The notes under the pieces were generated by a model. It saw only the letters and a program-made list of their open reading frames with translations. It was not told the DNA's origin and ran no database searches. Shown here piece after piece: positions 1 through 64,000 of a DNA stretch of 64,000 bases (its first letter is position 1; the number at the start of each line of letters is the position of its first letter). Origin of the DNA: Actinomarinicola tropica (lineage in GTDB: Bacteria; Actinomycetota; Acidimicrobiia; Acidimicrobiales; SKKL01). Made by a program: the position numbers and the translations under genes. The stretch lies in NCBI RefSeq assembly GCF_009650215.1, contig NZ_CP045851.1:2693001-2757000 (forward strand), read 5' to 3'.

Positions 1-242
1 ATCTCGTGGCCGGCCTCCGAGATCGACGCGATGGCCCGTCGGTTCTCCTCGATCGCCGCGTCCTGGCCGACGACGAAGAACGTGATGCGCAGGTCGCGCT
101 CGGCGAGGACCGGCAGCACCCGCTCGGCCAGGGTATCGAGGTAGGTGGGGTGGTCCTCCCAACCGGGGTCGCCGTGGGTCATCTGGTAGGCCCACAGGTT
201 GTCGGCGTCCAGGGACAGCGAGGCGTACGGTCGTTCGGACAT
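1..242 (-). CDS. Polysaccharide deacetylase (NodB fold), N-terminal fragment
   Basis: Only the first 80 codons are inside the window; the rest runs off the left edge. The visible part reads as the opening of a NodB-type carbohydrate esterase: a first strand with acidic residues (SLDADNLWAY, residues 10-19, D12 and D14) and a second strand ITFFVVGQD (53-61), followed by SEAGHE, which in this family leads into the metal-binding GHEIGNHS motif. The ATG overlaps the stop of the upstream FAD oxidoreductase by one base, so the two are probably co-transcribed. The family removes acetyl groups from surface polysaccharides, which fits the glycan locus that follows. Catalytic residues beyond the edge cannot be checked. 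Confidence 0.75.
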   Translation of the reverse strand, partial: MSERPYASLSLDADNLWAYQMTHGDPGWEDHPTYLDTLAERVLPVLAERDLRITFFVVGQDAAIEENRRAIASISEAGHE

Positions 243-1588
243 CAGGGCTCCGTGCGGGACGTGGCGGGTGCGGCGTCGAGGTTCGCGACCTCGAGGACCT
301 GGTCGACGAGCGAGAGGGTGTCGTCGACGTTGAGAGTGGCGAAGGGCAGGTTGGCCGAGCCGGCCAGGTAGAGGCCGGGGACCGACGTGGCGATCGACGG
401 TTGGGTCTCCGAGTAGCGCAGCGTGGGCAGGGCGAAGACCTTCGGCACCCGCGAGACGCGCGCGGCGACGACCTGGGCGCGATCGAGGTCCGGGTACATG
501 CGCTCGAGGTACGGGAGGAACGCGTCGAGCACCTCGTCGTCCGACGCCCTCATGAGCGGATCGTCGGCGGTGGTGTACTTCGGGAGGTAGACGAGCGCCT
601 TGCCGTCGACCTCGGCCGGGTCGATGAACGCCGTCATCTCGACGACCGCCGTGAACGGCGTCTCGGGGTCGGTGATGTAGGTGAGGTAGTGCTCCGAGAG
701 CGAGCGGTCGAGCAGCAGCGAGGCGCAGACGATGCCCACGTACTCGACCGATTCGAGGCGGCGACGCTCGCCCTCGAGGAGGTCGGGGCAGAGCCGGGCG
801 GCGATCGGCGCCGCGGTGGTGACGACGACCCGGTCGACGTGGTCCGTGGCGGGGCCGTCCGGGCCGGCGGTGGTGATGTCGAGGCCGCCGCCCTCGGCGC
901 GACGGATGGCGCCGATGGGCGTGGCGAGGCGCAGCTCGACGCCCTCCCGCTCGAACGCGGTGGCGAACGCCGCGCACACCGTGGCGTAGCCCCCGTGGAC
1001 GTAGCCGAACATCTCCTTCTTCAGCCCCGACCGCCGGGCCGCGAACAGCCGCTGGATCGTGGCCCAGATGAACGCCGCCGACGCCCGGGGGTAGGTGTCG
1101 CCGAGCTTGGCGCGCAGCAGCGGCTTCCAGAAGGCCTCGAAGGCCGACGGCCCGCTCCACCGCCGCAACCAGGACTCGACCGTGCGGCGCTCCATGCGCT
1201 CACCGGAGCGGATGCGGGAGCCGAGCACGATCGTGCCGCCCATCCTCAGCTTGTCGAGCAGCGACAGGCCGGGGAGCTTCAGGAAGTCGACCGGACCCGA
1301 GAACGGGCGGATGACCCCGTCGGGCCCGTAGTAGCCGTTCTTCGTCTCGACCCATCGGATCTCGTCGTCGAGGATGCCGGCGGCCTCGTACATGGCGCGC
1401 GTGCGGGCGTCGGAGAGGAGCGTGACGTGGTAGTGGCGGTCCCAGGTGACCTCGCCGATCCGCCAGGGGGAGGCGAGCCCTCCCAGCTCCGGGGCCGCCT
1501 CGTACAGGGTGACGTCGTGCCCGTCACGCCTCAGCCGGAGCGCCAGGGTCATCCCCAGCACGCCTCCGCCTACGACCGCACACCTCAT
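242..1588 (-). CDS. NAD(P)/FAD-dependent oxidoreductase (amine oxidase / protoporphyrinogen oxidase-like)
   Basis: A 448-residue protein opening with a Rossmann dinucleotide-binding motif (VVGGGVLGMTLALRLRRDGH, from residue 4), then an E at the end of the second strand (LYEAAPELGG), the classic FAD signature of the amine oxidase superfamily. Near the C terminus, PGLYLAGSANLPFATLNVDD resembles the second FAD-contacting motif. I chose the ATG at 1588 because a GAGGAGCG ribosome site precedes it and homology starts there; the frame stays open further upstream. Similar flavoproteins occur in actinobacterial surface-glycan clusters, acting on unknown sugar or lipid substrates. It overlaps the downstream deacetylase by one base. 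A second relative sits at 6169-7494. The substrate is unknown. Confidence 0.8.
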   Translation of the reverse strand: MRCAVVGGGVLGMTLALRLRRDGHDVTLYEAAPELGGLASPWRIGEVTWDRHYHVTLLSDARTRAMYEAAGILDDEIRWVETKNGYYGPDGVIRPFSGPVDFLKLPGLSLLDKLRMGGTIVLGSRIRSGERMERRTVESWLRRWSGPSAFEAFWKPLLRAKLGDTYPRASAAFIWATIQRLFAARRSGLKKEMFGYVHGGYATVCAAFATAFEREGVELRLATPIGAIRRAEGGGLDITTAGPDGPATDHVDRVVVTTAAPIAARLCPDLLEGERRRLESVEYVGIVCASLLLDRSLSEHYLTYITDPETPFTAVVEMTAFIDPAEVDGKALVYLPKYTTADDPLMRASDDEVLDAFLPYLERMYPDLDRAQVVAARVSRVPKVFALPTLRYSETQPSIATSVPGLYLAGSANLPFATLNVDDTLSLVDQVLEVANLDAAPATSRTEP

Positions 1589-1670
1589 GTCTCGCTCCTC
1601 GGAACCGCGCGGGTCGTACGCTACTGTTCGTCGACCGGTGCCAGCGGGAGATGAGCGGAACGGCGTGGAG

Positions 1671-2219
1671 ATGACGTGGTTGGCCGATCCCTCCGCCATC
1701 GTCGAGGACGGCGCGGTCGTCGGTGACGGCACCCGGATCTGGCACCACGCCCACGTCCGCAGCGGCGCCCGCATCGGGGCCGGCTGCAGCCTCGGCAAGA
1801 ACGTCTACGTCGACGCGGGCGTGCGACTCGGCGACGGGGTGAAGGTCCAGAACAACGTCAGCATCTACCGCGGCGTCGACATCGGCGACGAGGTGTTCCT
1901 CGGCCCGTCCTGCGTCTTCACCAACGACCTCCTCCCCCGGGCGGGCAACGACGACTTCCGGGTCGTGCCCACCACGGTGCGCCGGGGCGCGTCGATCGGC
2001 GCCAACGTCACCATCGTCTGCGGGACCACGCTCGGCGAGTGGTCGATGGTCGCCGCCGGGTCCGTGGTGACCCGCGACGTCGCCCCCCACCAGCTGGTGC
2101 TCGGCAACCCCGCCCGCCACCACGGCTGGGTGTGCCGGCGGGGCCACGTGGTCTCCCGAGCTGCCGAACCGCCCCCCGACCCCGACCGCTGCCCGGCCTG
2201 CGAGGAGCCCGCCCCGTGA
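1671..2219 (+). CDS. Hexapeptide-repeat N-acetyltransferase (WbpD/WlbB-like)
   Basis: A 182-residue left-handed beta-helix acyltransferase. Hexapeptide turns run from about residue 8 to 150, including GKNVYVDAGVRLGDGVKVQN and NNVSIYRGVDIGDEVFLGPS, very like WbpD/WlbB, which acetylate the 3-amino group of UDP-2-acetamido-3-amino-glucuronate. The C terminus carries CRRGH...CPAC, a possible small zinc site that WbpD relatives often show. The start is either the ATG at 1671 or the in-frame GTG at 1665; a GGGAG lies at 1646-1650. Its TGA overlaps the GTG of the next gene, a DegT aminotransferase that would supply its amino-sugar substrate. The specific sugar is inferred from family and context. 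Confidence 0.85.
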   Translation: MTWLADPSAIVEDGAVVGDGTRIWHHAHVRSGARIGAGCSLGKNVYVDAGVRLGDGVKVQNNVSIYRGVDIGDEVFLGPSCVFTNDLLPRAGNDDFRVVPTTVRRGASIGANVTIVCGTTLGEWSMVAAGSVVTRDVAPHQLVLGNPARHHGWVCRRGHVVSRAAEPPPDPDRCPACEEPAP

Positions 2220-3316
2220 TCCCCATCACCGTCGTCCGCTGCGAGGAGGAGGAGCTCGCCCTCGTCGAGGAGGTCATCCGCTCGGGGATGCTCGCCCAGG
2301 GGCCGATGGTCGAGCGCTTCGAGGCCGCCTGCCGGGAGATGACCGGTGCCGCGCACGCCGTCGCCGTCAACAGCGGGACGACGGCGCTGGTCGTGGCCCT
2401 CGAGGCGCTCCGCCTCGCGCCGGGCTCCGAGGTCGTCACCTCCCCGTTCACGTTCGTGGCCACGCTGAACGCCATCCTCGAAGCCGGCGCGACGGCACGC
2501 TTCGCCGACATCTCCGAGGACGACTTCAACCTCGACCCGACCCGGCTCGACGGCGTCGTCGGCGACGCCACCGCCGCGATCATGCCGGTGCACCTCTACG
2601 GCCAGGCCGCCGACATGGACCCGATCGTCCGCATCGCCACGGAGTCCGGGGCGACGGTCGTCGAGGATGCGGCGCAGGCGCACGGCGCCACCTACGGGGG
2701 GCGCCCGGTCGGCACCTACGGCCTGGCCACGTTCAGCTTCTACGCGACCAAGAACCTGCAGTGCGGGGAGGGCGGCGTGGTCACCACCGACGACGACGAG
2801 CTCGCGGACCGGATGCGGGTCCTCCGCAACCAGGGCATGCGGGACCGGTACCAGTACGAGGTCCCGGGCCACAACTACCGCCTGTCGGACCTCGCCGCCG
2901 CCGTCGCCGTGCCGCAGTTCGCACGGCTCGACGCCGTCGTGGCGGCACGGTCCGCGAACGCCGCCTACTACGGGGAGGCGCTGGCGGGCATCGAGGGGCT
3001 CGTCACGCCGACGGTCCGACCGGGCCGCCGTCACGTGTGGCACCAGTACACGGTGCGCATCGCCCCCGACGCCCGGCTCGGGCGCGACGAGCTGGTCGAC
3101 GCCCTCGTCGCCGCCGGGGTCGGCGCCGGCGTCTACTACCCGGGGGCCGTCTACGACCACGACTGCTTCCGCGCCGACCCGCGCGTCCGGATCGACGGCG
3201 GCTGCCCGGTGGCCGAACGGGTGGCGACCGAGGTCGTCAGCCTTCCCGTGCACCAGCACCTGACCGACGCCGATCGCGAGCAGGTGGCCGACACGGTCCG
3301 CCGGCTGCTCACCTGA
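2216..3316 (+). CDS. DegT/DnrJ/EryC1/StrS PLP-dependent sugar aminotransferase
   Basis: A 366-residue fold-type-I aminotransferase. Visible landmarks: NSGTTALVVAL (52-62, PLP phosphate binding), VVEDAAQAHGA (148-158, D151 contacts the pyridine nitrogen) and FSFYATKNLQCGEGG, where K179 should form the Schiff base. The family transfers an amino group from glutamate to a keto-sugar nucleotide. Placed between a WbpD-like acetyltransferase and a UDP-GlcNAc 2-epimerase, the likely substrate is a UDP-3-keto-hexuronate, as for WbpE/WlbC. It starts with GTG at 2216, overlapping the previous stop by GTGA, which implies translational coupling. The family call is firm; the exact sugar is inference. Confidence 0.92.
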   Translation: MIPITVVRCEEEELALVEEVIRSGMLAQGPMVERFEAACREMTGAAHAVAVNSGTTALVVALEALRLAPGSEVVTSPFTFVATLNAILEAGATARFADISEDDFNLDPTRLDGVVGDATAAIMPVHLYGQAADMDPIVRIATESGATVVEDAAQAHGATYGGRPVGTYGLATFSFYATKNLQCGEGGVVTTDDDELADRMRVLRNQGMRDRYQYEVPGHNYRLSDLAAAVAVPQFARLDAVVAARSANAAYYGEALAGIEGLVTPTVRPGRRHVWHQYTVRIAPDARLGRDELVDALVAAGVGAGVYYPGAVYDHDCFRADPRVRIDGGCPVAERVATEVVSLPVHQHLTDADREQVADTVRRLLT

Positions 3317-3339
3317 CCACCCGCCTCGAGGAGGAACCC

Positions 3340-4428
3340 GTGGAACCGTCCGTCGCCGTCGTCTTCGGTACGCGCCCGGAGATGATCAAGCTGGCGCCGA
3401 TCGTGCGGGCGCTCGGTCCCCGCGCCCGGGTCGTGCACACGGGGCAGCACTTCGACGACAGCATGAGCCGGACCTTCCTCGACCAGCTCCGCATCGGTGA
3501 CCCCGACCACCACCTGGAGGTCGGCGGCCTGACGCGCGGCGCCCAGATCGGCCACGCGACCGTCGCCATCGAGCACCTCCTGCTCGAGACGCGCCCCGAC
3601 GTCGTCGTCGTGCAGGGCGACACGAACTCGGGCCTCGCCGGCGCGCTGGCGGCCAACGCGGCAGAGATCCCGATCGTGCACCTCGAGGCCGGGCTCCGGA
3701 GCTTCGACCGGGCCATGCCCGAGGAGCACAACCGGGTGCTGATCGACGCCCTCGCCGACCGCTGCCTCGCGCCCCACGAGACCAACGCCCGGCTGCTCGA
3801 GGCCGAGGGCATCGCGGCGGACCGCATCCGGGTCACCGGGAGCACGTTGCGGGACGCCCTCGTCGACATGCTGCCGGGCGACGACGCCCGCGCCGCGCTG
3901 CGGGACGACCTCGGCGTCGAGGCCGACCGCTACGTGCTCGCCACGGTCCACCGCGCCGAGAACGCCGACTCCGAGGACAAGCTCCGCACGATCCTCACCC
4001 AGCTGGGCGACCTCGAGCTCCCGGTCGTCCTTCCGCTCCACCCGCGCACGCGGGCGCGTGCCGCGGAGTTCGACCTGGGTGGCCTGCTCGACCGGCTGAC
4101 CGTGGTCGAGCCGCTCGGCTACCGCGAGTTCATCGGGTTGGCCGCCGACTGCGCCCTGATGGTGAGCGACTCGGGTGGCGTCCAGGAGGAGGCGACGATC
4201 GTCAAGCGTCCCGTGGTCATCGTCCGCAACTCGACCGAGCGGCCGGAGATCCTCGGCACGTTCGCCCACCTGGTCCCCGTCGGCCCCGGCATCGGCGACA
4301 CCGCCCGCGAGCTGCTCACCGACGTCGCCGCGACCCACGCGGCGCTGGCGGCGCTGCCGTACCCCTACGGCGACGACGCCACGGCGCGCTGCGTCGCGGC
4401 GATCGCCGAGCTCGTCGGCGGACGCTGA
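3340..4428 (+). CDS. wecB: UDP-N-acetylglucosamine 2-epimerase (non-hydrolysing)
   Basis: A 362-residue GT-B-like epimerase that interconverts UDP-GlcNAc-type and UDP-ManNAc-type nucleotides. It shows FGTRPEMIKLAPIVRAL at the N terminus, HTGQHFD, GDTNSGLAGALAAN, HLEAGLRSFDRAMPEEHNR and the C-terminal UDP-site motif DSGGVQEEA. The GTG at 3340 is preceded by AGGAGG (3329-3334) with five bases of spacing, which fixes the start. With the acetyltransferase and aminotransferase just upstream it would complete a route like WbpB-E-D-I to a UDP-ManNAc3NAcA-type donor, so WbpI/WlbD is an alternative name. The epimerase role is well supported; use of a modified substrate is inference. Confidence 0.92.
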   Translation: MEPSVAVVFGTRPEMIKLAPIVRALGPRARVVHTGQHFDDSMSRTFLDQLRIGDPDHHLEVGGLTRGAQIGHATVAIEHLLLETRPDVVVVQGDTNSGLAGALAANAAEIPIVHLEAGLRSFDRAMPEEHNRVLIDALADRCLAPHETNARLLEAEGIAADRIRVTGSTLRDALVDMLPGDDARAALRDDLGVEADRYVLATVHRAENADSEDKLRTILTQLGDLELPVVLPLHPRTRARAAEFDLGGLLDRLTVVEPLGYREFIGLAADCALMVSDSGGVQEEATIVKRPVVIVRNSTERPEILGTFAHLVPVGPGIGDTARELLTDVAATHAALAALPYPYGDDATARCVAAIAELVGGR

Positions 4429-4506
4429 CGTCGCGCCGACGGCCGACCGGCGCAAGGGCAGCTGTGGCATGCTGGGACCACGGTTGCCCACAGGCGCGAG
4501 GGACCG

Positions 4507-5037
4507 ATGACGCAGCACGCGGACGCAGGCGACGACGGTGGCGACCGAGGTAGGGGACTCGACCCCACCGACCCGGTCGCGTTCCGGACGGCGCTCGGCA
4601 ACTTCGCCTCCGGCGTCACCGCCGTCTGCGCCCTCGATGGCGCGGGCCGACCCATCGGTCTCACGGTCAGCTCCTTCGCCTCGGCATCGCTCGACCCACC
4701 GCTCGTGTCCTTCTGCGTGAACCGCGGCTCGTGGACGTGGACCCAGGTCCGGTCCTCCCGGCGCTTCGCGGTGAGCGTCCTGTCCGAGGCGCACGGCTCG
4801 ATCTGTCGGCAGCTGGCGCGACCCGGGGACGACCGCTTCGCAGGGGTGGCGTGGTCGCCAGCCCCGTCCGGCGCACCGGTCGTGGACGACGCGCTCGCGT
4901 GGTTCGACTGCACGATCGCCGGCGAGCACGAGGCGGGCGACCACGACCTCGTCGTCGCCGAGGTGCGGGCGATGGACGTCGCCACCCGGCCCGGGGACCC
5001 GCTCATCTTCTTCCGCAGCCAGCTCCGAGGCCTGTGA
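4507..5037 (+). CDS. Flavin reductase family protein (FMN-binding split barrel)
   Basis: A 176-residue protein with the flavin-reductase-like FMN-binding fold: FASGVTAVCALDG, GLTVSSFASASLDPPLVSFC and later HDLVVAEVRAMDV are typical of the reductase components that supply reduced flavin to monooxygenases. No partner monooxygenase is visible nearby. It sits between the sugar-nucleotide genes and a methyltransferase on the same strand, 78 bases after the epimerase gene, and may be under separate control; a GC-rich inverted repeat (arms 4433-4438 and 4448-4453) lies in that gap. The first ATG was used as start. A link to glycan synthesis is by position only. Confidence 0.85.
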   Translation: MTQHADAGDDGGDRGRGLDPTDPVAFRTALGNFASGVTAVCALDGAGRPIGLTVSSFASASLDPPLVSFCVNRGSWTWTQVRSSRRFAVSVLSEAHGSICRQLARPGDDRFAGVAWSPAPSGAPVVDDALAWFDCTIAGEHEAGDHDLVVAEVRAMDVATRPGDPLIFFRSQLRGL

Positions 5038-5070
5038 CGCCCCTCGTCGTCGCGGCCTAGCATCCTGCGC

Positions 5071-6168
5071 GTGACAGCTGAGGTCGAAGCCACCGACGAC
5101 CGGGCGGGGTACGAGCGGTACGTCCCCGCACCTCGTGGAGCGTTCCTGCGCCGGCGAACGGGGGGCGACGCCCCCCCGCGCATCGCGCGCGGCTGGCGCA
5201 CCGTCGCGCGACGTCCTCGAGGGCGGGGCGCACCGCTCCGGCTCGAGAGTGTGCCCTGCGACCTGTGCGGGCCGACCATCGTCGAACCGCTCGCTGTCGG
5301 CGAGGACTTCGAGTACTGGACCAGCCCCGACGCGTTCCTGGCGGTGCGCTGCACGACCTGCGGGCTCGTGTACCTCGACCCCCGCCCCACGGTGGAGGAG
5401 CTCGACCGGATCTACCCCCCGGAGTACCACGCCTTCGACTTCTCCGAGGAGCGGTTCGGCCTCGTCTACAAGGTACGGGAGCGACTGGAGGCTCGTCGGG
5501 TGCTCCGGTGGGCCGGTGGCCTCTCCGACGACGCCGTCATCCTCGACGTCGGGTGCGGCGACGGCTTCCACCTCGACCTGCTCCGGCGCTACGGCCGTGG
5601 GACCTGGACGGTGCAGGGCGTCGAGCCTGATGCACGTGCCGCCTCCGCGGCCCGCGCACGGGGCCTCGTCGTCCACGACACCGTGCTCGCCGACGCCGAC
5701 ATCGACCCGGGGTCGGTCGACCTCGCCTTCCTCATCCAGACGATCGAGCACGTGCCGTCGCCCGTCGAGCTCCTCCAGCAGGTGCACGACGTGCTGGCAC
5801 CGGGCGGTCGCCTGGTCGTGGTCACCGACAACGTGGGGTCGCCCGACTTCCGCATCTTCCGCTCCCGCCACTGGGGCGGGTACCACTTCCCCCGCCACTG
5901 GCACCTCTACGACCGCACCACCCTCGCGGCCACCGCGGAGGCGGGCGGGCTCGAGGTCGAGTCCATCGGCACCGTCGTCAGCCCGGTGAACTGGGTCTAC
6001 TCGCTGCGGAACATGCTGGTGGACCTGCGCGCGCCGGAGTGGGCGATCCGGCCGCTCAGCCTCGAGGGCTCCGTCGCCCTGGCCGCGGGGACCGTGCTCG
6101 ACAGCGCGTTCCAGCTCGCGGGCCGCGGCGCGCTGCTGCGAGGTGTGTTCCGCCGCCCCGGCAGCTGA
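5071..6168 (+). CDS. Class I SAM-dependent methyltransferase with N-terminal zinc-ribbon-like motif
   Basis: A 365-residue protein. CDLCG and CTTCG (about residues 67-95) form a CxxC...CxxC pair followed by LVYLDPRP, the usual N-terminal layout of glycan-locus methyltransferases. The SAM site is VILDVGCGDGFHLDLLRR, then VDLAFLIQTIEHV and VLAPGGRLVVVT in the usual order. The GTG at 5071 follows a TAGCAT hexamer (5058-5063) by seven bases, so the transcript may be nearly leaderless. The stop is immediately followed by the stop of the convergent FAD oxidoreductase. The acceptor is unknown, probably a sugar or lipid-linked glycan of this locus. Confidence 0.88.
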   Translation: MTAEVEATDDRAGYERYVPAPRGAFLRRRTGGDAPPRIARGWRTVARRPRGRGAPLRLESVPCDLCGPTIVEPLAVGEDFEYWTSPDAFLAVRCTTCGLVYLDPRPTVEELDRIYPPEYHAFDFSEERFGLVYKVRERLEARRVLRWAGGLSDDAVILDVGCGDGFHLDLLRRYGRGTWTVQGVEPDARAASAARARGLVVHDTVLADADIDPGSVDLAFLIQTIEHVPSPVELLQQVHDVLAPGGRLVVVTDNVGSPDFRIFRSRHWGGYHFPRHWHLYDRTTLAATAEAGGLEVESIGTVVSPVNWVYSLRNMLVDLRAPEWAIRPLSLEGSVALAAGTVLDSAFQLAGRGALLRGVFRRPGS

Positions 6169-7494
6169 TCAGACCGTGACGGCGGCGTCGTTCGACTCGG
6201 CCCAGTCGTGGACCCGCCGCAGGGTGCGCCAGTAGACGTCCTCCATGAGGATGTGGGCGAACTCGCCGTTGCGCCCGATCGACAGGAGCCCGTCGATGCC
6301 CGTGCTCTCGGTGAACTCCTTGCGACGCTCCTCGTACTCCCGGAGGTATACGGGGTACGCGATCGGCGTGCGCACGACGCGCGTGCCGAGATGACGGCCG
6401 CGGATGTCGGGGACGATCTCCTCGAGCGCCGTCAGGCACCGGTGGGCGAGGGCGTCCTCGTCGGCGGTCCAGACCTCGTCGCCGACCTCGCAGCCGATGT
6501 CGCAGGTCACGATGGTCTTCCCCGCCGGAGCCTGGAGCGGCATCGACAGCGGCGCCTCGGTGAGGCGGAAGAAGGGGAAGTGCTCCTCGGGCGTCCAGAC
6601 GACCACCTCCGGCAGCAGGCCCCGCCCGTCGAGGAAGAGGTTGACGAACGTCATGGGCCGGTAGCGGAAGCCGGCCAGGTCGTCGAGGCGGTCTGTGCCG
6701 CTCACGATCTTCGGGAGGATGTGCACCGGCGCGGTGCTGACCACGAGGTCGGCCTCGATCTCGGCGTCGCCGGCGCGCACCCCTACCACGGTGTCGCCGT
6801 CGGTCGCGATGCCCTGGACCGGGGTACTGAGGTGCAACTCGGCCTCCGATGCCGCGAGCAGCGCCTCGCAGATCGCGACGACGCCGTCCTCGGGGTACAC
6901 GTGGAAGACGCCGGCCGCTTCGGGCGCCTCGTGGCTGTAGCCGAGCGAGACCGCTCGCCGGGTCAGCCTGGACGCCGCACGGAGGAACAGCGTGTGGGGG
7001 ATGCTCGACGGGATGTTCCCGCCGACCGACGCCGCGAGCTCGTCGGCCGTCGCACCGGACCACGCCTCGACGAGCGGGATCGCGATCTCCTCGGCGAGAC
7101 GATCGCCGTAGGCGCCGCGGAACCACTCCCGGGCGGTGCGCGGCTCACGACCGCCACCGCCGAGCACGGCTCGGGCCGCAGGGAACGCGTAGCGCGGGTC
7201 GACCATCAGCCCGAGGGGGTACTGGTAGGAGCGCCCACGGATCCACACCGCCTCGCCGTACTGCGCCACCGTGCGGCACTCGGCGCCGACGCCGACGGCA
7301 GCGGCGAGGCGGTTGGTGATGAAGTGCACGCCGACGTCGTAGGAGAAGCCGCGCTCGTCCCGCTCGGAGGCGGCGAGCCCCGCGATGCGGGAACTGGCCT
7401 CGAACACCTCGCACTCGACGCCGCGCCGGGTGAGCTCGCGCGCCGCGACGAGACCTGCGAGTCCCGCACCCACGACGACGGCCTTGTGTCGCAT
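6169..7494 (-). CDS. NAD(P)/FAD-dependent amine oxidase-like flavoprotein
   Basis: A 441-residue flavoprotein with VVVGAGLAGLVAARELTRRG at residues 6-25 and the adenine-ribose-binding E in EVFEASSRIAGLA. The fold type is that of protoporphyrinogen oxidase, phytoene desaturase and UDP-galactopyranose mutase relatives. It is distantly related to the flavoprotein at 242-1588 but not a recent copy. The ATG at 7494 has a purine-rich GGGAGCGGAGCGGA just upstream, and a TAGGGT hexamer lies about 40 bases before it. It follows a glycosyltransferase gene on the same strand. The substrate is unknown; oxidation or ring isomerisation of a lipid-linked sugar is one possibility. Confidence 0.78.
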   Translation of the reverse strand: MRHKAVVVGAGLAGLVAARELTRRGVECEVFEASSRIAGLAASERDERGFSYDVGVHFITNRLAAAVGVGAECRTVAQYGEAVWIRGRSYQYPLGLMVDPRYAFPAARAVLGGGGREPRTAREWFRGAYGDRLAEEIAIPLVEAWSGATADELAASVGGNIPSSIPHTLFLRAASRLTRRAVSLGYSHEAPEAAGVFHVYPEDGVVAICEALLAASEAELHLSTPVQGIATDGDTVVGVRAGDAEIEADLVVSTAPVHILPKIVSGTDRLDDLAGFRYRPMTFVNLFLDGRGLLPEVVVWTPEEHFPFFRLTEAPLSMPLQAPAGKTIVTCDIGCEVGDEVWTADEDALAHRCLTALEEIVPDIRGRHLGTRVVRTPIAYPVYLREYEERRKEFTESTGIDGLLSIGRNGEFAHILMEDVYWRTLRRVHDWAESNDAAVTV

Positions 7495-7532
7495 TCCGCT
7501 CCGCTCCCTGCGTTCGTTCCGGACGGGAAACC

Positions 7533-8600
7533 CTAGAGCAACGGCGCACCCGACCGACGGCGTCGTCGGGCCAGCGCCTGGCGCAGCGCCACCCAACGCC
7601 AGTACGCAATCGACCACGCCCGCGACAGGCCCCTGACGTCGGGCTCGCCGCCGCGGACGAGCTGGTGCCGGACGACGAACGAGCGGGGCGCCACCGTGTA
7701 GGCGATGGCGGCGAGCAGCTGCCCCGTCGAGCCGTTCCCTGCGTCCACGGCCCGCATCTCCCGCCACGCGGCGCGACGACTCGGCGCGCGCAGGCGCGCC
7801 CGTGCGCGGTGCAGGTCGAGGTAGACGTCGTCCCAGGCGCGCAGGTCCTCGACGAGCAGCTGGTGGCCCGCCGCCGCGGCCGCCTCGACAAGGGTGGCGT
7901 GTTCCGTGTCGGCCATCGCCAGTCGCTTGTCGAGCTTCGCGACCATCGCCGGCACGTCGACCCCGTCGACTCGTCGCATGTCGGAGCCGCTGTGGGAGCG
8001 GTAGACGCCGAGCGGCTGCTGGGTGCTGGCGACCGGACCGAGGAACGGCACCGTGCGCACGAGGTACGACTCCGCGAAGTTGCGGAAGCGGTCGTCGGGG
8101 ATCGGGCCAACGGCGTCGAGCGCGCTCCGCCGCACAGCGATGCCGCTCGTGACCGCGAACGAGGGCAAGCCCTCTGCGAGGACGGCGGACACGAGGTCGC
8201 CACCGGGGAGGTGCCCGCTCGGGCAGCACCCGTGCTCACCGCCCCGCTCGTCCCGGATGACGAGGGGGTGCCAAGCCATGACCACGGCCGGGTCCGCGAA
8301 CGCCTCCTCGACCCAGGCGAGCCGACCCGGGGCCGCCAGGTCGTCGGCATCCAGGAGCACGACGACGTCGCCGGTCGACTCGGCGATCCCGCGGTTCACG
8401 GCGCTGGCCATCCCGCCGTTCGCCTTGCGCACCACGATGACGCCCTCCCGTGCCGCCGCCACCTCGGCCGAGCGGTCGGTCGAGCCGTCGTCCACGACGA
8501 TCAGCTCGTCGGGTGCGCGGGTACCGGTCAGCACGCTGTCGAGCGCCTGCCCCACGAAGCGCTCGTAGTCGAAGCACGGCACGACGACCGAGATCCTCAC
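7533..8600 (-). CDS. Family 2 glycosyltransferase
   Basis: A 355-residue GT-A glycosyltransferase: ISVVVPCFDYERFVGQALDS at the N terminus, DELIVVDDGSTDRSAEV and VVLLDADDLAAPGRL, the last containing the DxD-type nucleotide-sugar and metal site. It would transfer a sugar from an NDP donor at the cytoplasmic face. I took the GTG at 8600, four bases after the upstream gene's stop; GGGGGAG lies 11 bases before it. An in-frame ATG at 8636 would add 12 residues and overlap the upstream gene. It follows a polytopic membrane protein on the same strand. Confidence 0.9.
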   Translation of the reverse strand: MRISVVVPCFDYERFVGQALDSVLTGTRAPDELIVVDDGSTDRSAEVAAAREGVIVVRKANGGMASAVNRGIAESTGDVVVLLDADDLAAPGRLAWVEEAFADPAVVMAWHPLVIRDERGGEHGCCPSGHLPGGDLVSAVLAEGLPSFAVTSGIAVRRSALDAVGPIPDDRFRNFAESYLVRTVPFLGPVASTQQPLGVYRSHSGSDMRRVDGVDVPAMVAKLDKRLAMADTEHATLVEAAAAAGHQLLVEDLRAWDDVYLDLHRARARLRAPSRRAAWREMRAVDAGNGSTGQLLAAIAYTVAPRSFVVRHQLVRGGEPDVRGLSRAWSIAYWRWVALRQALARRRRRSGAPLL

Positions 8601-8604
8601 GAGA

Positions 8605-10272
8605 TCACCCGCTCCCCCGGATGCACGCGTCGGCATCCTCGGTGACGTCACCTCGAACGACGAGCCACCCCATCGCGCCGTTGCCCGGCAGGAGACCCGA
8701 CCGCTCGTAGGGTCCGACGACGGTGTACGCGTCGGACGGCGGCGGCTCGTCCTCCAGGACCACCGCGCGCCGCTCGACGTCGGGGAACACCCGGTGGTGC
8801 TGCGTCGGCGGCAGCCCGTCCTCGATCAGCGGCTGGTCACGGAAGCGCGAGACGGCGATGCCGTCGGTGTGCATACCCATCCACACCAGTCCGGCGTCGA
8901 GCTCCTCGGCCGGCACCCCGAGACATGCGGCGACGTCGGCGAGCTCCTCGCGGACGCGCACCGGCGTCTGGGCGCGGTCGAGGGTCCAGAGGGCCGCGAG
9001 ACCGGTGACCGCGAGTGCGCCCCATGCGAGTGCCTGGCGCCGGCGGAGGTCCGGTCGGGACGTCGACGGCGCGCGCGTCGAGCAGGACCACAGCGCCAGC
9101 AGGAGGCTCAGGGTGAAGAGGGAGTACCGGCTGTAGAAGTCGCTGCTGAGGAAGATGACGACGACGTCGGCGAGCAGTGCGACCGCAGCGCCGAGCGCCA
9201 GGCCGAGCTGCAAGGGGTCCCGAACGTCGATGCGACGCGCCGCCGCACCGAAGAGCACGGTGAGGACCACGTTCGCGAGGACCACAGCGGCGACGACACG
9301 GCCGACCACCCCCAGCTCGGCGAGCCACCGCATGATCGACAGGTAGTCGTTGACGAGATCGGTCGGTGACCCGGCCGCCGCCGCGATCGCGACGAGGACG
9401 GACACGACGAGCCGTGCCGTCAACGAGCCGCGCAGCTCGGTGCCGCCCCGGCGCAGCGCCATCGGCAACAGACCGAGGCAGAGCCCGAGACCCATGAGCA
9501 CCCAGCTCGCCAGGATGAGGCGCGAGTTGAACAGGACGATGACGCCACCGCCGTGCTCCAGGCCCGCTCGCCAGAGGTAGAAGGGGCCGGCGATCGCGGC
9601 GAAGCCGACGCCCATGATCAGCCACGACCAACGGGCGCGCGAGCGGGCGACGAGCAGCAGGAGACCACTGACGCCGATCGCGACCGCAGCCTGCTGCCGC
9701 ACGCTGAAGGCGAAGGCAGATGCGGCGATGGCGACGGCGAGGTGGAGCGCGGTCGAGGACGCCGCGTGGGGTCGGGCAGCGAGCCTGGCGGCGGCGGCCA
9801 GCGCCACCATCGACCCGGCGAGCGCGAAGAGGTCGGACATGAACGTGCCGGTCGTGACGACGAAGCCGCTGAAGGCGCCGACGCTGCACATCACCAACAG
9901 CACGTGACGCGACGCCAACGTCCGGAGGAGGTCCCGCAGCGCCATCAGGACGACGAAGCCCATGACCGATCCGAGCAGGTGGATCTGAAGGGTCCCGTCC
10001 CCGACGATCGCCGTCCACACCCGCGCGAGCGGGAGCATCCCGAGGAGCGTGATGTCGTTCCAGTCGATGAGCTCGATGCGCCCCGTCGCGACGAAGGTGT
10101 CCAGGATCCGCTCGTAGGCCCAGGTGTCATCGTTGGGGAGGCGGCGGGTCCCGGCGGCCACGCGCCACAGGAACGGGACCAGCGCCAGCGCCGCGGCGGC
10201 GCCGACCTCGACGAGCGTGCGCCCCTGTTCGGGTGCGACCGTGGCCTCGTGGGTGACCTCGGTCCGGCTCAC
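8605..10272 (-). CDS. Polytopic membrane protein, possible GT-C-type glycosyltransferase
   Basis: A 555-residue protein with about 11-12 hydrophobic spans. After the first span comes an acidic loop, RRLPNDDTWAYERI (about residues 43-56), of the kind that carries catalytic acidic residues in GT-C (GT39/ArnT-like) enzymes using polyprenyl-phosphate sugars. A soluble tail of about 130 residues follows the last span. It starts with GTG and overlaps the upstream oxidoreductase stop by GTGA, so translation is probably coupled. The GT-C assignment rests on topology and the acidic loop only; a polymerase or other glycan-locus membrane protein is possible. Confidence 0.55.
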   Translation of the reverse strand: MSRTEVTHEATVAPEQGRTLVEVGAAAALALVPFLWRVAAGTRRLPNDDTWAYERILDTFVATGRIELIDWNDITLLGMLPLARVWTAIVGDGTLQIHLLGSVMGFVVLMALRDLLRTLASRHVLLVMCSVGAFSGFVVTTGTFMSDLFALAGSMVALAAAARLAARPHAASSTALHLAVAIAASAFAFSVRQQAAVAIGVSGLLLLVARSRARWSWLIMGVGFAAIAGPFYLWRAGLEHGGGVIVLFNSRLILASWVLMGLGLCLGLLPMALRRGGTELRGSLTARLVVSVLVAIAAAAGSPTDLVNDYLSIMRWLAELGVVGRVVAAVVLANVVLTVLFGAAARRIDVRDPLQLGLALGAAVALLADVVVIFLSSDFYSRYSLFTLSLLLALWSCSTRAPSTSRPDLRRRQALAWGALAVTGLAALWTLDRAQTPVRVREELADVAACLGVPAEELDAGLVWMGMHTDGIAVSRFRDQPLIEDGLPPTQHHRVFPDVERRAVVLEDEPPPSDAYTVVGPYERSGLLPGNGAMGWLVVRGDVTEDADACIRGSG

Positions 10273-11237
10273 GAGCCGCTCGGTCCCGCGCTGGCGGCTT
10301 CGACTCGACCCATCAGGACGTGCGGCGGACGGATCCTGGCGCGCTCCTCGTCGTGGTCGCCCCGGCCGTCGACCAGGCCGAGGAAGTGCGAGAGCTGCAG
10401 GGCGAGCGGCTCACCGAGGTGGCGCACGAAGGGGATGTCGATCTCGGTCGAGGCGCGGTACCCCACGCCGCCGCCACCCCGCACGATCTCCTGGCTGACG
10501 TTGCGGTAGACGGTGACGTCCTGCCGCAGGAGGTCGACCTCGATCGACTGGTGCGGCGCGTGGACCGCCAGCGTGCGGATCTTCCGTTGCGCCATGCGGT
10601 TCGCCGACAGGGTGGCGATCCCCGACCCGAAGGAGATCGAGCAGTCCGCGATCTCGTTGAACTCTGCGCCGGGCGGCCGGTGACACGCGGCGCCGACCAG
10701 GGTCCCCTCCTCACCGGAGAAGAGGTTGAGTGCCACGTCGAGGTCGTGGAGCAGCATGTCGCCGACGACGCTCGAGGCGATCCGCGGGGCCGGCGGCGAG
10801 TGGCGCACCGTGACGACGTGGCTCGGCGGCTCGTCGAGGAGGCCGGCGGTGGTCCGGTAGGCGGCGTTGAAGCGCTCGACGAACCCGCACATCACGGGGA
10901 CGTCCTTGCGCTCGGCGACCTCGAGCAGCTGGTCCACCTCGGCGAGCGACGGTGCGAGCGGCTTCTCGATGAACGTCGGGATGCCGGCCTCGAGGAAGGG
11001 CAGCGCGCACGCCACGTGCGCGCCGGTCGACGTCGCGACGACGACGGCGTCGGCGGCCATGCCGTCCTCGAGGTCGCTCGACACGCGCGACCAGTGACGT
11101 CCTGCGACCGCCTCCGCGCTCGTCGCGTCGCGGTCGATGACGACGCCCAAGTCCGCCTCCGACGACTCCGAGATCACACGCGCGTGGCTCGAGCCCATCT
11201 GGCCCGCGCCGATCAGCGCGATGACCGGCTTGCCCAT
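10269..11237 (-). CDS. Gfo/Idh/MocA oxidoreductase, UDP-GlcNAc(A) 3-dehydrogenase-like
   Basis: A 322-residue NAD(P)-dependent dehydrogenase. The N terminus carries the Rossmann motif IALIGAGQMGSSHARVI, followed by the family EKP motif in IPTFIEKPLAPS. GFVERFNAAYR resembles UDP-N-acetylglucosamine 3-dehydrogenases of the GnnA/WlbA type, which make the 3-keto sugar used by DegT aminotransferases such as the one at 2216-3316. The ATG at 11237 is six bases after GGAGG (11244-11248), which favours it over the in-frame GTG at 11243. Family membership is certain; the precise substrate is inferred. Confidence 0.85.
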   Translation of the reverse strand: MGKPVIALIGAGQMGSSHARVISESSEADLGVVIDRDATSAEAVAGRHWSRVSSDLEDGMAADAVVVATSTGAHVACALPFLEAGIPTFIEKPLAPSLAEVDQLLEVAERKDVPVMCGFVERFNAAYRTTAGLLDEPPSHVVTVRHSPPAPRIASSVVGDMLLHDLDVALNLFSGEEGTLVGAACHRPPGAEFNEIADCSISFGSGIATLSANRMAQRKIRTLAVHAPHQSIEVDLLRQDVTVYRNVSQEIVRGGGGVGYRASTEIDIPFVRHLGEPLALQLSHFLGLVDGRGDHDEERARIRPPHVLMGRVEAASAGPSGS

Positions 11238-11312
11238 GTCCACCCTCCGATGTCGCCTCGCGTCGGACGAACGCTAGCGTCGACGCGGACGTCGCCGGGA
11301 GGTGCGCGCTCG

Positions 11313-12431
11313 ATGGAGACCAGATCGACGAGGCGAGCGGCGGTCACCGGAGCGGCCGTGCTCGGCGTGCTGGCCGCCGTCGCGCTCGTCGTCCTCGCCG
11401 TCGCCCCGGGGTCCGACCGGTCGGACCGTCGGGGCCTGGCCGGCCTCGTCACCGGGTCATCGGGGACCTCGGCGCCCCCGGGTCCGTCGGCCGACGGCGG
11501 TCCGCCGCCGACCGCCACCGCCGAGGCGATCCGCGTCGAGGGCGAGGTCCCGGAGTCGTCGGCTGCCGAGCCCTCCGGCAACTTCCGCACGATCTGCGTC
11601 GCGTCCCACCTCGCCTACGACGACCCCATCGTCAACCCCGGCGAGCCGGGCGCGTCCCACCTGCACATGTTCTTCGGCAACACCGAGACCGACGCGTCGA
11701 GCACCTACGAGTCCCTGCGCGCCGCGGGGGGCTCCACCTGCCAGGGCGGGATCCTGAACCGCACCGGCTACTGGGCACCCGCGGTGCTCGACGCCGAGGG
11801 ACAGGTCGTCCTGCCCGAGTTCGTCTCCGTGTACTACAAGGGCACGGGCACCGCCGCCGAGGTCCGGTCGGTCGACGAGCTCCCGCCCGGGCTGCGCATG
11901 ATCGCCGGCTACGACGCAGCAACCGGCGAGGGCGACCACTTCGACTGGTACTGCGAGGTCACGCAGGACAAGGGCCCGACCATCCCCTCCTGCCCGGAGG
12001 ACGAGCTGGTGGGGGTCGTGCTGCCGTTCCCGCCCTGCTGGGACGGCGTGAACCTCGACTCCCCCGACCACCGCCGCCACGTGGCGCAGAAGGTGCGCGA
12101 CCCCCATACGGGCACGGAGGCGTGCCCCGACAGCCACCCGGTGCACCTGCCCGAGCTGACGATCGGCATCTGGTACCCCCACGAGGGGGACTCCGCGGAC
12201 TGGCACCTCTCGTCGGACCGCCCGCCCGGCGAGCCGGCGTACCCCGACGGCTCGACGTTCCACTCCGACTGGTTCGGTGCGTGGGACCCCGAGGTCCAGG
12301 AGACCTGGACCGAGCGCTGCATCGTCGGCCTCCTCAACTGCGTGGGTGGCGAGCTCGGCGACGGCACCCAGCTCGGCGGGCCGGAGGTGGGGCTCCCCGC
12401 GGGGCGCGTACCGGCGCCCCCACCGCCCTGA
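11313..12431 (+). CDS. DUF1996 domain protein with N-terminal membrane anchor
   Basis: A 372-residue extracytoplasmic protein. Residues about 9-31 form one hydrophobic span (VTGAAVLGVLAAVALVVLAV), followed by a Ser/Pro/Thr-rich linker to about residue 80. A DUF1996 domain then fills the rest: NFRTICVASHLAYDDPIVNP, HLHMFFGNT, YYKGTG, FPPCWDG and HPVHLPELTIGIWYP, with conserved His, Asp and Cys residues. DUF1996 has no established bacterial function; links to carbohydrate have been suggested for fungal members. A paralog fused to SLH repeats lies at 22874-24736, bracketing the glycosyltransferase block. ATG at 11313 with GGGAGG about 10 bases upstream. It is divergent from the Gfo/Idh/MocA gene. 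Confidence 0.85.
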   Translation: METRSTRRAAVTGAAVLGVLAAVALVVLAVAPGSDRSDRRGLAGLVTGSSGTSAPPGPSADGGPPPTATAEAIRVEGEVPESSAAEPSGNFRTICVASHLAYDDPIVNPGEPGASHLHMFFGNTETDASSTYESLRAAGGSTCQGGILNRTGYWAPAVLDAEGQVVLPEFVSVYYKGTGTAAEVRSVDELPPGLRMIAGYDAATGEGDHFDWYCEVTQDKGPTIPSCPEDELVGVVLPFPPCWDGVNLDSPDHRRHVAQKVRDPHTGTEACPDSHPVHLPELTIGIWYPHEGDSADWHLSSDRPPGEPAYPDGSTFHSDWFGAWDPEVQETWTERCIVGLLNCVGGELGDGTQLGGPEVGLPAGRVPAPPPP

Positions 12432-12432
12432 G

Positions 12433-13725
12433 TCAGGCGAGCGAGGAGGCGCCGTCGTTGCGGCGCTGGCACCGCACGAGCATCCACCACCCGCCGCCGA
12501 TCGTGACCAGCTCCGAGAAGTAGGTGCCGATCACCGCGCCCTTCCAGCCGAGCTGGGGGATGAGCACGAGGTAGACGACGATCGCGGCCGAGGCCGCGCC
12601 GACGCCCAGGTACATCCGTCGGCGGTTCTCGCCGAGGCCGAGCAGCCCGAGCGGCGGGATCTCGGCCAGGGCGTGGAGGAGCGGCACGAAGGCGAGCCAG
12701 AGCGTGATGTGGGCAGCCGACTCGAACTCCTCGCCGAGGACCCACCGGATGATCGGCTGGCCGACCACGATGCCGATGGCGCAGGCGATGCCGAACCCGA
12801 GCGACGGGATGGTCATCAGGAGGGACTTGCGGACGTGTCCGCCGACGCGGTCGTCGGGCGGCAGGAACCAACGGGTGGCCACCGCGTAGACCGCCTGGAG
12901 GGGGATGAGCGCCGCCGACACGACGCGGTAGGCGGCGTTGTACTCGCCGACCTCGCTCGTCGGGCGGAACGTGGCGAGGAGGAACTTCTCGCCCTCGTTC
13001 TGCACCGAGTTGGTCGACATCGATGTGGAGTAGAGCGCCGACAGCCGGGCCATCTCGCCTCGATCGGTCGGCTCGCCCTCCTCGTCGGACCGCTCGTCGA
13101 GCAGGTGGCGCACGGCGAGGATCGATGCGCCCAGCAGGATCAGGCGGGTCCCCATGTTGAGCAGGACCAGGTTGAGGATGGTGATGTTGCCGGTGACGCT
13201 GAGGAGCCCGACGCCGATCGCCCGGACGACCGGGTCGATCAGGCGGATCCGGACGATGGAGCCCATGCCCTTGTGCGCGAAGACGAGGGCGAGGTTGACC
13301 TCGGTGATGCCGCCGACGAGGAGGTCGCTCCCGAAGAGGAGGGCAGCCGCCAGCCAGAGGTGCCCGCCGAGCACGGCGTAGGTGAGGGCGATGCCGACCA
13401 GTCCGCAGGGGATGGCCAGGGCTGTCACCTGACGGCGGCCGACGACCATCACCGACCGTGTCAAACGGCGGCGCTGCATGACCAGCTGGACCGCCGCCGC
13501 CCCGCCGCCGGCGTACACCCAGGTGAGCGCGAACCCGGCGATCACGTAGATCGTCGTGTACTCGCCGTAGGCGTCGGTGCCGAGCCCGCGGATGGTGAGC
13601 GGGAAGATGACCGCGAGCGAGGCGGCCGACGCGATCTCGAGGCTCAGCGCCGAGGCGACCTCGCGCAGCTTGGGGCCGAGCGAGGGCAGGCGGGACGCGG
13701 CGGCGCGCACCCGTTCCGGGATCAT
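12433..13725 (-). CDS. Wzx-type polysaccharide flippase (MATE/MOP superfamily)
   Basis: A 430-residue integral membrane protein with about 12 predicted spans, basic cytoplasmic loops such as QRRRLTRSV and VGRRQ, and the length and pattern of MOP-superfamily lipid-linked oligosaccharide translocases. In this locus it would flip the undecaprenyl-linked repeat unit across the membrane. The ATG at 13725 has GGGAGG directly upstream; a longer start at 13815 would overlap the divergent glycosyltransferase gene and lacks a ribosome site. It converges with the DUF1996 gene with one base between them. The polysaccharide role is inferred from context and topology. Confidence 0.8.
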   Translation of the reverse strand: MIPERVRAAASRLPSLGPKLREVASALSLEIASAASLAVIFPLTIRGLGTDAYGEYTTIYVIAGFALTWVYAGGGAAAVQLVMQRRRLTRSVMVVGRRQVTALAIPCGLVGIALTYAVLGGHLWLAAALLFGSDLLVGGITEVNLALVFAHKGMGSIVRIRLIDPVVRAIGVGLLSVTGNITILNLVLLNMGTRLILLGASILAVRHLLDERSDEEGEPTDRGEMARLSALYSTSMSTNSVQNEGEKFLLATFRPTSEVGEYNAAYRVVSAALIPLQAVYAVATRWFLPPDDRVGGHVRKSLLMTIPSLGFGIACAIGIVVGQPIIRWVLGEEFESAAHITLWLAFVPLLHALAEIPPLGLLGLGENRRRMYLGVGAASAAIVVYLVLIPQLGWKGAVIGTYFSELVTIGGGWWMLVRCQRRNDGASSLA

Positions 13726-13813
13726 GCCTCCCTCCCCGCCGGCGCGACGCTCACGCGCACCCTCCTCGTCCGCCGGCCGGCGACGCGCCCCCGGGGCCGT
13801 ATCCTCCTCGGTC

Positions 13814-14797
13814 ATGCTCGATCCGGTGGAATCTACGGGACGGCCCGGAAGGTCCGTGCATCGCCCGACCGGGGCCGAGCCGGTGCGGATCGTCGTCGCC
13901 GTCTGCACCTACCGGCGCAACGAGCCTCTGCGTCGACTCCTCGCCGCCGTCGAGCGCAACGCCGCCGAGCTCGGCGACCGGGCGCACGTGGGTGTCGTGG
14001 TCGTCGACGACAACCCCGACGAGCGGGCTCGCGCCGTCTGCGACGAGGCGGCCCACCGCTTCGAGCTCGGCCTCACCTACCGGACCTCCGGTCAGGGCAA
14101 CATCTCCGTCGCCCGCAACCTGGCGCTCGAGGGGGCCCTCCCCCTGGCGGACTGGGTGGCGATGACCGACGACGACTGCGAACCCGTCGACACCTGGCTG
14201 TCCGAGCACCTGGCGGCGCAGGAGCGGTACGGCACCGACGTGGTCACCGGTCCGTGCCTCCTCGGGGGATCCGAGGGGGCGCCGGCGTGGCTCTCCGAGC
14301 AGCCGTTCCTCGACGACGCGCAGTTCCGGTTCGACGACGGCCAGCGCCTCGACGTGGCGGCGACGAACAACTCGTTCATCCGGGCGGCGTCGCTGCGCGA
14401 GCGCACCGACCTGCGGTTCGACCCGGGCCTCGGCGTGCTCGGCGGCGAGGACATGGTGTTCTTCCGCACGGCCCGGCGCGCCGGGCTCACCATCGCCTTC
14501 GCCGCCCGGGCGATCGTCCACGGGCACGAGCCGCCCGAGCGCTGGACCTACCGCTACCAGCTTCGGTCCCGCTACTGGCTCGGCAACACCGAGTTCGTCA
14601 CCAACCACACCGTCGGCGAGGCCCCTCGACTCCGGTGGGCGTTGCGCGGGGCGAAGACGATCCTCACGGCGGTGGTCCGCCCTCTCGCCCGCGTGGCGAG
14701 CGGTCGTCCACCGCACGTGCGCTACGCCCTCGCCACCGCGGCCCGGGGTGCCGGCATGGTCGCCGGCGCGGCCGGGGTGCGGGTGGCGCACCACTAG
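13814..14797 (+). CDS. Family 2 glycosyltransferase
   Basis: A GT-A transferase of about 327 residues: VRIVVAVCTYRRNEPLRRLL, then VGVVVVDDNPDERA, GQGNISVARNLALEGAL and WVAMTDDDCEPVDTWL, the acidic DDDC being the expected metal-binding site. The C terminus holds one or two amphipathic or hydrophobic segments after FVTNHTVGE. The start is uncertain: ATG 13814 is listed, but GTG 13856 (preceded by GGAAGG) and GTG 13883, right at the first strand, are also in frame. It leads a plus-strand run of six genes with short or overlapping junctions (13814-20028), probably one operon. Confidence 0.88.
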   Translation: MLDPVESTGRPGRSVHRPTGAEPVRIVVAVCTYRRNEPLRRLLAAVERNAAELGDRAHVGVVVVDDNPDERARAVCDEAAHRFELGLTYRTSGQGNISVARNLALEGALPLADWVAMTDDDCEPVDTWLSEHLAAQERYGTDVVTGPCLLGGSEGAPAWLSEQPFLDDAQFRFDDGQRLDVAATNNSFIRAASLRERTDLRFDPGLGVLGGEDMVFFRTARRAGLTIAFAARAIVHGHEPPERWTYRYQLRSRYWLGNTEFVTNHTVGEAPRLRWALRGAKTILTAVVRPLARVASGRPPHVRYALATAARGAGMVAGAAGVRVAHH

Positions 14798-14806
14798 GCT
14801 TCGACG

Positions 14807-15874
14807 GTGACCGCTCCCCGACCGTCCGGACGTCTGCGGGCGGGTGTGATCGGCTGCGGCGCCATCGCCCACGAGCACCTCCGGCACCTCCGCGGGTCCT
14901 CCCGCGCCGAGCTGGTGGCGGTCTGCGACCGGTCCAACGCGACGGCCCGCTTCGCGCAGGAGACCTACGGCGCCCCGCACCGCCACCTGGACCACCGAGC
15001 GATGCTCGAGGCCGAGAACCTCGACGTCGTCCACGTGCTGACGCCGCCCCAGACCCACCCCGACATCGTGCGCGACGCGCTCGACGCCGGCGCTCACGTC
15101 CTGTGCGAGAAGCCGCTCGCCCCGACCTGCGCGGTCACCGAGGACCTGCTCGCCCACGCCGCCGCCGCCGACCGCCGGCTGGTCGAGTCGCAGAACCTCC
15201 GGTGGAACGATCCGGTGCTCGCCGTCGACGAGCTGATCCGCGCCGGCCGGCTCGGCGCGGTCCGCGACGTGGAGGTGAGCCTCACACTCGACCTCACGGC
15301 CGGCCCGTTCGGCGACCTCAACCTGTCCGGTCCGGGCGTCGCGCTGCCCGGTGGCGCCGTCCACGACTTCCTCCCGCACCTGTCGTACCTCTTCCTGCTC
15401 CTTGCGGGTTCCTCTGCGGTCGACGACGTCGTGGGGCACCTCGTCAACGCCAGCGGCAACGCCCGTGTGGGCTTCGACCAGCTCGATGCGCTCGTCCGTG
15501 CCGGCGAGGTGCGGGGGCGCCTGCGCGTCGCCTCCGACGTCGCTCCGGACACCTTCCGTCTGCGGGTCCTCGGCACCGAGGCCAGCGTCGAGACCGACCT
15601 GTACAACCCCTACCTGCGGTTCGAGGGACGCACAACCGGCGTGGGCGGGCCGATCGCCCAGCTCCGCTCGGGCACCCGCATCGCGGGCGCCTCGGTCGCC
15701 AACCTGCTCGACAAGGTTCGCCAGCACTCGACCTACCACGGCCTGCCTCGCATGATCGACGCCCTCCACGACGCGCTGCGGGACGGCACCGAGCCGCCGA
15801 TCGCCCCCGAGCAGATCGTCGCGACGGCGCGCCTCACCGACCAGCTCGTCGCGCTCGCGGAGGTGGGGCGTTGA
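14807..15874 (+). CDS. Gfo/Idh/MocA family oxidoreductase
   Basis: A 355-residue NAD(P)-dependent dehydrogenase with RAGVIGCGAIAHEHLRHLRG at the N terminus and the EKP motif in GAHVLCEKPLAPTC. The C-terminal alpha/beta domain includes GGAVHDFLPHLSY, where the histidines are candidate catalytic or substrate-binding residues. It differs clearly from the second family member at 10269-11237. The GTG at 14807 is nine bases after the glycosyltransferase stop and six bases after a TAGGCT hexamer. Its stop overlaps the TTG start of the epimerase gene that follows, and the two enzymes may act on the same nucleotide sugar. The substrate is unknown. Confidence 0.87.
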   Translation: MTAPRPSGRLRAGVIGCGAIAHEHLRHLRGSSRAELVAVCDRSNATARFAQETYGAPHRHLDHRAMLEAENLDVVHVLTPPQTHPDIVRDALDAGAHVLCEKPLAPTCAVTEDLLAHAAAADRRLVESQNLRWNDPVLAVDELIRAGRLGAVRDVEVSLTLDLTAGPFGDLNLSGPGVALPGGAVHDFLPHLSYLFLLLAGSSAVDDVVGHLVNASGNARVGFDQLDALVRAGEVRGRLRVASDVAPDTFRLRVLGTEASVETDLYNPYLRFEGRTTGVGGPIAQLRSGTRIAGASVANLLDKVRQHSTYHGLPRMIDALHDALRDGTEPPIAPEQIVATARLTDQLVALAEVGR

Positions 15875-16851
15875 GGGTGCTCGTCACCGGCGCGGGCGGG
15901 TTCCTCGGGCGGGCGGTGGTCGAGGCGGCGGTCGCGGCCGGCCACGACGTCGTCGCCATGATCCGGTCGGCGTCATCGGCGCAGGCCCCCGACGGGGTCG
16001 AGGTGCTGCGGGGCGATCTCCGCCAACGGGGACCGTGGGTCGACGCCCTCGGAGGGGTCGACGCCGTCGTCCACCTCGCCGCCGCCGCCAGCGGCGACCT
16101 CGCCGAGCAGCTCGCGGGCACCGTCGTGGCCACCGAGAACCTTCTCTCCGCGCTCGACCTGCCGTCGCTCGCCCGCTTCGTGCACTGCAGCTCGTTCTCG
16201 GTCTACGACTTCGCCGCCCTGCACGCCGGAGCCACGCTCGACGAGTCGAGCCCCGTCGAGCCCCACCCCGAACGGCGTGACGCCTACACCGCGACGAAGA
16301 TCCTCCAGGAGCGGCTCGTCCGCGAGGCGTGCGACGGTCGCACCGAGCTCGTCGTGCTCCGACCGGGCGCGATCTACGGCCCGGGCAAGGACTGGGCCCA
16401 CGGCGCCGCCCTCCGGGTCGGCCCCTGCGCGCTCGTGCTGGGCTCGGACGCCGCGATGCGGCTCACCTACGTGACGAACTGCGCCGACGCCCTGGTGGCC
16501 GCGCTCACCAGCCCCGGTGCCGCCGGCGCCACGATCGACGTCGTCGACGACGAGCAGCCCACCCACCTCGAGTTCTTCCGGGCCTGTCGATCGGCCGGGG
16601 CGACGTCGGCACGACCCATCCCCGTCCCCTGGCGCCTCGTCGACCTCGCCGGTCGCGCCGTCGCTCTGGTCGACCGACTCGCCTTCGGCGGTCGGGCCAA
16701 GCTGCCCGAGCTCCTCGCCCACCGGCGCCAGCAGGCTCGCTGGAAGCCCCTCGCCTACAGCAACGAACGCGCTCGCCGCCTCCTCCACTGGGTGCCCGCC
16801 GTGCCGATGGAGGAGGGCGTGGAGCTGATGGTCGAGGGACGGCGGCGATGA
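15871..16851 (+). CDS. NAD-dependent epimerase/dehydratase (extended SDR)
   Basis: A 326-residue extended short-chain dehydrogenase. RVLVTGAGGFLGRAVVEAA holds the GxxGxxG nucleotide motif; VDAVVHLAAAASG follows, then CSSFSVYD and YTATKILQERLV, the Tyr-xxx-Lys catalytic pair (YTATK). It probably reduces, oxidises or epimerises an NDP-sugar. The start is a TTG at 15871: GGAGG at 15859-15863 sits seven bases before it, whereas the in-frame GTG at 15877 is too far. TTG overlaps the previous stop by four bases and its own stop overlaps the next ATG. The exact reaction is unknown. Confidence 0.88.
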   Translation: MRVLVTGAGGFLGRAVVEAAVAAGHDVVAMIRSASSAQAPDGVEVLRGDLRQRGPWVDALGGVDAVVHLAAAASGDLAEQLAGTVVATENLLSALDLPSLARFVHCSSFSVYDFAALHAGATLDESSPVEPHPERRDAYTATKILQERLVREACDGRTELVVLRPGAIYGPGKDWAHGAALRVGPCALVLGSDAAMRLTYVTNCADALVAALTSPGAAGATIDVVDDEQPTHLEFFRACRSAGATSARPIPVPWRLVDLAGRAVALVDRLAFGGRAKLPELLAHRRQQARWKPLAYSNERARRLLHWVPAVPMEEGVELMVEGRRR

Positions 16852-17705
16852 GCCGCGAGCTGCGAGGGTCGGTCGTCGTGCCGGCCTGGAACGAGGCCGC
16901 GGTCATCGCACGGACCCTCGACGCCCTGTTCGACGGGATCGAGCCCGACGACGTCGAGGTCGTCGTCGCGTGCAACGGCTGCGACGACGGCACCGAGGAC
17001 GTCGTCCGTGGCACGGGCCACCCGGTGCACCTGCTCGAGCTCGGACCGGTCGGCAAGGTCGGCGCCATCCGCGCCGCGGAGGCCGCGACGACGGCCCTCC
17101 CCCGGATCTACCTCGACGCGGACACCGAGCTCCCCGGCCCGTCGGCCGTCGCCGTCCTCGACGCCCTCGCGTCGGGCGCCGTCGCGGCACGCCCTCCCGT
17201 CACCCACGACGACGCCGGGTCGACCTGGCCGGTGCGCGCCTTCTACGCCGTGCGACGAGCCATGCCGTCGCTGCGACGCGAGCTCTTCGGCGCCGGCGTC
17301 TACGGGTTGAGCGCCGAGGCGCGCGGGCGGTTCGGCACGTTCCCCGACGTCGTCGCCGACGACCTCTTCGCGGCGCGCGTCGTCGAGCTGGACGAGGTCA
17401 CCGTCGTGGACGGCGTCGCTCCGGTGGTGGTGCGCGTCCCGCGCGACACGCGGTCGCTCGTCCGCACGCTCGCTCGCGTCTACCGGGGCAACGCCGAGCT
17501 CGCGGCGACCCACAGCGACCGCGCCCACCCCTCCACCACCCGCACCGCGCGCGAGGTGCTGGTGCTCGGCCGGGACCCGCGCTGGTGGCCGCGGCTCGCG
17601 GCCTACGTCGTGCTGGTCGTCGCGGGGCGCGTGCTCGGCCGCCGCGCCTCCGGGGGCTCGTGGGAGCGCGACCACTCCGCCCGCGTCGAGGGGGTCGCCA
17701 CGTGA
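16848..17705 (+). CDS. Family 2 glycosyltransferase
   Basis: A 285-residue GT-A transferase: SVVVPAWNEAAVIARTLDAL, VVVACNGCDDGTEDV and RIYLDADTELPGPSAV, with DADTE as the likely DxD site. The C-terminal 40 residues include a hydrophobic stretch (LAAYVVLVVAGRVLG) that could tether it to the membrane. ATG overlaps the epimerase stop (ATGA) and its own stop overlaps the next GTG, so it is translationally coupled on both sides within the glycan operon. Donor and acceptor are unknown. Confidence 0.9.
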   Translation: MSRELRGSVVVPAWNEAAVIARTLDALFDGIEPDDVEVVVACNGCDDGTEDVVRGTGHPVHLLELGPVGKVGAIRAAEAATTALPRIYLDADTELPGPSAVAVLDALASGAVAARPPVTHDDAGSTWPVRAFYAVRRAMPSLRRELFGAGVYGLSAEARGRFGTFPDVVADDLFAARVVELDEVTVVDGVAPVVVRVPRDTRSLVRTLARVYRGNAELAATHSDRAHPSTTRTAREVLVLGRDPRWWPRLAAYVVLVVAGRVLGRRASGGSWERDHSARVEGVAT

Positions 17706-18943
17706 GCACCCTGGCCCCGTCGCAGCGGGCCGGCGCCCCGGCCGAGGGCACGCCGTCGATCGGCTCGACGCCGCTCTGGATCGTCAGCGGGCACGTGGCG
17801 CTGCTGGTGGCCGTGATGGCCGGCTTCGGCGCCCTCGAGTTCGTCAAGCCGAAGATGTACCTGCTACTGCTGATCGCGGCCACGGTCGGCATGATCCTGC
17901 TCGGTCCGATCCGCCAGCTCGGCCGGCTCGTCATCAGCCTCCCGGTCCTCGCCTACCTCAGCTGGTGGGTGGCGTCCTACATGTGGACGTTCAACGAGTG
18001 GGTCTGGGTGCGCGACACCCAGGACATCATCCCCACGATCGTGTGCCTCACGGCCATCGTCAGCCTGATGCCGTTGGCCGAGGTGAGGCGCGGCCTCGTG
18101 CTCGCCTGCCAGGTCACCATCGCCTGGAACGTCCTGTGGACCCTGATGAGCCCGGGGCTGGCCATGAACCACATGGACGGCACGCCCGGCTGGCGGGGGA
18201 GCTTCATCCACAAGAACGGCATGGCTCCGTTCATGCTGTTCGCCGTCATCACGTTCGCCTACCTCGAGCGGCGGCCGTTCGTCCGCAACGCCAGCATCGC
18301 CGTCGCGCTGGCGTTCGTCGTGCTCTCGCAGTCGACGACCAGCCTCGTCGTCGGCACGATGCTGCTCGTCTTCGCCTGGTTCATCAGGCAGCTGTCCGCC
18401 TCACCGAAGGAGACGTGGAGCTTCCTGCTGACGCTGGGCTCGACCATCGGCTTCGCCGTCGCCTACCTCGGCGTCGTCAACCTGCCCACGCTGGTGGGTG
18501 CGGCGGGGAAGGACCCGACGCTCACCTCCCGCACCGAGATCTGGGCGAACAGCCTGGAGGCGATCGGTCGCCGACCGTGGTCGGGGTACGGCATCGGCGG
18601 TGTGTGGATCAACAACGACGCCGAGCCGACGCGCACGATCCTGCGCGGCCTCGGCTTCATCGTGTACCACGCGCACAACGGCTTCATCGAGATCCTGCTG
18701 CAGCTCGGGATCATCGGGCTCGCCCTGTTCTTCGTGCTCGTCATCGCCTACTTCCGCACCGCGCTCGTCGTGATGCTCCACGACACACCGCTCGCCAGCT
18801 ACCTGATGGCCTACGCCGCGCTGATCCTGCTCCTCTCGATCAGCGAGGTCGCGACGTTCGGGCAGTGGCTCGCCTTCCTGTGCGCCTTCCACGCCCTGGC
18901 CCTCAGGGTGCGACTCGCCCACCTGGAGGGCGAGCTCCGATGA
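17702..18943 (+). CDS. O-antigen ligase/polymerase family membrane protein (Wzy/WaaL type)
   Basis: A 413-residue protein with 10-12 hydrophobic spans and the large periplasmic-loop signature of the Wzy_C family: RTEIWANSLEAIGRRPWSGY followed about 40 residues later by AHNGFIEILLQLGIIGLALF. The R-E-W and HN-G residues are the conserved ones. Such proteins polymerise or ligate undecaprenyl-linked oligosaccharides outside the membrane. GTG overlaps the previous stop; the stop overlaps the ATG of the next glycosyltransferase. Together with the flippase and the Wzz-like protein this makes a Wzx/Wzy-type pathway likely, although ligase and polymerase cannot be told apart by sequence alone. Confidence 0.85.
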   Translation: MSTLAPSQRAGAPAEGTPSIGSTPLWIVSGHVALLVAVMAGFGALEFVKPKMYLLLLIAATVGMILLGPIRQLGRLVISLPVLAYLSWWVASYMWTFNEWVWVRDTQDIIPTIVCLTAIVSLMPLAEVRRGLVLACQVTIAWNVLWTLMSPGLAMNHMDGTPGWRGSFIHKNGMAPFMLFAVITFAYLERRPFVRNASIAVALAFVVLSQSTTSLVVGTMLLVFAWFIRQLSASPKETWSFLLTLGSTIGFAVAYLGVVNLPTLVGAAGKDPTLTSRTEIWANSLEAIGRRPWSGYGIGGVWINNDAEPTRTILRGLGFIVYHAHNGFIEILLQLGIIGLALFFVLVIAYFRTALVVMLHDTPLASYLMAYAALILLLSISEVATFGQWLAFLCAFHALALRVRLAHLEGELR

Positions 18944-20028
18944 AGGTCCTCGTGTCCTTCCCGGGGCTGCACCGCGTCCATCGGGGCGCCGAGGTCGCGC
19001 TCGAGGCGATCGGCGACGGGCTCGCGCGCCGGGACCACGACGTCGTCGTGCACGGCAGCGGCCCGATCCGCCACGACCGCGCCTACCGGTACCGGCGGAC
19101 GCCGGTGATCGACCGGGAGCGGTTGAGCGGCCTGCCGTCCCTGCCCCTGCTGCGCGAGCCGAGCAGCTACGAGTCGCTCGGGTTCAACCTCGCCGCCCTG
19201 GCCCGCCTCCGCACGGGGCGGTTCGACGCCACGATCACCGGGGGCTTCCCCTGGGACAACCTGTTCCTCCGGCGGCCGGCGCGGGGCGGTCGACCGCCGC
19301 ACGTCTTCGTCACCGAGAACGGCGACTGGCCAGCCCTCCTCGACGAGGGCGACGCCCGCCTGTTCTCGTGCGACGCGCTGGTCTGCACGAACCCGCTCTA
19401 CTTGGAGCGCAACCGCGAGCGGTGGAACTGCGAGCTCATCCCCAACGGCGTGGACGTCGACCGCTTCTCCCCCGGCGATCCCGATCGCGACCGTCTCGGG
19501 CTCCCACGTGACCGACCGCTCGTGCTGATAGTGAGCGCGCTCATCCCCTCGAAGCGGGTCGAGGACGGCATCCGCGCCGTCGCGGCACTCGACGACGCCG
19601 CGCTCGTCGTCGCCGGCGTCGGACCGCTCGAGGCGGAGGTGGAGAGGCTGGGCGCCGAGCTGCTCGGACCGGACCGCTTCCAGCGCAGGAGCTTCGCCCA
19701 CGACGACATGCCGGCCCTGTACCGATCGGCCGACCTGCTGCTCCACCTCACCCACGTCGAGTCGTTCGGCAACGTGTACGTCGAGGCCATGGCCACCGGG
19801 CTCCCGGTGGTCGCGCACCGCTCGGTCGTGACCGAGTGGATCCTCCCCGAGCTGGACGGGCTCGTCGACACCGACGACCGCACCGCGCTCGTGGCGGCAC
19901 TCGACGACCACCTCCGCGCCGGCCGCGACGCGGGAGCGGCGGGGCGCGTGGCGGCCGCACGCGAGCGCTTCGCCTGGTCGGTCGTGGCCGCTCGCTACGA
20001 GGAACTGCTCGAGCGCGTCGTCGGCTGA
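18940..20028 (+). CDS. Family 4 glycosyltransferase (GT-B)
   Basis: A 362-residue retaining GT-B transferase. The N domain starts KVLVSFPGLHRVHRGAEVAL; the C domain carries LIPNGVDVDRFSPGD, VLIVSALIPSKRVEDGIRAV and HLTHVESFGNVYVEAMATG, the E(x)7E-type region that binds the nucleotide sugar in GT4 enzymes. ATG overlaps the previous stop by four bases; it is the last gene of the 13814-20028 run and converges with the Wzz-like gene 20 bases away. The transferred sugar is unknown. Confidence 0.92.
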   Translation: MKVLVSFPGLHRVHRGAEVALEAIGDGLARRDHDVVVHGSGPIRHDRAYRYRRTPVIDRERLSGLPSLPLLREPSSYESLGFNLAALARLRTGRFDATITGGFPWDNLFLRRPARGGRPPHVFVTENGDWPALLDEGDARLFSCDALVCTNPLYLERNRERWNCELIPNGVDVDRFSPGDPDRDRLGLPRDRPLVLIVSALIPSKRVEDGIRAVAALDDAALVVAGVGPLEAEVERLGAELLGPDRFQRRSFAHDDMPALYRSADLLLHLTHVESFGNVYVEAMATGLPVVAHRSVVTEWILPELDGLVDTDDRTALVAALDDHLRAGRDAGAAGRVAAARERFAWSVVAARYEELLERVVG

Positions 20029-20048
20029 CGCGACCGCGAGGCCAGGCT

Positions 20049-21659
20049 CTAGCGGGAGGCGACCTCGACCTCCGACGGCGCGTCGGAGGTCTCCGTCGGG
20101 GTCGGGCGGGGCGTGGCGCGGTGCTTCCCGGTTCCCGCACCGGTCATCACCGGCAGGAGGGCGCCGCGGCTGGACAGCTGGCGGATCGTGACCTCGAGGG
20201 TCGACCGGCGCTGCCGCTTGGCCGGCATCGTCAGCACGACGACGTCGGCGAGCTGGGCGAGGGCGACGTTGGCGGCGGCGTCCATCAGCACGCCGGCATC
20301 GACCACGACGACCTGCGCGTGCTCGCTCGCCCGTTCGAGCAGGGTGGATGCGTCCTGGCGGCGGATGCCGTGGGCGTCGGCGACCTCGCCGAGGCCCGAG
20401 AAGCGCAGGCCGTTGACGCCCGTGCGCATGTAGGGGTGCCGTGGCCGGTTGCGGTCGGTACGGCCCGAGGGTGAGGTCCGGGCAGGGTCGTCGGACAGCA
20501 GCATCCGCACGCCGCTCACGCCCTCGCCGGCGAGGGTCGTGAGCTCGGGGTCGCTGGTGTCGGCGTCGACGAGGAGCACCTGGGAGCCCATCCCGGCGAA
20601 GTGCCGGGCCATGGCCAGCGCCACCGTGGTGCTGCCCGCCGACTCGTCGGCGCCGCCGACGACGACGGTGAGGGCCGGGCCGCTGACGGCGGAGGCCTCG
20701 GCGCGGACGCACAGCTCGTGGATGGTGCCGACCACCTTCTCGGGGGTCGGGCCGACGAGGTCGTGACGTGGCGCCGCCAGCCCGCGGTCGCGTGCCACCC
20801 GGGCGGCGACCGGCATGCCGAGGACGTCCTCGGCCTCGTCCTCGTCGAGGATGCGGTTGGATGTGCGGGCCAGGGCGACCGATGCCAGCCCGCCGAGCAT
20901 CAGACCCGCCACCGGGCCGGCGACGAGCAGGAGCGACATGCCCGCCGACGTCGGGGCGGTGGGCAGGGTGGCCCGCTGCACGACCTGGGTGGCGACCCGG
21001 GTCTGCGCGCCGAGCGTCATCTCGTTGCGGGAGAACAGCAGCTGGAAGTACTGGTCGAGGAGGGCTTGGCGCTCGGTGTCGAGCGTGGGCGAGACCTGGT
21101 CGACGGTGGGCACCTCGACGGCCGCCGGCTGGTTCACGTACGGCGCCATGACCTCCTCGATGCGGGCGTCGACGGTGGCCAGCGCCTCCTCGACGTCGCC
21201 GATGGCGTCGTTGATGGCCGCGAGGTCGGGCTCCTGGGCGTCATCCAGCTGCTCGCGCGACGCACGGAAGTACGCGTCGACGTAGCCGTTCGCGATGTCG
21301 CGGGCGAGCTCGGGGGTCGAGGCCGTGACGGTGACGAAGAGGATGTCGCTGCCCGGGATCTGCTCGAAGGTCGCGGCGCTGCGGACCTCGGCGGCGGAGA
21401 TGTCGCCGATCTCCTCGGCGACGGCGACGGCGATGGCCTCGGAGTCGAGGACGAGCAGCTGGTTCTGCACGTACCGATCGTTGGAGGTACTGCCGAAGCC
21501 GGCGTCGCTCGGCGGCGCGACGAGGACGCGCGCCTCGGCGACGTAGCTGTCGACCCCGCCGCCGCCGAGCGCCATGCCCGCGACGAGCCCGAGGACCGCT
21601 CCGAGCACGGTGACCCACCAGTACCGGCGGATCGCTCTCGTGATGTAGACCAGTTCCAC
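20049..21659 (-). CDS. Wzz-like polysaccharide co-polymerase with degenerate BY-kinase-type ATPase domain
   Basis: A 536-residue chain-length determinant. Spans at about residues 15-35 and 240-262 flank a coiled-coil-rich extracytoplasmic domain, as in Wzz/CapA. The C-terminal part has the P-loop ATPase layout of bacterial tyrosine autokinases, with Walker A' VLLVDADTSDP (about 362-372) intact. The Walker A region reads GADESAGSTT (about 334-343), where the invariant lysine of GKST/GKTT is missing. The tail has no tyrosine cluster. It therefore probably binds or senses rather than phosphorylates. GTG at 21659 with GGAAGG seven bases upstream. It converges with the GT4 gene. Confidence 0.85.
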   Translation of the reverse strand: MELVYITRAIRRYWWVTVLGAVLGLVAGMALGGGGVDSYVAEARVLVAPPSDAGFGSTSNDRYVQNQLLVLDSEAIAVAVAEEIGDISAAEVRSAATFEQIPGSDILFVTVTASTPELARDIANGYVDAYFRASREQLDDAQEPDLAAINDAIGDVEEALATVDARIEEVMAPYVNQPAAVEVPTVDQVSPTLDTERQALLDQYFQLLFSRNEMTLGAQTRVATQVVQRATLPTAPTSAGMSLLLVAGPVAGLMLGGLASVALARTSNRILDEDEAEDVLGMPVAARVARDRGLAAPRHDLVGPTPEKVVGTIHELCVRAEASAVSGPALTVVVGGADESAGSTTVALAMARHFAGMGSQVLLVDADTSDPELTTLAGEGVSGVRMLLSDDPARTSPSGRTDRNRPRHPYMRTGVNGLRFSGLGEVADAHGIRRQDASTLLERASEHAQVVVVDAGVLMDAAANVALAQLADVVVLTMPAKRQRRSTLEVTIRQLSSRGALLPVMTGAGTGKHRATPRPTPTETSDAPSEVEVASR

Positions 21660-21732
21660 CCGGTGACCTTCCGCTCGTGCGTGGGTGGACTCTAGTGCCC
21701 GGCTCGCGACGGTCCGTGGCGACCCCGGCCGG

Positions 21733-22824
21733 TCACCTCGCGCCGAGCCCGAGCCGCTCGCCCAGGTGCGGGAACCAGCCCTGGGGGGACAGGTGCTCGA
21801 CCCAGGCGGCGCGAGCGCGGCGCTGCAGGTCGTGTCGCTCGTCGTCGTCGAGCGCCGCGTGGTGCGCGGCCACGAGCTCGGGCAGCCGATCGAGCTCCTG
21901 GTGGCGCACCCAGACGGCGATGTCGCCCCAGGGCACGTCGGCGGGAGCGGGCAGCGCCAGGTCGGTGTCGACCACCACGGGGATGCGCCCCATGCTCAGC
22001 GCCTCGTAGAGGCGGTAGGAGTAGTTCCCCGAGCCACGGACGCAGAGCACGTAGTCGCTCGACTCGAGGTTGTCGACGTACTCGCGGCGCACGTCGTCGA
22101 GGTCGGTCGTGGCGGCGTCGCGGAAGAACACCGACGAGGAGCGGACGACGAAGTTCGTGTCGACCAGCGGGGACCGGTCGAGGATCTCGAGCGCCCTGGT
22201 CCGGAGGTTCTCGCCGAGGTAGGGCGACGGATCGAGTCGCCGCTCGCGCACCGCGACGACGGCGCGGAAGGCGGCGAGGCGCGCCGCAGCCGCGGCGCCC
22301 GACCGTCGGCCCGCGAGCCCGCAGAACCCGACGACGGGCCGATCGCCGGCCGACCGCTCGGGCAGGACTCCGCCCCGGTGCTCGGCGACCAGGTCCTCGG
22401 CGAAGGCCGGCAGGGCGAGGTCGCGGAGACCCATGCGGCGGGCGAAGCCGCCCTCCCGCGCCACGGCCGCACCCCGGAGGCCGACGCCGTCGCACGAGCG
22501 GTCGCCCGTGAAGAACGCGACCACCGGCACGCCGGCACGACGGGCACGTTCGTGGACCTCGCGCAGCCGACGGGCGAGCGCGCGGTCGGGTCGGGTGGCC
22601 CACGACGGTCCGCGCACCCAGTACCAGTCCGTGGGGATCACGACGAGGTCGGCGTCCTCGACGTCGACCAGCTGGAGGTGGTCGCTCGCCACGGCCCCCC
22701 ACGCGTCGAAGCGCCGGTCCCACGCCGTCGGACCACCAGGGGTCCAGCCGGGCAGGAGCGGCGCCAGGTACGGGACGACGGGGACGTCCTCCCGGTGGGC
22801 GGAGAGATCCGTCGCGAGCCGCAC
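21733..22824 (-). CDS. Exostosin-like (GT47-type) glycosyltransferase
   Basis: A 363-residue protein. The N-terminal half includes DADLVVIPTDWYWVRG; the C-terminal half carries SDYVLCVRGSGNYSYRLYEA followed by LSMGRIPVVVDTD, the exostosin signature in which the glutamate and glycine-rich turn contact the nucleotide sugar. Members are best known from heparan synthesis; bacterial ones occur in capsule and glycan loci. Start GTG 22824 with AGGAG about 13 bases upstream, so it is not certain. It lies between the Wzz-like gene and the SLH-DUF1996 gene on the same strand. Confidence 0.75.
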   Translation of the reverse strand: MRLATDLSAHREDVPVVPYLAPLLPGWTPGGPTAWDRRFDAWGAVASDHLQLVDVEDADLVVIPTDWYWVRGPSWATRPDRALARRLREVHERARRAGVPVVAFFTGDRSCDGVGLRGAAVAREGGFARRMGLRDLALPAFAEDLVAEHRGGVLPERSAGDRPVVGFCGLAGRRSGAAAAARLAAFRAVVAVRERRLDPSPYLGENLRTRALEILDRSPLVDTNFVVRSSSVFFRDAATTDLDDVRREYVDNLESSDYVLCVRGSGNYSYRLYEALSMGRIPVVVDTDLALPAPADVPWGDIAVWVRHQELDRLPELVAAHHAALDDDERHDLQRRARAAWVEHLSPQGWFPHLGERLGLGAR

Positions 22825-22873
22825 CGGCGTGACGGTACTCCTCGACGCCGGTGCGGCTCGTGCGGTCAGGTCG

Positions 22874-24736
22874 TCAGCGGGGGCTCGGCGTGTAGCCGGA
22901 GATCCGGTTCGGACCGCTGTAGTTGGCGGGCGGCCGGAGCTGCTGGCCGTCGCACAGGTTGCCGTTGGAGGCGTTCTTCATGCCCCGCAGGCAGTTGTTG
23001 ACCCAGCGGCTCTGGATCTCGTTGTCCCAGGCGCCGAACCAGTCGGCGTGGAACGTGGACCCGTTGGGCTGGGCGGCCATGCCGGCCATGCGGTCCGAGC
23101 TCAGGTACCACTGGCTGGTGCCGCCGCTCCGCACCTCGAAGTGCGCGAACTCGGTGAGCTCGGGCAGGTGGATCGGGTGCGAGGACGGGCACGGGCCCCA
23201 CGTGTTGTTGGTGCCGTAGGCCATGTGCGACCGGTGGTCGGCGGAGTCGAGGTTCCGTCCGTCCCAGCAGTACGGGAACCGCACCCAGGCGGTCAGGCGC
23301 TGCCCGGCGGGGCACTCGGGGATCGTCGAGCTCTCGGCCCCGTTGGTGCACTTCCAGCCGGAGATGCCACGGTTGGGCGAACCGGCGACCATGCGCAGGC
23401 CGTTCGGGTACTCCTGCACCTGCCGCACCTGGCTCTGCTTCGAGCTGAGGCTGCCCGAGCCGGTGTTCTCCGACTTGTAGTAGAGCTCGAAGTTGTCCGG
23501 GGTCACGACCTGGCCGGAGGCGTCGAAGACGGCCGGCATCCAGTAGGCGGTGCGGTTGAGCGGGCCACCGTCGCAGGTGGAGCCACCGCTCGAGCGCAGC
23601 GACTGGTAGGTCGAGCTGGCGTTGGTGCCGGTGTTCCCGAAGAACATGTGGAGGTGGTTGAACCGGGTGTTTCCCGGGGCGATGATCGGGTCCGCGTAGG
23701 CCAGGTGCGAGAACTCACAGAAGGTGCGGAAGTTGCCCGACGGCTGCCAGGACATGTCACCGGGGTTCGGCTCCCACGGGGCCATGAGGTACTGGCCGAC
23801 GTTGAAGTTCGACGGGACCGTGGCGTTGCCGCCCGGGGCCGGGGCCGGGGCCGGCGGCGTGGTGGTGGGCGGCGTCGTCGGCGGCGGGGTCGTCGGCGGC
23901 GGCGTCGTGGGGTTCGGGTTGGTCGTCGGCGGCGGGGTGGTCGTCGGCGGCGGCGTCGGCGCCGGCGACGTCGGAGCCGGGGCGAGGGTCTCGCCGTTGC
24001 GGACCCGGCGGGCACGCCACAGGAAGGTCACGGCCTCGCCGCGGGTGACGGCACGCTCGGGCTCGAAGCGGGAGGACCCGCCGACGCCGGTGGAGATGCC
24101 CTTCGAGAAGGCCCAGCGGATCGCCGGGGCGGCGGAGTAGCTCGCCGGCACGTCGGACGGCAGACCGCCGGACGCCTCGGGCTCGCCGGCCGCACGCCAC
24201 AGCAGCGTGACGACCTCGTGGCGGTCGAGGGGCTTGTCGGGCGAGATCGTGCGGGCGTGGGGATCGATGATCCACTCGCCGGCGGCCCAGTTGAGCGCGG
24301 CGGAGGCGAAGTGGCCACGCGAGACGTCGCCGTAGGAGGCGACACCGACCGCGGCGGGCCGGGAGGCCTCACGCCAGACCATCGTCACCATCTCGGCGCG
24401 GGTCACCGTGCGGTTGGGCTCGAACCGGCCCGTGTTGCCGACCCCGTTCGTGATGCCGTTGGCGCTGGCCCACGTGACGGGGGCGGCGTAGAAGGCCGTC
24501 GGGTTGACGTCGGAGAAGTGGAGCGGGTTGCTGATGCTGGCCGACCCGAGGTCGGCGGTCAGCGTCCCGAGCAGGAGGAGCAGCGCCACGCCGATGCCGC
24601 CGCGGCGGGCCCGGCGGGTGCGCCGGGTGGCGGTCGACACGGCCGGGCCGTCGGCCACGGCCGCCGCGTGGCTCTCGCTCCGGAAGTGGAAGGGGTTGGT
24701 TGGGGAGTTGTGGCTGGGGTTGTTCACAGATGGCAC
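22874..24736 (-). CDS. SLH-repeat surface protein with C-terminal DUF1996 domain
   Basis: About 620 residues. A basic patch and hydrophobic core (GIGVALLLLLGTLTADLGSA, about 46-65) act as signal peptide. Three SLH repeats follow (about 70-235), each ending like TRAEMVTMVWRE or TRGEAVTFLWRA and containing NGITNGVG or KGISTGVG. A Pro/Thr linker of about 50 residues built from PPPTT units joins them to DUF1996 (about 300-615; HLHMFFGNT, FPYCWDGRNLD, HPIHLPELTEF). SLH repeats bind secondary cell-wall polymer, so DUF1996 is displayed on the wall. GTG 24736 is listed; GTG 24727 and GTG 24790 are alternatives. The paralog at 11313-12431 lacks SLH. Confidence 0.85.
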   Translation of the reverse strand: MPSVNNPSHNSPTNPFHFRSESHAAAVADGPAVSTATRRTRRARRGGIGVALLLLLGTLTADLGSASISNPLHFSDVNPTAFYAAPVTWASANGITNGVGNTGRFEPNRTVTRAEMVTMVWREASRPAAVGVASYGDVSRGHFASAALNWAAGEWIIDPHARTISPDKPLDRHEVVTLLWRAAGEPEASGGLPSDVPASYSAAPAIRWAFSKGISTGVGGSSRFEPERAVTRGEAVTFLWRARRVRNGETLAPAPTSPAPTPPPTTTPPPTTNPNPTTPPPTTPPPTTPPTTTPPAPAPAPGGNATVPSNFNVGQYLMAPWEPNPGDMSWQPSGNFRTFCEFSHLAYADPIIAPGNTRFNHLHMFFGNTGTNASSTYQSLRSSGGSTCDGGPLNRTAYWMPAVFDASGQVVTPDNFELYYKSENTGSGSLSSKQSQVRQVQEYPNGLRMVAGSPNRGISGWKCTNGAESSTIPECPAGQRLTAWVRFPYCWDGRNLDSADHRSHMAYGTNNTWGPCPSSHPIHLPELTEFAHFEVRSGGTSQWYLSSDRMAGMAAQPNGSTFHADWFGAWDNEIQSRWVNNCLRGMKNASNGNLCDGQQLRPPANYSGPNRISGYTPSPR

Positions 24737-24878
24737 CTGATCGCCCTGAGTCGGATGGGTGGTCGTACGTGCGGCTGTGACCGATCCCACGCAACGCCCC
24801 CAGCACTGCGAAGGTCTCCGACGGCGGGGCCACGGGCGGCGGCTCGACGTACGGAGCGGTAGGTCATCAACCTGGTCA

Positions 24879-24910
24879 CCACGGTGCGGTCGTTGAGGAT
24901 CGAACCGTGG
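24879..24910 (-). promoter_or_regulatory. Inverted repeat after the leader frame (possible attenuator)
   Basis: CCACGGT and ACCGTGG form a perfect 7-bp stem around an 18-base loop on the minus strand, beginning four bases after the stop of the short leader frame. There is no U-tract, so it is not an intrinsic terminator of the usual kind. Confidence 0.3.
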
Positions 24911-24914
24911 CTGC

Positions 24915-24968
24915 TCAGTTGTTCGGCGCCCGCCGAGAGGGACTTGAGACCCAATTCGCGAAGTTCAT
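24915..24968 (-). CDS. Possible 17-residue leader peptide in the SLH-gene leader
   Basis: An ATG at 24968 is preceded by GGAG with seven bases of spacing and opens a 17-codon frame (MNFANWVSSPSRRAPNN) ending in TGA at 24915-24917. The stop lies four bases before an inverted repeat, an arrangement seen in translational attenuators. It is too short to judge as a protein, and no run of one regulatory amino acid is visible apart from three Ser and three Arg/Pro residues. Chance is quite possible. Confidence 0.25.
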   Translation of the reverse strand: MNFANWVSSPSRRAPNN

Positions 24969-25023
24969 CTCGTTCTCCATCCCCGTCGCCTGGAAACTGC
25001 GCAATGACCCGCGTTGCGGGGTC

Positions 25024-25053
25024 ACCCTAGGCCATTCGGCCCACTCTTGTCAC
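25024..25053 (-). promoter_or_regulatory. Candidate sigma-70-type promoter for the SLH-DUF1996 gene
   Basis: Read on the minus strand, GTGACA (25048-25053) resembles a -35 box and TAGGGT (25024-25029) a -10 box, with an 18-base spacer. The start point would be near 25017, just before a GC-rich hairpin. TAGGGT/TAGCGT hexamers recur before other genes here, for example at about 7530-7535 and 35626-35631. No other promoter-like pair was seen in the gap. Confidence 0.4.
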
Positions 25054-25083
25054 GGAACCGTCACAATCGGCCCCTGAACTGCG

Positions 25084-26445
25084 TCAACGCGAGGTGGGAC
25101 CTTCACGTTCTCGCAACGTGGACTCGTGGCGGCGGGCCGCGGCGCGCAGGGCCGACTCGGCGTCGACCCCGGCGCGATCGGCGCGCACGGCGAGCTCCCA
25201 CAGCAGCTCGCCCACCGACGACTCGTCGAGCGGCTCCGCGCGCTCGTCGTGACCCGCGTCCGCCTCGACCTCGACGCCGAGGCGCCGAGCGCGAGACGCC
25301 AGCTTGGCCACGAGGGAGAGGGCGGGCAGGTCGGCGGGGATGCCGTCGAAGGCGCTCTGGCGGGCGCCGGTGTCCCGCTTGATCTGCTCCCAGTTCCGCT
25401 CGACCTGGCGAGCGTCGCCGTCGACGTCCACGTCCCCGAACACGTGGGGGTGGCGGAGGACCAGCTTGTCGTGGATGCCCTGGGCGACGTCGGCGAGCGT
25501 GAAGCGCCCGGCTTCGGTCGCCAGGCGAGCGTGGAACACGATCTGGAAGAACAGGTCGCCGAGCTCCTCCTCCAGGTGGAGGTACGCGTCGTCGAGGTCG
25601 TCGTCGCCCGAGGGCGGCGCGTCGACGGCCCCTGCGTCCTCCGGCATCTGCTCGAGCACGTCGAGGACCTCGTAGGCCTCCTCCCGCAGGTGCCGCGCGA
25701 GCGTGCGGTGCGTCTGCTCCCGATCCCACGGGCACTCGACCCGCAGCCGCGCCACCAGCTCGTCGAACCGCGCCACCTCCTGGGCCACGGGTGCGGCGAG
25801 GCGCGGGATCCACAGCGAGGTGAGGTGGTCGGGCTCGACGACGCGATCGAGGTCCTCCCAGGCGACCTCGACGATCGCCTCGTCGGGGAGGCCGAGCCGG
25901 GCGATGACGAGCACCGGGTCGTCGGGCGGGTCCTCCACGGCGAGCTTGATGTCGGAGAGCACGCTCGGACGGTCGCACTGGGCGACGAGCAGCGGCCCCC
26001 GCTCCCCCGCGGCCTCGACGGCGAAGCGGTGCCCGTCGACGACGCGCGCCCCGACCGCCATCGGGTCGACCCCCAGCCGCACCCAGGCGAGGTCGAGGAA
26101 CGAGAGCGCGGGGTGCACCTCGACCTCCACCCGCCCGTGGGCCAGCAGCATCTGCACGGTGCGCTCGGCCACGAGCGGCGAGCCGGGCACGGCGTAGAGG
26201 GCCTCCCCGTGTGCGTCGGCGGCGGCCGCGAGCGCGTCGACGATGCCCCGGTACACCTCGTCCATCGACGACGCCCGGTCGTAGAGGTCGTCGAAGCTCG
26301 TCGCACCCTCGACCACGGACGCCGCGGGGTGGCGCCGCGTGCGGAGGTGGCGGTGCGAGGCGGCGGCGAGGAGGTCGAGGGCGCCGCGCGTCACCAGGTC
26401 CGGACCGGCGGGCCCGAGACCGACGACGACGACGCGCCCGCTCAC
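25084..26445 (-). CDS. mazG: Nucleoside triphosphate pyrophosphohydrolase MazG with N-terminal SAM-methylase-like domain
   Basis: A 453-residue fusion. Residues 1 to about 200 have the tetrapyrrole-methylase-like layout (VVVVGLGPAGPDLVTRGALD, LYAVPGSPLVAERTV) found in YabN-type MazG proteins. The MazG domain follows: CPWDREQTHRTLARHLREEA, then EELGDLFFQIVFHAR and HPHVFGD, containing the metal-binding EExxE and ExxD residues. MazG hydrolyses NTPs and dNTPs to monophosphates and is linked to nucleotide-pool cleaning and (p)ppGpp balance. GTG at 26445 overlaps the upstream lipoprotein stop (GTGA). It closes the mfd-containing string, as mazG follows mfd in mycobacteria. The role of the N-terminal domain is unknown. 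Confidence 0.92.
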   Translation of the reverse strand: MSGRVVVVGLGPAGPDLVTRGALDLLAAASHRHLRTRRHPAASVVEGATSFDDLYDRASSMDEVYRGIVDALAAAADAHGEALYAVPGSPLVAERTVQMLLAHGRVEVEVHPALSFLDLAWVRLGVDPMAVGARVVDGHRFAVEAAGERGPLLVAQCDRPSVLSDIKLAVEDPPDDPVLVIARLGLPDEAIVEVAWEDLDRVVEPDHLTSLWIPRLAAPVAQEVARFDELVARLRVECPWDREQTHRTLARHLREEAYEVLDVLEQMPEDAGAVDAPPSGDDDLDDAYLHLEEELGDLFFQIVFHARLATEAGRFTLADVAQGIHDKLVLRHPHVFGDVDVDGDARQVERNWEQIKRDTGARQSAFDGIPADLPALSLVAKLASRARRLGVEVEADAGHDERAEPLDESSVGELLWELAVRADRAGVDAESALRAAARRHESTLREREGPTSR

Positions 26446-27506
26446 TCGAGCACGAGCGTCGGGGTCTCCCCGGCCGGGCCCTCGGGCGGGGTGATCTCGC
26501 CGGCCTCGGCGTCCCACGTGCCGTAGCGGGAGCTGATGCTCACCTCGGCGCTGCTCACGGCCTCCTCCAACCACGCACCGAGGGCGTTGCCGGGGCCGGC
26601 CTGCGACTCGAGCTCGGCCCGGATGTCGGTGGCGACCTCGTCGAAGATGTCGCCTCGTGCCCGCACGAGGATGACGTGGAAGCCGAACTCGGACTCCACC
26701 GGCCCGGTGTACTCACCGACCTCGCCCTCGTTCAGCGCCGCAGCGAAGGGCGGGACGAACCGGGCGGGGTCCGAGCAGCCGAGGTCGCCGCCGTTGGTGG
26801 CCGCCGAGGGGTCGATCGAGCGCTCGGCCGCGACGTCGGCGATGTCCGCGCCGCCCTCGAGCTGCTCCAGCACCTCGACGGCCTCGGCCTCGGTCTCCAC
26901 CAAGACGTGACTCGAGCACACCAGGCCCTCGAAGAACTGGGGGTTGTCGTCGTAGAAGGCACGCACGTCGTCATCGGTGACCTCAGCGGTCTCGACCTCG
27001 GCCTCCAGGGCGGCGGAGAGCACCCGGGCCCGTGCGGTGCCCTCGGCGTACCAGTCGACGACGGCCTCGGGTGCCTCGGTGAGCGAGGTGATGACCTCCG
27101 GCGTCGCACCCTGCTGCGTCGCGCTCTGGATCGCGCTCGTCCAGGCCGTGCGCCCCTCCTCGATGTCGGCCTCGGTGACCTCGAGCCCCCGGTCGTCGAG
27201 CTCGTGGCCCATCAGCTCGAACAGGATGTGCAGCTCGAGGATCTCGGCGACGAACGCCGAGTCGAGTCGTCCCTCGGCATCGCCGGGGAGCACGGAGAAG
27301 TTGACGGTACCGAAGGCCTCGCTGAAGTCGCGGTCCTCGTCGAAGTGCCCGAGCAGGTCCCGGAACTCGGCGTCGGAGACCGCCTCGCCGTTCAGGGTCA
27401 CGGCGGCCGGACGTCCGGCGACGCCGCCGTCCCCGCCGCAGGCGGTGAGGAGGAGGGCGGGGAGCACGGCGAGTGCGAGCAGGTGGCGGGGACGCAGGCG
27501 GGTCAC
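26442..27506 (-). CDS. PpiC/SurA-type peptidyl-prolyl isomerase lipoprotein
   Basis: A 354-residue lipoprotein foldase. The signal peptide ends in the lipobox LLTAC with C23 as lipidation site. A SurA-N-like helical region spans about 35-180; the parvulin domain (about 185-300) includes SSHVLVETEAEAVEVLEQL, GGDLGC and FGFHVILVRARG. The C-terminal helix (SQAGPGNALGAWLEE) resembles PrsA/SurA arrangements. It would act outside the membrane on folding of secreted proteins. Starts with GTG, 39 bases after mfd, and overlaps mazG by GTGA. Many actinobacteria keep a similar gene between mfd and mazG. Confidence 0.87.
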   Translation of the reverse strand: MTRLRPRHLLALAVLPALLLTACGGDGGVAGRPAAVTLNGEAVSDAEFRDLLGHFDEDRDFSEAFGTVNFSVLPGDAEGRLDSAFVAEILELHILFELMGHELDDRGLEVTEADIEEGRTAWTSAIQSATQQGATPEVITSLTEAPEAVVDWYAEGTARARVLSAALEAEVETAEVTDDDVRAFYDDNPQFFEGLVCSSHVLVETEAEAVEVLEQLEGGADIADVAAERSIDPSAATNGGDLGCSDPARFVPPFAAALNEGEVGEYTGPVESEFGFHVILVRARGDIFDEVATDIRAELESQAGPGNALGAWLEEAVSSAEVSISSRYGTWDAEAGEITPPEGPAGETPTLVLE

Positions 27507-27545
27507 GAGGGGTGCAGGCTAGGTGCCGGGCCGATCATCGACCAG

Positions 27546-30500
27546 TCATGCGGGCACGATCGTCCGGAGGAAGAGCACGATGGCGTCGACGAGGTCGGTG
27601 CCGCCCTTGATGCCGACCTGCACCTGCTCGATGTCCTCCTTGTACACCGACCCCTGGAAGAGGCGCTTCAGCTTCAGCTGCTGGCTGAGCAGGAGCGGCA
27701 GCGGCTGGAGGCGCGCCACGTGCTTCGGACCGCCGAAGCCCGACCCGGTCGTCACCACCACCTCACGCACGCCGACCCGGGCGCACTCGGCGCGCAGACG
27801 GGCGACGGCGAGCAGGTTCTCGGCCTCCGGCGGGATGGGCCCGTAGCGGTCCTCCCACTCGGCGCGGATGTCGCTGACCTGCTCCTCGGCGTCCACCGCG
27901 GCGAGCCGCCGGTAGGCCTCGAGCCGCAGCTCCTCCTTGCCCACGTAGGTGGTCGGCAGCGACGCTGGGAGCGGGAGGTCGATCTTGATCTCCGCCGGCT
28001 CCTTCGGCGTCTCGCCCTTCAGCTCGGCGACGGCCTCGGTGACCATCTGGCAGTAGAGGTCGTACCCGACCGCCGCGATGTGGCCCGACTGCCCGGTGCC
28101 GAGCAGGTTGCCGGCGCCGCGGATCTCGAGGTCGCGCATCGCGATCTTGAAGCCCGAGCCGAGCTCGGTGGCCTCGCCGATCGTCTTCAGGCGCTCGTAC
28201 GTCTCCTCGGTGAGGACGCGGTCGCGCGGCGTGAACAGGTAGGCGTAGGCGCGCTGGCCGGCCCGCCCCACCCGGCCGCGGAGCTGGTGGAGCTGCCCGA
28301 GGCCGAGGAGGTCGGCGCGGTCGACGACCAGGGTGTTCACCGTCGGCATGTCGATGCCGGACTCGATGATCGTCGTGCAGACGAGGACGTCGAACTCGCC
28401 CTCCCAGAAGTCGAGGACGACCTTCTCGAGCGAGCCCTCGTCCATCTGCCCGTGGGCGATGGCGATGCGGGCCTCGGGCACGAGCTCGCGCAGCCCCTCG
28501 GCGACGCGGTCGATGTCCTGCACCCGGTTGTGCACGAAGAACACCTGGCCCTCGCGCAGCAACTCGCGGCGGATCGCCTCGGCCACGGCGCGCTCGTCGT
28601 ACTCGCCGACGTAGGTGAGGATCGGCTGGCGAGCGGCCGGCGGGGTGTTGAGCAGGGTGAGGTCGCGGATGCCGGTGAGGCTCATCTCGAGCGTCCGCGG
28701 GATCGGCGTGGCGCTGAGCGTGAGCACGTCGACGCCGGCGTCGAGCTGCTTGATCTGCTCCTTGTGGCTGACGCCGAAGCGCTGCTCCTCGTCGACGACG
28801 AGGAGGCCGAGGTCCTTGAACTGGAGACCCTCGGCGAGGAGGCGGTGCGTGCCGATCACGACGTCGATCTCGCCGCTGCGGAGGCCCTCGGTGACCTTCT
28901 TCGCCTGACCGGCCGTGAGGAAGCGCGACAGCACCTCGACCCGGATGGGGAACCCGGCGAAGCGCTCGCTGAAGGTCTGGAAGTGCTGCTGGGCGAGGAG
29001 GGTCGTCGGCACGAGGACGGCGGCCTGCTTGCCGTCCTGCACGGCCTTGAACACGGCGCGCAGGGCGACCTCGGTCTTGCCGAACCCGACGTCGCCGCAG
29101 ACGAGGCGGTCCATCGGAACCTCGGCCTCCATGTCGGCCTTCACCTCGGTGATCGCTTGGAGCTGGTCCGGGGTCTCCTGGTAGGGGAACGCCTCCTCCA
29201 GCTCGCGCTGCCACGGCGTGTCCTCGGCGAAGGAGTGGCCCGGCGTGTTCAGGCGCTTCTGGTAGAGGACGACGAGCTCCTGGGCGATCTCCTGGACCGC
29301 CGAGCGGACCCGGGCCTTCGTCTTCTGCCAGTCGCCGCCGCCGAGCCGGCTGAGCGAGGGGCTGTCACCGCCCGTGTAGTGGCGGACGGTGTCGATCTGG
29401 TCCGACGGGATGTAGAGCTTGTCGGCGCCGCGGTACTCGAGGAGCAGGTAGTCGCGCTCGACGCCGCCGATGGCCCGCTTGACCATGCCGGCATAGCGGG
29501 CGACGCCGTGCTGGTGGTGCACGACGTGGTCGCCCGGCTTCAGGTCGTCGAAGAACGCCTGGGCGTCGCGCCGGCGGGGCCGGGCCGCCCGGTGGGCCCG
29601 TCGCCGACCGGTGAGGTCGCGCTCGCAGAGGACCGCCAGCTGCACCGACGGGAGGATGAAGCCCCGCTCGAGCGGCGCCACGACGAGGTGGGCGCCGGGG
29701 CGCATCAGCGCGTCGTCGTCGGGTTCGGCCCGCCGCAGGTCGATGCCCTGGTCGGCCATGAGGTTGTGCAGCCGCTCGGCCGAGCCGGCGCCGTCAGCGC
29801 CCACCACGACGCGGTAGCCCTCGCCGAGCAGCCCCCGGATCTGGTCGACCAGCCGCTGGCCGTCGCCGACGACCGGGTCCCACCCGGCGGACGCGACGGT
29901 GGCGACGTCGGGGCCCTCGGGCGCGGTCGTGACGGTCCACGCCGGCGCATCGGTGCGGGCGAGGAGCCGGTCGAAGGGGAGGTGGAGCGACGGGAAGCGC
30001 CCCTCGGCGGCCTCGTCGGCGGCCGCCGCCCCCCACGTGCGGGCGAGGGTGCTCGCGAGGTCGCGCTCCTCGGCGTCGATGTCGGCGGCGCGGTCGCGCA
30101 TGCGGCGCGGCTCGACGAGGAGGATCTGCGCGGTCGGGTCGAGCAGGTCGAGCAGCACCTCGTCGTCGCCGACCAGCCACGGCAGCCAGGACTCCATGCC
30201 GTCGAAGGTGAGGCCCTCGGCGAACCGCTCCCAGTGCTCGCGTCCCCACGGCTCCTTGGCGACGAGCGCGGCGGCGCGCTCCTTGACCTCGTCGGTGGGG
30301 AGCAGCTCGCGCGCCGGGAAGATCTCGACCTCGCTGACGTCGATCGTCGAGCGCTGGTCGGCGACCGAGAACTCGGTGAGCCGGTCGACCTCGTCGCCCC
30401 AGAGGTCGATGCGGATCGGCACGTCGCCGGTCGAGGGGAAGACGTCGACGATCGAGCCGCGCACCGCGACCTCGCCCCGGTGCTCGACCTGGTACTCGCG

Positions 30501-30983
30501 GCGATAGCCCTGCACGACGAGCCGCTCGACCAGCTCGGCCGGGTCGATCTGGTCACCGACGCCCACGATGACGGGCTCGATGTCGACGACGTGCGGGCCG
30601 AGCCGCTGCACGAGAGCGCGGACCGGGGCGACGATGACGCGCGGGGCCCGCTCGGGGTCCCGCATGTGCCAGAGGGTGCGCAGGCGCTGGCCCATCGTCT
30701 CGACGTTCGGGCTCACCCGTTCGAACGGCAGCGTCTCCCAGGCGGGGAAGAGGTCGACGGCGTCGTCGCCGAGGAACGTCTGGAGATCCGACCGCAGCCG
30801 CTCGGCGTCGGCCGTGGTCGGCACGCACACGACGATCGGGCGCCGCTGGCTGAGCTCGGCGACCCCGGCGATCGTGTAGGCCCGGGCCGGGTCGGGGACG
30901 GCGAGGACGGCGGACGACCGGCCGAGGACCTTCAGCAACGCGGGCTCGTCGCGGAGCAGCGGCAGGAGGGGGCGGAGGGTCAT
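27546..30983 (-). CDS. mfd: Transcription-repair coupling factor
   Basis: A 1145-residue Mfd, the normal length. The N-terminal UvrB-homology region is followed by the RNA-polymerase-interacting domain ([20 protein letters not shown]). The RecG-like translocase carries Walker [15 protein letters not shown] at about residue 632 and VDEEQRFG at about 728. The C-terminal TRCF domain includes [18 protein letters not shown]. Mfd removes stalled RNA polymerase from lesions and recruits UvrA. The ATG at 30983 follows pth by 18 bases, indicating an rplY-pth-mfd transcript. Confidence 0.98.
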
Positions 30984-31001
30984 GGGGGCTCCCGTACCCG
31001 A

Positions 31002-31634
31002 TCAGTCGCCGGCGCGGCGCGCGTTGTACCGGTTCATCGCGGCCTCGAAGCCGTCGCTCAGGATCAGCTCCACCGCGTCGGCGGCCTCCTGGACGACGAC
31101 GTCGAGCTCGGTCCGCTCGGCCTTGGTGGGGTGGCGCAGCACGTGATCGGCGCCGCGCTGGGACGACGGCGGCTTGCCGATGCCGATGCGCACCCGACCG
31201 AACTCCGCGCTCTTCAGGTGAGCCTTGATCGACTTGAGGCCGTTGTTGCCCGCGAGGCCACCGCCCATCTTCAGCTTGAGGCGGCCGACCGGCAGGTCGA
31301 GCTCGTCGTGGACGACGACGAGGTGCGCCGGGTCCTCGATGCCGTAGCGCTTCACCAGCAGCCCGACGGCGTCGCCGGAGAGGTTCATGTAGGTCTGCGG
31401 GAACGCGAGCGCGAGGCGGCGCCCACCGACGTGCACCTCGTCGGTGAGCGCCAGCTCCTTGCTCTTGCGCAGCCGTCCGCCGTGGCGGGAGGCGAGCAGC
31501 TCGACGACCTCGACGCCGATGTTGTGGCGCGTGCCCTCGTACTGGGCCCCGGGGTTGCCGAGGCCCACCACGAGCAGGTCAGCGGGGGTGCCCCGGCGCG
31601 CGGGGGTGTCGCGACGGCGGCCGAACGGGCTCAC
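31002..31634 (-). CDS. pth: Peptidyl-tRNA hydrolase
   Basis: A 210-residue Pth. VVGLGNPGAQYEGTRHNIGV contains the substrate-binding Asn and catalytic His; VVHDELDLPVG provides the catalytic Asp; GGGLAGNNGLKSI and FGRVRIGIGKP are typical. It frees tRNA from prematurely released peptidyl-tRNA in the cytoplasm. The N terminus has an extra basic stretch of about 18 residues before the first strand, so the start (GTG 31634) may be slightly long. It lies 12 bases after rplY, the usual rplY-pth pairing. Confidence 0.97.
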   Translation of the reverse strand: MSPFGRRRDTPARRGTPADLLVVGLGNPGAQYEGTRHNIGVEVVELLASRHGGRLRKSKELALTDEVHVGGRRLALAFPQTYMNLSGDAVGLLVKRYGIEDPAHLVVVHDELDLPVGRLKLKMGGGLAGNNGLKSIKAHLKSAEFGRVRIGIGKPPSSQRGADHVLRHPTKAERTELDVVVQEAADAVELILSDGFEAAMNRYNARRAGD

Positions 31635-31646
31635 CGGCGCAGGGGA

Positions 31647-32324
31647 TCAGGACTCGTCGGACGCCTCGGCGGCCTCGCCACCGGCATCCTCGGCGTCGCC
31701 ACCCTCGGCGGCCTCGCCCTCGGCGCCCTCCTCGCCCTCGGCGGCCTCCTCGCCCTCCTCCTCGAGGGCGGCACGGGTGACCGACGCGGTCACGAGGACC
31801 TCGTCGGGCTCGGCCTCGGTGCGGGCACCGGAGGGCAGGGTGAGGTCGGCCACGGTGATCGTGTCGCCGACAGCCATCTCGCTGACGTCGATGACCAGCT
31901 CGTTCGGGATGGCGCTCGGCTTGGCGTAGACCGACAGGGTGTAGTGGACCTGGTCGACGACGCCCTGCTCGGCGAGGACCTGCTTGGCCTCGCCCTCGAG
32001 CACGAGCGGGACCTCGACGAGGATCTCGGCGTTGGGGTCGACCCGGATGAAGTCGACGTGCACGACGTCGTTGCGGATCGGGTGGCGCTGGAGCTCACGG
32101 ACGATGCACAGCTCGTCGGAGCCGTCGACGTCGAGGGTGATGATGGCGTTCAGGCCGGCGTCGGTGGTGAGCGCCTGGCGCAGCTCGCGGCGGTCGACCG
32201 CCAGGGTGATGGCGTCGCCGCCGAGTCCGTAGAGGACGCCGGGGATCTGCCCCTCGTCGCGGAGTCGGTTCGACGGCCGGGAACCGGTGGTGCGACCGAC
32301 GTTGGCCGTGAGGGTGACATCCAT
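31647..32324 (-). CDS. rplY: 50S ribosomal protein bL25, CTC (general stress) form
   Basis: A 225-residue protein combining the L25 5S-rRNA-binding domain (about 1-90: TGSRPSNRLRDEGQIPGVLY) with the C-terminal beta domain of the CTC form (PLVLEGEAKQVLAEQG, IPNELVIDVSEMAVGDT). The last 40 residues are almost only Glu, Gly, Ala and Asp, a long acidic tail common in actinobacterial L25. The ATG at 32324 has AGGAG upstream. It precedes pth by 12 bases. A hairpin (arms 32383-32389 and 32394-32400) lies in its leader. Confidence 0.95.
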   Translation of the reverse strand: MDVTLTANVGRTTGSRPSNRLRDEGQIPGVLYGLGGDAITLAVDRRELRQALTTDAGLNAIITLDVDGSDELCIVRELQRHPIRNDVVHVDFIRVDPNAEILVEVPLVLEGEAKQVLAEQGVVDQVHYTLSVYAKPSAIPNELVIDVSEMAVGDTITVADLTLPSGARTEAEPDEVLVTASVTRAALEEEGEEAAEGEEGAEGEAAEGGDAEDAGGEAAEASDES

Positions 32325-32413
32325 GGTGGGCAGTGCTCCTGGCGACAGGTGAAGGGGGCGATCCCCGTGGGGACACGGGTGGGGGGCGCGACGGCGCCCC
32401 GGGGCAGTCGGCC

Positions 32414-32444
32414 AGTGTACGCCCTGGCCGGGCGACCTCACCAA
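32414..32444 (-). promoter_or_regulatory. Candidate promoter for rplY-pth-mfd
   Basis: In the 138-base gap after prs, the minus strand shows TTGGTG (32439-32444) and TACACT (32414-32419) with a 19-base spacer. The spacing is long and the -35 match is partial, so this is a weak call. A 7-bp GC hairpin lies just downstream in the leader. Confidence 0.3.
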
Positions 32445-32462
32445 CCCGACGGGCCGGCGGCG

Positions 32463-33443
32463 TCAGCTCTGGTTCTGGCCGCCGAAGATCTCGCTGACCG
32501 ACGTGTCCTCGAAGACCGCGTCGATGGCGTCGGCGATGATGTTCGCCACCGACAGCACCTCGATCTTGTCGAGCTGCTTCTCCGGCGGGAGCGGCAGGGT
32601 GTTGGTGACCACGATCTTCTCGATCGGCGAGTTCTTCAGGCGGTCGATGGCCGGGCCGGAGAAGACGCCGTGGGTGGCGGCGGCGAGGATCCGGCTCGCG
32701 CCCTTCTCGGCGAGCTGCTCGGCTGCGGCGACGATGGTGCCTGCGGTGTCGATCATGTCGTCGATGAGCACGCAGGTGCGCCCGGCGACGTCACCGATGA
32801 CGTCGCGCGCCTCGACCTGGTTCTTCTCGCCCTTGAGGCGGCGCTTGTGGATGATGGCCAGGTCGGCGTGCAGCATGTTGCTGTAGCGCTCGGCGACCTT
32901 CACCCGGCCGGCGTCGGGCGACACGACGACGAGGTCGTCGCCGAGGCCGCGCATGTAGTCGACGAGCACCGGCATGGCGACGAGGTGGTCGACCGGGCCG
33001 TTGAAGAAGCCCTGGATCTGCCCGGAGTGCAGGTCGACCGACATCAGCCGCTGGGCGCCGGCGGCGCCGAACATGTCGGCCACGAGGCGGGCGGTGATCG
33101 GCTCGCGGCCCTCGGACTTCCGGTCCTGGCGGCCGTAGCCGTAGAAGGGCATGACCACCGTGATGCGCTTGGCCGAGCCGCGGCGGGCGGCGTCGACCAT
33201 GATCAGGTGCTCCATGATCGCGTCGTTGACGCTCATCTCGTCGGTGGCCGTGTGGCTCTGGATGATGAAGACGTCGCTGCCCCGCACCGACATGCCGAGC
33301 TTGCAGTGCAGCTCGCCGTTGGCGAACTCCGAGCAGTTGGAGTCGACGAGCGGGACCCCGAGCTGCTCGGCCACCTCCTCGGCGAGCTCGAAGTTCGCCC
33401 GGCCGGCGATGAGCGCCAGCTTCTTCTTGGTGACCAGCTCCAT
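32463..33443 (-). CDS. prs: Ribose-phosphate pyrophosphokinase
   Basis: A 326-residue class I PRPP synthetase. It shows VMPFYGYGRQDRKSEGREPI, the conserved DLHSGQIQGFF (Mg-ATP site), VVSPDAGRVKVAERYSNML and the PRPP-binding loop VLIDDMIDTAGTI. The enzyme makes PRPP for purine, pyrimidine, His, Trp and NAD synthesis. ATG at 33443, 38 bases after glmU, as in the actinobacterial glmU-prs-rplY-pth order. No unusual features. Confidence 0.97.
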   Translation of the reverse strand: MELVTKKKLALIAGRANFELAEEVAEQLGVPLVDSNCSEFANGELHCKLGMSVRGSDVFIIQSHTATDEMSVNDAIMEHLIMVDAARRGSAKRITVVMPFYGYGRQDRKSEGREPITARLVADMFGAAGAQRLMSVDLHSGQIQGFFNGPVDHLVAMPVLVDYMRGLGDDLVVVSPDAGRVKVAERYSNMLHADLAIIHKRRLKGEKNQVEARDVIGDVAGRTCVLIDDMIDTAGTIVAAAEQLAEKGASRILAAATHGVFSGPAIDRLKNSPIEKIVVTNTLPLPPEKQLDKIEVLSVANIIADAIDAVFEDTSVSEIFGGQNQS

Positions 33444-33481
33444 GGTGCGTCCCCGTCGCTCGGCGGCTTGGTGGGGTCGGG

Positions 33482-34588
33482 CTAGAGGCCCGGATCCTCG
33501 CTGCTGCTCGCAGTGTAGAACGGTCCGGTGCGGGCGCCGGCCGGCACCTGGGCGCCGGGCTCGAGCACCGCGAACGGCCCGACCCGCGCGTCGGGTCCCA
33601 CCTCGGCGTCGCGGGCCACCGTGTGCTCCAGCACCGCGCCGGCACCGATCGCGCAGTCGACCAGGTGGGTGCCGGGGCCGATCTCGGCGTGGGCGCCCAC
33701 GACCGTGCGGCCCTGGAGCACGACGCCGGGGAAGAGGGTGACGTCCGGAGCCAGCTCCACCGTGGCGTCCACGTAGGTGGCGTCGGGGTCGACCATCGTC
33801 ACGCCCCGGCGGAGCCAGTCGCGGTTGGTGCGGGCACGCAGCCGGGCCTCGGCCGCCGCGAGCTGGGCCCGATCGTTCACGCCGTGGGTCTCCGACGGGT
33901 CCGGTGCGACGTAGGAGCCGACCGGGTGGCCGGCGTCGCTCAGCACCTGGACCACGTCGGTCAGGTAGTACTCGCCCTGCGCGTTCTCGGGGCTCAGCCG
34001 GCGCAGCGCCGGCGCGAGCAGCCCCCGCCGGAAGCAGAAGATGCCGGTGTTGATCTCGCGGATCGCCTGCTCCTCGGGCGTGGCGTCGGCCTGCTCCACG
34101 ATGCGCACCACCCGGTCGTCGCGGCCGCGCACGATGCGGCCGTAGCCGGTGGGGTCGTCGAGCTCGGCGGTGAGGATCGTGCACGCCGCGCCGCTGTCGC
34201 GGTGGGCGGCCACGAGGGCGGCGATCGTCTCGGCCCGCAGGAGCGGGGTGTCGCCGGGCATCACGATGACGTCGGCGTCGTCGCCGGGGTCGTCGGTGAA
34301 CGCGGTGAGCCCCACGCTCGCGGCGTCGCCGGTGCCCCTCTGGACCTGCTGCTCGACGAAGTCGAGGCGCACGTCGGGGCCGAGCTCCTGGAGCTTCTTC
34401 GTCACTCGCTCGGCGCCGTGACCGACAACGACGACGGCCCGGTCGATCTCGCAGCCGGCCAGGGCGTCGAGGACGTAGAGCAGCATCGCCTTGCCGCACA
34501 GCATGTGCAGCGGCTTGGGGCGGTCGGAGCGCATGCGGGACCCCTCGCCCGCCGCCAGGATCACCGCCGAGAGGTCACTCGAAGCCAT
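33482..34588 (-). CDS. glmU: GlmU-type N-acetylglucosamine-1-phosphate uridyltransferase, short form lacking the acetyltransferase site
   Basis: A 368-residue protein; bifunctional GlmU is usually 450-490. The pyrophosphorylase domain is complete: VILAAGEGSRMRSDRPKPLH, QVQRGTGDAA, GDTPLL, YGRIVR and INTGIFCF. The beta-helix begins normally (VELAPDVTLFPGVVLQGRTV) but the protein stops at TGPFYTASSSEDPGL, about where E. coli GlmU reaches residue 345-350. The acetyl-CoA and catalytic residues (K351, H363, N386 in E. coli) are therefore absent. prs follows 38 bases later, leaving no room for a shifted remainder. It should make UDP-GlcNAc only if GlcNAc-1-phosphate comes from another acetyltransferase. 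Confidence 0.9.
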   Translation of the reverse strand: MASSDLSAVILAAGEGSRMRSDRPKPLHMLCGKAMLLYVLDALAGCEIDRAVVVVGHGAERVTKKLQELGPDVRLDFVEQQVQRGTGDAASVGLTAFTDDPGDDADVIVMPGDTPLLRAETIAALVAAHRDSGAACTILTAELDDPTGYGRIVRGRDDRVVRIVEQADATPEEQAIREINTGIFCFRRGLLAPALRRLSPENAQGEYYLTDVVQVLSDAGHPVGSYVAPDPSETHGVNDRAQLAAAEARLRARTNRDWLRRGVTMVDPDATYVDATVELAPDVTLFPGVVLQGRTVVGAHAEIGPGTHLVDCAIGAGAVLEHTVARDAEVGPDARVGPFAVLEPGAQVPAGARTGPFYTASSSEDPGL

Positions 34589-34710
34589 GGGGGCACGCTA
34601 CCCACCCGCCATCCCGGTCCAGCCCACCCCCTCCCCCGCGGCTCGGGTCCGATCCGCGTGCCAGAGCACGCGCATCGGACCCGAGGACCACGACTGCTCT
34701 CCGCTGATGA

Positions 34711-34748
34711 CAAGTTGACTTGACCTGATGTCGGGTTCTCTTTACATT
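34711..34748 (+). promoter_or_regulatory. Strong promoter with overlapping inverted repeat, apparently leaderless
   Basis: TTGACC (34720-34725) and TACATT (34743-34748) are separated by 17 bases, the best -35/-10 pair in the window. The start point would fall at about 34755, directly at the GTG of the HTH gene (34756), giving a leaderless mRNA. The inverted repeat CAAGT-TG-ACTTG (34711-34722) overlaps the -35 box and is a natural operator for autoregulation by that HTH protein. Confidence 0.6.
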
Positions 34749-34755
34749 CGCGGCC

Positions 34756-35007
34756 GTGGCACGACGATCGGCCGAGGGGCGCACCAACTCCGTCCGCACC
34801 GCGCGGCGCGCCGTCGAGCTCACCCAGGCCGACCTGGCCGAGCGGGTGGGCGTGAGCCGCCAGACGATCGTCGCCGTCGAGGCCGGGGACTACGCCCCGT
34901 CGGTGTACCTGGCCCTCGAGCTCGCCCGACACCTCGAATCCACCGTCGAGGCCCTCTTCGACGACACCGACACCGACCCCGACCCCGACCCCGGGAGGAC
35001 CACGTGA
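34756..35007 (+). CDS. Small XRE-family HTH transcriptional regulator
   Basis: An 83-residue DNA-binding protein, little more than one helix-turn-helix: ARRAVELTQADLAERVGVSR followed by QTIVAVEAGDYAPSVYLALE. The C terminus is an acidic DTDTDPDPDP tail. Small regulators of this type are usually paired with a downstream membrane protein, as here (GTGA overlap with 35004). The promoter overlaps an inverted repeat, so autoregulation is likely. It is divergent from glmU. The signal sensed is unknown. Confidence 0.88.
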   Translation: MARRSAEGRTNSVRTARRAVELTQADLAERVGVSRQTIVAVEAGDYAPSVYLALELARHLESTVEALFDDTDTDPDPDPGRTT

Positions 35008-35489
35008 ACCGGGACAGCACGTTCATGCGCACCGCCGCTCGCATCGGCGACCTCGGCAGCCCCTTCTACGACGAGGAGCGCCAGCGCGACGTCTGGAACG
35101 AGGCCTCGGCGGTGGGGTTCCAGCTGCAGCTCTGGCTCGGGCTGGTGGCGGCCACCGTCGCCGTGTGGTGGGCCGGCGGGGCTGCCGTGCCCTACGCGCT
35201 GGCGCTGGTCGGCATCACCACCCTCGCCAGCATCGTCACCGTCACCTACGCGTCCCGCCTCGGGGTGGAGGTGGACGACCAGCCGCACCTGAGCATGGCT
35301 CGGGTCGTCCCCTACATGGCCCTGCTGGTGGTCTTCGTGCTCGGCCTGGTGCGGGCCGGCGCTCCCTACGAGCGCGACGGCGGCTGGGGCTCGATGCGCT
35401 ACGGGTTCGCGCAGGGCGCCGTCATCGGGCTGGCGGGAGTCGCCATCTGGCTGGCGGTCCGCCTGGTCCGAGAGCGCCGACGAGCCTGA
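35004..35489 (+). CDS. Four-span membrane protein paired with the HTH regulator
   Basis: 161 residues with four hydrophobic spans: about 34-52 (LWLGLVAATVAVWWAGGAAV), 56-78, 95-115 and 130-150. A short soluble N terminus (FMRTAARIGDLGSPFYDEER) precedes them. I do not recognise a characterised family. The GTG overlaps the stop of the upstream regulator, so the two are made together; in comparable pairs the membrane protein may be a sensor or the main regulated target. tRNA-Gln ends 13 bases downstream on the other strand. Confidence 0.8.
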   Translation: MNRDSTFMRTAARIGDLGSPFYDEERQRDVWNEASAVGFQLQLWLGLVAATVAVWWAGGAAVPYALALVGITTLASIVTVTYASRLGVEVDDQPHLSMARVVPYMALLVVFVLGLVRAGAPYERDGGWGSMRYGFAQGAVIGLAGVAIWLAVRLVRERRRA

Positions 35490-35502
35490 CCGGCCAGCTG
35501 AG

Positions 35503-35575
35503 CTCGCGGGGGAGGGATCGAACCTCCGACCTCCTGATCCAAAGTCAGGCGTTCTGCCAATTGAACTACCCGCGA
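35503..35575 (-). tRNA. tRNA-Gln (anticodon UUG)
   Basis: A complete 73-nt cloverleaf on the minus strand. The acceptor stem pairs TCGCGGG (35569-35575) with CCCGCGA (35504-35510), with G as discriminator at 35503. The D arm is GTTC/GAAC; the anticodon stem CCTGA/TCAGG encloses CTTTGGA, giving anticodon TTG; the T arm is GGAGG-TTCGATC-CCTCC. CCA is not encoded. It sits between the HTH-linked membrane protein gene and the bS22 gene. Confidence 0.95.
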
Positions 35576-35641
35576 TCGCGGTGTCGACGGTAGTCCCTGA
35601 GTTCGCAACCCCGGCGATCCGCCGCTAGCGTGCTCAGCCTC

Positions 35642-35743
35642 ATGGGATCGCTGATCAAGAAGCGCCGCAAGCGCATGCGAAAGAAGAAGCACCGCAAGAT
35701 GCTGAAGCGCACCCGCTTCCAGCGTCGGGCCAAGGGCAAGTAG
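35642..35743 (+). CDS. 30S ribosomal protein bS22 (AURKAIP1/COX24-type, 33 aa)
   Basis: A 33-residue, extremely basic protein with start MGSLIKKRRKRMRKKKHRKM and end RTRFQRRAKGK. It matches the actinobacterial micro-ribosomal protein bS22 first seen in mycobacterial 70S structures, which sits near the decoding region of 16S rRNA, and it belongs to the same family as the mitochondrial mS38/AURKAIP1 proteins. A TAGCGT hexamer (35626-35631) lies 10 bases before the ATG. A strong bidirectional hairpin terminator follows at 35780. Identification is from sequence pattern, which is highly distinctive. Confidence 0.92.
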   Translation: MGSLIKKRRKRMRKKKHRKMLKRTRFQRRAKGK

Positions 35744-35779
35744 TCCCCGACCCCGCTCTGCGGCGGCTCCAGACGTCGA

Positions 35780-35803
35780 CCGACCGCCCTCAGGGGCGGT
35801 CGG
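35780..35803. terminator. Bidirectional hairpin terminator between bS22 and ispE
   Basis: CCGACCGCCC (35780-35789) and GGGCGGTCGG (35794-35803) form a perfect 10-bp stem with loop TCAG. The loop contains the TGA stop of ispE on the minus strand. The two genes converge here, so the hairpin can serve both. There is no clear U-tract on either side, as is common at high GC. Confidence 0.6.
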
Positions 35804-36524
35804 TTCGCGTGACCACGCGACCCTCGCCGGGGAACGCGCCCTCGACGAACCAGGTCGAGCCGCTCCCAGCGAGCACCGGCGTGCGCCCCGTCGCGTCGCC
35901 CAGGCGGTCGCGCCACTCGGCCAGACGTGGCTCGACGCGGAGCGCCGCGGGCTCGAGGTCGTTCGGACCGTCGGCCGTCGGGCCGCCCATCTCGTCCCAC
36001 GCCGCGTAGACCGCCGGCGTCGAGCAGCCGAACGGCGGCGTCAGCAGCGTGAAGGTGCGGGCGACGGGCGGCAGCGGGTCGACGACCTCGCCGATGCCGG
36101 TGACCCGAGCTCGTCCGCCGACGAGGCAGAAGGCGACGTCGGCGCCGAGGCGGGCCGCGGCGGCGAGGTCGTCGAACCCGGCCCAGCGGAGGATCGCCGC
36201 GGCGTCGGCGGAACCGCCGCCCAGGCCCGCGCCGGCCGGGATGCGCTTGGTCAGCTCGACGTGCGCCGTGCGGTCGGCGAGTCGCAGCGCTCGCGCCACG
36301 AGGTTGTCGTCGTCGACCGGCACCGGCAGGCCGCTGGCCCCCCGCACGACGAGCCCCTCCCCCGGCCGGACGACCAACTCGTCGGCGAGGTCGAGGGTGA
36401 CCATCTCGGCGTCGATCAGGTGGTACCCGTCGTGGCGGACGCCGGTGATCCGCAGCGAGAGCGTGAGCTTGGCCGGGGCGCGCAGCACCTCGACGCCTGC
36501 GGTGGCGGGCGGGGCGGGGTCCAT
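35790..36524 (-). CDS. ispE: 4-diphosphocytidyl-2-C-methyl-D-erythritol kinase
   Basis: A 244-residue GHMP kinase of the MEP isoprenoid pathway, somewhat shorter than the usual 280-310. Markers are APAKLTLSLRITGVRHDGYH, the ATP loop PAGAGLGGGSADAAAILR, GADVAFCLVGGRARVTG (catalytic Asp) and AGSGSTWFVEG. The usual APAKINL is APAKLTL here, with Asn replaced by Thr; whether this affects activity is unclear. In mycobacteria ispE follows ksgA/rsmA; here three other genes lie between. Its stop codon is in the loop of a terminator hairpin. It is divergent from the MBL-fold gene. Confidence 0.92.
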   Translation of the reverse strand: MDPAPPATAGVEVLRAPAKLTLSLRITGVRHDGYHLIDAEMVTLDLADELVVRPGEGLVVRGASGLPVPVDDDNLVARALRLADRTAHVELTKRIPAGAGLGGGSADAAAILRWAGFDDLAAAARLGADVAFCLVGGRARVTGIGEVVDPLPPVARTFTLLTPPFGCSTPAVYAAWDEMGGPTADGPNDLEPAALRVEPRLAEWRDRLGDATGRTPVLAGSGSTWFVEGAFPGEGRVVTRTDRP

Positions 36525-36547
36525 GGCGCAACGGTAGGTTCTCGCGC

Positions 36548-37531
36548 ATGACCGATCGGTACGACGCGCTGGCGACCCGCCCGTACACCCGCGGCCTGCA
36601 CGAGGTCGGCGACGGCACGTTCGCCTGGCTGCAGCCCGACGGCGGCTGGGGCTGGAGCAACGCCGGCCTGGTCGTCGACGGCGACGAGGCGCTGCTCGTC
36701 GACACGCTCTACGACGTGCCGCTGACCGCGGCGATGCTCGACGCCATGCGCTCGGCCGTGCCCGCGGCCCGCTCGGGCATCGGCACGCTCGTCAACACCC
36801 ACAGCAACGGCGACCACTGCAACGGCAACGAGCTCGTCACGGGCGCCGAGATCATCGCCTCCTCGGCCACCGCGGAGGGCATGGCCGACGAGTCGCCCCA
36901 GATGATGGCCGGGCTGCTCGAGAACGCCGACGCCCTGGGCGAGACCGGGGCGTTCTTCCGGCGCTGCTTCGGGGCCTTCGACTTCGCCGGGGTCACGAAG
37001 ACCTTCCCGACCCGGACGTTCTCGGGCCGCCTCGACGCCCACGTCGGCGACACGGCGGTCGAGCTGGTCGAGGTCGGCCCGGCGCACACGGCGGGCGACG
37101 TGCTGGTGCACGTGCCGTCGCGCCGCACGGTGTTCACCGGCGACATCCTCTTCATCGAAGGCCACCCGATCGTCTGGGTCGGCCCGATCAGCAACTGGCT
37201 CGCAGCCTGCGACCTGATCGAGTCGTGGGGAGTCGACACGGTCGTGCCCGGCCACGGGCCGGTCACCGACCTGCGGGGTGTGCGCGCGGTGCGGGACTAC
37301 CTCGAGTGGATCGTCGTCGAGGCGAACCGCCGCTACGACGACGGCATGGACGCCTTCGCCGCGGCACGTGACATCGCCGAGAAGGAGCTCGGCACGAGCC
37401 GCTTCGCGACGTGGGGCGACGCCGAGCGGCTGGTCATCAACGTCGACACCGCGTTCCGGGAGCGCTCTAGCGCCACCGAGGCGACCTCCACCGTCGAGCT
37501 GTTCGGCCGCATGGCCCAGCTGGCCGACTGA
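36548..37531 (+). CDS. MBL-fold metallo-hydrolase
   Basis: A 327-residue metallo-beta-lactamase-fold protein. NTHSNGDHCNGN (about 86-97) is the metal motif; it keeps HxxxDH but has Asn where the second His of HxHxDH usually is, a variant known in this subfamily. AHTAGDVLVHVPSRRTVFTG and VPGHGPVTD supply further ligands. A long insert (about 100-160) with acidic helices follows the motif. The substrate is unknown. TAGGTT (36535-36540) ends seven bases before the ATG, suggesting a leaderless transcript. It is the only plus-strand gene inside the rsmA-ispE interval. Confidence 0.88.
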   Translation: MTDRYDALATRPYTRGLHEVGDGTFAWLQPDGGWGWSNAGLVVDGDEALLVDTLYDVPLTAAMLDAMRSAVPAARSGIGTLVNTHSNGDHCNGNELVTGAEIIASSATAEGMADESPQMMAGLLENADALGETGAFFRRCFGAFDFAGVTKTFPTRTFSGRLDAHVGDTAVELVEVGPAHTAGDVLVHVPSRRTVFTGDILFIEGHPIVWVGPISNWLAACDLIESWGVDTVVPGHGPVTDLRGVRAVRDYLEWIVVEANRRYDDGMDAFAAARDIAEKELGTSRFATWGDAERLVINVDTAFRERSSATEATSTVELFGRMAQLAD

Positions 37532-37587
37532 CCCCGGCTCCCCGTCCGCCGCTCCCCGCCACCCCTCGCCCACCCTCGCAGCCTGCG

Positions 37588-37689
37588 GTTGGGCGCGGCT
37601 CCCGTCACATGGCGCGCCAACCGCGCCCGACCCCCACCGTTGGGCGCGGTTCCCGTCACATGGCGCGCCAACCGCGCCCGACCCCCGCC
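37588..37689. repeat. Two tandem 51-bp units with hairpin potential
   Basis: Units at 37588-37638 and 37639-37689 differ at only two positions. Each contains GTTGGGCGCGG near the left and CCGCGCCCGAC near the right, an 11-base inverted repeat with one mismatch, and an inner GGCGCGCCAA that could pair alternatively with the left arm. A degraded third start (GCGCGGTT) follows at about 37695. They lie between convergent genes (36548-37531 and the minus gene ending at 37702). They may end transcription from both sides or be a small REP-like element. Confidence 0.8.
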
Positions 37690-37701
37690 CTCGAGCGCGG
37701 T

Positions 37702-38139
37702 TCAGCGGGAGGCCGGCACCCGTGCTGGCGAGGACCGCCAGCGGCGTGCGGCGGTGAACCCCGTCGCCAGCGCCGCTGCGCCGACCATCGGTCCGACGAG
37801 GATCCAGTCGCCGCCGAGAGCCAGGCAGACCAGCACGGGCGCCAGGACCACGACGCCGGCGAGGACGACGTTCACCCGTGGGCCCCATGCGCCGACCGAG
37901 ACGAGCGCGGCGAGGAACGCGACGACCAGCCACGCAGGTGCGACCACCCAGACGACGTACCAGATCAGGTCGCGCCAGAACCCGTGGGCCGACGGAGAGA
38001 GGACGGCGGGCACGAGCACCGCCGCCAACAGGCTCGCAGCCGCCGTTCGGTGAAGGACGGTGCGGTCGTCCCGCCCCTCATCGCGCCACAGCGGACTCTG
38101 ACGCCCCGACCACTGCGGCCACGAGAACCCGCCGATCAC
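37702..38139 (-). CDS. Small polytopic membrane protein, unknown function
   Basis: About 145 residues with four hydrophobic stretches (TAAASLLAAVLVPAVLSPSA, LIWYVVWVVAPAWLVVAFLA, VNVVLAGVVVLAPVLVCLAL, ILVGPMVGAAALATGF) and a basic C terminus. I do not recognise a family. The start is uncertain: GTG 38139 is listed, but a TTG at 38193 is also in frame and neither has a ribosome site. It lies downstream of another membrane-protein gene on the same strand, in the stretch inserted between rsmA and ispE. Confidence 0.55.
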   Translation of the reverse strand: MIGGFSWPQWSGRQSPLWRDEGRDDRTVLHRTAAASLLAAVLVPAVLSPSAHGFWRDLIWYVVWVVAPAWLVVAFLAALVSVGAWGPRVNVVLAGVVVLAPVLVCLALGGDWILVGPMVGAAALATGFTAARRWRSSPARVPASR

Positions 38140-38232
38140 GAGACGATGCCGTCGCTGACGGGACGTGAGGCGGCACCGGGGCCCGCACCACAAGAGTATG
38201 GCGACGACGACTCGTCCGAGGGCGCCACGCGG

Positions 38233-38871
38233 TCACCAGATGTAGGACCAGGCATACCAGTCGCCGCCGAGCGGCCTCAGCAAGTACCGGGGCAGAGGCC
38301 GGGTGGGCGAGTCGATGTCCGACATGCCGCCGGGGAGGTACGCGAAGCCGGAGTCCTCGCCCGGCATGACCGTTCGAACGTCGAACACCACCTGGCCGCC
38401 CACGACCTCCACATCGGTGAGCTCGTACCAGCCAAGGCGATCGGGCAGCTCCGTACGTCCATCGCCTCCTTCGAGCGCTGCCGCGGCTGCGACGTCGAAG
38501 TCGGCGCGACTCATCATCCAACGTGCCTCGAGCGGAAGCTCGGCGTTCAGCGCCATCGAGGTGAGGAGAGCGACGACCGGTCCAGCGACGGCCCAGCGCC
38601 GGCCCTCTACCGCCCCCCGGCGACGGGATCCCCACAGGAACAGGCTCATCCGAACGACCCACACGACGGCCATGCAACCGAGCGTCCACAGGGACAGGAG
38701 CAGAGCGAAGAGGTGCACGGTCGGGGAGCTGAACGCGTACAGCAGAAGGATCACCGGCACGAGAAGGACCGAGTGGTAGAGCCGTCCCGGCGGCCGGTAG
38801 GTCAACGTCGGCTCGCGATCCGCGACCGCCGCCGCCCGCCCGCCCGATCCCTCTGTCACCGCCACGCGCAC
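38233..38871 (-). CDS. Membrane protein with C-terminal soluble domain, unknown function
   Basis: 212 residues. Three or four hydrophobic spans occupy about 30-115 (YHSVLLVPVILLLYAFSSPT, LFALLLSLWTLGCMAVVWVV, AVAGPVVALLTSMAL). A soluble tail of about 95 residues follows (MSRADFDVAAAAALEGG, LGWYELTDVEVVGGQVVFDV, LGGDWYAWSYIW), probably extracytoplasmic. No recognised family. The GTG at 38871 is the first of several possible starts. It is 68 bases downstream of rsmA's end on the same strand and may be read from the metG-rsmA operon. Confidence 0.65.
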   Translation of the reverse strand: MRVAVTEGSGGRAAAVADREPTLTYRPPGRLYHSVLLVPVILLLYAFSSPTVHLFALLLSLWTLGCMAVVWVVRMSLFLWGSRRRGAVEGRRWAVAGPVVALLTSMALNAELPLEARWMMSRADFDVAAAAALEGGDGRTELPDRLGWYELTDVEVVGGQVVFDVRTVMPGEDSGFAYLPGGMSDIDSPTRPLPRYLLRPLGGDWYAWSYIW

Positions 38872-38939
38872 ACGCTACACAGCCGGGGATCGTCTGTCGG
38901 GCGACGCCTCCCCTGGCAGACCCTGCCCGTTTGGGCTTC

Positions 38940-39746
38940 TCATGCCGAGGCGAGGCGGCCCCAGTCCTCGACCGAGAGCTCCTCGGCCCGGGCCTCGGGA
39001 CGGACGCCGGCCGCCTCGAACGCCGCCGGCTCGACCAACCCCGCGAGCGACCGGCGCAGCATCTTGCGGCGCTGGCCGAACCCGGCCCGCACCAGCGCGA
39101 ACAGACGCTCGGGATCCGCGTCGGTCGCCGGCTGCTCGCGACGCACGATCTCCACCAGGGCGGAGTCCACCTTGGGGCGCGGGACGAAGACCGACGGCGA
39201 GACCTTCCCGACGACACGCGCCGTCGCCCAGTAGCGGACCTTCACCGACGGGATGCCGTAGGCCGGGTCGCCGACGTCAGCCGCCAGCCGCTCCCCCGCC
39301 TCGAGCTGCACCATCACCAGCATCCGCTCGATCGCGGGCACCTGGTCGAGCAGGTCGAGCACGAGCGGTGTCGCCACGTTGTAGGGCAGGTTGGCGACGA
39401 GCACCCACCGCGAGGTGGCGGACAACACCGACGACCAGTCGAGCTCCAGGGCGTCGCCCTCCACGACGCGGACCCCGAGCGGTTCGACCTGCGAGCGCAG
39501 CACGGGGAGGACGTAGCGGTCGACCTCGACGGCGGTGACCGCTGCGCCGGTCTCCGCCAGGGCCAACGTCAGCGAACCGAGGCCGGCGCCGATCTCGACC
39601 ACGTGGTCGCCGGCGCCCACCCTGGAGAGGCGGGCGATGCGCCGGACCGTGTTCGGGTCGGCGACGAAGTTCTGCCCGAGCGCCCGGCTGGGTGAGAGCC
39701 CGTGGGCCTCGAGCAGCGCGGTGATCTCGGCCCGCGAGAGGGTCAC
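38940..39746 (-). CDS. rsmA: 16S rRNA (adenine1518/1519-N6)-dimethyltransferase
   Basis: A 268-residue KsgA/RsmA. LGQNFVADPNTVRRIARLSR is the family N terminus, VVEIGAGLGSLTLALAE the SAM site, VRVVEGDALELDW follows, and LVANLPYNVATPLVLDLL contains the NLPY catalytic motif. FVPRPKVDSALV is also typical. It dimethylates two adjacent adenines in helix 45 late in 30S maturation. GTG 39746 was chosen because homology begins at SRAEITALLEAHGL; no strong ribosome site precedes it. It lies 22 bases after the Rpf-like gene, matching the actinobacterial rpf-rsmA pairing. Confidence 0.96.
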   Translation of the reverse strand: MTLSRAEITALLEAHGLSPSRALGQNFVADPNTVRRIARLSRVGAGDHVVEIGAGLGSLTLALAETGAAVTAVEVDRYVLPVLRSQVEPLGVRVVEGDALELDWSSVLSATSRWVLVANLPYNVATPLVLDLLDQVPAIERMLVMVQLEAGERLAADVGDPAYGIPSVKVRYWATARVVGKVSPSVFVPRPKVDSALVEIVRREQPATDADPERLFALVRAGFGQRRKMLRRSLAGLVEPAAFEAAGVRPEARAEELSVEDWGRLASA

Positions 39747-39768
39747 CGGTGGTGGGGCCGGAGCGCCG

Positions 39769-40587
39769 TCAGTGCAGGTAGCGGCCGCAGTGGGGCCACG
39801 GCGAGGAGCCCTGCGAGTTGTAGAGGGCCAGCGCCATGGCGTCCTGGTCGGCGGGAGCGGCGTGGTCCGGCCGGACACCGACGAGGTCGCTCCGCCCGGC
39901 CCGCGACGCCGTGGCGTCCCAGGTGCTCGGCAGGAACTGGTAGGCGCCGTAGTAGCGCCCGCTGGCGCTGACCGCCTGGTAGTTGCCGCCCGACTCGCAC
40001 TGGCGGAGGGCCGCCCACTGCGCGGCGGTCGGACCACCGGGGTTCGGCGCCGGCGCCGGCTCGGGGGCAGGAGGCGGCGGGGGCGGCGCCGTGGTCGTGG
40101 TGGTGACCGGCGCCTCGAGCGTGGCGACCTCCTCGGCGGCGGCCTCCTCCTCGGCCTCGGCCTCCAGCCGTGCCTGCTCCTCGGCGGCGGCCTCGGCCTC
40201 TGCGTCGGCGCGCAGCTGCTCGCCCAGGGTGAAGCCGGACAGGAGCCGTGCAGCGGGGAGGTCGGCGGCGGACACGGAGCCGATGGCGCGGGCGGGGCCG
40301 TCGTGCGCGTCCTCGGCCGGGGCCTCCTCCTCGACGACCTGCGCCTGGAAGGCAGCGAGGGCGGCGTCGGGCGAGGCGTTCACGCCAGGGGCGATCTCGA
40401 CGACGAGCAACGGAGCGGCCAGGACGGTGGCGAGGACCGTGAGCACCAGTCGCCGCCGCTCGCTGGTGCGAGTGGCGGTGCGGTGCCGCGTTCCGGCGGC
40501 GTCAGGCTGTCGGTCGGTGTGACCCGACTCGGACCCGAGGGTCCGTTCGTCTCCGTCCAGAGCTCCGTCCTTCCCTGGGATGGACAT
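39769..40587 (-). CDS. Resuscitation-promoting factor-like transglycosylase
   Basis: A 272-residue secreted or membrane-anchored protein. A basic N terminus and one hydrophobic span (about 48-66, LVLTVLATVLAAPLLVVEIA) precede an Ala/Glu-rich, probably coiled segment (about 115-160) and a Pro/Thr linker. The Rpf domain fills the end (185-272): WAALRQCESGGNYQAVSASG with E198 as catalytic residue, then YYGAYQFLPSTWDA. Rpf domains cleave peptidoglycan and stimulate growth of dormant cells. Unlike RpfB it lacks DUF348 and G5 domains. ATG 40587 has GAGGTG upstream. It sits between tatD and rsmA like rpfB in mycobacteria. Confidence 0.9.
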   Translation of the reverse strand: MSIPGKDGALDGDERTLGSESGHTDRQPDAAGTRHRTATRTSERRRLVLTVLATVLAAPLLVVEIAPGVNASPDAALAAFQAQVVEEEAPAEDAHDGPARAIGSVSAADLPAARLLSGFTLGEQLRADAEAEAAAEEQARLEAEAEEEAAAEEVATLEAPVTTTTTAPPPPPPAPEPAPAPNPGGPTAAQWAALRQCESGGNYQAVSASGRYYGAYQFLPSTWDATASRAGRSDLVGVRPDHAAPADQDAMALALYNSQGSSPWPHCGRYLH

Positions 40588-40717
40588 GAGGCACCTCACC
40601 GGAGACATCGGTTCAGTGCCGAACAACTCGGGGCACCCTACGGGAGTCCGTAACGGAAACGCAACCTACGCGCATGCAATTCGTCACAAGCGCACAATGT
40701 CGCGAACTTGACCGAGG

Positions 40718-41470
40718 TCAGATCTCAGCGTCGAGTCGGTAGAGCCGCAGCGTCGTCGCCCACGACGCCGCGGCGACCTCCTCGACGGGCTCGTCGCGTG
40801 CCGCGGCGACCGCGGCACCGACGGCCGGCAGCAGGGCCGGTCGGTTCTTGCGGCCGCGGTGTGGAACCGGTGCCAGGTACGGCGAATCGGTCTCGACCAG
40901 GTAGCGGTCGGCCGGGCACAGCACTGCGGCCTCACGCAGCTCGGGAGCCGACGGGAACGACACGATGCCGCTGAAGGAGAGGTGCGCACCGAGGTCGAGC
41001 GAGCGTCGCGCCTCCTCCGGCCCACCGGTGAAGCAGTGCATCACGGTGCGATCGGGGACGCCCTCGGCGGTGAGGATGTCGAACGTCTCGTCCCACGCCT
41101 CCCGTGTGTGGATCACGAGCGCCAGGTCGTGGGCGTGGGCCATCGCGATCTGGGCGGCGAAGACCTCCCGCTGAGCCGGGCGGGCCGAGTGGTCGTAGTG
41201 GTAATCGAGCCCGCACTCCCCCACGGCGACGACCTCGGCCCGGCCGAGGAGCTCCTCGAGCCCGTCGATGCCGCCGTCGGCGTCGTGGGGGTGGACGCCC
41301 GCCGTCGCCCACACGCCGTCGAACCGCGACGCGAGCTCGATCGCCTGCCGAGAGCTGGCCACGTCGGTGCCGACGTCGACGAGCACCTCGACGCCCTCGG
41401 CTCGCGCCTCGGCGACCTGCTCCTCGGCCGTGTCGGGCGCGAGGTGGCAGTGGTGGTCGGCCCAGCGCAC
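40718..41470 (-). CDS. tatD: TatD family metal-dependent hydrolase/DNase
   Basis: A 250-residue TIM-barrel hydrolase: WADHHCHLAPDTAEE at the start, VGECGLDYHYDHS (metal-ligand Glu), LALVIHTREAWDE, VMHCFTGGPEEA and YLVETDSPYLAPVPHRGR (catalytic Asp and final signature). TatD proteins are 3'-5' exonucleases and D-aminoacyl-tRNA deacylase-like enzymes linked to DNA turnover. GTG at 41470 is four bases downstream of the metG stop. It is part of the conserved metG-tatD-rpf-rsmA order. Confidence 0.95.
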   Translation of the reverse strand: MRWADHHCHLAPDTAEEQVAEARAEGVEVLVDVGTDVASSRQAIELASRFDGVWATAGVHPHDADGGIDGLEELLGRAEVVAVGECGLDYHYDHSARPAQREVFAAQIAMAHAHDLALVIHTREAWDETFDILTAEGVPDRTVMHCFTGGPEEARRSLDLGAHLSFSGIVSFPSAPELREAAVLCPADRYLVETDSPYLAPVPHRGRKNRPALLPAVGAAVAAARDEPVEEVAAASWATTLRLYRLDAEI

Positions 41471-41474
41471 CGGC

Positions 41475-43004
41475 TCAGCCCGCCGTCTGGATGCGGGGGA
41501 AGAGAGGTGCGCCCTTCTCGACCGGCAGCCCGCCCGGGTAGCCGCCCCAGCCGACCGCCTCGGGCAGGCGCTGGTCGCGCGGCGACCCGTCGAGGCCGAT
41601 GCGCTGCCAGATGGCATCGCAGGTGCTCGGCAGCGCGGGGCTGGCGAGGATCGCGACGATGCGCAGCGCCTCCAGGGCGTCGCCGAGCACGGCCTCGACC
41701 TCCGGGCCGGGATCCGCCTTCCACGGCTCGTTGGCCTCGAGGTGCGCGTTGGTCTCCCGCACGATGCGCCAGGTGGCGTCGAGCGCGACGGACGGGGCGA
41801 CCGCCTGCCAGGCGGCGGCCGCGTCGGCGTAGGCCCCGGCCACGAGAGGCGCGAGAGGGCTGTCCGCGCGCGGCGCCGGACCGACGCCGTCGCACTTCTT
41901 GTTGACCACGGTCGCGACCCGCGAGAGCAGGTTGCCGAGGTTGTTCGCCAGATCGGCGTTGTAGCGAGCGACCATCCCCTCGTGGGAGAAGTCGCCGTCG
42001 GGACCGAACGGCGTGTCCCGCAGCAGGTGGTAGCGGAACCCGTCGACGCCGAAGTCCTCGACCAGTCGGGCCGGCGCGATGTCGGTGAGCTTGGCCGGGC
42101 CGTGCACCGTCTTCGACAGCTTCTCGCCGCCGAGCAGGAGGTAGCCGTGGACCGCAAGGCGGGGCAGCGGCTCGATCCCTGCCGCCATCAGCATCGCCGG
42201 CCAGTACACGCAGTGGAACCGCAGGATGTCCTTGGCGAGGAGGTGCAGGGTGTGGGGCCACCAGGCGGCGAAGCGGTCGGGATCCGAGCCGTAGCCGACG
42301 GCGGTGGCGTAGTTGATGAGGGCGTCGTACCAGACGTAGAAGACGTGCTCGTCGTCCCACGGGACCTTCACGCCCCAGTCGAGCGACGTGCGGGTGATCG
42401 AGACGTCCTCCAGGCCGCCGCGGACCAGGCCGAGGGCCTCACGACGCTTGCCGTCGGGGATGACGACCGACTCGTCGGAGGTGAGCCACTCCTCCAGGCG
42501 GTCGGCGAAGGCCGACAGCTTGAAGAAGTAGTTGTCCTCCTGGAGGGTCTCGACCGGACGGCGGTGGATCGGGCAGGTGCCGTCGATCAGGTCGTCCTCG
42601 TTGTAGTACGCCTCGCAGGAGACGCAGTAGAGGCCCTCGTAGGTGCCCTTCTCGATCCAGCCGTTGCCGTAGATGGCCTGGAGCAGCGCCTGCACCGCGG
42701 TGTGGTGGCGGGGCTCGGTGGTGCGGATGAAGTCGTCGTAGGAGATGCCGAGGGAGTCCCAGGTCTCGCGGAACCGGGCCGAGTTGAGGTCGGCCTGCTC
42801 TATGGGCGTGACCCCGGCCTCGTCGGCCGATCGCTTGACCTTGAGCCCGTGCTCGTCGGTGCCGGTGAGGAAGAAGACCTCCTCGCCGAGCAGCCGGTGC
42901 CAGCGCGCCAGGGCGTCGGCGATCACCGTCGTGTAGGCGTGCCCGATGTGGGGCGCGTCGTTCACGTAGTAGATCGGCGTCGTCACGTAGAAGCGGTCGG
43001 TCAC
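41475..43004 (-). CDS. metG: Methionyl-tRNA synthetase
   Basis: A 509-residue class I synthetase. VNDAPHIGHAYTTVIADAL holds the HIGH motif (19-22); the zinc knuckle is CVSC followed by CPIH, the single-knuckle type also seen in Thermus; GGEKLSKT (K295-T299) is the KMSKS loop. The helical anticodon domain follows (YNADLANNLGNLLSR, WKADPGPEVE). There is no C-terminal tRNA-binding (EMAP-like) domain. GTG at 43004 is chosen because FYVTTPIYY, the normal N terminus, follows at once. It is the first gene of the metG-tatD-rpf-rsmA run. Confidence 0.97.
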   Translation of the reverse strand: MTDRFYVTTPIYYVNDAPHIGHAYTTVIADALARWHRLLGEEVFFLTGTDEHGLKVKRSADEAGVTPIEQADLNSARFRETWDSLGISYDDFIRTTEPRHHTAVQALLQAIYGNGWIEKGTYEGLYCVSCEAYYNEDDLIDGTCPIHRRPVETLQEDNYFFKLSAFADRLEEWLTSDESVVIPDGKRREALGLVRGGLEDVSITRTSLDWGVKVPWDDEHVFYVWYDALINYATAVGYGSDPDRFAAWWPHTLHLLAKDILRFHCVYWPAMLMAAGIEPLPRLAVHGYLLLGGEKLSKTVHGPAKLTDIAPARLVEDFGVDGFRYHLLRDTPFGPDGDFSHEGMVARYNADLANNLGNLLSRVATVVNKKCDGVGPAPRADSPLAPLVAGAYADAAAAWQAVAPSVALDATWRIVRETNAHLEANEPWKADPGPEVEAVLGDALEALRIVAILASPALPSTCDAIWQRIGLDGSPRDQRLPEAVGWGGYPGGLPVEKGAPLFPRIQTAG

Positions 43005-43121
43005 ATGCCCCAGCCTACGGGGGCCCGCCAACCGGGCCGAATGCGTTGAGGGACAAGGGATCAGGGAGTGCCACCCCTGCCCGCGAGGGCAGGCCGGCCC
43101 CTTCGCATCGGCGACGACCTC

Positions 43122-43385
43122 TCAGCGGACGACCAACGCCAGGATCAGCAGGCACGCTGCGACGAGCGACGTGATCTGAGCGGTCAGGAACGACCGCAAC
43201 AGCTTCTGGTGGACCGCCTGCGCGAAGCCGAAGGATGTCAGCGCGGCGCCGATGCACAGAACGGCAGTTGTGATGACGACGCCGGCCCGGCCGATGCGCT
43301 CCGTTGCCGTCAGAAAAGTCCCTGGCGGTTGGGTCATGCGGAAGGCAACCAGAAGGAGAAGAGCGGCCACGACGACCGCAGTCAC
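43122..43385 (-). CDS. Small membrane protein, unknown
   Basis: An 87-residue protein with three hydrophobic stretches (VVVAALLLLVAFRM, AGVVITTAVLCIGAALTSFG, TSLVAACLLILALVV). No family recognised. GTG start at 43385 without a clear ribosome site. It is the first gene of a lower-GC stretch beyond metG. About 185 bases to its right hold no gene I can support. Confidence 0.5.
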   Translation of the reverse strand: MTAVVVAALLLLVAFRMTQPPGTFLTATERIGRAGVVITTAVLCIGAALTSFGFAQAVHQKLLRSFLTAQITSLVAACLLILALVVR

Positions 43386-43572
43386 GGTCGATGCAACACA
43401 TATGGAGACGACCGCTGCCGCTGGAAGCCAGCCCTCAACGCCTTCGCCATCACCTTCGAAGGCAGTCTCTTCTCCGCAGGTCGATGAAAGCGGTCGAGCT
43501 CAGTTACACCGAAGACCTGACAGTCCCTACGACGGGAGCGAAGTCGCGAACGGCTCGTCGGAGCGCGACAGA

Positions 43573-44025
43573 TCAATCCACAGGCTTCTGGACAAACACC
43601 CTGTGAATACGGGCCCTCTCGGGGTCCTGGATTCGCCACACCTCGGCTACGCTTGGCGGTTCGTCTGGCCCACCGGGCCGCTCAATCCCAAACCACAAGC
43701 CGGGGATGGTAGGCGTAAACCAGAGGGCCTCCTCTTCGTCATACTCAAGAACAACTCCGAGTTGGTCAAGGAGATCTCGTAACATCGCGCCTGGTCGTAA
43801 GCCGGTTCCGGGAATCGCGATCTGGGATCCAGTCTCGACGACAATCGACGTGATGATCCCGTGCACCGCCATCACCGTCAATCCATCATAGTAGAGGAAC
43901 GTCATGAAGCTCGGATGCGTCTCCCGCAGAGGGCGCCCTGTCGCACGCCGGGCGTCAAGCACCTCCATACCGAGACGAATGGGCCCGACTGACTCTCCTG
44001 GCTCGATCTGCCAACCCTCGTACAT
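43573..44025 (-). CDS. Hypothetical protein with GPIRLGM motif
   Basis: A 150-residue soluble protein. The opening IEPGESVGPIRLGMEVLDAR and the later GTGLRPGAMLRDLLDQLG look like the repeated 'IRLGM...V...LG' units seen in some small alpha/beta proteins, including immunity-like ones, but I cannot assign a family. Codon use includes many A/T-ending codons unlike the flanking operons, suggesting acquisition. A frameshifted copy of its 3' end lies directly upstream (44030-44222). Its first codons (MYEG) and the bases before them resemble those of the gene at 45274-45840. Confidence 0.65.
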   Translation of the reverse strand: MYEGWQIEPGESVGPIRLGMEVLDARRATGRPLRETHPSFMTFLYYDGLTVMAVHGIITSIVVETGSQIAIPGTGLRPGAMLRDLLDQLGVVLEYDEEEALWFTPTIPGLWFGIERPGGPDEPPSVAEVWRIQDPERARIHRVFVQKPVD

Positions 44026-44029
44026 TCAG

Positions 44030-44222
44030 GGAAATCCAATCTTCTCGACCGTAGCGGCGGCCGCATCGAACACCTCGACCGTCGGCGTGCCGGCGCCGTC
44101 GCTTGACGATCTGATGGTGTACCGCCATCAGATCCTGGACGAACACGCTCTGAACGCGGGCCTGCTCGGGATCCTGGATTACCGCACCTACGCATCGCTT
44201 GAGGGTTCGCCTGGTCCGCCAC
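44030..44222 (-). pseudogene. Frameshifted 3' remnant of a paralog of the 43573-44025 gene
   Basis: On the minus strand GGPGEPSSDA is read in one frame, then after a shift VIQDPEQARVQSVFVQD in another. These align with PGGPDEPPSVAEV and RIQDPERARIHRVFVQK at the end of the 43573-44025 protein. At DNA level 44131-44222 and 43581-43672 are alignable nearly throughout. The 5' part of the copy is missing; the next gene ends eight bases away. It is best read as a decayed tandem duplicate. Confidence 0.75.
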
Positions 44223-44229
44223 GCGAGAC

Positions 44230-44733
44230 CTACGGGCGCTCAGCAGCCCTCAGTAGCTGAGCCTTCGTCTCCTCGAGGTCGGTGCGACTGCCGCCGATGT
44301 ACAGGTACTCCGGACCTTGACGGAGCCCAAGTTCCCACAGACCGATGATGCGGCTCACGCGCCTCAGTAGGGGATCGCTCCCGCCGAGCAGATGACCAGG
44401 CGAACCGAAGGGACTCGGCCCAGTGATGGAGAAGTCCGAATCGCGGACGTCCACCTTTCGTCGACGCGACGTCGCCCACCGTGTGGCCGCGCGCACTTCG
44501 TAGAGTCCTCCTCCAATCTCCTGAAGCTGCAGCGGTGGTCGCAGGACTCCCTTCGCCGTAGATGCGACAACGGCTAACCCCACAGCCACGACGAATGCTG
44601 ATATCCACCCTGGGTTGTCACCGACCTGCAAGAACCACAGGAGCAGCACGAGCAAGGCAAGGAGCAAGCTGCTCGCACGAAGCACAATAGAGCGGTCGAG
44701 CCACAGCATCAGAGGGGATTCAACTACGCCCAA
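44230..44733 (-). CDS. Membrane protein, unknown function
   Basis: 167 residues: two adjacent hydrophobic helices near the N terminus (SSLLLALLVLLLWFLQV and WISAFVVAVGLAVVAST, about 21-62) and a soluble C-terminal half with GGLYEVRAATRW and EYLYIGGSRTDLEETKAQLL, a layout like a small PH-like or sensor domain. The start is TTG at 44733, supported by AGGAGG five bases upstream. It belongs to the lower-GC patch. No family recognised. Confidence 0.65.
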   Translation of the reverse strand: MGVVESPLMLWLDRSIVLRASSLLLALLVLLLWFLQVGDNPGWISAFVVAVGLAVVASTAKGVLRPPLQLQEIGGGLYEVRAATRWATSRRRKVDVRDSDFSITGPSPFGSPGHLLGGSDPLLRRVSRIIGLWELGLRQGPEYLYIGGSRTDLEETKAQLLRAAERP

Positions 44734-44783
44734 CAGGGCCTCCTCAGTACGCCAGAATCAGGGTCCACCGAAGCCGGGCAAGG

Positions 44784-45239
44784 TCAGTCATCGAGAGCAA
44801 CCGAAGCTAGTGGCTCAAATGCCGAATGCGACTCCGTACTGCCATCGACTCTCTGCACGACGTAGTCGACATCCGTCTCCCACTGCCCGGTAGCCAGAAT
44901 ACGCGCATCGACAATCTGGTTGTTACGGATCTCGATGACACTGCCACCCAACCCCTCCCGACACGACTCGCAGCGCCGCGGCTCGTCACAGTGCACGAGC
45001 ACGACCCCGCGTGTGGGCTCCCCGGCGTTGATCGATCCGGTTTCAGCGCGAAACGACGCATTTCCAGGCACCCGACCATCCGGCGTTGCATGCCACATCA
45101 CAATTCCGCCGACTCTATAGTGTGGCCCCACATTTGGATACGGCGAGCGAACGGCTCCCCACAAGAGTGGAAGCTCACGGAACCATTGAGCTTCCCCACA
45201 GTGGGGGCACGACATACGTGCATCTAGCCAGGCAGGCAC
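44784..45239 (-). CDS. Hypothetical protein with two CxxC motifs
   Basis: A 151-residue soluble protein. CPHCGEAQWFRELPLLWG near the start and CESCREG in the middle give two CxxC pairs about 80 residues apart, probably one zinc site. No family recognised; the fold after the second pair (GGSVIEIRNNQIVDARIL) looks beta-rich. GTG at 45239 has AGAGGAGAG upstream; the ATG at 45215 is an alternative. It is part of the lower-GC patch of short genes on the minus strand. Confidence 0.65.
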   Translation of the reverse strand: MPAWLDARMSCPHCGEAQWFRELPLLWGAVRSPYPNVGPHYRVGGIVMWHATPDGRVPGNASFRAETGSINAGEPTRGVVLVHCDEPRRCESCREGLGGSVIEIRNNQIVDARILATGQWETDVDYVVQRVDGSTESHSAFEPLASVALDD

Positions 45240-45273
45240 GGCCTCTCCTCTCAGCGCGGCACCGTCAGGACCA

Positions 45274-45840
45274 CTAGGACCGCCAGAGCTCCGAACCGTC
45301 GGCGAGAGCGAGCTCGACTTCCACTTCGCGGCCGGTGCCGAGGCCGTATCCGCGGACCACCACGGAGTCGTGAGTCACGCGCACCTCGTCGAAGCCATCG
45401 GCCACGAGGCGGTCGGACTTCCAACGAATGCCGCCTGTCTCATCGATGACCGAGACCTCTGTCACGTCTGCCAACACCAGCGCGTGTGCCGTCTCCGACC
45501 AACCGAGGCGCTCCACGCCTCCCGGAAGGACAGCGAAGTCGCCCGGAGACTGTGCCCTCACCAGGTATGCGATCCCACCTGCAACCGCTAAGAAGTGGTC
45601 CGGGCTAGGCGTTGAGCTCACCACCGTGAGGGGTTGAAGGCCTCCGAAGAACTCTCCCCGCCACGCGGCTGCACTCCGAGGGTACACATCCAGAATCATG
45701 CTCGGAGCAAGTCGGTAGATCCCTTTCGTCTGGAAGATGCGGCGTTCCTTCGCATCGGTCGAGTAGTCGGAGCCGACCACCTCCAGTTCGTACTGGTGGA
45801 CGAACGGCAGCAGGACTTCGACCGGCTCCCCCTCATACAT
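45274..45840 (-). CDS. Hypothetical protein
   Basis: A 188-residue, largely beta-rich soluble protein (VRVTHDSVVVRGYGLGTGRE, EVSVIDETGGIRWKSDRLVA) without signal peptide or membrane span. I do not recognise it. It starts MYEG, as the 43573-44025 gene does, and the 16 bases around both start codons match at 14 positions, hinting that the 5' ends share ancestry although the bodies do not align. It lies 34 bases upstream of the CxxC gene on the same strand. Confidence 0.65.
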   Translation of the reverse strand: MYEGEPVEVLLPFVHQYELEVVGSDYSTDAKERRIFQTKGIYRLAPSMILDVYPRSAAAWRGEFFGGLQPLTVVSSTPSPDHFLAVAGGIAYLVRAQSPGDFAVLPGGVERLGWSETAHALVLADVTEVSVIDETGGIRWKSDRLVADGFDEVRVTHDSVVVRGYGLGTGREVEVELALADGSELWRS

Positions 45841-45935
45841 TCACGGACACCTCACGCTGTCGAGCCTCCCCCGCAGTCGATCCACGTCTCGCTCACGGAC
45901 TGGTGCACGCTCGGCCACGTCGACTCCTCGTGCTC

Positions 45936-46184
45936 TCAGCCCGCGACTCGGCGCACGGCCCACGATCGCCACTGCTCCAGGAGCAGCTCGATCAGGCGGT
46001 CGGGCGAATCGGACAGCAGGTCGGTGTCGATCCGAATCCGTCGCCGGCCCGTGCGGATCGCCACGTCGAATCGCTTCGCCGAACGAAGCCACACCTTCTC
46101 GACCGAACTGATCTCGGCCCAGGTGGCCCGGTGCATCCATGGCAAGGCGAACCCGGTGCGCTCCGGGCCCGCGAGGCGAGCCAA
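45936..46184 (-). CDS. Short hypothetical protein, possibly a PH-like domain fragment
   Basis: 82 residues: WMHRATWAEISSVEKVWLRS followed by DVAIRTGRRRIRIDTDLLSD and LIELLLEQWRSW. The pattern (W at a turn, strands, then a final amphipathic helix) looks like the C-terminal half of a bacterial PH-like domain, so it could be a truncated gene. TTG start at 46184 with GAGGA upstream. It is the last small gene before the deletion-scarred ABC region. Confidence 0.4.
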   Translation of the reverse strand: MARLAGPERTGFALPWMHRATWAEISSVEKVWLRSAKRFDVAIRTGRRRIRIDTDLLSDSPDRLIELLLEQWRSWAVRRVAG

Positions 46185-46286
46185 CCATCCTCGTCACGTG
46201 AGTGTCGCCGCCCGCACCGTCACGACGGCATGTCTACTCGGCGCGGCGAGCGCGAGCTCACCTCGACACACCCGTCCGCCTCGCGC

Positions 46287-46307
46287 TTGACCTTGACGCG
46301 AGGTCAA
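46287..46307 (+). promoter_or_regulatory. MerR-family-type operator upstream of the ABC ATPase gene
   Basis: TTGACCT (46287-46293) and AGGTCAA (46301-46307) form a perfect 7-bp inverted repeat separated by seven bases. MerR-family operators have this form, lie inside a promoter with a long spacer, and include the -35 element, here TTGACC. It lies 18 bases before the ATG at 46325. No MerR gene is found nearby. Confidence 0.6.
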
Positions 46308-46324
46308 TGCTGCACGCTCGCCGC

Positions 46325-47073
46325 ATGCACACCCACCAGCGGTCCGCGTCGCCGGCCTGACCAAGTCCTACGGGAACCTCGACGTCCTCCGCGGCCTCGA
46401 CCTCGAGGTCGCACGGGGCTCGGTCGTCGCCCTCCTCGGCTCCAACGGGGCGGGGAAGACGACCCTCGTCAAGATCCTCTCCACCCTCCTTCGGCCCGAC
46501 GGCGGCACTGCCACCGTCAACGGCGTCGACGTCGCCACCGAACCCGAGGAGGTGCGACGCTCGATCAGCCTCACGGGTCAGTTCGCAGCGGTCGACGACG
46601 TCCTCACCGGCCGCGAGAACCTCGTGCTGGTGGCCAAGCTCCGCCACCTCGCGGACCCGCAGGGGATCGCCGCCGAGCAGCTCGAGCGGCTGTCGCTCAC
46701 CGAGGCCGGCGACCGCCGTGCCGGGACCTACTCGGGCGGCATGCGCCGTCGTCTCGACATCGCCATGAGCCTGGTCGGCCGTCCGCCGATCGTCTTCCTC
46801 GACGAGCCCACCACCGGCCTCGACCCGCACGCACGTCGGGAGGTCTGGGACTCGATCCGTGAGCTCGCCGACGACGGCACCACGATCCTGCTCACGACCC
46901 AGTACCTGGAGGAGGCGGAGCAGCTCGCCGACCGCATCGCCATCCTCCACGAGGGCACCGTCCTCGTGGAGGGGACGCTGGCCGAGCTCAGGGCGCTGAT
47001 GCCGCCGGCCACGGTCGAGTACGTCGAGAAGCAGCCCAGCCTCGAGGACGTGTTCCTCGCCCTCGTCCGATGA
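46325..47073 (+). pseudogene. ABC transporter ATP-binding protein (DrrA-like) with N-terminal frameshift
   Basis: A daunorubicin-resistance-type ATPase. The main frame encodes VAGLTKSYGNLDVLRGLDLE, Walker A LLGSNGAGKTTLVKI, YSGGMRRRLDIAMSL, Walker B FLDEPTTGLDP and the H-loop region TTQYLEEAEQLADR, all intact. No ATG, GTG or TTG precedes Walker A in this frame; the first is GTG 46552, inside the domain. The plausible start, ATG 46325, is in another frame and meets TGA after 11 codons. A one-base loss or two-base gain in codons 4-6 would explain it. The 3' end overlaps the truncated permease by ATGA. Sequencing error is not excluded. Confidence 0.75.
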
Positions 47074-47281
47074 GGAGCAGGGAGGCTCTCGTCGACACGG
47101 TGACGCTGCTCGGCCGGTCGATGCGCCACATCCTGCGCAGCCCCGACACGATCATCACCACCGCCATCACCCCGATCGTGATGCTGCTCCTGTTCGTCTA
47201 CGTCTTCGGCGGGGCGATCGACACCGGCGATGTCCGGTACGTCGACTACCTCCTGCCCGGCATCCTGCTGGTCGCGACATC
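47070..47281 (+). pseudogene. Truncated ABC-2 type permease (DrrB-like N terminus only)
   Basis: The first 70 codons read as the N terminus of a DrrB permease: TVTLLGRSMRHILRSPDTII, VMLLLFVYVFGGAI and VDYLLPGILLVAT, a whole first span and the conserved YLLPGI motif. Then the sequence switches at once into the region just before the anti-sigma gene, and the frame continues as out-of-frame translation of that gene. About 170-180 residues with the remaining spans are missing. ATG overlaps the ATPase stop. A deletion joining the permease to the anti-sigma gene is the simplest reading. Confidence 0.8.
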
Positions 47282-47295
47282 CTGGGGACGTCTCC

Positions 47296-48006
47296 ATGAG
47301 CGACGACCTCCACCACCTCGCCGCCGCCTACGCGCTCGACGCCCTCGAGCCGGACGAGCGCGCCCGCTTCGAGGCCCACCTCGCCGGGTGCCCCGACTGC
47401 GCCGCCGACATCGACGAGCTCCGCGGTACCGCCGGTGAGCTGGCCGGCGCCACGGCCGTCGAGCCGCCGCCCGAGCTGCGCTCACGCGTCCTCGCCGCCG
47501 CAGCGACCACACCGCAAGAACCCCGGGAGCTCGCTCGAGCCGGGGGTGGCCGCGCCACCAGCGGCTCGCGGCCGCTCGTGCCGCTGGCCGCCGCCGCCGT
47601 GCTCCTCCTCGTCGCGCTGGCCGCCGGCCTCGTGGCGCGCGACGCCGTCGTCGACCGCGACCGCGCGACCGACCTGCTCGCCGTGCTGGCGGCGCCCGAC
47701 GTCGAGCTCGTCACCTTGGAGAGCGCCGGCCCTCCCGGGGCGGTCCGGGTCGCGTGGTCCGCGAGCACCGACGGGGCGGTCGTGATCGGCTCCGACCTGC
47801 CCGATCCCGGCGATGACCGCGTCTACGAGCTCTGGAGCCTCGGCCGGGACGGCCCGACCTCCGCCGGGCTGCTCGAACCCGACACCGAGGGTCGCCTCGA
47901 ACGGCGCGTGGCGCTGCCGGTCGAACCCGTCGACGGGTGGGGCATCACCATCGAGCCGGCCGGCGGCTCACCGCAACCGACCGGCGACATCCTCTACGCC
48001 GGCTGA
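47296..48006 (+). CDS. RskA-like anti-sigma factor
   Basis: A 236-residue membrane anti-sigma factor. The N-terminal zinc-binding anti-sigma domain has HLAGCPDCAADIDEL, the HxxxCxxC motif, after AAAYALDALEPDERARF. One membrane span follows (about 98-115, LVPLAAAAVLLLVALAAGLV), then an extracytoplasmic RskA domain (VYELWSLGRDGPTSAGLLEP, WGITIEPAGGSPQPTGDIL). Such proteins hold an ECF sigma factor of the SigK group at the membrane. The sigma gene normally sits directly upstream, but here a truncated permease does. The ATGA at the start is the junction usually formed with the sigma gene's stop. Confidence 0.9.
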   Translation: MSDDLHHLAAAYALDALEPDERARFEAHLAGCPDCAADIDELRGTAGELAGATAVEPPPELRSRVLAAAATTPQEPRELARAGGGRATSGSRPLVPLAAAAVLLLVALAAGLVARDAVVDRDRATDLLAVLAAPDVELVTLESAGPPGAVRVAWSASTDGAVVIGSDLPDPGDDRVYELWSLGRDGPTSAGLLEPDTEGRLERRVALPVEPVDGWGITIEPAGGSPQPTGDILYAG

Positions 48007-48036
48007 GCGACCTCGGCCGGCGGTCGCTGCTGCCCG

Positions 48037-48789
48037 TCACCCCGCGATCTCCGCGGCAGTCTCGAAGCTGTAGCCCAGGTCGCGCAGACCGCCGATGATC
48101 CGGGGCAGGGCCTCGGCGTCGTCCGACGCCGCGCCGACGTGCAGGAGGTAGATGGCGCCGGGCTCGGCTCCTGCGGGGCGGCGATCCACGACGGCGTCGG
48201 CACCGGTGCCCTTCCATCCCAGCGAGTCGACGGTCCACATGAGCGTCACGGGCCACCCTGCTGCGGCCGCGTCGCGGACGACGCCGTCGTCCACGTCGCC
48301 GTAGGGCGGCCGGAACCAGCCGTTCGTCCCGCGGCCGGCGGCGGCCACGATCGCGGCCTCGGCATCGCGGATCTGCGCGGCACGCTCCGCCGCGGTGATG
48401 CCGAACGTGGCGGTGATCCCCTCCCGCTGGAGCAGCTCGAGGACGACGTCGGTGTTGCCGACGTCCGATCCGGCGTCGAACGTCAGCGCCACGGATCGGA
48501 CCGTCGGGTCGCCGCGCCGGACGATCGTGCCGACGGTGGGGAGCGGGGGCGGTGCGGTGGTGGTCGGGCCCGCGGTCGTCGCGGTGGCCGAGGTCGAGGT
48601 GGAGGACCACAGCGTCGTGGTGGAAGCGGCGGGTTCGGTCAGCGAGGTCGACCCGTCGGCTGACGGTGCGCCCCCGGAGCGCTCGTCACGGTCGACGAGG
48701 AACCACGATCCGGCGATCGCGAGCAGCGGTAGGAGCAACACCGCCACGGCGACGAGAGGGCCTCGATGGCGCTCGAGCGACTCGCGCAT
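48037..48789 (-). CDS. NodB-type polysaccharide deacetylase with internal deletion
   Basis: A 250-residue membrane-anchored protein: one N-terminal span (about 11-32, LVAVAVLLLPLLAIAGSWFL), a Ser/Thr/Pro linker and a NodB domain. Motif 1 is SVALTFDAGSDVG; WFRPPYGDVDD and VMWTVDSLGWKG-like TLMWTVDSLGWKG are present, as is IYLLHVG. Between GITATFG and ITAAERAAQ, however, the usual 40-45 residues with the H-x-x-x-H metal motif are absent (junction near 48399). The loss is in frame. The product probably lacks deacetylase activity. ATG 48789 has AAGGGGGTG upstream. It converges with the anti-sigma gene. Confidence 0.8.
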   Translation of the reverse strand: MRESLERHRGPLVAVAVLLLPLLAIAGSWFLVDRDERSGGAPSADGSTSLTEPAASTTTLWSSTSTSATATTAGPTTTAPPPLPTVGTIVRRGDPTVRSVALTFDAGSDVGNTDVVLELLQREGITATFGITAAERAAQIRDAEAAIVAAAGRGTNGWFRPPYGDVDDGVVRDAAAAGWPVTLMWTVDSLGWKGTGADAVVDRRPAGAEPGAIYLLHVGAASDDAEALPRIIGGLRDLGYSFETAAEIAG

Positions 48790-48859
48790 CGTGCACCCCC
48801 TTCGTCGCTTCCAGTGGACAGCGCCCACCACCCTCGGGCGCCAGGGTCCAACGCCCTGA

Positions 48860-50869
48860 TCACGGGATGCGGATGCACACCAGGGCGACGTCGTCGTCGT
48901 GGCGGCCGTGCGGGATCATCGCCGTGACCACCGCATCGCAGACCTCGTGCGGCGCGGTCCCGTCGAGCGCCCGCAGCGCGTCCGCGAGCTGGGCGAGACG
49001 CTCGTCGATCCCCACCCGGCGGCGCTCGACGAGCCCGTCGGTGTAGAGCACGAGGAGGTCGCCGGCCGCGACGTCCACACGACCCTCCGGTCGGCCGCGG
49101 CCCACCTTCGCGGTGAGCGGGGGCGACGTGGCGTCGTCGAGGATCACGACCGCGCCGTCGGCCGCGCGCCGCAGCATCGGCGGGAGGTGGCCCGCGGAGG
49201 CGTACACCATCTCCCCCTCCTTCAGGTCGATGCGCGCGCAGACGACCGTCGCCATCAACGCCTCCTCGTCCTGCAGCGCCAGCTCGTCGAGGAGCTCCAG
49301 CTGCTCCGCCGGCGGGTGGCCGGCGTGGGCGAGCGCCCGGGCCGACGACGCCACCCGGCCCATCTGCGCCGCGGCCGCCAGGTCGTGACCCGCCACGTCG
49401 CCGATCGAGGTGAGCAGCTCCGACCCGTCCTCGACGACGACCACGTCGTACCAGTCGCCGCCGACGTACATCCCGCTCGTGGCCGGGCGGTAGAGGCCGT
49501 GGGCGATCTGACCGAGGTCGTCGCCGATGACGCGCGGCCGGATGGCGTCCTGGAACGTGAGCCCGATGTGGCGGTGCGTCTCGGCGCGCATCACACGCTC
49601 GATCCCGTCGCCCACGATCGACGCGAAGGCGACGGCACGGATCTGGTCCCCTCCCGACCAGGGGCGGGGCCCGGGACGCTCGAGCACCAGGGAGCCGGAC
49701 GCCGTCGGCGTGCGCAGCGGGACGACGAGGCGTTGGCCCTCGAGCGCGATCCGGGGTGGCCGCGCCGTGGACTCGACGGCACGGGCCGACACATCGAGGT
49801 CGAGCTGCACCGAGCTGCAGTCGCAGATCGACCGCGCGTGGCGTGGGAGGGCCTCGTGGAGGGCGTCGAGCGTGTCGACCGAGCCGAGGTCGGCGAGCGC
49901 CACGTTCATGGCCGCGAGGTGCTCGCGGTCGAGGGCGGCCCGGCGCGCCTCGCGCAGGTCGGCACGGGCGGCGGTGGCGATCGTCGCCGCCCGCACCCGC
50001 TCGGTGACCTCCAGCTTCACGAACCACGCGGCCGCCGTGGCGAGGAGGATGAACGCCTGCTGCTCGACGAGCCGCTCCTGCGGGTCCGCGCCCGTGCGGC
50101 CGGGTGCCCACGGGCCGACGTCGTGCGCCGTCGCCGTGGTCAGGACCGAGGCGAAGATCACCGCCGCGATGGCGAGCTCGCGCGTGCCGTACCGGGCGGC
50201 CGGGAGCGCCAGGGCGAGGGCGGCGGCGTAGCCGAGCCTCGGGTCGCCCACCCCGACGACGACCACGGTCGCGACCACCGCGACGCCGGTCGTGCCCGCC
50301 AGATCGAGCCACGTGACCGCCACCGAGGTGAACGTGGCGGGCCGCAGCACGGCGAGGACCAGCGGTGCGACGATCAGCACGCCGAGGGCGTCGCCCACCC
50401 AGATGTCAGAGAGCGCAGCCCACCCGTCCCCGCCCTCGAACAGCGAGAGGGTCGCCGCGCCGATGCTCGCCCCTGCCGCGGGGCCGACGAGGATCCCGCC
50501 GACGAGGATGGCCAGCGCGAACCGACGCCCGATGGCCGGCGCCGAGATGCGCGAGGCGAGCCACGCCCCGACCGTCGGCTCGACGACGTTCGCGGTGGCC
50601 CACCCGAGGGCCGCCTCGAGGGAGTAGCCGTTCGCCAGGTCGACCGTGACCTCGGCGACGACGATCGCCACGAGGATCGGCGGCCACCGGCGACGCGGCG
50701 TGGCGAGCAGCACCGCGAAGGTGAGGCCGGCCGGCGGGAAGAAGGTGACCCCGATCTCCGAGGCTCCGAACAGCGCGAACGACGAGGTCGCGAGGGCCGC
50801 GTAGGCGAGTCCGACGGCGATCGCCTGGGTGGCTGGTCGATCAGGGTCGACGTACCGGCGCCACTCCAC
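48860..50869 (-). CDS. MASE1-domain SpoIIE/PP2C-type serine phosphatase
   Basis: A 669-residue membrane sensor phosphatase. About eight spans (residues 12-285) form a MASE1 domain (FFPPAGLTFAVLLATPRRRW, WVGDALGVLIVAPLVLAVLR). A short coiled linker and a GAF-like region (about 310-430) lead to the PP2C domain: GGDWYDVVVVEDGSELLTSI, GDVAGHDLAAAAQMGRV, ASAGHLPPML, LLVLYTDGLVERR and DDDVALV, with the metal-binding Asp residues present. It should act in partner switching by dephosphorylating an anti-anti-sigma factor; no partner gene is visible here. GTG 50869 has AGGAGGAG upstream. Confidence 0.9.
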   Translation of the reverse strand: MEWRRYVDPDRPATQAIAVGLAYAALATSSFALFGASEIGVTFFPPAGLTFAVLLATPRRRWPPILVAIVVAEVTVDLANGYSLEAALGWATANVVEPTVGAWLASRISAPAIGRRFALAILVGGILVGPAAGASIGAATLSLFEGGDGWAALSDIWVGDALGVLIVAPLVLAVLRPATFTSVAVTWLDLAGTTGVAVVATVVVVGVGDPRLGYAAALALALPAARYGTRELAIAAVIFASVLTTATAHDVGPWAPGRTGADPQERLVEQQAFILLATAAAWFVKLEVTERVRAATIATAARADLREARRAALDREHLAAMNVALADLGSVDTLDALHEALPRHARSICDCSSVQLDLDVSARAVESTARPPRIALEGQRLVVPLRTPTASGSLVLERPGPRPWSGGDQIRAVAFASIVGDGIERVMRAETHRHIGLTFQDAIRPRVIGDDLGQIAHGLYRPATSGMYVGGDWYDVVVVEDGSELLTSIGDVAGHDLAAAAQMGRVASSARALAHAGHPPAEQLELLDELALQDEEALMATVVCARIDLKEGEMVYASAGHLPPMLRRAADGAVVILDDATSPPLTAKVGRGRPEGRVDVAAGDLLVLYTDGLVERRRVGIDERLAQLADALRALDGTAPHEVCDAVVTAMIPHGRHDDDVALVCIRIP

Positions 50870-50935
50870 GTCTCCTCCTCGTGTGCGAGGTGTGGGGCGT
50901 ACCAGCCCTGCCCGGGGCGCGAAACGCCGGCGGGA

Positions 50936-53026
50936 TCAGGCCGGGCGTGACCGCCAGAGGAGCCAGACGAAGTAGGGCGTACCGACCAGGGCGGTGATGA
51001 GACCCGCAGGCACCTGCGCCGGAGCGATGACGGTGCGTCCGACGGTGTCCGCCACCGAGAGCAGGACGGCACCGAGCAGGCAGGCCACCACGAGCACGCG
51101 ACGGTGCCCCCCGCCGACGAGCGCGCGGGCGGCGTGCGGCGCGACGAGCCCGACGAATCCGACGACCCCGACGGCGGTGACCGAGGTGGCGGTCAGCAGC
51201 ACCGCGAGGACGAGCACGACCAGGCGCGTGCGCTCGAGCGGGAGTCCGAGGATGCGGGGCACGTCGTCGTCGATGGCGAGCAGGTCCAGCCGGCGGTGCG
51301 CGGCGAGGAGGAGCGGCGCGGCGATGACCAGGGACGCGAGCACCGGCAGCAGGTGGTCGAACTGCCGGCCGTAGGTGGAGCCCGAGAGCCACGTCAGGAC
51401 CTTCGGGGTGTTCCACGGGTCGGTGGTGACGAGCACGACGACGGTCAGCGCGCCGAGCGCGGCCGAGATGCCGATGCCGACGAGCACGAGCCGGTCGGGG
51501 CTGAGGCCGCCACGCCACGCCGCGGCGTACACGGCCACGAAGGTCAGGGCGGCTGCCACGGTGGCCGCGGCCGCCATCCACCAGATGCCCGCTCCGTCGA
51601 CGCTCGTGGTCAGCACCACCGCCCCCAGGCCGGCGCCGGCGGTGATGCCGAGGATCCCGGGTTCGGCGAGGGGGTTGCGGCTCACCGCCTGCACCCCCGT
51701 CCCGGCCAGGGCCAGGGCCGCACCCGCGAACACCGCGGCACCGACGCGGGGGAGCCGCTCGTCGAGGATGAAGCTCGTCCGGGTCCCGGCGCTGCCGGTG
51801 AGCCAGGCGGCGATGTCGCCGGTGAGCAGCGTCGAGCCGCCGAGCAGCGCGCCGGCGAGGACCGCCGCGCCGAGCAGGGCGACGAGCACCCCGACCACGA
51901 CGACGGCCCGCCGCCGGGACCGCACCGACCGCCACCGTGCCGCCGGCGCGTCGCGCGCCACGCCGGCGTCGCGGTGCTGGCGGGCGAGCACGACGAGCAA
52001 CAGCGACCCCGTCAGCGTCGTCACGGCGCCGGTCGGCACCTCCACACCCTGCGCCGCGCCGACGAGCGCTCGGAGCCCCACGTCGCTCGCCACCACGACC
52101 AGCGATCCCACGACCGCCGCGAACGGGATGAGGGCGGCGTGGCGGAGGAGGGACGGCGCACGGCTCGCGACCAGGCGGGCGATCACCGGCGCGCTCAGGC
52201 CGACGAAGCCGATCGGCCCCGCCACCGTCACCGCTGCGGCGGCGAGGAGCACGGCGAGCAGGGTGGCGCCGACTCGCACCGCCCGGACCCGCACGCCGAG
52301 CGCGGTCGCGGCGTCGTCGCCGAGCACCAACATGTCGAGGCGTCCGCCGAGGGCGACGAGGCCGAGCACACCGAGCACCAGCACCGGCGCCATCCTCCCG
52401 CTGGCCTGCATGTCGACGGCGAGGAGCGACCCGCTCCCCCACGCGAACAGGCCTCGGGTCTCCTCCTGGAAGAGGATGAGGAGCAGCGACGTGCCCGACG
52501 CCAGCGACAGCGAGGCCGCCGATCCGGCGAGGACGAGGCGAGTCGAGCCGGCGGCGCCGCCAGCGGCGAGAGCCATCACCAGGGCCGCGGCGAGCAGGCC
52601 ACCGAGGAAGGCGACGCTGCCCGCGGCCCAGAGCGGGAGCGTGACCCCGAACGCGGCCACCGCCGTGACCGCGAAGTAGGCACCCGCCGACACGCCGAGC
52701 AGCTCGGGCGAGGCCAGGTGGTTGCGGGCCACCGACTGGAGGGCGGCGCCGGAGCCGCCGAGCGCTGCGCCGACGACGAGCGCGGCGACGAGGCGCGGCA
52801 GCCGGGACCCGAGGAGCACGTCCCAGGTCGCCTGGTCCCAGTCGAACAGGAGGCGGACGACGTCCCCGGCGCCGACGGTGGAGGTGCCCTGGGTCAGGTG
52901 CACCACCGACGCGACGGCGAGCAGGACGACGGCCGCCGCCAGCACCGGTGCGCTCGGCAGCTGGCGGCGGCGCCCCGCGGGTGCGGACCCGACTGCGGTC
53001 GGGTCCGCCGTGGCCGCGTCGGTCAC
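50936..53026 (-). CDS. Fused FecCD-type siderophore ABC permease
   Basis: 696 residues made of two homologous FecCD permease halves (about 25-340 and 365-695), roughly 20 spans in all, the FhuB arrangement. Each half shows the coupling features: RLPRLVAALVVGAALGGSGA with LLGVSAGAYF, and RLPRVGAAVFAGAALALAGT with GILGITAGAGLG; GFVGLSAPVIAR and GFVGLVAPHAAR mark the EAA-like loops. It imports ferric siderophore or a related chelate. GTG overlaps the binding-protein stop by GTGA. It is the last gene of a three-gene operon (54874 to 50936). Confidence 0.95.
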   Translation of the reverse strand: MTDAATADPTAVGSAPAGRRRQLPSAPVLAAAVVLLAVASVVHLTQGTSTVGAGDVVRLLFDWDQATWDVLLGSRLPRLVAALVVGAALGGSGAALQSVARNHLASPELLGVSAGAYFAVTAVAAFGVTLPLWAAGSVAFLGGLLAAALVMALAAGGAAGSTRLVLAGSAASLSLASGTSLLLILFQEETRGLFAWGSGSLLAVDMQASGRMAPVLVLGVLGLVALGGRLDMLVLGDDAATALGVRVRAVRVGATLLAVLLAAAAVTVAGPIGFVGLSAPVIARLVASRAPSLLRHAALIPFAAVVGSLVVVASDVGLRALVGAAQGVEVPTGAVTTLTGSLLLVVLARQHRDAGVARDAPAARWRSVRSRRRAVVVVGVLVALLGAAVLAGALLGGSTLLTGDIAAWLTGSAGTRTSFILDERLPRVGAAVFAGAALALAGTGVQAVSRNPLAEPGILGITAGAGLGAVVLTTSVDGAGIWWMAAAATVAAALTFVAVYAAAWRGGLSPDRLVLVGIGISAALGALTVVVLVTTDPWNTPKVLTWLSGSTYGRQFDHLLPVLASLVIAAPLLLAAHRRLDLLAIDDDVPRILGLPLERTRLVVLVLAVLLTATSVTAVGVVGFVGLVAPHAARALVGGGHRRVLVVACLLGAVLLSVADTVGRTVIAPAQVPAGLITALVGTPYFVWLLWRSRPA

Positions 53027-54009
53027 CCGGTGAGGCCCTCGACGACCTGGTCGATGAAGAACTGCGCAGCGGCGGGGCCACCGAAGGTCCAGGTGCCGGC
53101 CTCGAGCTTGTGCACGTCGCCGTCGACGACGAACGGCAGCGAGTCCCAGATCGGGTTGCCGGCCAGCCCGTCACCGAAGACGTCGTCCTCCGAGGCGCTG
53201 TAGAAGAAGTGGGCGTCGCCGATGTTGGTGAGACCCTCGACGTCGGTCACCCCGAGGCCCCACATCTCGTCGACCTCGCCCGTCCAGCGGTTCTCGAGCC
53301 CGAGCGCCTCGGCCAGGTCGGACATGAGCGAGCCCTCGCCGAACATGCGGATCGAGACCGTGCTGCCGTCCATCCACCCGTCGGCCATGGCGAAGCCGTC
53401 GCCGGCCACGCCAGCCTCCTCGAGGGCGGCGGCGCCGTCCTCGATGGCCGCGTCGAGCTCGGCGAGGACCTCCTCGGCCTCCGCCTCCTTGCCGAGCGCG
53501 GTGGCGATCGTCTCGACGTTCGTGCGCATCTGCCCGAGGTTGTCCGAGGCATCGCTGCCCTGCACGACGACCACCGGGGCGTAGTCGTCGAGGCGGTCGA
53601 CGACGTCCTCCGACGCGCCGGCCTCCACGAGGATGAGGTCGGGGTCGAGGTCGATGACCGCGTCGACGCTCGGCTCGCCGCGGGTGCCGACGTCGGCCAC
53701 CGTGTCGTCGAGCGGCGCGGCCGCCGACACCCAGGTGGTGTAGCCGTCGACGTCGGCCACGCCGACCGGCATGACACCGAGGGTGACGGCCACCTCGGCC
53801 TGCATCCACTCGAGGGCCACGACGCGCTGGGCGGGGCCGTCCTCGAGGACGACCTCCTCGCCCCGAGCGTCGACGACCGTGACGGGCTCCGCCGCCTCGG
53901 GTGCGGGGTCGTCGGCGTCGGCGGCGTCGTCCTCGGTGGTGCCGCAGGCGGCGAGGGCGAGGGCCAGCGCGACCGCCACGACGGCGCGGCGGAGGTGGGG
54001 ACGGGTCAT
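53023..54009 (-). CDS. Iron-siderophore ABC transporter substrate-binding lipoprotein
   Basis: A 328-residue FecB/FepB-type lipoprotein. The signal ends in LALAAC with lipidated C22, followed by a short acidic linker (TTEDDAADADDPAPEAAEPV). The fold motifs are TVVDARGEEVVLEDGPAQRV, VVALEWMQAEVAVTLG, PDLILVEAGA and LAGNPIWDSLPFVVDGDVHK. A Trp-rich stretch (TWTFGGPAAAQFF) near the end is typical. It delivers ferric chelate to the fused permease, whose start it overlaps (GTGA). ATG 54009 has GGAAGGA seven bases upstream; the ATPase gene ends 37 bases before. Confidence 0.93.
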   Translation of the reverse strand: MTRPHLRRAVVAVALALALAACGTTEDDAADADDPAPEAAEPVTVVDARGEEVVLEDGPAQRVVALEWMQAEVAVTLGVMPVGVADVDGYTTWVSAAAPLDDTVADVGTRGEPSVDAVIDLDPDLILVEAGASEDVVDRLDDYAPVVVVQGSDASDNLGQMRTNVETIATALGKEAEAEEVLAELDAAIEDGAAALEEAGVAGDGFAMADGWMDGSTVSIRMFGEGSLMSDLAEALGLENRWTGEVDEMWGLGVTDVEGLTNIGDAHFFYSASEDDVFGDGLAGNPIWDSLPFVVDGDVHKLEAGTWTFGGPAAAQFFIDQVVEGLTG

Positions 54010-54046
54010 GTTCGGGTCCTTCCGGTTCGGGGGGGTTCGTGAGGGT

Positions 54047-54874
54047 TCAGGCGAGCTGGCGGGCCCGGTGGGTGTGGCGCCCCACCGGGTGGATGCGTCG
54101 CACGCCGGTCTCGGCATCGGGGTGCACGTCGATGCGGATGCCGAACGCCGCCGACAGCAGCTCGGCCGTCATCACGTCCTCCGGCGGCCCGGCGGCGAGG
54201 ACGGCGCGGTCGGCGAGGAGGACGACGCGGTCGGCGACGTCGCAGGCCTGCTGCAGGTCGTGGAGCACGATGCCCACGGCCACGCCGTGGACGTCTGCGA
54301 GGTCGCGGACGAGCTCCAGGATCTCGACCTGGTAGCGAAGGTCGAGGAACGTCGTGGGCTCGTCGAGCAGGAGCACGGAGGTCCGCTGGCAGAGACACGT
54401 GGCGAGCCACACCCGCTGGCGCTCGCCGCCGGACAGCTCGTCGATGCCACGGTCGGCCATCGGGGTGACCCCCGTGACCTCCATCGCCCAGGCGATCGCC
54501 TCGGCCCCATCGGGGTCGGTGCCCCGCCAGCGATGCCGGTGCGGGTGGCGACCGTAGGCCACGACGTCGCGCACCGGGATCCCCGCGGGGCTCGGACGGC
54601 TCTGGGTCAGCAGGGTGACGCGGCGGGCGAACTCCCGGAGGGAGAGGGCGAGGGCCGGCGTATCACCGTCGAGGAGGACGTCACCCGACGTGGGCGTGTG
54701 CAGCCGGGCCATCGACCGCAGGAGCGTCGACTTGCCGGAGCCGTTCGCACCGACGAGGGCCGTGACCTCGCCGGGACGGACGTCGACGCACGCCCCGGTG
54801 ACGACGTCCACGTCCCCGTAGCCGCATCGCAGGTCGACGGCACGCAGGGCGGAGGCAGCTCTCGTGATGGCCAT
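54047..54874 (-). CDS. Iron-siderophore ABC transporter ATP-binding protein
   Basis: A 275-residue FecE/FhuC-type ATPase: Walker A GANGSGKST (42-50), Q-loop LLTQSRPSP, signature LSGGERQRVWLATCL, Walker B VLLLDEPTTFLD and switch IVLHDLQQA. It drives import through the FecCD fusion. ATG 54874 is the first gene of the operon; an in-frame GTG lies at 54883. A DtxR-like palindrome (54899-54912) starts 25 bases upstream, the expected place for iron-dependent repression. The end of the large STAND gene lies at the same point. Confidence 0.94.
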   Translation of the reverse strand: MAITRAASALRAVDLRCGYGDVDVVTGACVDVRPGEVTALVGANGSGKSTLLRSMARLHTPTSGDVLLDGDTPALALSLREFARRVTLLTQSRPSPAGIPVRDVVAYGRHPHRHRWRGTDPDGAEAIAWAMEVTGVTPMADRGIDELSGGERQRVWLATCLCQRTSVLLLDEPTTFLDLRYQVEILELVRDLADVHGVAVGIVLHDLQQACDVADRVVLLADRAVLAAGPPEDVMTAELLSAAFGIRIDVHPDAETGVRRIHPVGRHTHRARQLA

Positions 54875-54898
54875 GGGCGGCACAGTACACGCGCATGA

Positions 54899-54912
54899 TT
54901 AGGGCGACCTAA
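54899..54912. promoter_or_regulatory. DtxR/IdeR-like iron box upstream of the siderophore transporter operon
   Basis: TTAGGGCGACCTAA is a perfect 5-bp inverted repeat (TTAGG/CCTAA) and matches 11 of 14 bases of the right part of the IdeR consensus (TTAGGCTAACCTAA). It lies 24 bases before the ATG of the ATPase gene. The left five bases of the 19-bp consensus are poorly kept. Its first three bases are the stop codon of the STAND gene. Confidence 0.5.
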
Positions 54913-57571
54913 CACAGACCGCCCACGTGCCTTGCGTCGGTGCACCTCGCACCCAGGCGACGGGCTCCTCCGGCTCGTAGCAGCAGAAGGCGCCGGTGCG
55001 CACCGACGCCCGCAGGTGGCGGGCGAGACCCGGGTCGACCGCCTCGATCCGGCGCACCGCGGCACGGATCCGCTGCGTCACCGTCGAGCGGGCCCGCTCC
55101 GCCGACGACCCGCTGCTCCGCGCCCGTCCACCGAGGCCGAGCGAGGAGGTGAGCTCGTCGACGAGCGCATCCAGCTCGAGGCGCGCCCGCTCCGCACGCG
55201 CGAGGTCGTGGCGATCGTCCGCCTCGTCGATGTCGGCCTGCAGCTCTCGCACCCGCTGCTCGTAGGCACGGCGGGCCGTCTCGTCCAGGCGGGGCCCGGT
55301 GCCCGCTTCGTCGACGGCGGAGCCGACGAGCTCGAGGCTGTGGACCTCCCGGCTGGGCGAGCCGAGCAGCCGCCAGATGTCGTGCATGCCCTTCGTCCCC
55401 CGCACCCGCCAGGTGCGATCGCCGAGCCCGACCTCCCACATGTCGCCGTCCGGTCGGAACGTGCCGCGGCGCGTCGCCGAGGCGCGGCGCTCGACGCCGT
55501 CCCAGCCCTCCGGCTCGAGCAGCACCCGCAGCTCCTGCCGCACGATGACGATCGCGTCGCGGACCGGCAGGATGCGCCCGTCCCCGGGCTGCAGCGGCAC
55601 GAGCTCGTGCCCGACGCTCGCGGTGATGGAGACGACGGGCAGCACCAGCGCCGTGGCGGCCAGGTCCCGGGCCACCTGCGTCCGTCCGGCCAGCTCCAAG
55701 GTCGGCGCGGCGACCTCCAGCACGGCGCGCATCTCGTCGGTGGCGCCGACCGCGAGGAGGTCCTCCAGCATCTGCAACGTGCGCGCCGCCGCACCCGGGC
55801 AGTCACGGCGCAGGACGTCGGCGAGCGCTCGGGCCCGCAGGACGACGCTCGCCGCCGCGTGGTAGCGGATCGCGTGCGCCTCGCCCAGCACCCGGTCGAG
55901 CAGGGTGGCTGCCGCGTCCACGTCCGAGCGGAGCAGGATCGACCCCTGGATCGCTCGCGCCCACGTGACCCCGACCTCCGAACCGTGACGCCGTGCCTCC
56001 TCCTCGGCGCCACGAGCGAGGTCGAGCGCCTCCTCCACCCGACCGAGGTCGGCGATCACCTGCGCCCGGGCGGCGTCGGCCTCCGTAGCCATCGCGACGA
56101 GGCCGAGCGACCGCGCGGTGGCCGCCGTCGCCGCGAACGCCTCGACCGCACCCTCGGCGTCCCCCGCGGCCCGACGGGCCTGGGCGACCACGCGTCGCAG
56201 GGTGGCGGGGGCGAACGGCGAGGGACGCCCCACGTCCAGCTCGGCCTCAGCCATCGCGACCGCGCCATCGAGGTCGCCGAGCATGTAGCGGCAGGTGGCG
56301 GCGGTGGCGACGGCGTCGGCGCGGAGCGGGGCGTCGGTCGCCGGCCACCGCTCGAGCACCTGCTGGGCCAGCCGGCCGACCTCCTCGGTGTGGGCCTGGT
56401 GCACGACGCCCCACAGCACGGCGACGAGGAGCAGAGCCCGGTCCGGGTCCTCGTCGTGGGCCACGCACCAGCGGACCGCGGCGGCGAGGTCGCCGTAGGC
56501 GTCGAGGAGCTCCGTGAGCGCCGAGGACGACCACCCGCTCGCCCCCTCGCGGAGGATGCGCGTGGCCCGCTCGATCGTGTGGTCGACCAGCCGGCGCTCG
56601 TGGTGGGTCCGGGCACCGGTGGCGTCGAGCACCTCGGCCCCGTGGGCGCGGATCGTCTCGAGCAGCCGGAAGCGGGTGGCGCCGTCGGCGTGCTCGGCCA
56701 TGACCATCGACGCGTCGACGAGCGCCGCCAGACCCTCGGCCGTGTCGTCGGCGCGACCCTCGGGGTCGCCGGCCACTGCGTGCGCGGCGTCGACCGAGAA
56801 CGGGCCGGCGAACACGGCGAGACCAGCGACCAGCCGGCGGTGCGGCGGGTCGAGCAGGTCGTAGGACCAGTCGATCGCCGCGCGGAGGCTCCGGTGGCGG
56901 GCGGTGCCCCGGCGCCGCGGTGGCGCGAGGACCTCGATCCCGACGTCGAGGGCGCGGAGGATCTCCGCCGGCGCCATGGTGCGCGTCCGGGCCGCCGCGA
57001 GCTCGAGCGCCAGCGGCACCCCGTCGAGGCGACGGCACAGCTCGGCGATCGCCTCGTCGGGCTCGAGGTCGACCCCGGCGTCGCGCGCCCGCTCGACGAA
57101 GACCTGCACCGCAGGTGCGTCGAGCGCGCCGGGGGGTGGCACGGCCAGGCCGCCGAGGGCGACGACGACCTCGCCCGGGAGCTCGAGCGGGCTGCGGCTC
57201 GTCGCCAGGACGGTGGGCATCTCGCAGGACCCGAGCAGCTGGTCGACGGCATCGGCGACCTCGTCGAGGACGTGCTCGCAGTTGTCGACGACGATGAGCA
57301 CCGGGCGGTCGCCCGGCGTCTGGAGCATCGCCCGCCCCGAGGCGTACCCGAGCTGCCCGGCCAGCGACTCCCGAACCCCCTCGTGGTCGTCGACGAGGGT
57401 CATGTCGACCGTGAGCGACCCCTCGTCGAAGTCCTGTGCGGCACGCTCGGCCGCGGTTCGGGCGAGCGTTGTCTTGCCGATGCCCCCCGGCCCGACGACG
57501 GTGACCAGGCGGCGGTCCCGGAGCCGCGCGGCGAGGAGCGCCATCTCCTCGTCCCGGCCGAGCGCGTCCAC
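54899..57571 (-). CDS. Large STAND/AAA-type ATPase with TPR-like region, probable regulator
   Basis: An 890-residue cytoplasmic protein. The NB-ARC-like core starts at once: VTVVGPGGIGKTTLARTAAE (Walker A at 27-35), LIVVDNCEHVLDEV (Walker B, about 97-110), ATSRSPLELPG and PLALELAAARTR. A helical TPR-like array spans about 380-650. The last 200 residues form a domain frequent in actinobacterial ATPases and cyclases (GDMWEVGLGDRTWRVRGTKG, RRAYEQRVRELQAD, LGLGGRARSSGSSAERARST, LRASVRTGAFCCYEPEE). No effector such as LuxR HTH is present. GTG 57571 begins just before the family N terminus. It is divergent from gluQ. Confidence 0.85.
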   Translation of the reverse strand: MDALGRDEEMALLAARLRDRRLVTVVGPGGIGKTTLARTAAERAAQDFDEGSLTVDMTLVDDHEGVRESLAGQLGYASGRAMLQTPGDRPVLIVVDNCEHVLDEVADAVDQLLGSCEMPTVLATSRSPLELPGEVVVALGGLAVPPPGALDAPAVQVFVERARDAGVDLEPDEAIAELCRRLDGVPLALELAAARTRTMAPAEILRALDVGIEVLAPPRRRGTARHRSLRAAIDWSYDLLDPPHRRLVAGLAVFAGPFSVDAAHAVAGDPEGRADDTAEGLAALVDASMVMAEHADGATRFRLLETIRAHGAEVLDATGARTHHERRLVDHTIERATRILREGASGWSSSALTELLDAYGDLAAAVRWCVAHDEDPDRALLLVAVLWGVVHQAHTEEVGRLAQQVLERWPATDAPLRADAVATAATCRYMLGDLDGAVAMAEAELDVGRPSPFAPATLRRVVAQARRAAGDAEGAVEAFAATAATARSLGLVAMATEADAARAQVIADLGRVEEALDLARGAEEEARRHGSEVGVTWARAIQGSILLRSDVDAAATLLDRVLGEAHAIRYHAAASVVLRARALADVLRRDCPGAAARTLQMLEDLLAVGATDEMRAVLEVAAPTLELAGRTQVARDLAATALVLPVVSITASVGHELVPLQPGDGRILPVRDAIVIVRQELRVLLEPEGWDGVERRASATRRGTFRPDGDMWEVGLGDRTWRVRGTKGMHDIWRLLGSPSREVHSLELVGSAVDEAGTGPRLDETARRAYEQRVRELQADIDEADDRHDLARAERARLELDALVDELTSSLGLGGRARSSGSSAERARSTVTQRIRAAVRRIEAVDPGLARHLRASVRTGAFCCYEPEEPVAWVRGAPTQGTWAVCVRSP

Positions 57572-57648
57572 CCGGTCAGGGTACGAACCGGCGGCCGCCG
57601 GCGACAGGGGTATCTCGACGTCGGGCGCCCCCGTGGCACCATGCCCGC

Positions 57649-58560
57649 ATGGCCGTCGGACGCTTCGCCCCGAGCCCCACGGGCGAGCTCCACATCGGGA
57701 ACCTCCGCACCGCCCTCCTCGCCTGGCTGTTCGCACGCGCCGAGGGATCGGCGTTCCTCGTGCGGGTGGAGGACCTCGACGACCGCGTCGCCGACCGCGC
57801 CCACGAGGCCGGGCAGCTCGCCGACCTCCGGGCCATCGGGCTCGACTGGGACGGCGACGTCGTCCGGCAGTCCGAGCGGCGCGAGCTGTACGACGCCGCC
57901 ATCGACCGCCTCGTGGCCGGCGGGCTCACCTACGAGTGCACGTGCACGCGCCGCGAGATCCGTGAGGCCGCGTCGGCCGCTCACGGCGAGGCCCCCGAAG
58001 GTGCCTACCCGGGGACGTGTCGCCGCCTCGACGCCGCCGAGCGGGCACGCCGTGCGGCCGAGGGACGGCCCGCCGCGCTGCGGCTCGATGCGCAGGTGGC
58101 GTCGATCACCTTCGTCGACCGGGTCCACGGCCCCTACGAAGGTCTGGTCGACGACGTCGTCCTCCGGCGCAACGACGGGGTCCCCGCCTACAACCTCGCC
58201 GTCGTCGTCGACGACGCCGACCAGGGCGTCGAGGAGGTGGTCCGCGGCGACGACCTGCTGTCCTCGACGCCCCGACAGCTGCACCTGGCCGACCTCCTCC
58301 ACGCGCCCCGACCGGCGCACGCCCACGTGCCCCTGGTGCTCGGTCCGGACGGCAAGCGGATGGCGAAGCGCCACGGCGCCGTGACCCTGGCCGACCGCGC
58401 CGCGCAGGGAGAGACGCCGGCGCTCGTCCTCTCCCACCTGGCGACGAGCCTCGGCCTCGCCGAGCCGGGCGAGCTGCTCACCCCCGGCGAGCTGGTCGAC
58501 CGCTTCGATCCGACGACGCTGCCGCGCCAGCCCTGGATCGTCGACCCGGATCAGCTCTGA
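57649..58560 (+). CDS. gluQ: Glutamyl-Q tRNA(Asp) synthetase
   Basis: A 303-residue GluRS paralog without anticodon-binding domain. FAPSPTGELHIGNLRTALLA gives the HIGH-like motif; the zinc site is CTC...YPGTC as in YadB/GluQ-RS; LVLGPDGKRMAKRHGAVTL replaces KMSKS. GluQ-RS attaches glutamate to queuosine at position 34 of tRNA-Asp rather than charging tRNA. The length and the truncated C terminus separate it from real GltX. ATG 57649; the 3' end overlaps murJ by 10 bases on the opposite strand. It implies queuosine synthesis or salvage elsewhere in the genome. Confidence 0.93.
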   Translation: MAVGRFAPSPTGELHIGNLRTALLAWLFARAEGSAFLVRVEDLDDRVADRAHEAGQLADLRAIGLDWDGDVVRQSERRELYDAAIDRLVAGGLTYECTCTRREIREAASAAHGEAPEGAYPGTCRRLDAAERARRAAEGRPAALRLDAQVASITFVDRVHGPYEGLVDDVVLRRNDGVPAYNLAVVVDDADQGVEEVVRGDDLLSSTPRQLHLADLLHAPRPAHAHVPLVLGPDGKRMAKRHGAVTLADRAAQGETPALVLSHLATSLGLAEPGELLTPGELVDRFDPTTLPRQPWIVDPDQL

Positions 58561-60164
58561 GCGCGTCGGAGGCGGCCGCGCACCATCCGCACCACCGTGT
58601 CGACCTCCTCGACCCGCAGGACGAAGAGCAGCACCCCGTAGGCCGCGGCACCGGCGACGACGCCGACGACGGCCTCCACCAGGACGGGGCCGACGTCGGC
58701 GACGGCACGCGACGCGAGCCACGCCGCCGCCCCGCAGCCCACGGCGGCGATCGCCATGCGCAGCAGCGACCCCGCGGCGGCACGCAGCCCGAGCCCGCCG
58801 ACCCGCCGACCGAGCGATCGCACCGCGAGCACGGCGGCCAGCAGGTAGGCGGCGGAGTACGCGGCCGACAGCCCGGCGACCCCCCACACCACCACGAGCG
58901 GCAGCGCCAGGGCGATGTTGGCGCCGTTCTCCGCCACGTTGAGGAAGAACGGCGTGCGGGTGTCCTTGCGGGCGTAGAAGCCCCGCAGGGCGTACAGGTA
59001 CACGGAGAACCCGAACAGGCCGACGGCGAACGCCGCGAGCACCGACGACGTGGTCTCGATCGAGGCCCCCCGGATCGGCAGGAGCCCGACGATCGGCTGA
59101 GCGAGGGCGACGTAGCCGGCCGACGCCGGCAGGATCACGAGGGCCATCAGGCGCAGCCCGAGCGTGAACCGCTCCCGGAAGGCCCGGTGGTCGCCGGACT
59201 GGGCGGCGACGGTCAGCTCCGGCATGAACGTCGTCATCAGCGACACGGCGAACAGCCCGTGCGGCAGCTGGAAGAAGGTGAACGCCACCGTGTAGGCGGT
59301 GAGGTCCCCGGCGTCGCGGGCGTTCGCCAGGAAGTACACGACGTAGAGCGCCACCTGGTTGGCCGCGACGTAGCCGAGCGTCCAGCCGGAGAGGCGGACC
59401 ATCTGGCGGACCGCCGGGTGCCGCCAGTTGCGCGAGAACCGCAGCGAGACGCCGGCCCGCACGACCGACGGGACCATGGCGAGGGCCATCGCCGCCACGC
59501 CGGCCGTGGCGCCGAGCCCGAGCACGACGAGGAGGGTCGTGTCGCCTTGCGCGTCGACGACGGCGCCCTCGCCCCGCACGGACCGCCCGACGATCGTCGG
59601 CAGCGCGAACAGCAGGGCCGAGACGAGGACGTTGTTGAGCACCGGCGCGTACGCCGGGGCCGCGAAGCGGCGACGGGCGTGCAGCAGGGCGGTGACCACC
59701 GTGACGAGCCCGTAGAAGAGCACCTGGGGCATCAGGAACCGCAGGAGCGTCGTGCCCACCTCCCGGTAGGCCTCCACCTCGCCCGGTCGGGGGTCCTGGA
59801 TGCCGTCGGCGTAGACACCCATCACCCAGGGCGCGACGACGACGCCGAGCACGGTGACCACGACCAGCGCCACGGCGACCGTCGAGACGATGGCCGAGGT
59901 GCCGCCGTCGTCGTCGTCCAGCCGCTCGGTGAACAGCGGCACCAGGGTCGCCGAGAGGATGCCGCCGAGCAGGAGCTCGTAGACGAGGTTCGGCATCGTG
60001 TTCGCGAGGTTGAACACGTCGGTCAGTCGGGTCTGGTCGAGCGCCCAGAGCAGCGCGGCGATCCGCAGCAGCCCCGTGAGTCGGGACAACGCCGTGCCCA
60101 CGGCGACCATCGCGCTCGAGCGGACGAGCGCGCCACGACCTGTCGCTGCGGGCCCCTTCGCCAT
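58551..60164 (-). CDS. murJ: Lipid II flippase MurJ/MviN family
   Basis: A 537-residue MOP-superfamily membrane protein with about 14 spans. The family N terminus is clear: SSAMVAVGTALSRLTGLLRI, then FNLANTMPNLVYELLLGGIL and SATLVPLFTE; later YALRGFYARKDTRTPFFLNV is the conserved loop before spans 11-12. It should move lipid II outward for peptidoglycan synthesis. ATG 60164 is used; the frame continues upstream but homology does not. It has no kinase-like C-terminal extension as in mycobacterial MviN. It converges with gluQ. Confidence 0.92.
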   Translation of the reverse strand: MAKGPAATGRGALVRSSAMVAVGTALSRLTGLLRIAALLWALDQTRLTDVFNLANTMPNLVYELLLGGILSATLVPLFTERLDDDDGGTSAIVSTVAVALVVVTVLGVVVAPWVMGVYADGIQDPRPGEVEAYREVGTTLLRFLMPQVLFYGLVTVVTALLHARRRFAAPAYAPVLNNVLVSALLFALPTIVGRSVRGEGAVVDAQGDTTLLVVLGLGATAGVAAMALAMVPSVVRAGVSLRFSRNWRHPAVRQMVRLSGWTLGYVAANQVALYVVYFLANARDAGDLTAYTVAFTFFQLPHGLFAVSLMTTFMPELTVAAQSGDHRAFRERFTLGLRLMALVILPASAGYVALAQPIVGLLPIRGASIETTSSVLAAFAVGLFGFSVYLYALRGFYARKDTRTPFFLNVAENGANIALALPLVVVWGVAGLSAAYSAAYLLAAVLAVRSLGRRVGGLGLRAAAGSLLRMAIAAVGCGAAAWLASRAVADVGPVLVEAVVGVVAGAAAYGVLLFVLRVEEVDTVVRMVRGRLRRAQS

Positions 60165-60222
60165 CTGGGCAGTCAAGCACGAACCGCTCCGGCGCCGGTG
60201 CGCCCCGGGCCGGTGCTCGGGC

Positions 60223-61056
60223 TCAGCGCAACGTGGTGGCCAGGTCGTAGACCCGGCGCTTCGGCACCCCGTGGCGGCGCGCGACCTCGATGGAGGCATC
60301 GCGCGCCGTGGCACCGCCCGCCATCTCGCGCCGGAGCGCCGCGACGAGCTGCGCGTCGGTGGGCGGGCCCGGTGCCGGCGCCCCGTCGACGACGACGACG
60401 TACTCCCCCCGCGGCTCGACCGCCTCGCACCGGGCCACCGCGGCGTCCAGGGTGCCCCGCCACACCTCCTCGTGCAGCTTCGTGAGCTCCCGGGCGAGCG
60501 CGCAGCGACGGGTGCCCCCGAGCGCGGCGGCGAGGTCGCGCAGCGTCCGCTCCAGGCGGTGCGGCGCCTCGTACAGGACGACCGTGCGCCGCTCCTCGGC
60601 GAGCGCCTCCAACCGCTCGGTCCGGCCCGACCCCTTGCGGGGCAGGAACCCCTCGAAGCAGAAGCGGCCGGTGGCCAACCCCGACGCCACGAGCCCGGCG
60701 ACGGCCGCGGACGGGCCGGGGACCACCTCGACGACGTGACCGGCTGCGGCCGCGGCGCGCACGAGCCGCTCGCCGGGGTCGGAGATGCCCGGCATCCCGG
60801 CGTCGGAGACGACCGCCACCACCTCGCCGCGCCCGAGCCGCTCGAGCAGCTGCGCGGTGCGGGCGGCCTCCGTGTGGTCGTTGACGGTCAGCAGCTCGCG
60901 GGCCCGGATGCCGGCGTGCTGCAGCAGGCGACCGGTGCGACGGGTGTCCTCGCAGGCGACGACGTCGGCGCCGGCCAACGCCTCGACGGCGCGCGGCGCC
61001 ATGTCGCCCATGTTGCCGATGGGCGTGCCGACGAGGACGAGGCGCCCGCCGCTCAC
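60223..61056 (-). CDS. rsmI: 16S rRNA (cytidine1402-2'-O)-methyltransferase
   Basis: A 277-residue tetrapyrrole-methylase-fold enzyme: RLVLVGTPIGNMGDMAPRAV, VVACEDTRRTGRLL, VVSDAGMPGISDPGERLVRA and VVPGPSAAVAGLVASGL, the full RsmI set. GFLPRKGSGRTERLE and YEAPHRLERTLRDL follow. It methylates C1402 in the ribosomal P site. GTG 61056 overlaps the upstream DUF192 stop (GTGA) with GGAGG a short distance before. The last 40 residues hold a small helical domain (GVPKRRVYDLATTLR). Confidence 0.96.
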   Translation of the reverse strand: MSGGRLVLVGTPIGNMGDMAPRAVEALAGADVVACEDTRRTGRLLQHAGIRARELLTVNDHTEAARTAQLLERLGRGEVVAVVSDAGMPGISDPGERLVRAAAAAGHVVEVVPGPSAAVAGLVASGLATGRFCFEGFLPRKGSGRTERLEALAEERRTVVLYEAPHRLERTLRDLAAALGGTRRCALARELTKLHEEVWRGTLDAAVARCEAVEPRGEYVVVVDGAPAPGPPTDAQLVAALRREMAGGATARDASIEVARRHGVPKRRVYDLATTLR

Positions 61057-61382
61057 TCCCGCACCTCCAGCTGGTCGCCCGGCCGCAGGCCCCACGAGCC
61101 GAACGCTCCGGCCTCGGCCTCCACGACGGCCCGCGCCCCCCGGCAGGGTGCGGTCATCCGGTTGGGCGCGAGGCGCTGCGTGCGCAGGACCACGAGGTCG
61201 GCGTCGAGCAGTGCGACGTCGATGGCGAAGCGCATGCGGAACGTGTGCACCGAGCGGCACGGGCGCAGGAGGATCGCCCCGTCGATGCCGTCGCGCCCGA
61301 GCAGGCCACGCACGCGCGCCGCTCGGCCCTCGGCGACCTCGAGGGACGCCAGCACCTCGTCGTCGCGCACCAGCCAGGCCAC
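61053..61382 (-). CDS. DUF192 family protein
   Basis: A 109-residue single-domain protein. ARVRGLLGRDGIDGAILLRP, SVHTFRMRFAIDVALLDADL and GSWGLRPGDQLEV are the DUF192 pattern (RxxGLxG...H/TxFM...IDVxFLD...GxxxGDxL). The function is unknown; the family is widespread and often secreted, but no signal peptide is visible here. GTG 61382 has AGGAGG five bases upstream. Overlaps rsmI by GTGA. Confidence 0.9.
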   Translation of the reverse strand: MAWLVRDDEVLASLEVAEGRAARVRGLLGRDGIDGAILLRPCRSVHTFRMRFAIDVALLDADLVVLRTQRLAPNRMTAPCRGARAVVEAEAGAFGSWGLRPGDQLEVRE

Positions 61383-61410
61383 GTCGCCTCCTGTCGTGGG
61401 TCGTCGGGTC

Positions 61411-62487
61411 TCAGACGTTGAAGCGGATCTCGAGCACGTCGCCGTCCTGGACCTCGTAGTCCTTGCCCTCGACCCGCAGCTTCCCCACCTCGCGGGCCTT
61501 CGCCCAGGAGCCCAGCTCCAGCAGCTCGTCCCAGTGGATGACCTCGGCCCGGATGAAGCCCCGCTCGAAGTCGGTGTGGATGCGACCGGCCGCCTGGGGC
61601 GCCTTCGACCCGGCACGGAACGTCCAGGCACGGGTCTCCTTCTCGCCGGTGGTGAAGAAGGTGCGGAGCCCGAGCTGGTGGTAGGCGGCGCGGACGAAGC
61701 GCGGCAGCGCCCCCTCGCCGAGCCCGAGCCCGTCGAGCATCTCGCGGCGCTCGTCGGGGTCGAGCTGGGCGGCCTCGGCCTCGAGCTGGATGCAGGCGCC
61801 GATGACCTCGGCCCGGTCGCCGAGCTCGGCCTGCACCGGGGCGACGACCTCGTCCACCCTCTCGATCGAGTCCTCGTCGACGTTGACGATGGCGAGGACG
61901 GGCTTGTTGGTGAGGAGGAAGTAGGGGCCGAGCAGCTCGCGGACCTTCGGCGCCAGGTCGGAGCGGTAGATCGGCGTGCCCTCGGCCAGCGCGACCTGGG
62001 CCGCCTCCAGCGCCGCCACCTCGTCGAGCAGGCTCTTGTCGCCCTTGGCGGCCTTGCGGCGCTTGTCGACCTGGTTCTCGACCGTCTCGAGGTCGGCCAG
62101 GGTCAGCTCGATCTCGAGGACCCGCAGGTGCTCGAGCGGATCGGTCGGGCCCGGGACGTCGGCGTCGGCGAACGCCCGCAGGACGTAGACGACGGCGTCG
62201 ACCTCGCGGATGCCGGCGAGGAAGCGGTTGCCGAGCCCCTCCCCCTTGCTCGCTCCCTCGACGAGGCCGCCGATGTCGGTGAACTGGACGCTCGCCGGCA
62301 CCACGTTCTTCGAGGCACTCATCGCGGCCAGGGCGTCGAGGCGCCCGTCGAAGACCTTGGCCACGCCGACGTTCGGGTCGGTGGTGGCGAAGGCGTAGGG
62401 GGCGGCGAGCGCGCCACCACCCGCCAGCGCGTTGTAGAGCGAGGACTTGCCCGCGTTCGGGAGGCCGACGAAGCCGAAGCGTTCCAT
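61411..62487 (-). CDS. ychF: Redox-regulated ATPase YchF (Obg-related)
   Basis: A 358-residue YchF/OLA1 protein. G1 is GFVGLPNAGKSSLYNALAGG (residues 5-24); FTDIGGLVEGASKGEGLGNR covers G3; the base-specificity motif is NVDE in LAIVNVDED, as expected for this ATP-preferring GTPase relative. The C-terminal TGS domain includes HTDFERGFIRAEVIHWDELL and VQDGDVLEIRFNV. It associates with ribosomes and stress responses. ATG 62487. It lies 28 bases upstream of the DUF192 gene and is divergent from the bL37 gene. Confidence 0.97.
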   Translation of the reverse strand: MERFGFVGLPNAGKSSLYNALAGGGALAAPYAFATTDPNVGVAKVFDGRLDALAAMSASKNVVPASVQFTDIGGLVEGASKGEGLGNRFLAGIREVDAVVYVLRAFADADVPGPTDPLEHLRVLEIELTLADLETVENQVDKRRKAAKGDKSLLDEVAALEAAQVALAEGTPIYRSDLAPKVRELLGPYFLLTNKPVLAIVNVDEDSIERVDEVVAPVQAELGDRAEVIGACIQLEAEAAQLDPDERREMLDGLGLGEGALPRFVRAAYHQLGLRTFFTTGEKETRAWTFRAGSKAPQAAGRIHTDFERGFIRAEVIHWDELLELGSWAKAREVGKLRVEGKDYEVQDGDVLEIRFNV

Positions 62488-62551
62488 CGGGCGCAGGCTA
62501 CCGGTGCCCGGGTGGTGCCCCGGCGGCCCGCCCCGGTAGGATCCCGCCCCT

Positions 62552-62638
62552 ATGTCGAAGAAGACCTCGAAGCGCAAGACCAACGCCCGGCGCAAGAAGG
62601 CCAACCACGGCCGCAAGCCGAACGCCGGCCGCGGCTGA
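62552..62638 (+). CDS. 50S ribosomal protein bL37 (28 aa)
   Basis: A 28-residue, very basic protein with start MSKKTSKRKTNARRKK and end ANHGRKPNAGRG. The ANHGxxPNA ending is the signature of bL37, the actinobacterial micro-protein found in mycobacterial 50S subunits. The N-terminal Lys/Arg run is typical. TAGGAT (62537-62542) lies nine bases before the ATG, so the leader is probably only a few bases. It is divergent from ychF. The call is from the distinctive C-terminal motif, length and charge. Confidence 0.85.
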   Translation: MSKKTSKRKTNARRKKANHGRKPNAGRG

Positions 62639-62684
62639 GCCACCGGCCCCACCACGCGGCCGCTCCACGGACGGCGCTGACCAC

Positions 62685-63050
62685 GTGCTCGTCTACGACG
62701 GCGACTGCGGGTTCTGCACCTCCTCGGCGCGCTGGATCGCGCGCCGCCTCCCTGCCACGGTCCCCGTCGTCCCGTGGCAGTCGCTCGGCGACCTCTCGGC
62801 CCGCGGCCTGACGGTCGACGACGTCACCAGCGCCGCCTGGTGGCTGGACGACGGCGAGGCCCCGCTCGGCGGCCACCTCGCGATCGGCGGCGCCCTGCGC
62901 GCCGCGCGCCCGCCGTGGTCGCTCCTCGGACGGCTGCTCCTCGCGCCGCCGTTGCGGTGGCTCGCCGGACCCGTCTACCGCTGGGTCGCCCGCCACCGCT
63001 ACCGGATGCCCGGCGCCAGCGACGCCTGCCGGATCGAGCCGCCACGCTGA
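62685..63050 (+). CDS. DCC-family (thiol-disulfide oxidoreductase-like, DUF393) protein
   Basis: A 121-residue protein opening with VYDGDCGFCTSSARWIARRL, the DxxCxxC motif that names the DCC family. PLGGHLAIGGALRAARPPWS and WLAGPVYRWVARHRYR are also typical. The family is thioredoxin-like by prediction, with an unknown electron partner. GTG 62685 directly precedes the motif. It follows bL37 by 46 bases. Confidence 0.9.
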   Translation: MLVYDGDCGFCTSSARWIARRLPATVPVVPWQSLGDLSARGLTVDDVTSAAWWLDDGEAPLGGHLAIGGALRAARPPWSLLGRLLLAPPLRWLAGPVYRWVARHRYRMPGASDACRIEPPR

Positions 63051-63197
63051 GTGTCGCGGTCGGGACCAACGGCACTGTCGTCTCACCGGCCGGGAGGCGG
63101 AGAGTACGTTGTACGGCAGCGCGACGCGATCGACACAGACCGCGTGGGCCGACGGCTCGCCCAAGACCGGGCGATGCCCCCGATGAGGAGGAACTGC

Positions 63198-64000
63198 GTG
63201 CGCAAGAACCTGAAGAGCCTTCGCCTGCTCTTCGCCCTTCTGGCCGTCTTCGGACTCATCGCCGCCGCCTGCGGCGATGACGACGGCGACGACACCGGAT
63301 CGGGCGACGACGGCACCGAGCAGACCGACGGTGGCGACGGCGGCGACGGCGATGGCGAGGCCAGCGACATCAGCGTCGGCATGGTCTACGACATCGGCGG
63401 CCGCGGCGATCAGTCCTTCAACGACGCGGCCTACCGGGGCCTGACCCAGGCCGCCGACGAGTTCGGCATCGAGGTCGACGACCTCGAGCCGTCGGCCGGC
63501 GGCGAGAACCGCGAGGAGCTCCTCCGGCTGCTCGCCGAGCAGGGCTACGACCTCGTCATCGGCGTGGGCTTCGCCTTCGCCGACGCGGTCACCGCCGTGT
63601 CCGAGGAGTTCCCCGACACCGAGTTCGCCATCATCGACTCGGTCGTCGAGGCCGACAACGTGGCCTCGATGGTCTTCGCCGAGGAGCAGGGCTCCTTCCT
63701 CGTCGGCGCCGCGGCGGCGCTCCAGAGCGAGTCCGGCCAGATCGGCTTCATCGGCGGCGTCGAGAACGACCTCATCGCCAAGTTCGAGGCCGGCTACGTC
63801 GCCGGCGCCCAGGCCGTGAACCCCGACATCCAGGTCGAGGTGTCCTACATCTCCCAGCCCCCGGACTTCTCGGGCTTCAACGATCCGGCCCGTGCCCGTG
63901 AGATCGCGGCGTCGATGTACCAGGGCGGCGCCGACGTGATCTACCACGCCGCCGGCGGCTCCGGGAACGGCCTGTTCGAGGCTGCGGCCGACGCCGGCGA
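63198..64000 (+). CDS. BMP-family ABC transporter substrate-binding lipoprotein, 3' end outside window
   Basis: At least 267 residues, running off the right edge. The signal peptide (RLLFALLAVFGLIAAAC, C25) is followed by an Asp/Gly/Glu-rich linker of about 30 residues. The BmpA/Med domain then shows GMVYDIGGRGDQSFNDAAYR, GYDLVIGVGFAFADAVTAVS, AIIDSVVEADNVASMVFAEE, QGSFLVGAAAAL and YHAAGGSGNGLFEAA. Such proteins bind nucleosides or related purines for import. GTG 63198 has AGGAGGA upstream. ATPase and permease genes would be expected beyond the edge. Confidence 0.92.
   Translation, partial: MRKNLKSLRLLFALLAVFGLIAAACGDDDGDDTGSGDDGTEQTDGGDGGDGDGEASDISVGMVYDIGGRGDQSFNDAAYRGLTQAADEFGIEVDDLEPSAGGENREELLRLLAEQGYDLVIGVGFAFADAVTAVSEEFPDTEFAIIDSVVEADNVASMVFAEEQGSFLVGAAAALQSESGQIGFIGGVENDLIAKFEAGYVAGAQAVNPDIQVEVSYISQPPDFSGFNDPARAREIAASMYQGGADVIYHAAGGSGNGLFEAAADAG

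Follow-up and report, generated by a model that had tools for sequence, protein, structure and literature searches.

Every bacterium with peptidoglycan requires UDP-GlcNAc, and the bifunctional GlmU is regarded as a nearly universal enzyme and a drug target. This enzyme, described by the family models TIGR01173 and PRK14352, has a uridyltransferase domain marked by the motif set GxGxRMxSxxPK, GTG, GDxPLL, GYGR and GVND, and an acetyltransferase active site whose residues we take to be R333 (the Arg of the LRPG motif), K351, H363, Y366, N377 and K392 in E. coli numbering. An engineered E. coli form, GlmU-Tr331, presumably keeps the uridyltransferase activity and lacks that of the acetyltransferase. 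It is cut inside the beta-helix and has been crystallised as a pyrophosphorylase (PDB 1fwy, 1fxj). A natural GlmU reported to be without the acetyltransferase domain is that of Chlorobaculum limnaeum, which appears as a passing mention in a survey (PMC7725333); the mention concerns one species and does not itself name a replacement enzyme. The two GlmU activities are also split in the case of GlmR/YvcK, an accessory uridyltransferase that forms UDP-GlcNAc from GlcNAc-1-P and UTP and has no acetyltransferase activity (PMC10128056); this protein is, however, unrelated to GlmU and works beside the full enzyme.

The eukaryotic GNA1 is a small GNAT with a Lys/Arg pair that binds the 6-phosphate across the dimer. 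Its Glu-Asp pair contacts the 3-OH and 4-OH of the sugar, and its conserved cysteine is not needed for catalysis (PMC3413214). The apicomplexan GNA1 evolved independently (PMC5838249), which provides a precedent for a GNAT being recruited independently for this reaction. Our literature search, with subscription journals mostly outside it, turned up no publication that connects a shortened GlmU with Acidimicrobiales or with a GNAT.

Results

The glmU gene and its locus

The window, which denotes the whole stretch of 64,000 nucleotides that was analysed, contains a glmU gene whose product resembles bifunctional GlmU in its uridyltransferase domain, in its motifs and in the conserved gene order glmU-prs-ctc-pth-mfd (Table 1). 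The complete motif set is present, in the form of LAAGEGSRMRSDRPK, QRGTGDA, GDTPLL, GYGRI, EINTGI and GVNDR, and the family models match over the domain, in agreement with the full uridyltransferase domain claimed in a preliminary description of this DNA. Unlike the bifunctional enzyme, the protein ends early. Its match to TIGR01173 spans profile positions 2–345 of 452 with 356.6 bits, which is below the curated family cut-off of 366.85 bits, and its match to PRK14352 spans positions 5–357 of 488. The alignment to E. coli GlmU (1hv9) stops at residue 349, within the range of about 345–350 given in the preliminary description and ahead of K351 and H363, and the alignment to M. tuberculosis GlmU stops at 363–371 of the constructs used. 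The same description correctly listed K351 and H363 as lost but slightly understated the extent of the loss: all acetyltransferase active-site residues are absent, the Arg of the LRPG motif being replaced by Glu and the remaining residues lying beyond the stop codon, which precedes K351. At the LRPG position the commonest residues in 32 sequences of the order are other than Arg; in the full-length GlmUs it is Arg (7/7).

The stop codon (TAG) occupies positions 33484–33482 and the ATG of prs lies at 33443, so the spacing of 38 bases proposed earlier is exact and a shifted remainder of the gene is impossible. In the genomes of the order that were compared, prs remains next to the shortened glmU. 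Compared with the laboratory-made GlmU-Tr331, which is likewise cut inside the beta-helix, the form described here is natural, order-wide and slightly longer. The best reading of the motifs and alignments is that the shortened GlmU would act only as a uridyltransferase.

In the GTGDA motif (approximately residues 85–89), the usual His of GTGHA is Asp in 32/32 aligned GlmUs of the order, and in seven full-length GlmUs this position is occupied by His or Arg and, in one case, by Asp.

Table 1. Features of the glmU locus and of the other genes discussed. Positions refer to the window unless a contig or locus is given.
Feature	Position	Strand	Remarks
glmU, putative uridyltransferase-only form, 368 aa	33482..34588	-	exact ORF
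glmU domains			uridyltransferase, residues ~1-250; partial beta-helix, ~260-355; acetyltransferase active site absent
glmU C-terminal end	33482..33547	-	TGPFYTASSSEDPGL and the residues just before
glmU-prs gap	33444..33481	.	38 bases; too small for a shifted remainder
prs (ribose-phosphate pyrophosphokinase)	32463..33443	-	next downstream of glmU
ctc/rplY-like gene (50S L25)	31647..32444	-	in the conserved glmU-prs-ctc-pth-mfd run; true start probably downstream of the first TTG
tRNA gene	35503-35575	-	between glmU and ispE
ispE	35790..36524	-	conserved neighbour upstream of glmU in 16/20 compared loci
beta-helix acetyltransferase, WbpD/NeuD kind	~1671-2219	+	not a GlmU C-terminal domain
GlmS-like protein, 1147 aa	L064:9618-13061 (genome C1)		directly after glmM
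candidate GNAT, 144 aa	C1:3208764-3209192 (genome position)	-	outside the window

Distribution of the truncated GlmU

The truncated form is genuine, ancient and characteristic of the whole order. None of 59 genomes of the order, which we infer to be Acidimicrobiales, has a GlmU that extends past profile position ~350, although these genomes span 56 families, and the GlmU is likewise short in 24 further order genomes from a sample of the class. The count of full-length GlmUs is thus 0/83, and the lineage trait suggested in the preliminary description is confirmed. A hit in G009 that covers positions 2–362 is a read-through past the stop codon, the real protein having 359 aa. The cut-off for a full-length GlmU is passed by 94/104 genomes from other orders of the class; the remaining ten are mostly incomplete or split at contig ends, with G170 as a real exception. 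The 32 aligned GlmUs of the order end at nearly the same place, most of them with a TGPFY-like end followed by a short variable tail, implying that the truncated form is old and has been kept. It was seen directly in Aquihabitans sp. G128, for which the genome is complete, and in a Ferrithrix record.

In 11 of the 59 order genomes (G013, G029, G030, G033, G036, G037, G038, G042, G050, G053 and G056), some of which are >95% complete, there is no GlmU match above ~85 bits. The GNAT described below is present in all of these except G033. In one of them (L447, G030:C14), the ORF located upstream of prs, in the place of glmU, encodes a relative of GlmU that has lost the LAAGxGxRM motif for nucleotide binding and seems to be a degenerate or repurposed form of the enzyme.

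Search for the missing acetyltransferase

The genome is a single contig of 3,715,454 bp with one GlmU, and neither a second GlmU nor a detached GlmU C-terminal domain was found in it. UDP-GlcNAc synthesis needs another acetyltransferase, as had been argued before with a source of GlcNAc-1-P as the other option. The glmM gene is present with a divergent glmS-like gene directly after it, and the de novo route thus appears to be retained.

Screens were made family by family and covered the GNATs (PF00583) and the hexapeptide proteins (PF00132) of this genome. A stand-alone LbetaH acetyltransferase had been suggested as one kind of replacement, next to a GlcNAc kinase/mutase, but the hexapeptide proteins of the genome include no GlmU-like one and are all assigned otherwise. 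They comprise DapD, a gamma carbonic anhydrase, GlgC, a sugar-1-phosphate nucleotidyltransferase, and proteins of the O-acetyltransferase-like, LpxD/NeuD-like and WbpD/NeuD-like kinds, the last of which lies in the window. Neither next to glmU nor within the glmM operon was a conserved acetyltransferase recognised, except for rimI further along, which an outgroup with full-length GlmU also has.

The GNATs of this genome and of five other genomes of the order were compared with those of one outgroup with a full GlmU. A GNAT of 144 aa represents the only family that is clearly found in 6/6 order genomes and is absent from the outgroup, whereas the RimI, mycothiol-synthase-like and phosphinothricin-type families occur in order genomes but in the outgroup as well. 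This GNAT, which has another fold than the replacement suggested in the preliminary description and was not proposed there, is the best candidate.

Co-occurrence of the GNAT with truncated GlmU

The GNAT profile scores 165–255 bits in 34/35 genomes of the order versus 3/104 from other orders of the class (Fisher p ~1e-27, uncorrected for shared ancestry), and the co-occurrence within the order is mostly one evolutionary event. The gene occurs as one copy in 57/59 genomes of the order, a set covering 56 families, and it was not found in G033, G057 and G171, all of which are fragmented assemblies. In a sample of 347 genomes of the phylum, the GNAT is present in 24 order genomes, in five clear outsiders and in one weak one. 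It does not lie with glmS, glmM or glmU; the recurrent neighbours in the order are a PAC2-like gene and a glnD-like gene (L287-L302, L303-L382).

Outside the order, the GNAT accompanies further truncations. In G170, which belongs to another order, GlmU stops at position 242 and is followed immediately by prs, and the uridyltransferase domain of this GlmU groups among relatives of family f62 that have full-length GlmU (95/92 support). Two Acidobacteria-labelled genomes also carry the GNAT, and their GlmU shows only the uridyltransferase part, as an intact ORF of 255 aa reaching position 240 in one and as contig-edge fragments ending by 241 in the other. The GNAT contig of G503 differs in its genes, among them a gcvP-like pair, from the GNAT neighbourhood of the order, which argues against contamination. 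The truncations in G170 and in the Acidobacteria-labelled genomes are apparently independent of that in the order.

In a few genomes (G101, G104, G286, G432, G468, G475 and G442) the GNAT is found beside a full-length or near-full GlmU, with weaker matches of ~130 bits in G432 and G475, and the link is consequently strong but one-directional. Families that combine the GNAT with a full GlmU (f73) have the appearance of a transitional stage. The GNATs from G101, G104 and G170 cluster in a single clade (98/91), which fits a gain of the GNAT first and a loss of the GlmU domain later.

Structural features of the candidate GNAT

The mean column identity of 47 GNAT orthologues is 70%, in our judgement unusually high conservation for a GNAT. 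The predicted structure (pLDDT 95.7) displays the GNAT fold, with GNAT matches throughout. The PDB fold matches of the model include the GNA1s 6yug (TM 0.80) and 3fb3 (TM 0.77), the latter presumably the T. brucei enzyme, together with AAC(3) amino-sugar (aminoglycoside) acetyltransferases and other GNATs. The Glu-Asp pair of GNA1 corresponds to E77 and D78, which are invariant in the 47 sequences, although the pair is not unique to GNA1 and is also present in the phosphinothricin-type GNAT of this genome. By contrast, the candidate shares a low sequence identity of 21–26% with the GNA1 structures and has a different loop after the fifth strand. The conserved cysteine of GNA1 is absent from the alignment, and for this reason the protein is not filed as a GNA1. 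Five Arg residues (R73, R115, R118, R133 and R139) are invariant; to place them relative to the Lys/Arg pair of GNA1 would take the structure of a complex. N-alpha-acetyltransferases and streptothricin acetyltransferases score similarly against the GNAT; these scores, the occurrence of the Glu-Asp pair elsewhere and the absence of the cysteine mean that neither sequence nor fold settles which substrate is used. The similarities of the model are consistent with a GNAT that may work like GNA1.

Discussion

We consider it probable that UDP-GlcNAc synthesis in this order proceeds by a split pathway, in which the candidate GNAT acetylates GlcN-6-P or GlcN-1-P and the truncated GlmU serves as a uridyltransferase only. 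The activity of the GNAT, its substrate and the order of the steps are what we infer from the pattern observed. In the common ancestor of the order, the C-terminal half of the GlmU beta-helix would have disappeared together with the GlcN-1-P acetyltransferase, and the shortened protein would have survived as a monofunctional GlcNAc-1-P uridyltransferase. Acetylation would be performed by the separate, single-copy GNAT, most likely on GlcN-6-P, as eukaryotic GNA1 does. GlmM would subsequently convert GlcNAc-6-P to GlcNAc-1-P, from which the shortened GlmU would make UDP-GlcNAc. In a close alternative, the GNAT would acetylate GlcN-1-P, after the action of GlmM. A more specific proposal, which we advance tentatively and rate at somewhat under an even chance, is that the pathway has been rebuilt in the eukaryotic step order, with a bacterial GNAT that is not orthologous to GNA1 acting on GlcN-6-P, GlmM as a GlcNAc-phosphate mutase and GlmU as a plain uridyltransferase, and that the GNAT has spread horizontally and has more than once let GlmU shed its acetyltransferase domain.

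The acetyltransferase could instead be a protein outside the families screened, of a different fold or from another GNAT subfamily, and the order-wide GNAT could have an unrelated job. The screens in this genome covered only proteins with PF00583 or PF00132, which leaves room for such an enzyme, as do the existence of other conserved GNATs, for example the phosphinothricin-type one (which, however, the outgroup with full GlmU also has), and the coexistence of the candidate with full GlmU in a few genomes. This explanation does not account for the same GNAT being found with two further GlmU truncations outside the order, and we regard it as unlikely, with a real but minor chance of being right.

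The GlmS-like protein encoded after glmM has an insertion of ~220 aa near its N-terminus and a C-terminal extension of 313 aa. A divergent form of 1100–1200 aa occurs at this place in most of the order, and an ordinary glmS in others. The best structural match of the extension, a weak one, is to the large (180-kDa) mycobacterial glutamate dehydrogenase. It is very improbable that this extension is the acetyltransferase. It is well conserved (47–81% identity) and has no convincing Pfam assignment, as such a role would allow, but at least 13/41 genomes have an ordinary GlmS of 607 positions, several of them together with a truncated GlmU, and the model of the extension (pLDDT 89.5, pTM 0.60) matches no acetyltransferase, so that the structure matches leave this candidate unsupported.

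That GlcN-phosphate is not acetylated at all and that the cells live on salvaged GlcNAc is extremely improbable, since glmM and the GlmS-like gene, found in nearly all genomes searched, would be pointless without the acetylation step. Finally, a local pseudogene or an assembly error, for which a single stop codon would suffice, is refuted by the order-wide pattern; of the two, the preliminary description had named an assembly error as a possible refutation. The same end point and nearly the same terminal motif recur across many families and their assemblies, no uridyltransferase motif is damaged and the genome is one contig.

The split pathway has consequences beyond this locus. An entire order of bacteria, common in soils, lakes, oceans and sewage plants, seems to carry out the acetylation with a different, separately encoded enzyme. 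If this is true, the annotation of many genomes would be corrected, as the family models call the gene a bifunctional GlmU. The GNAT would represent a bacterial counterpart of GNA1, and the order would provide a test case for the replacement of an essential enzyme domain.
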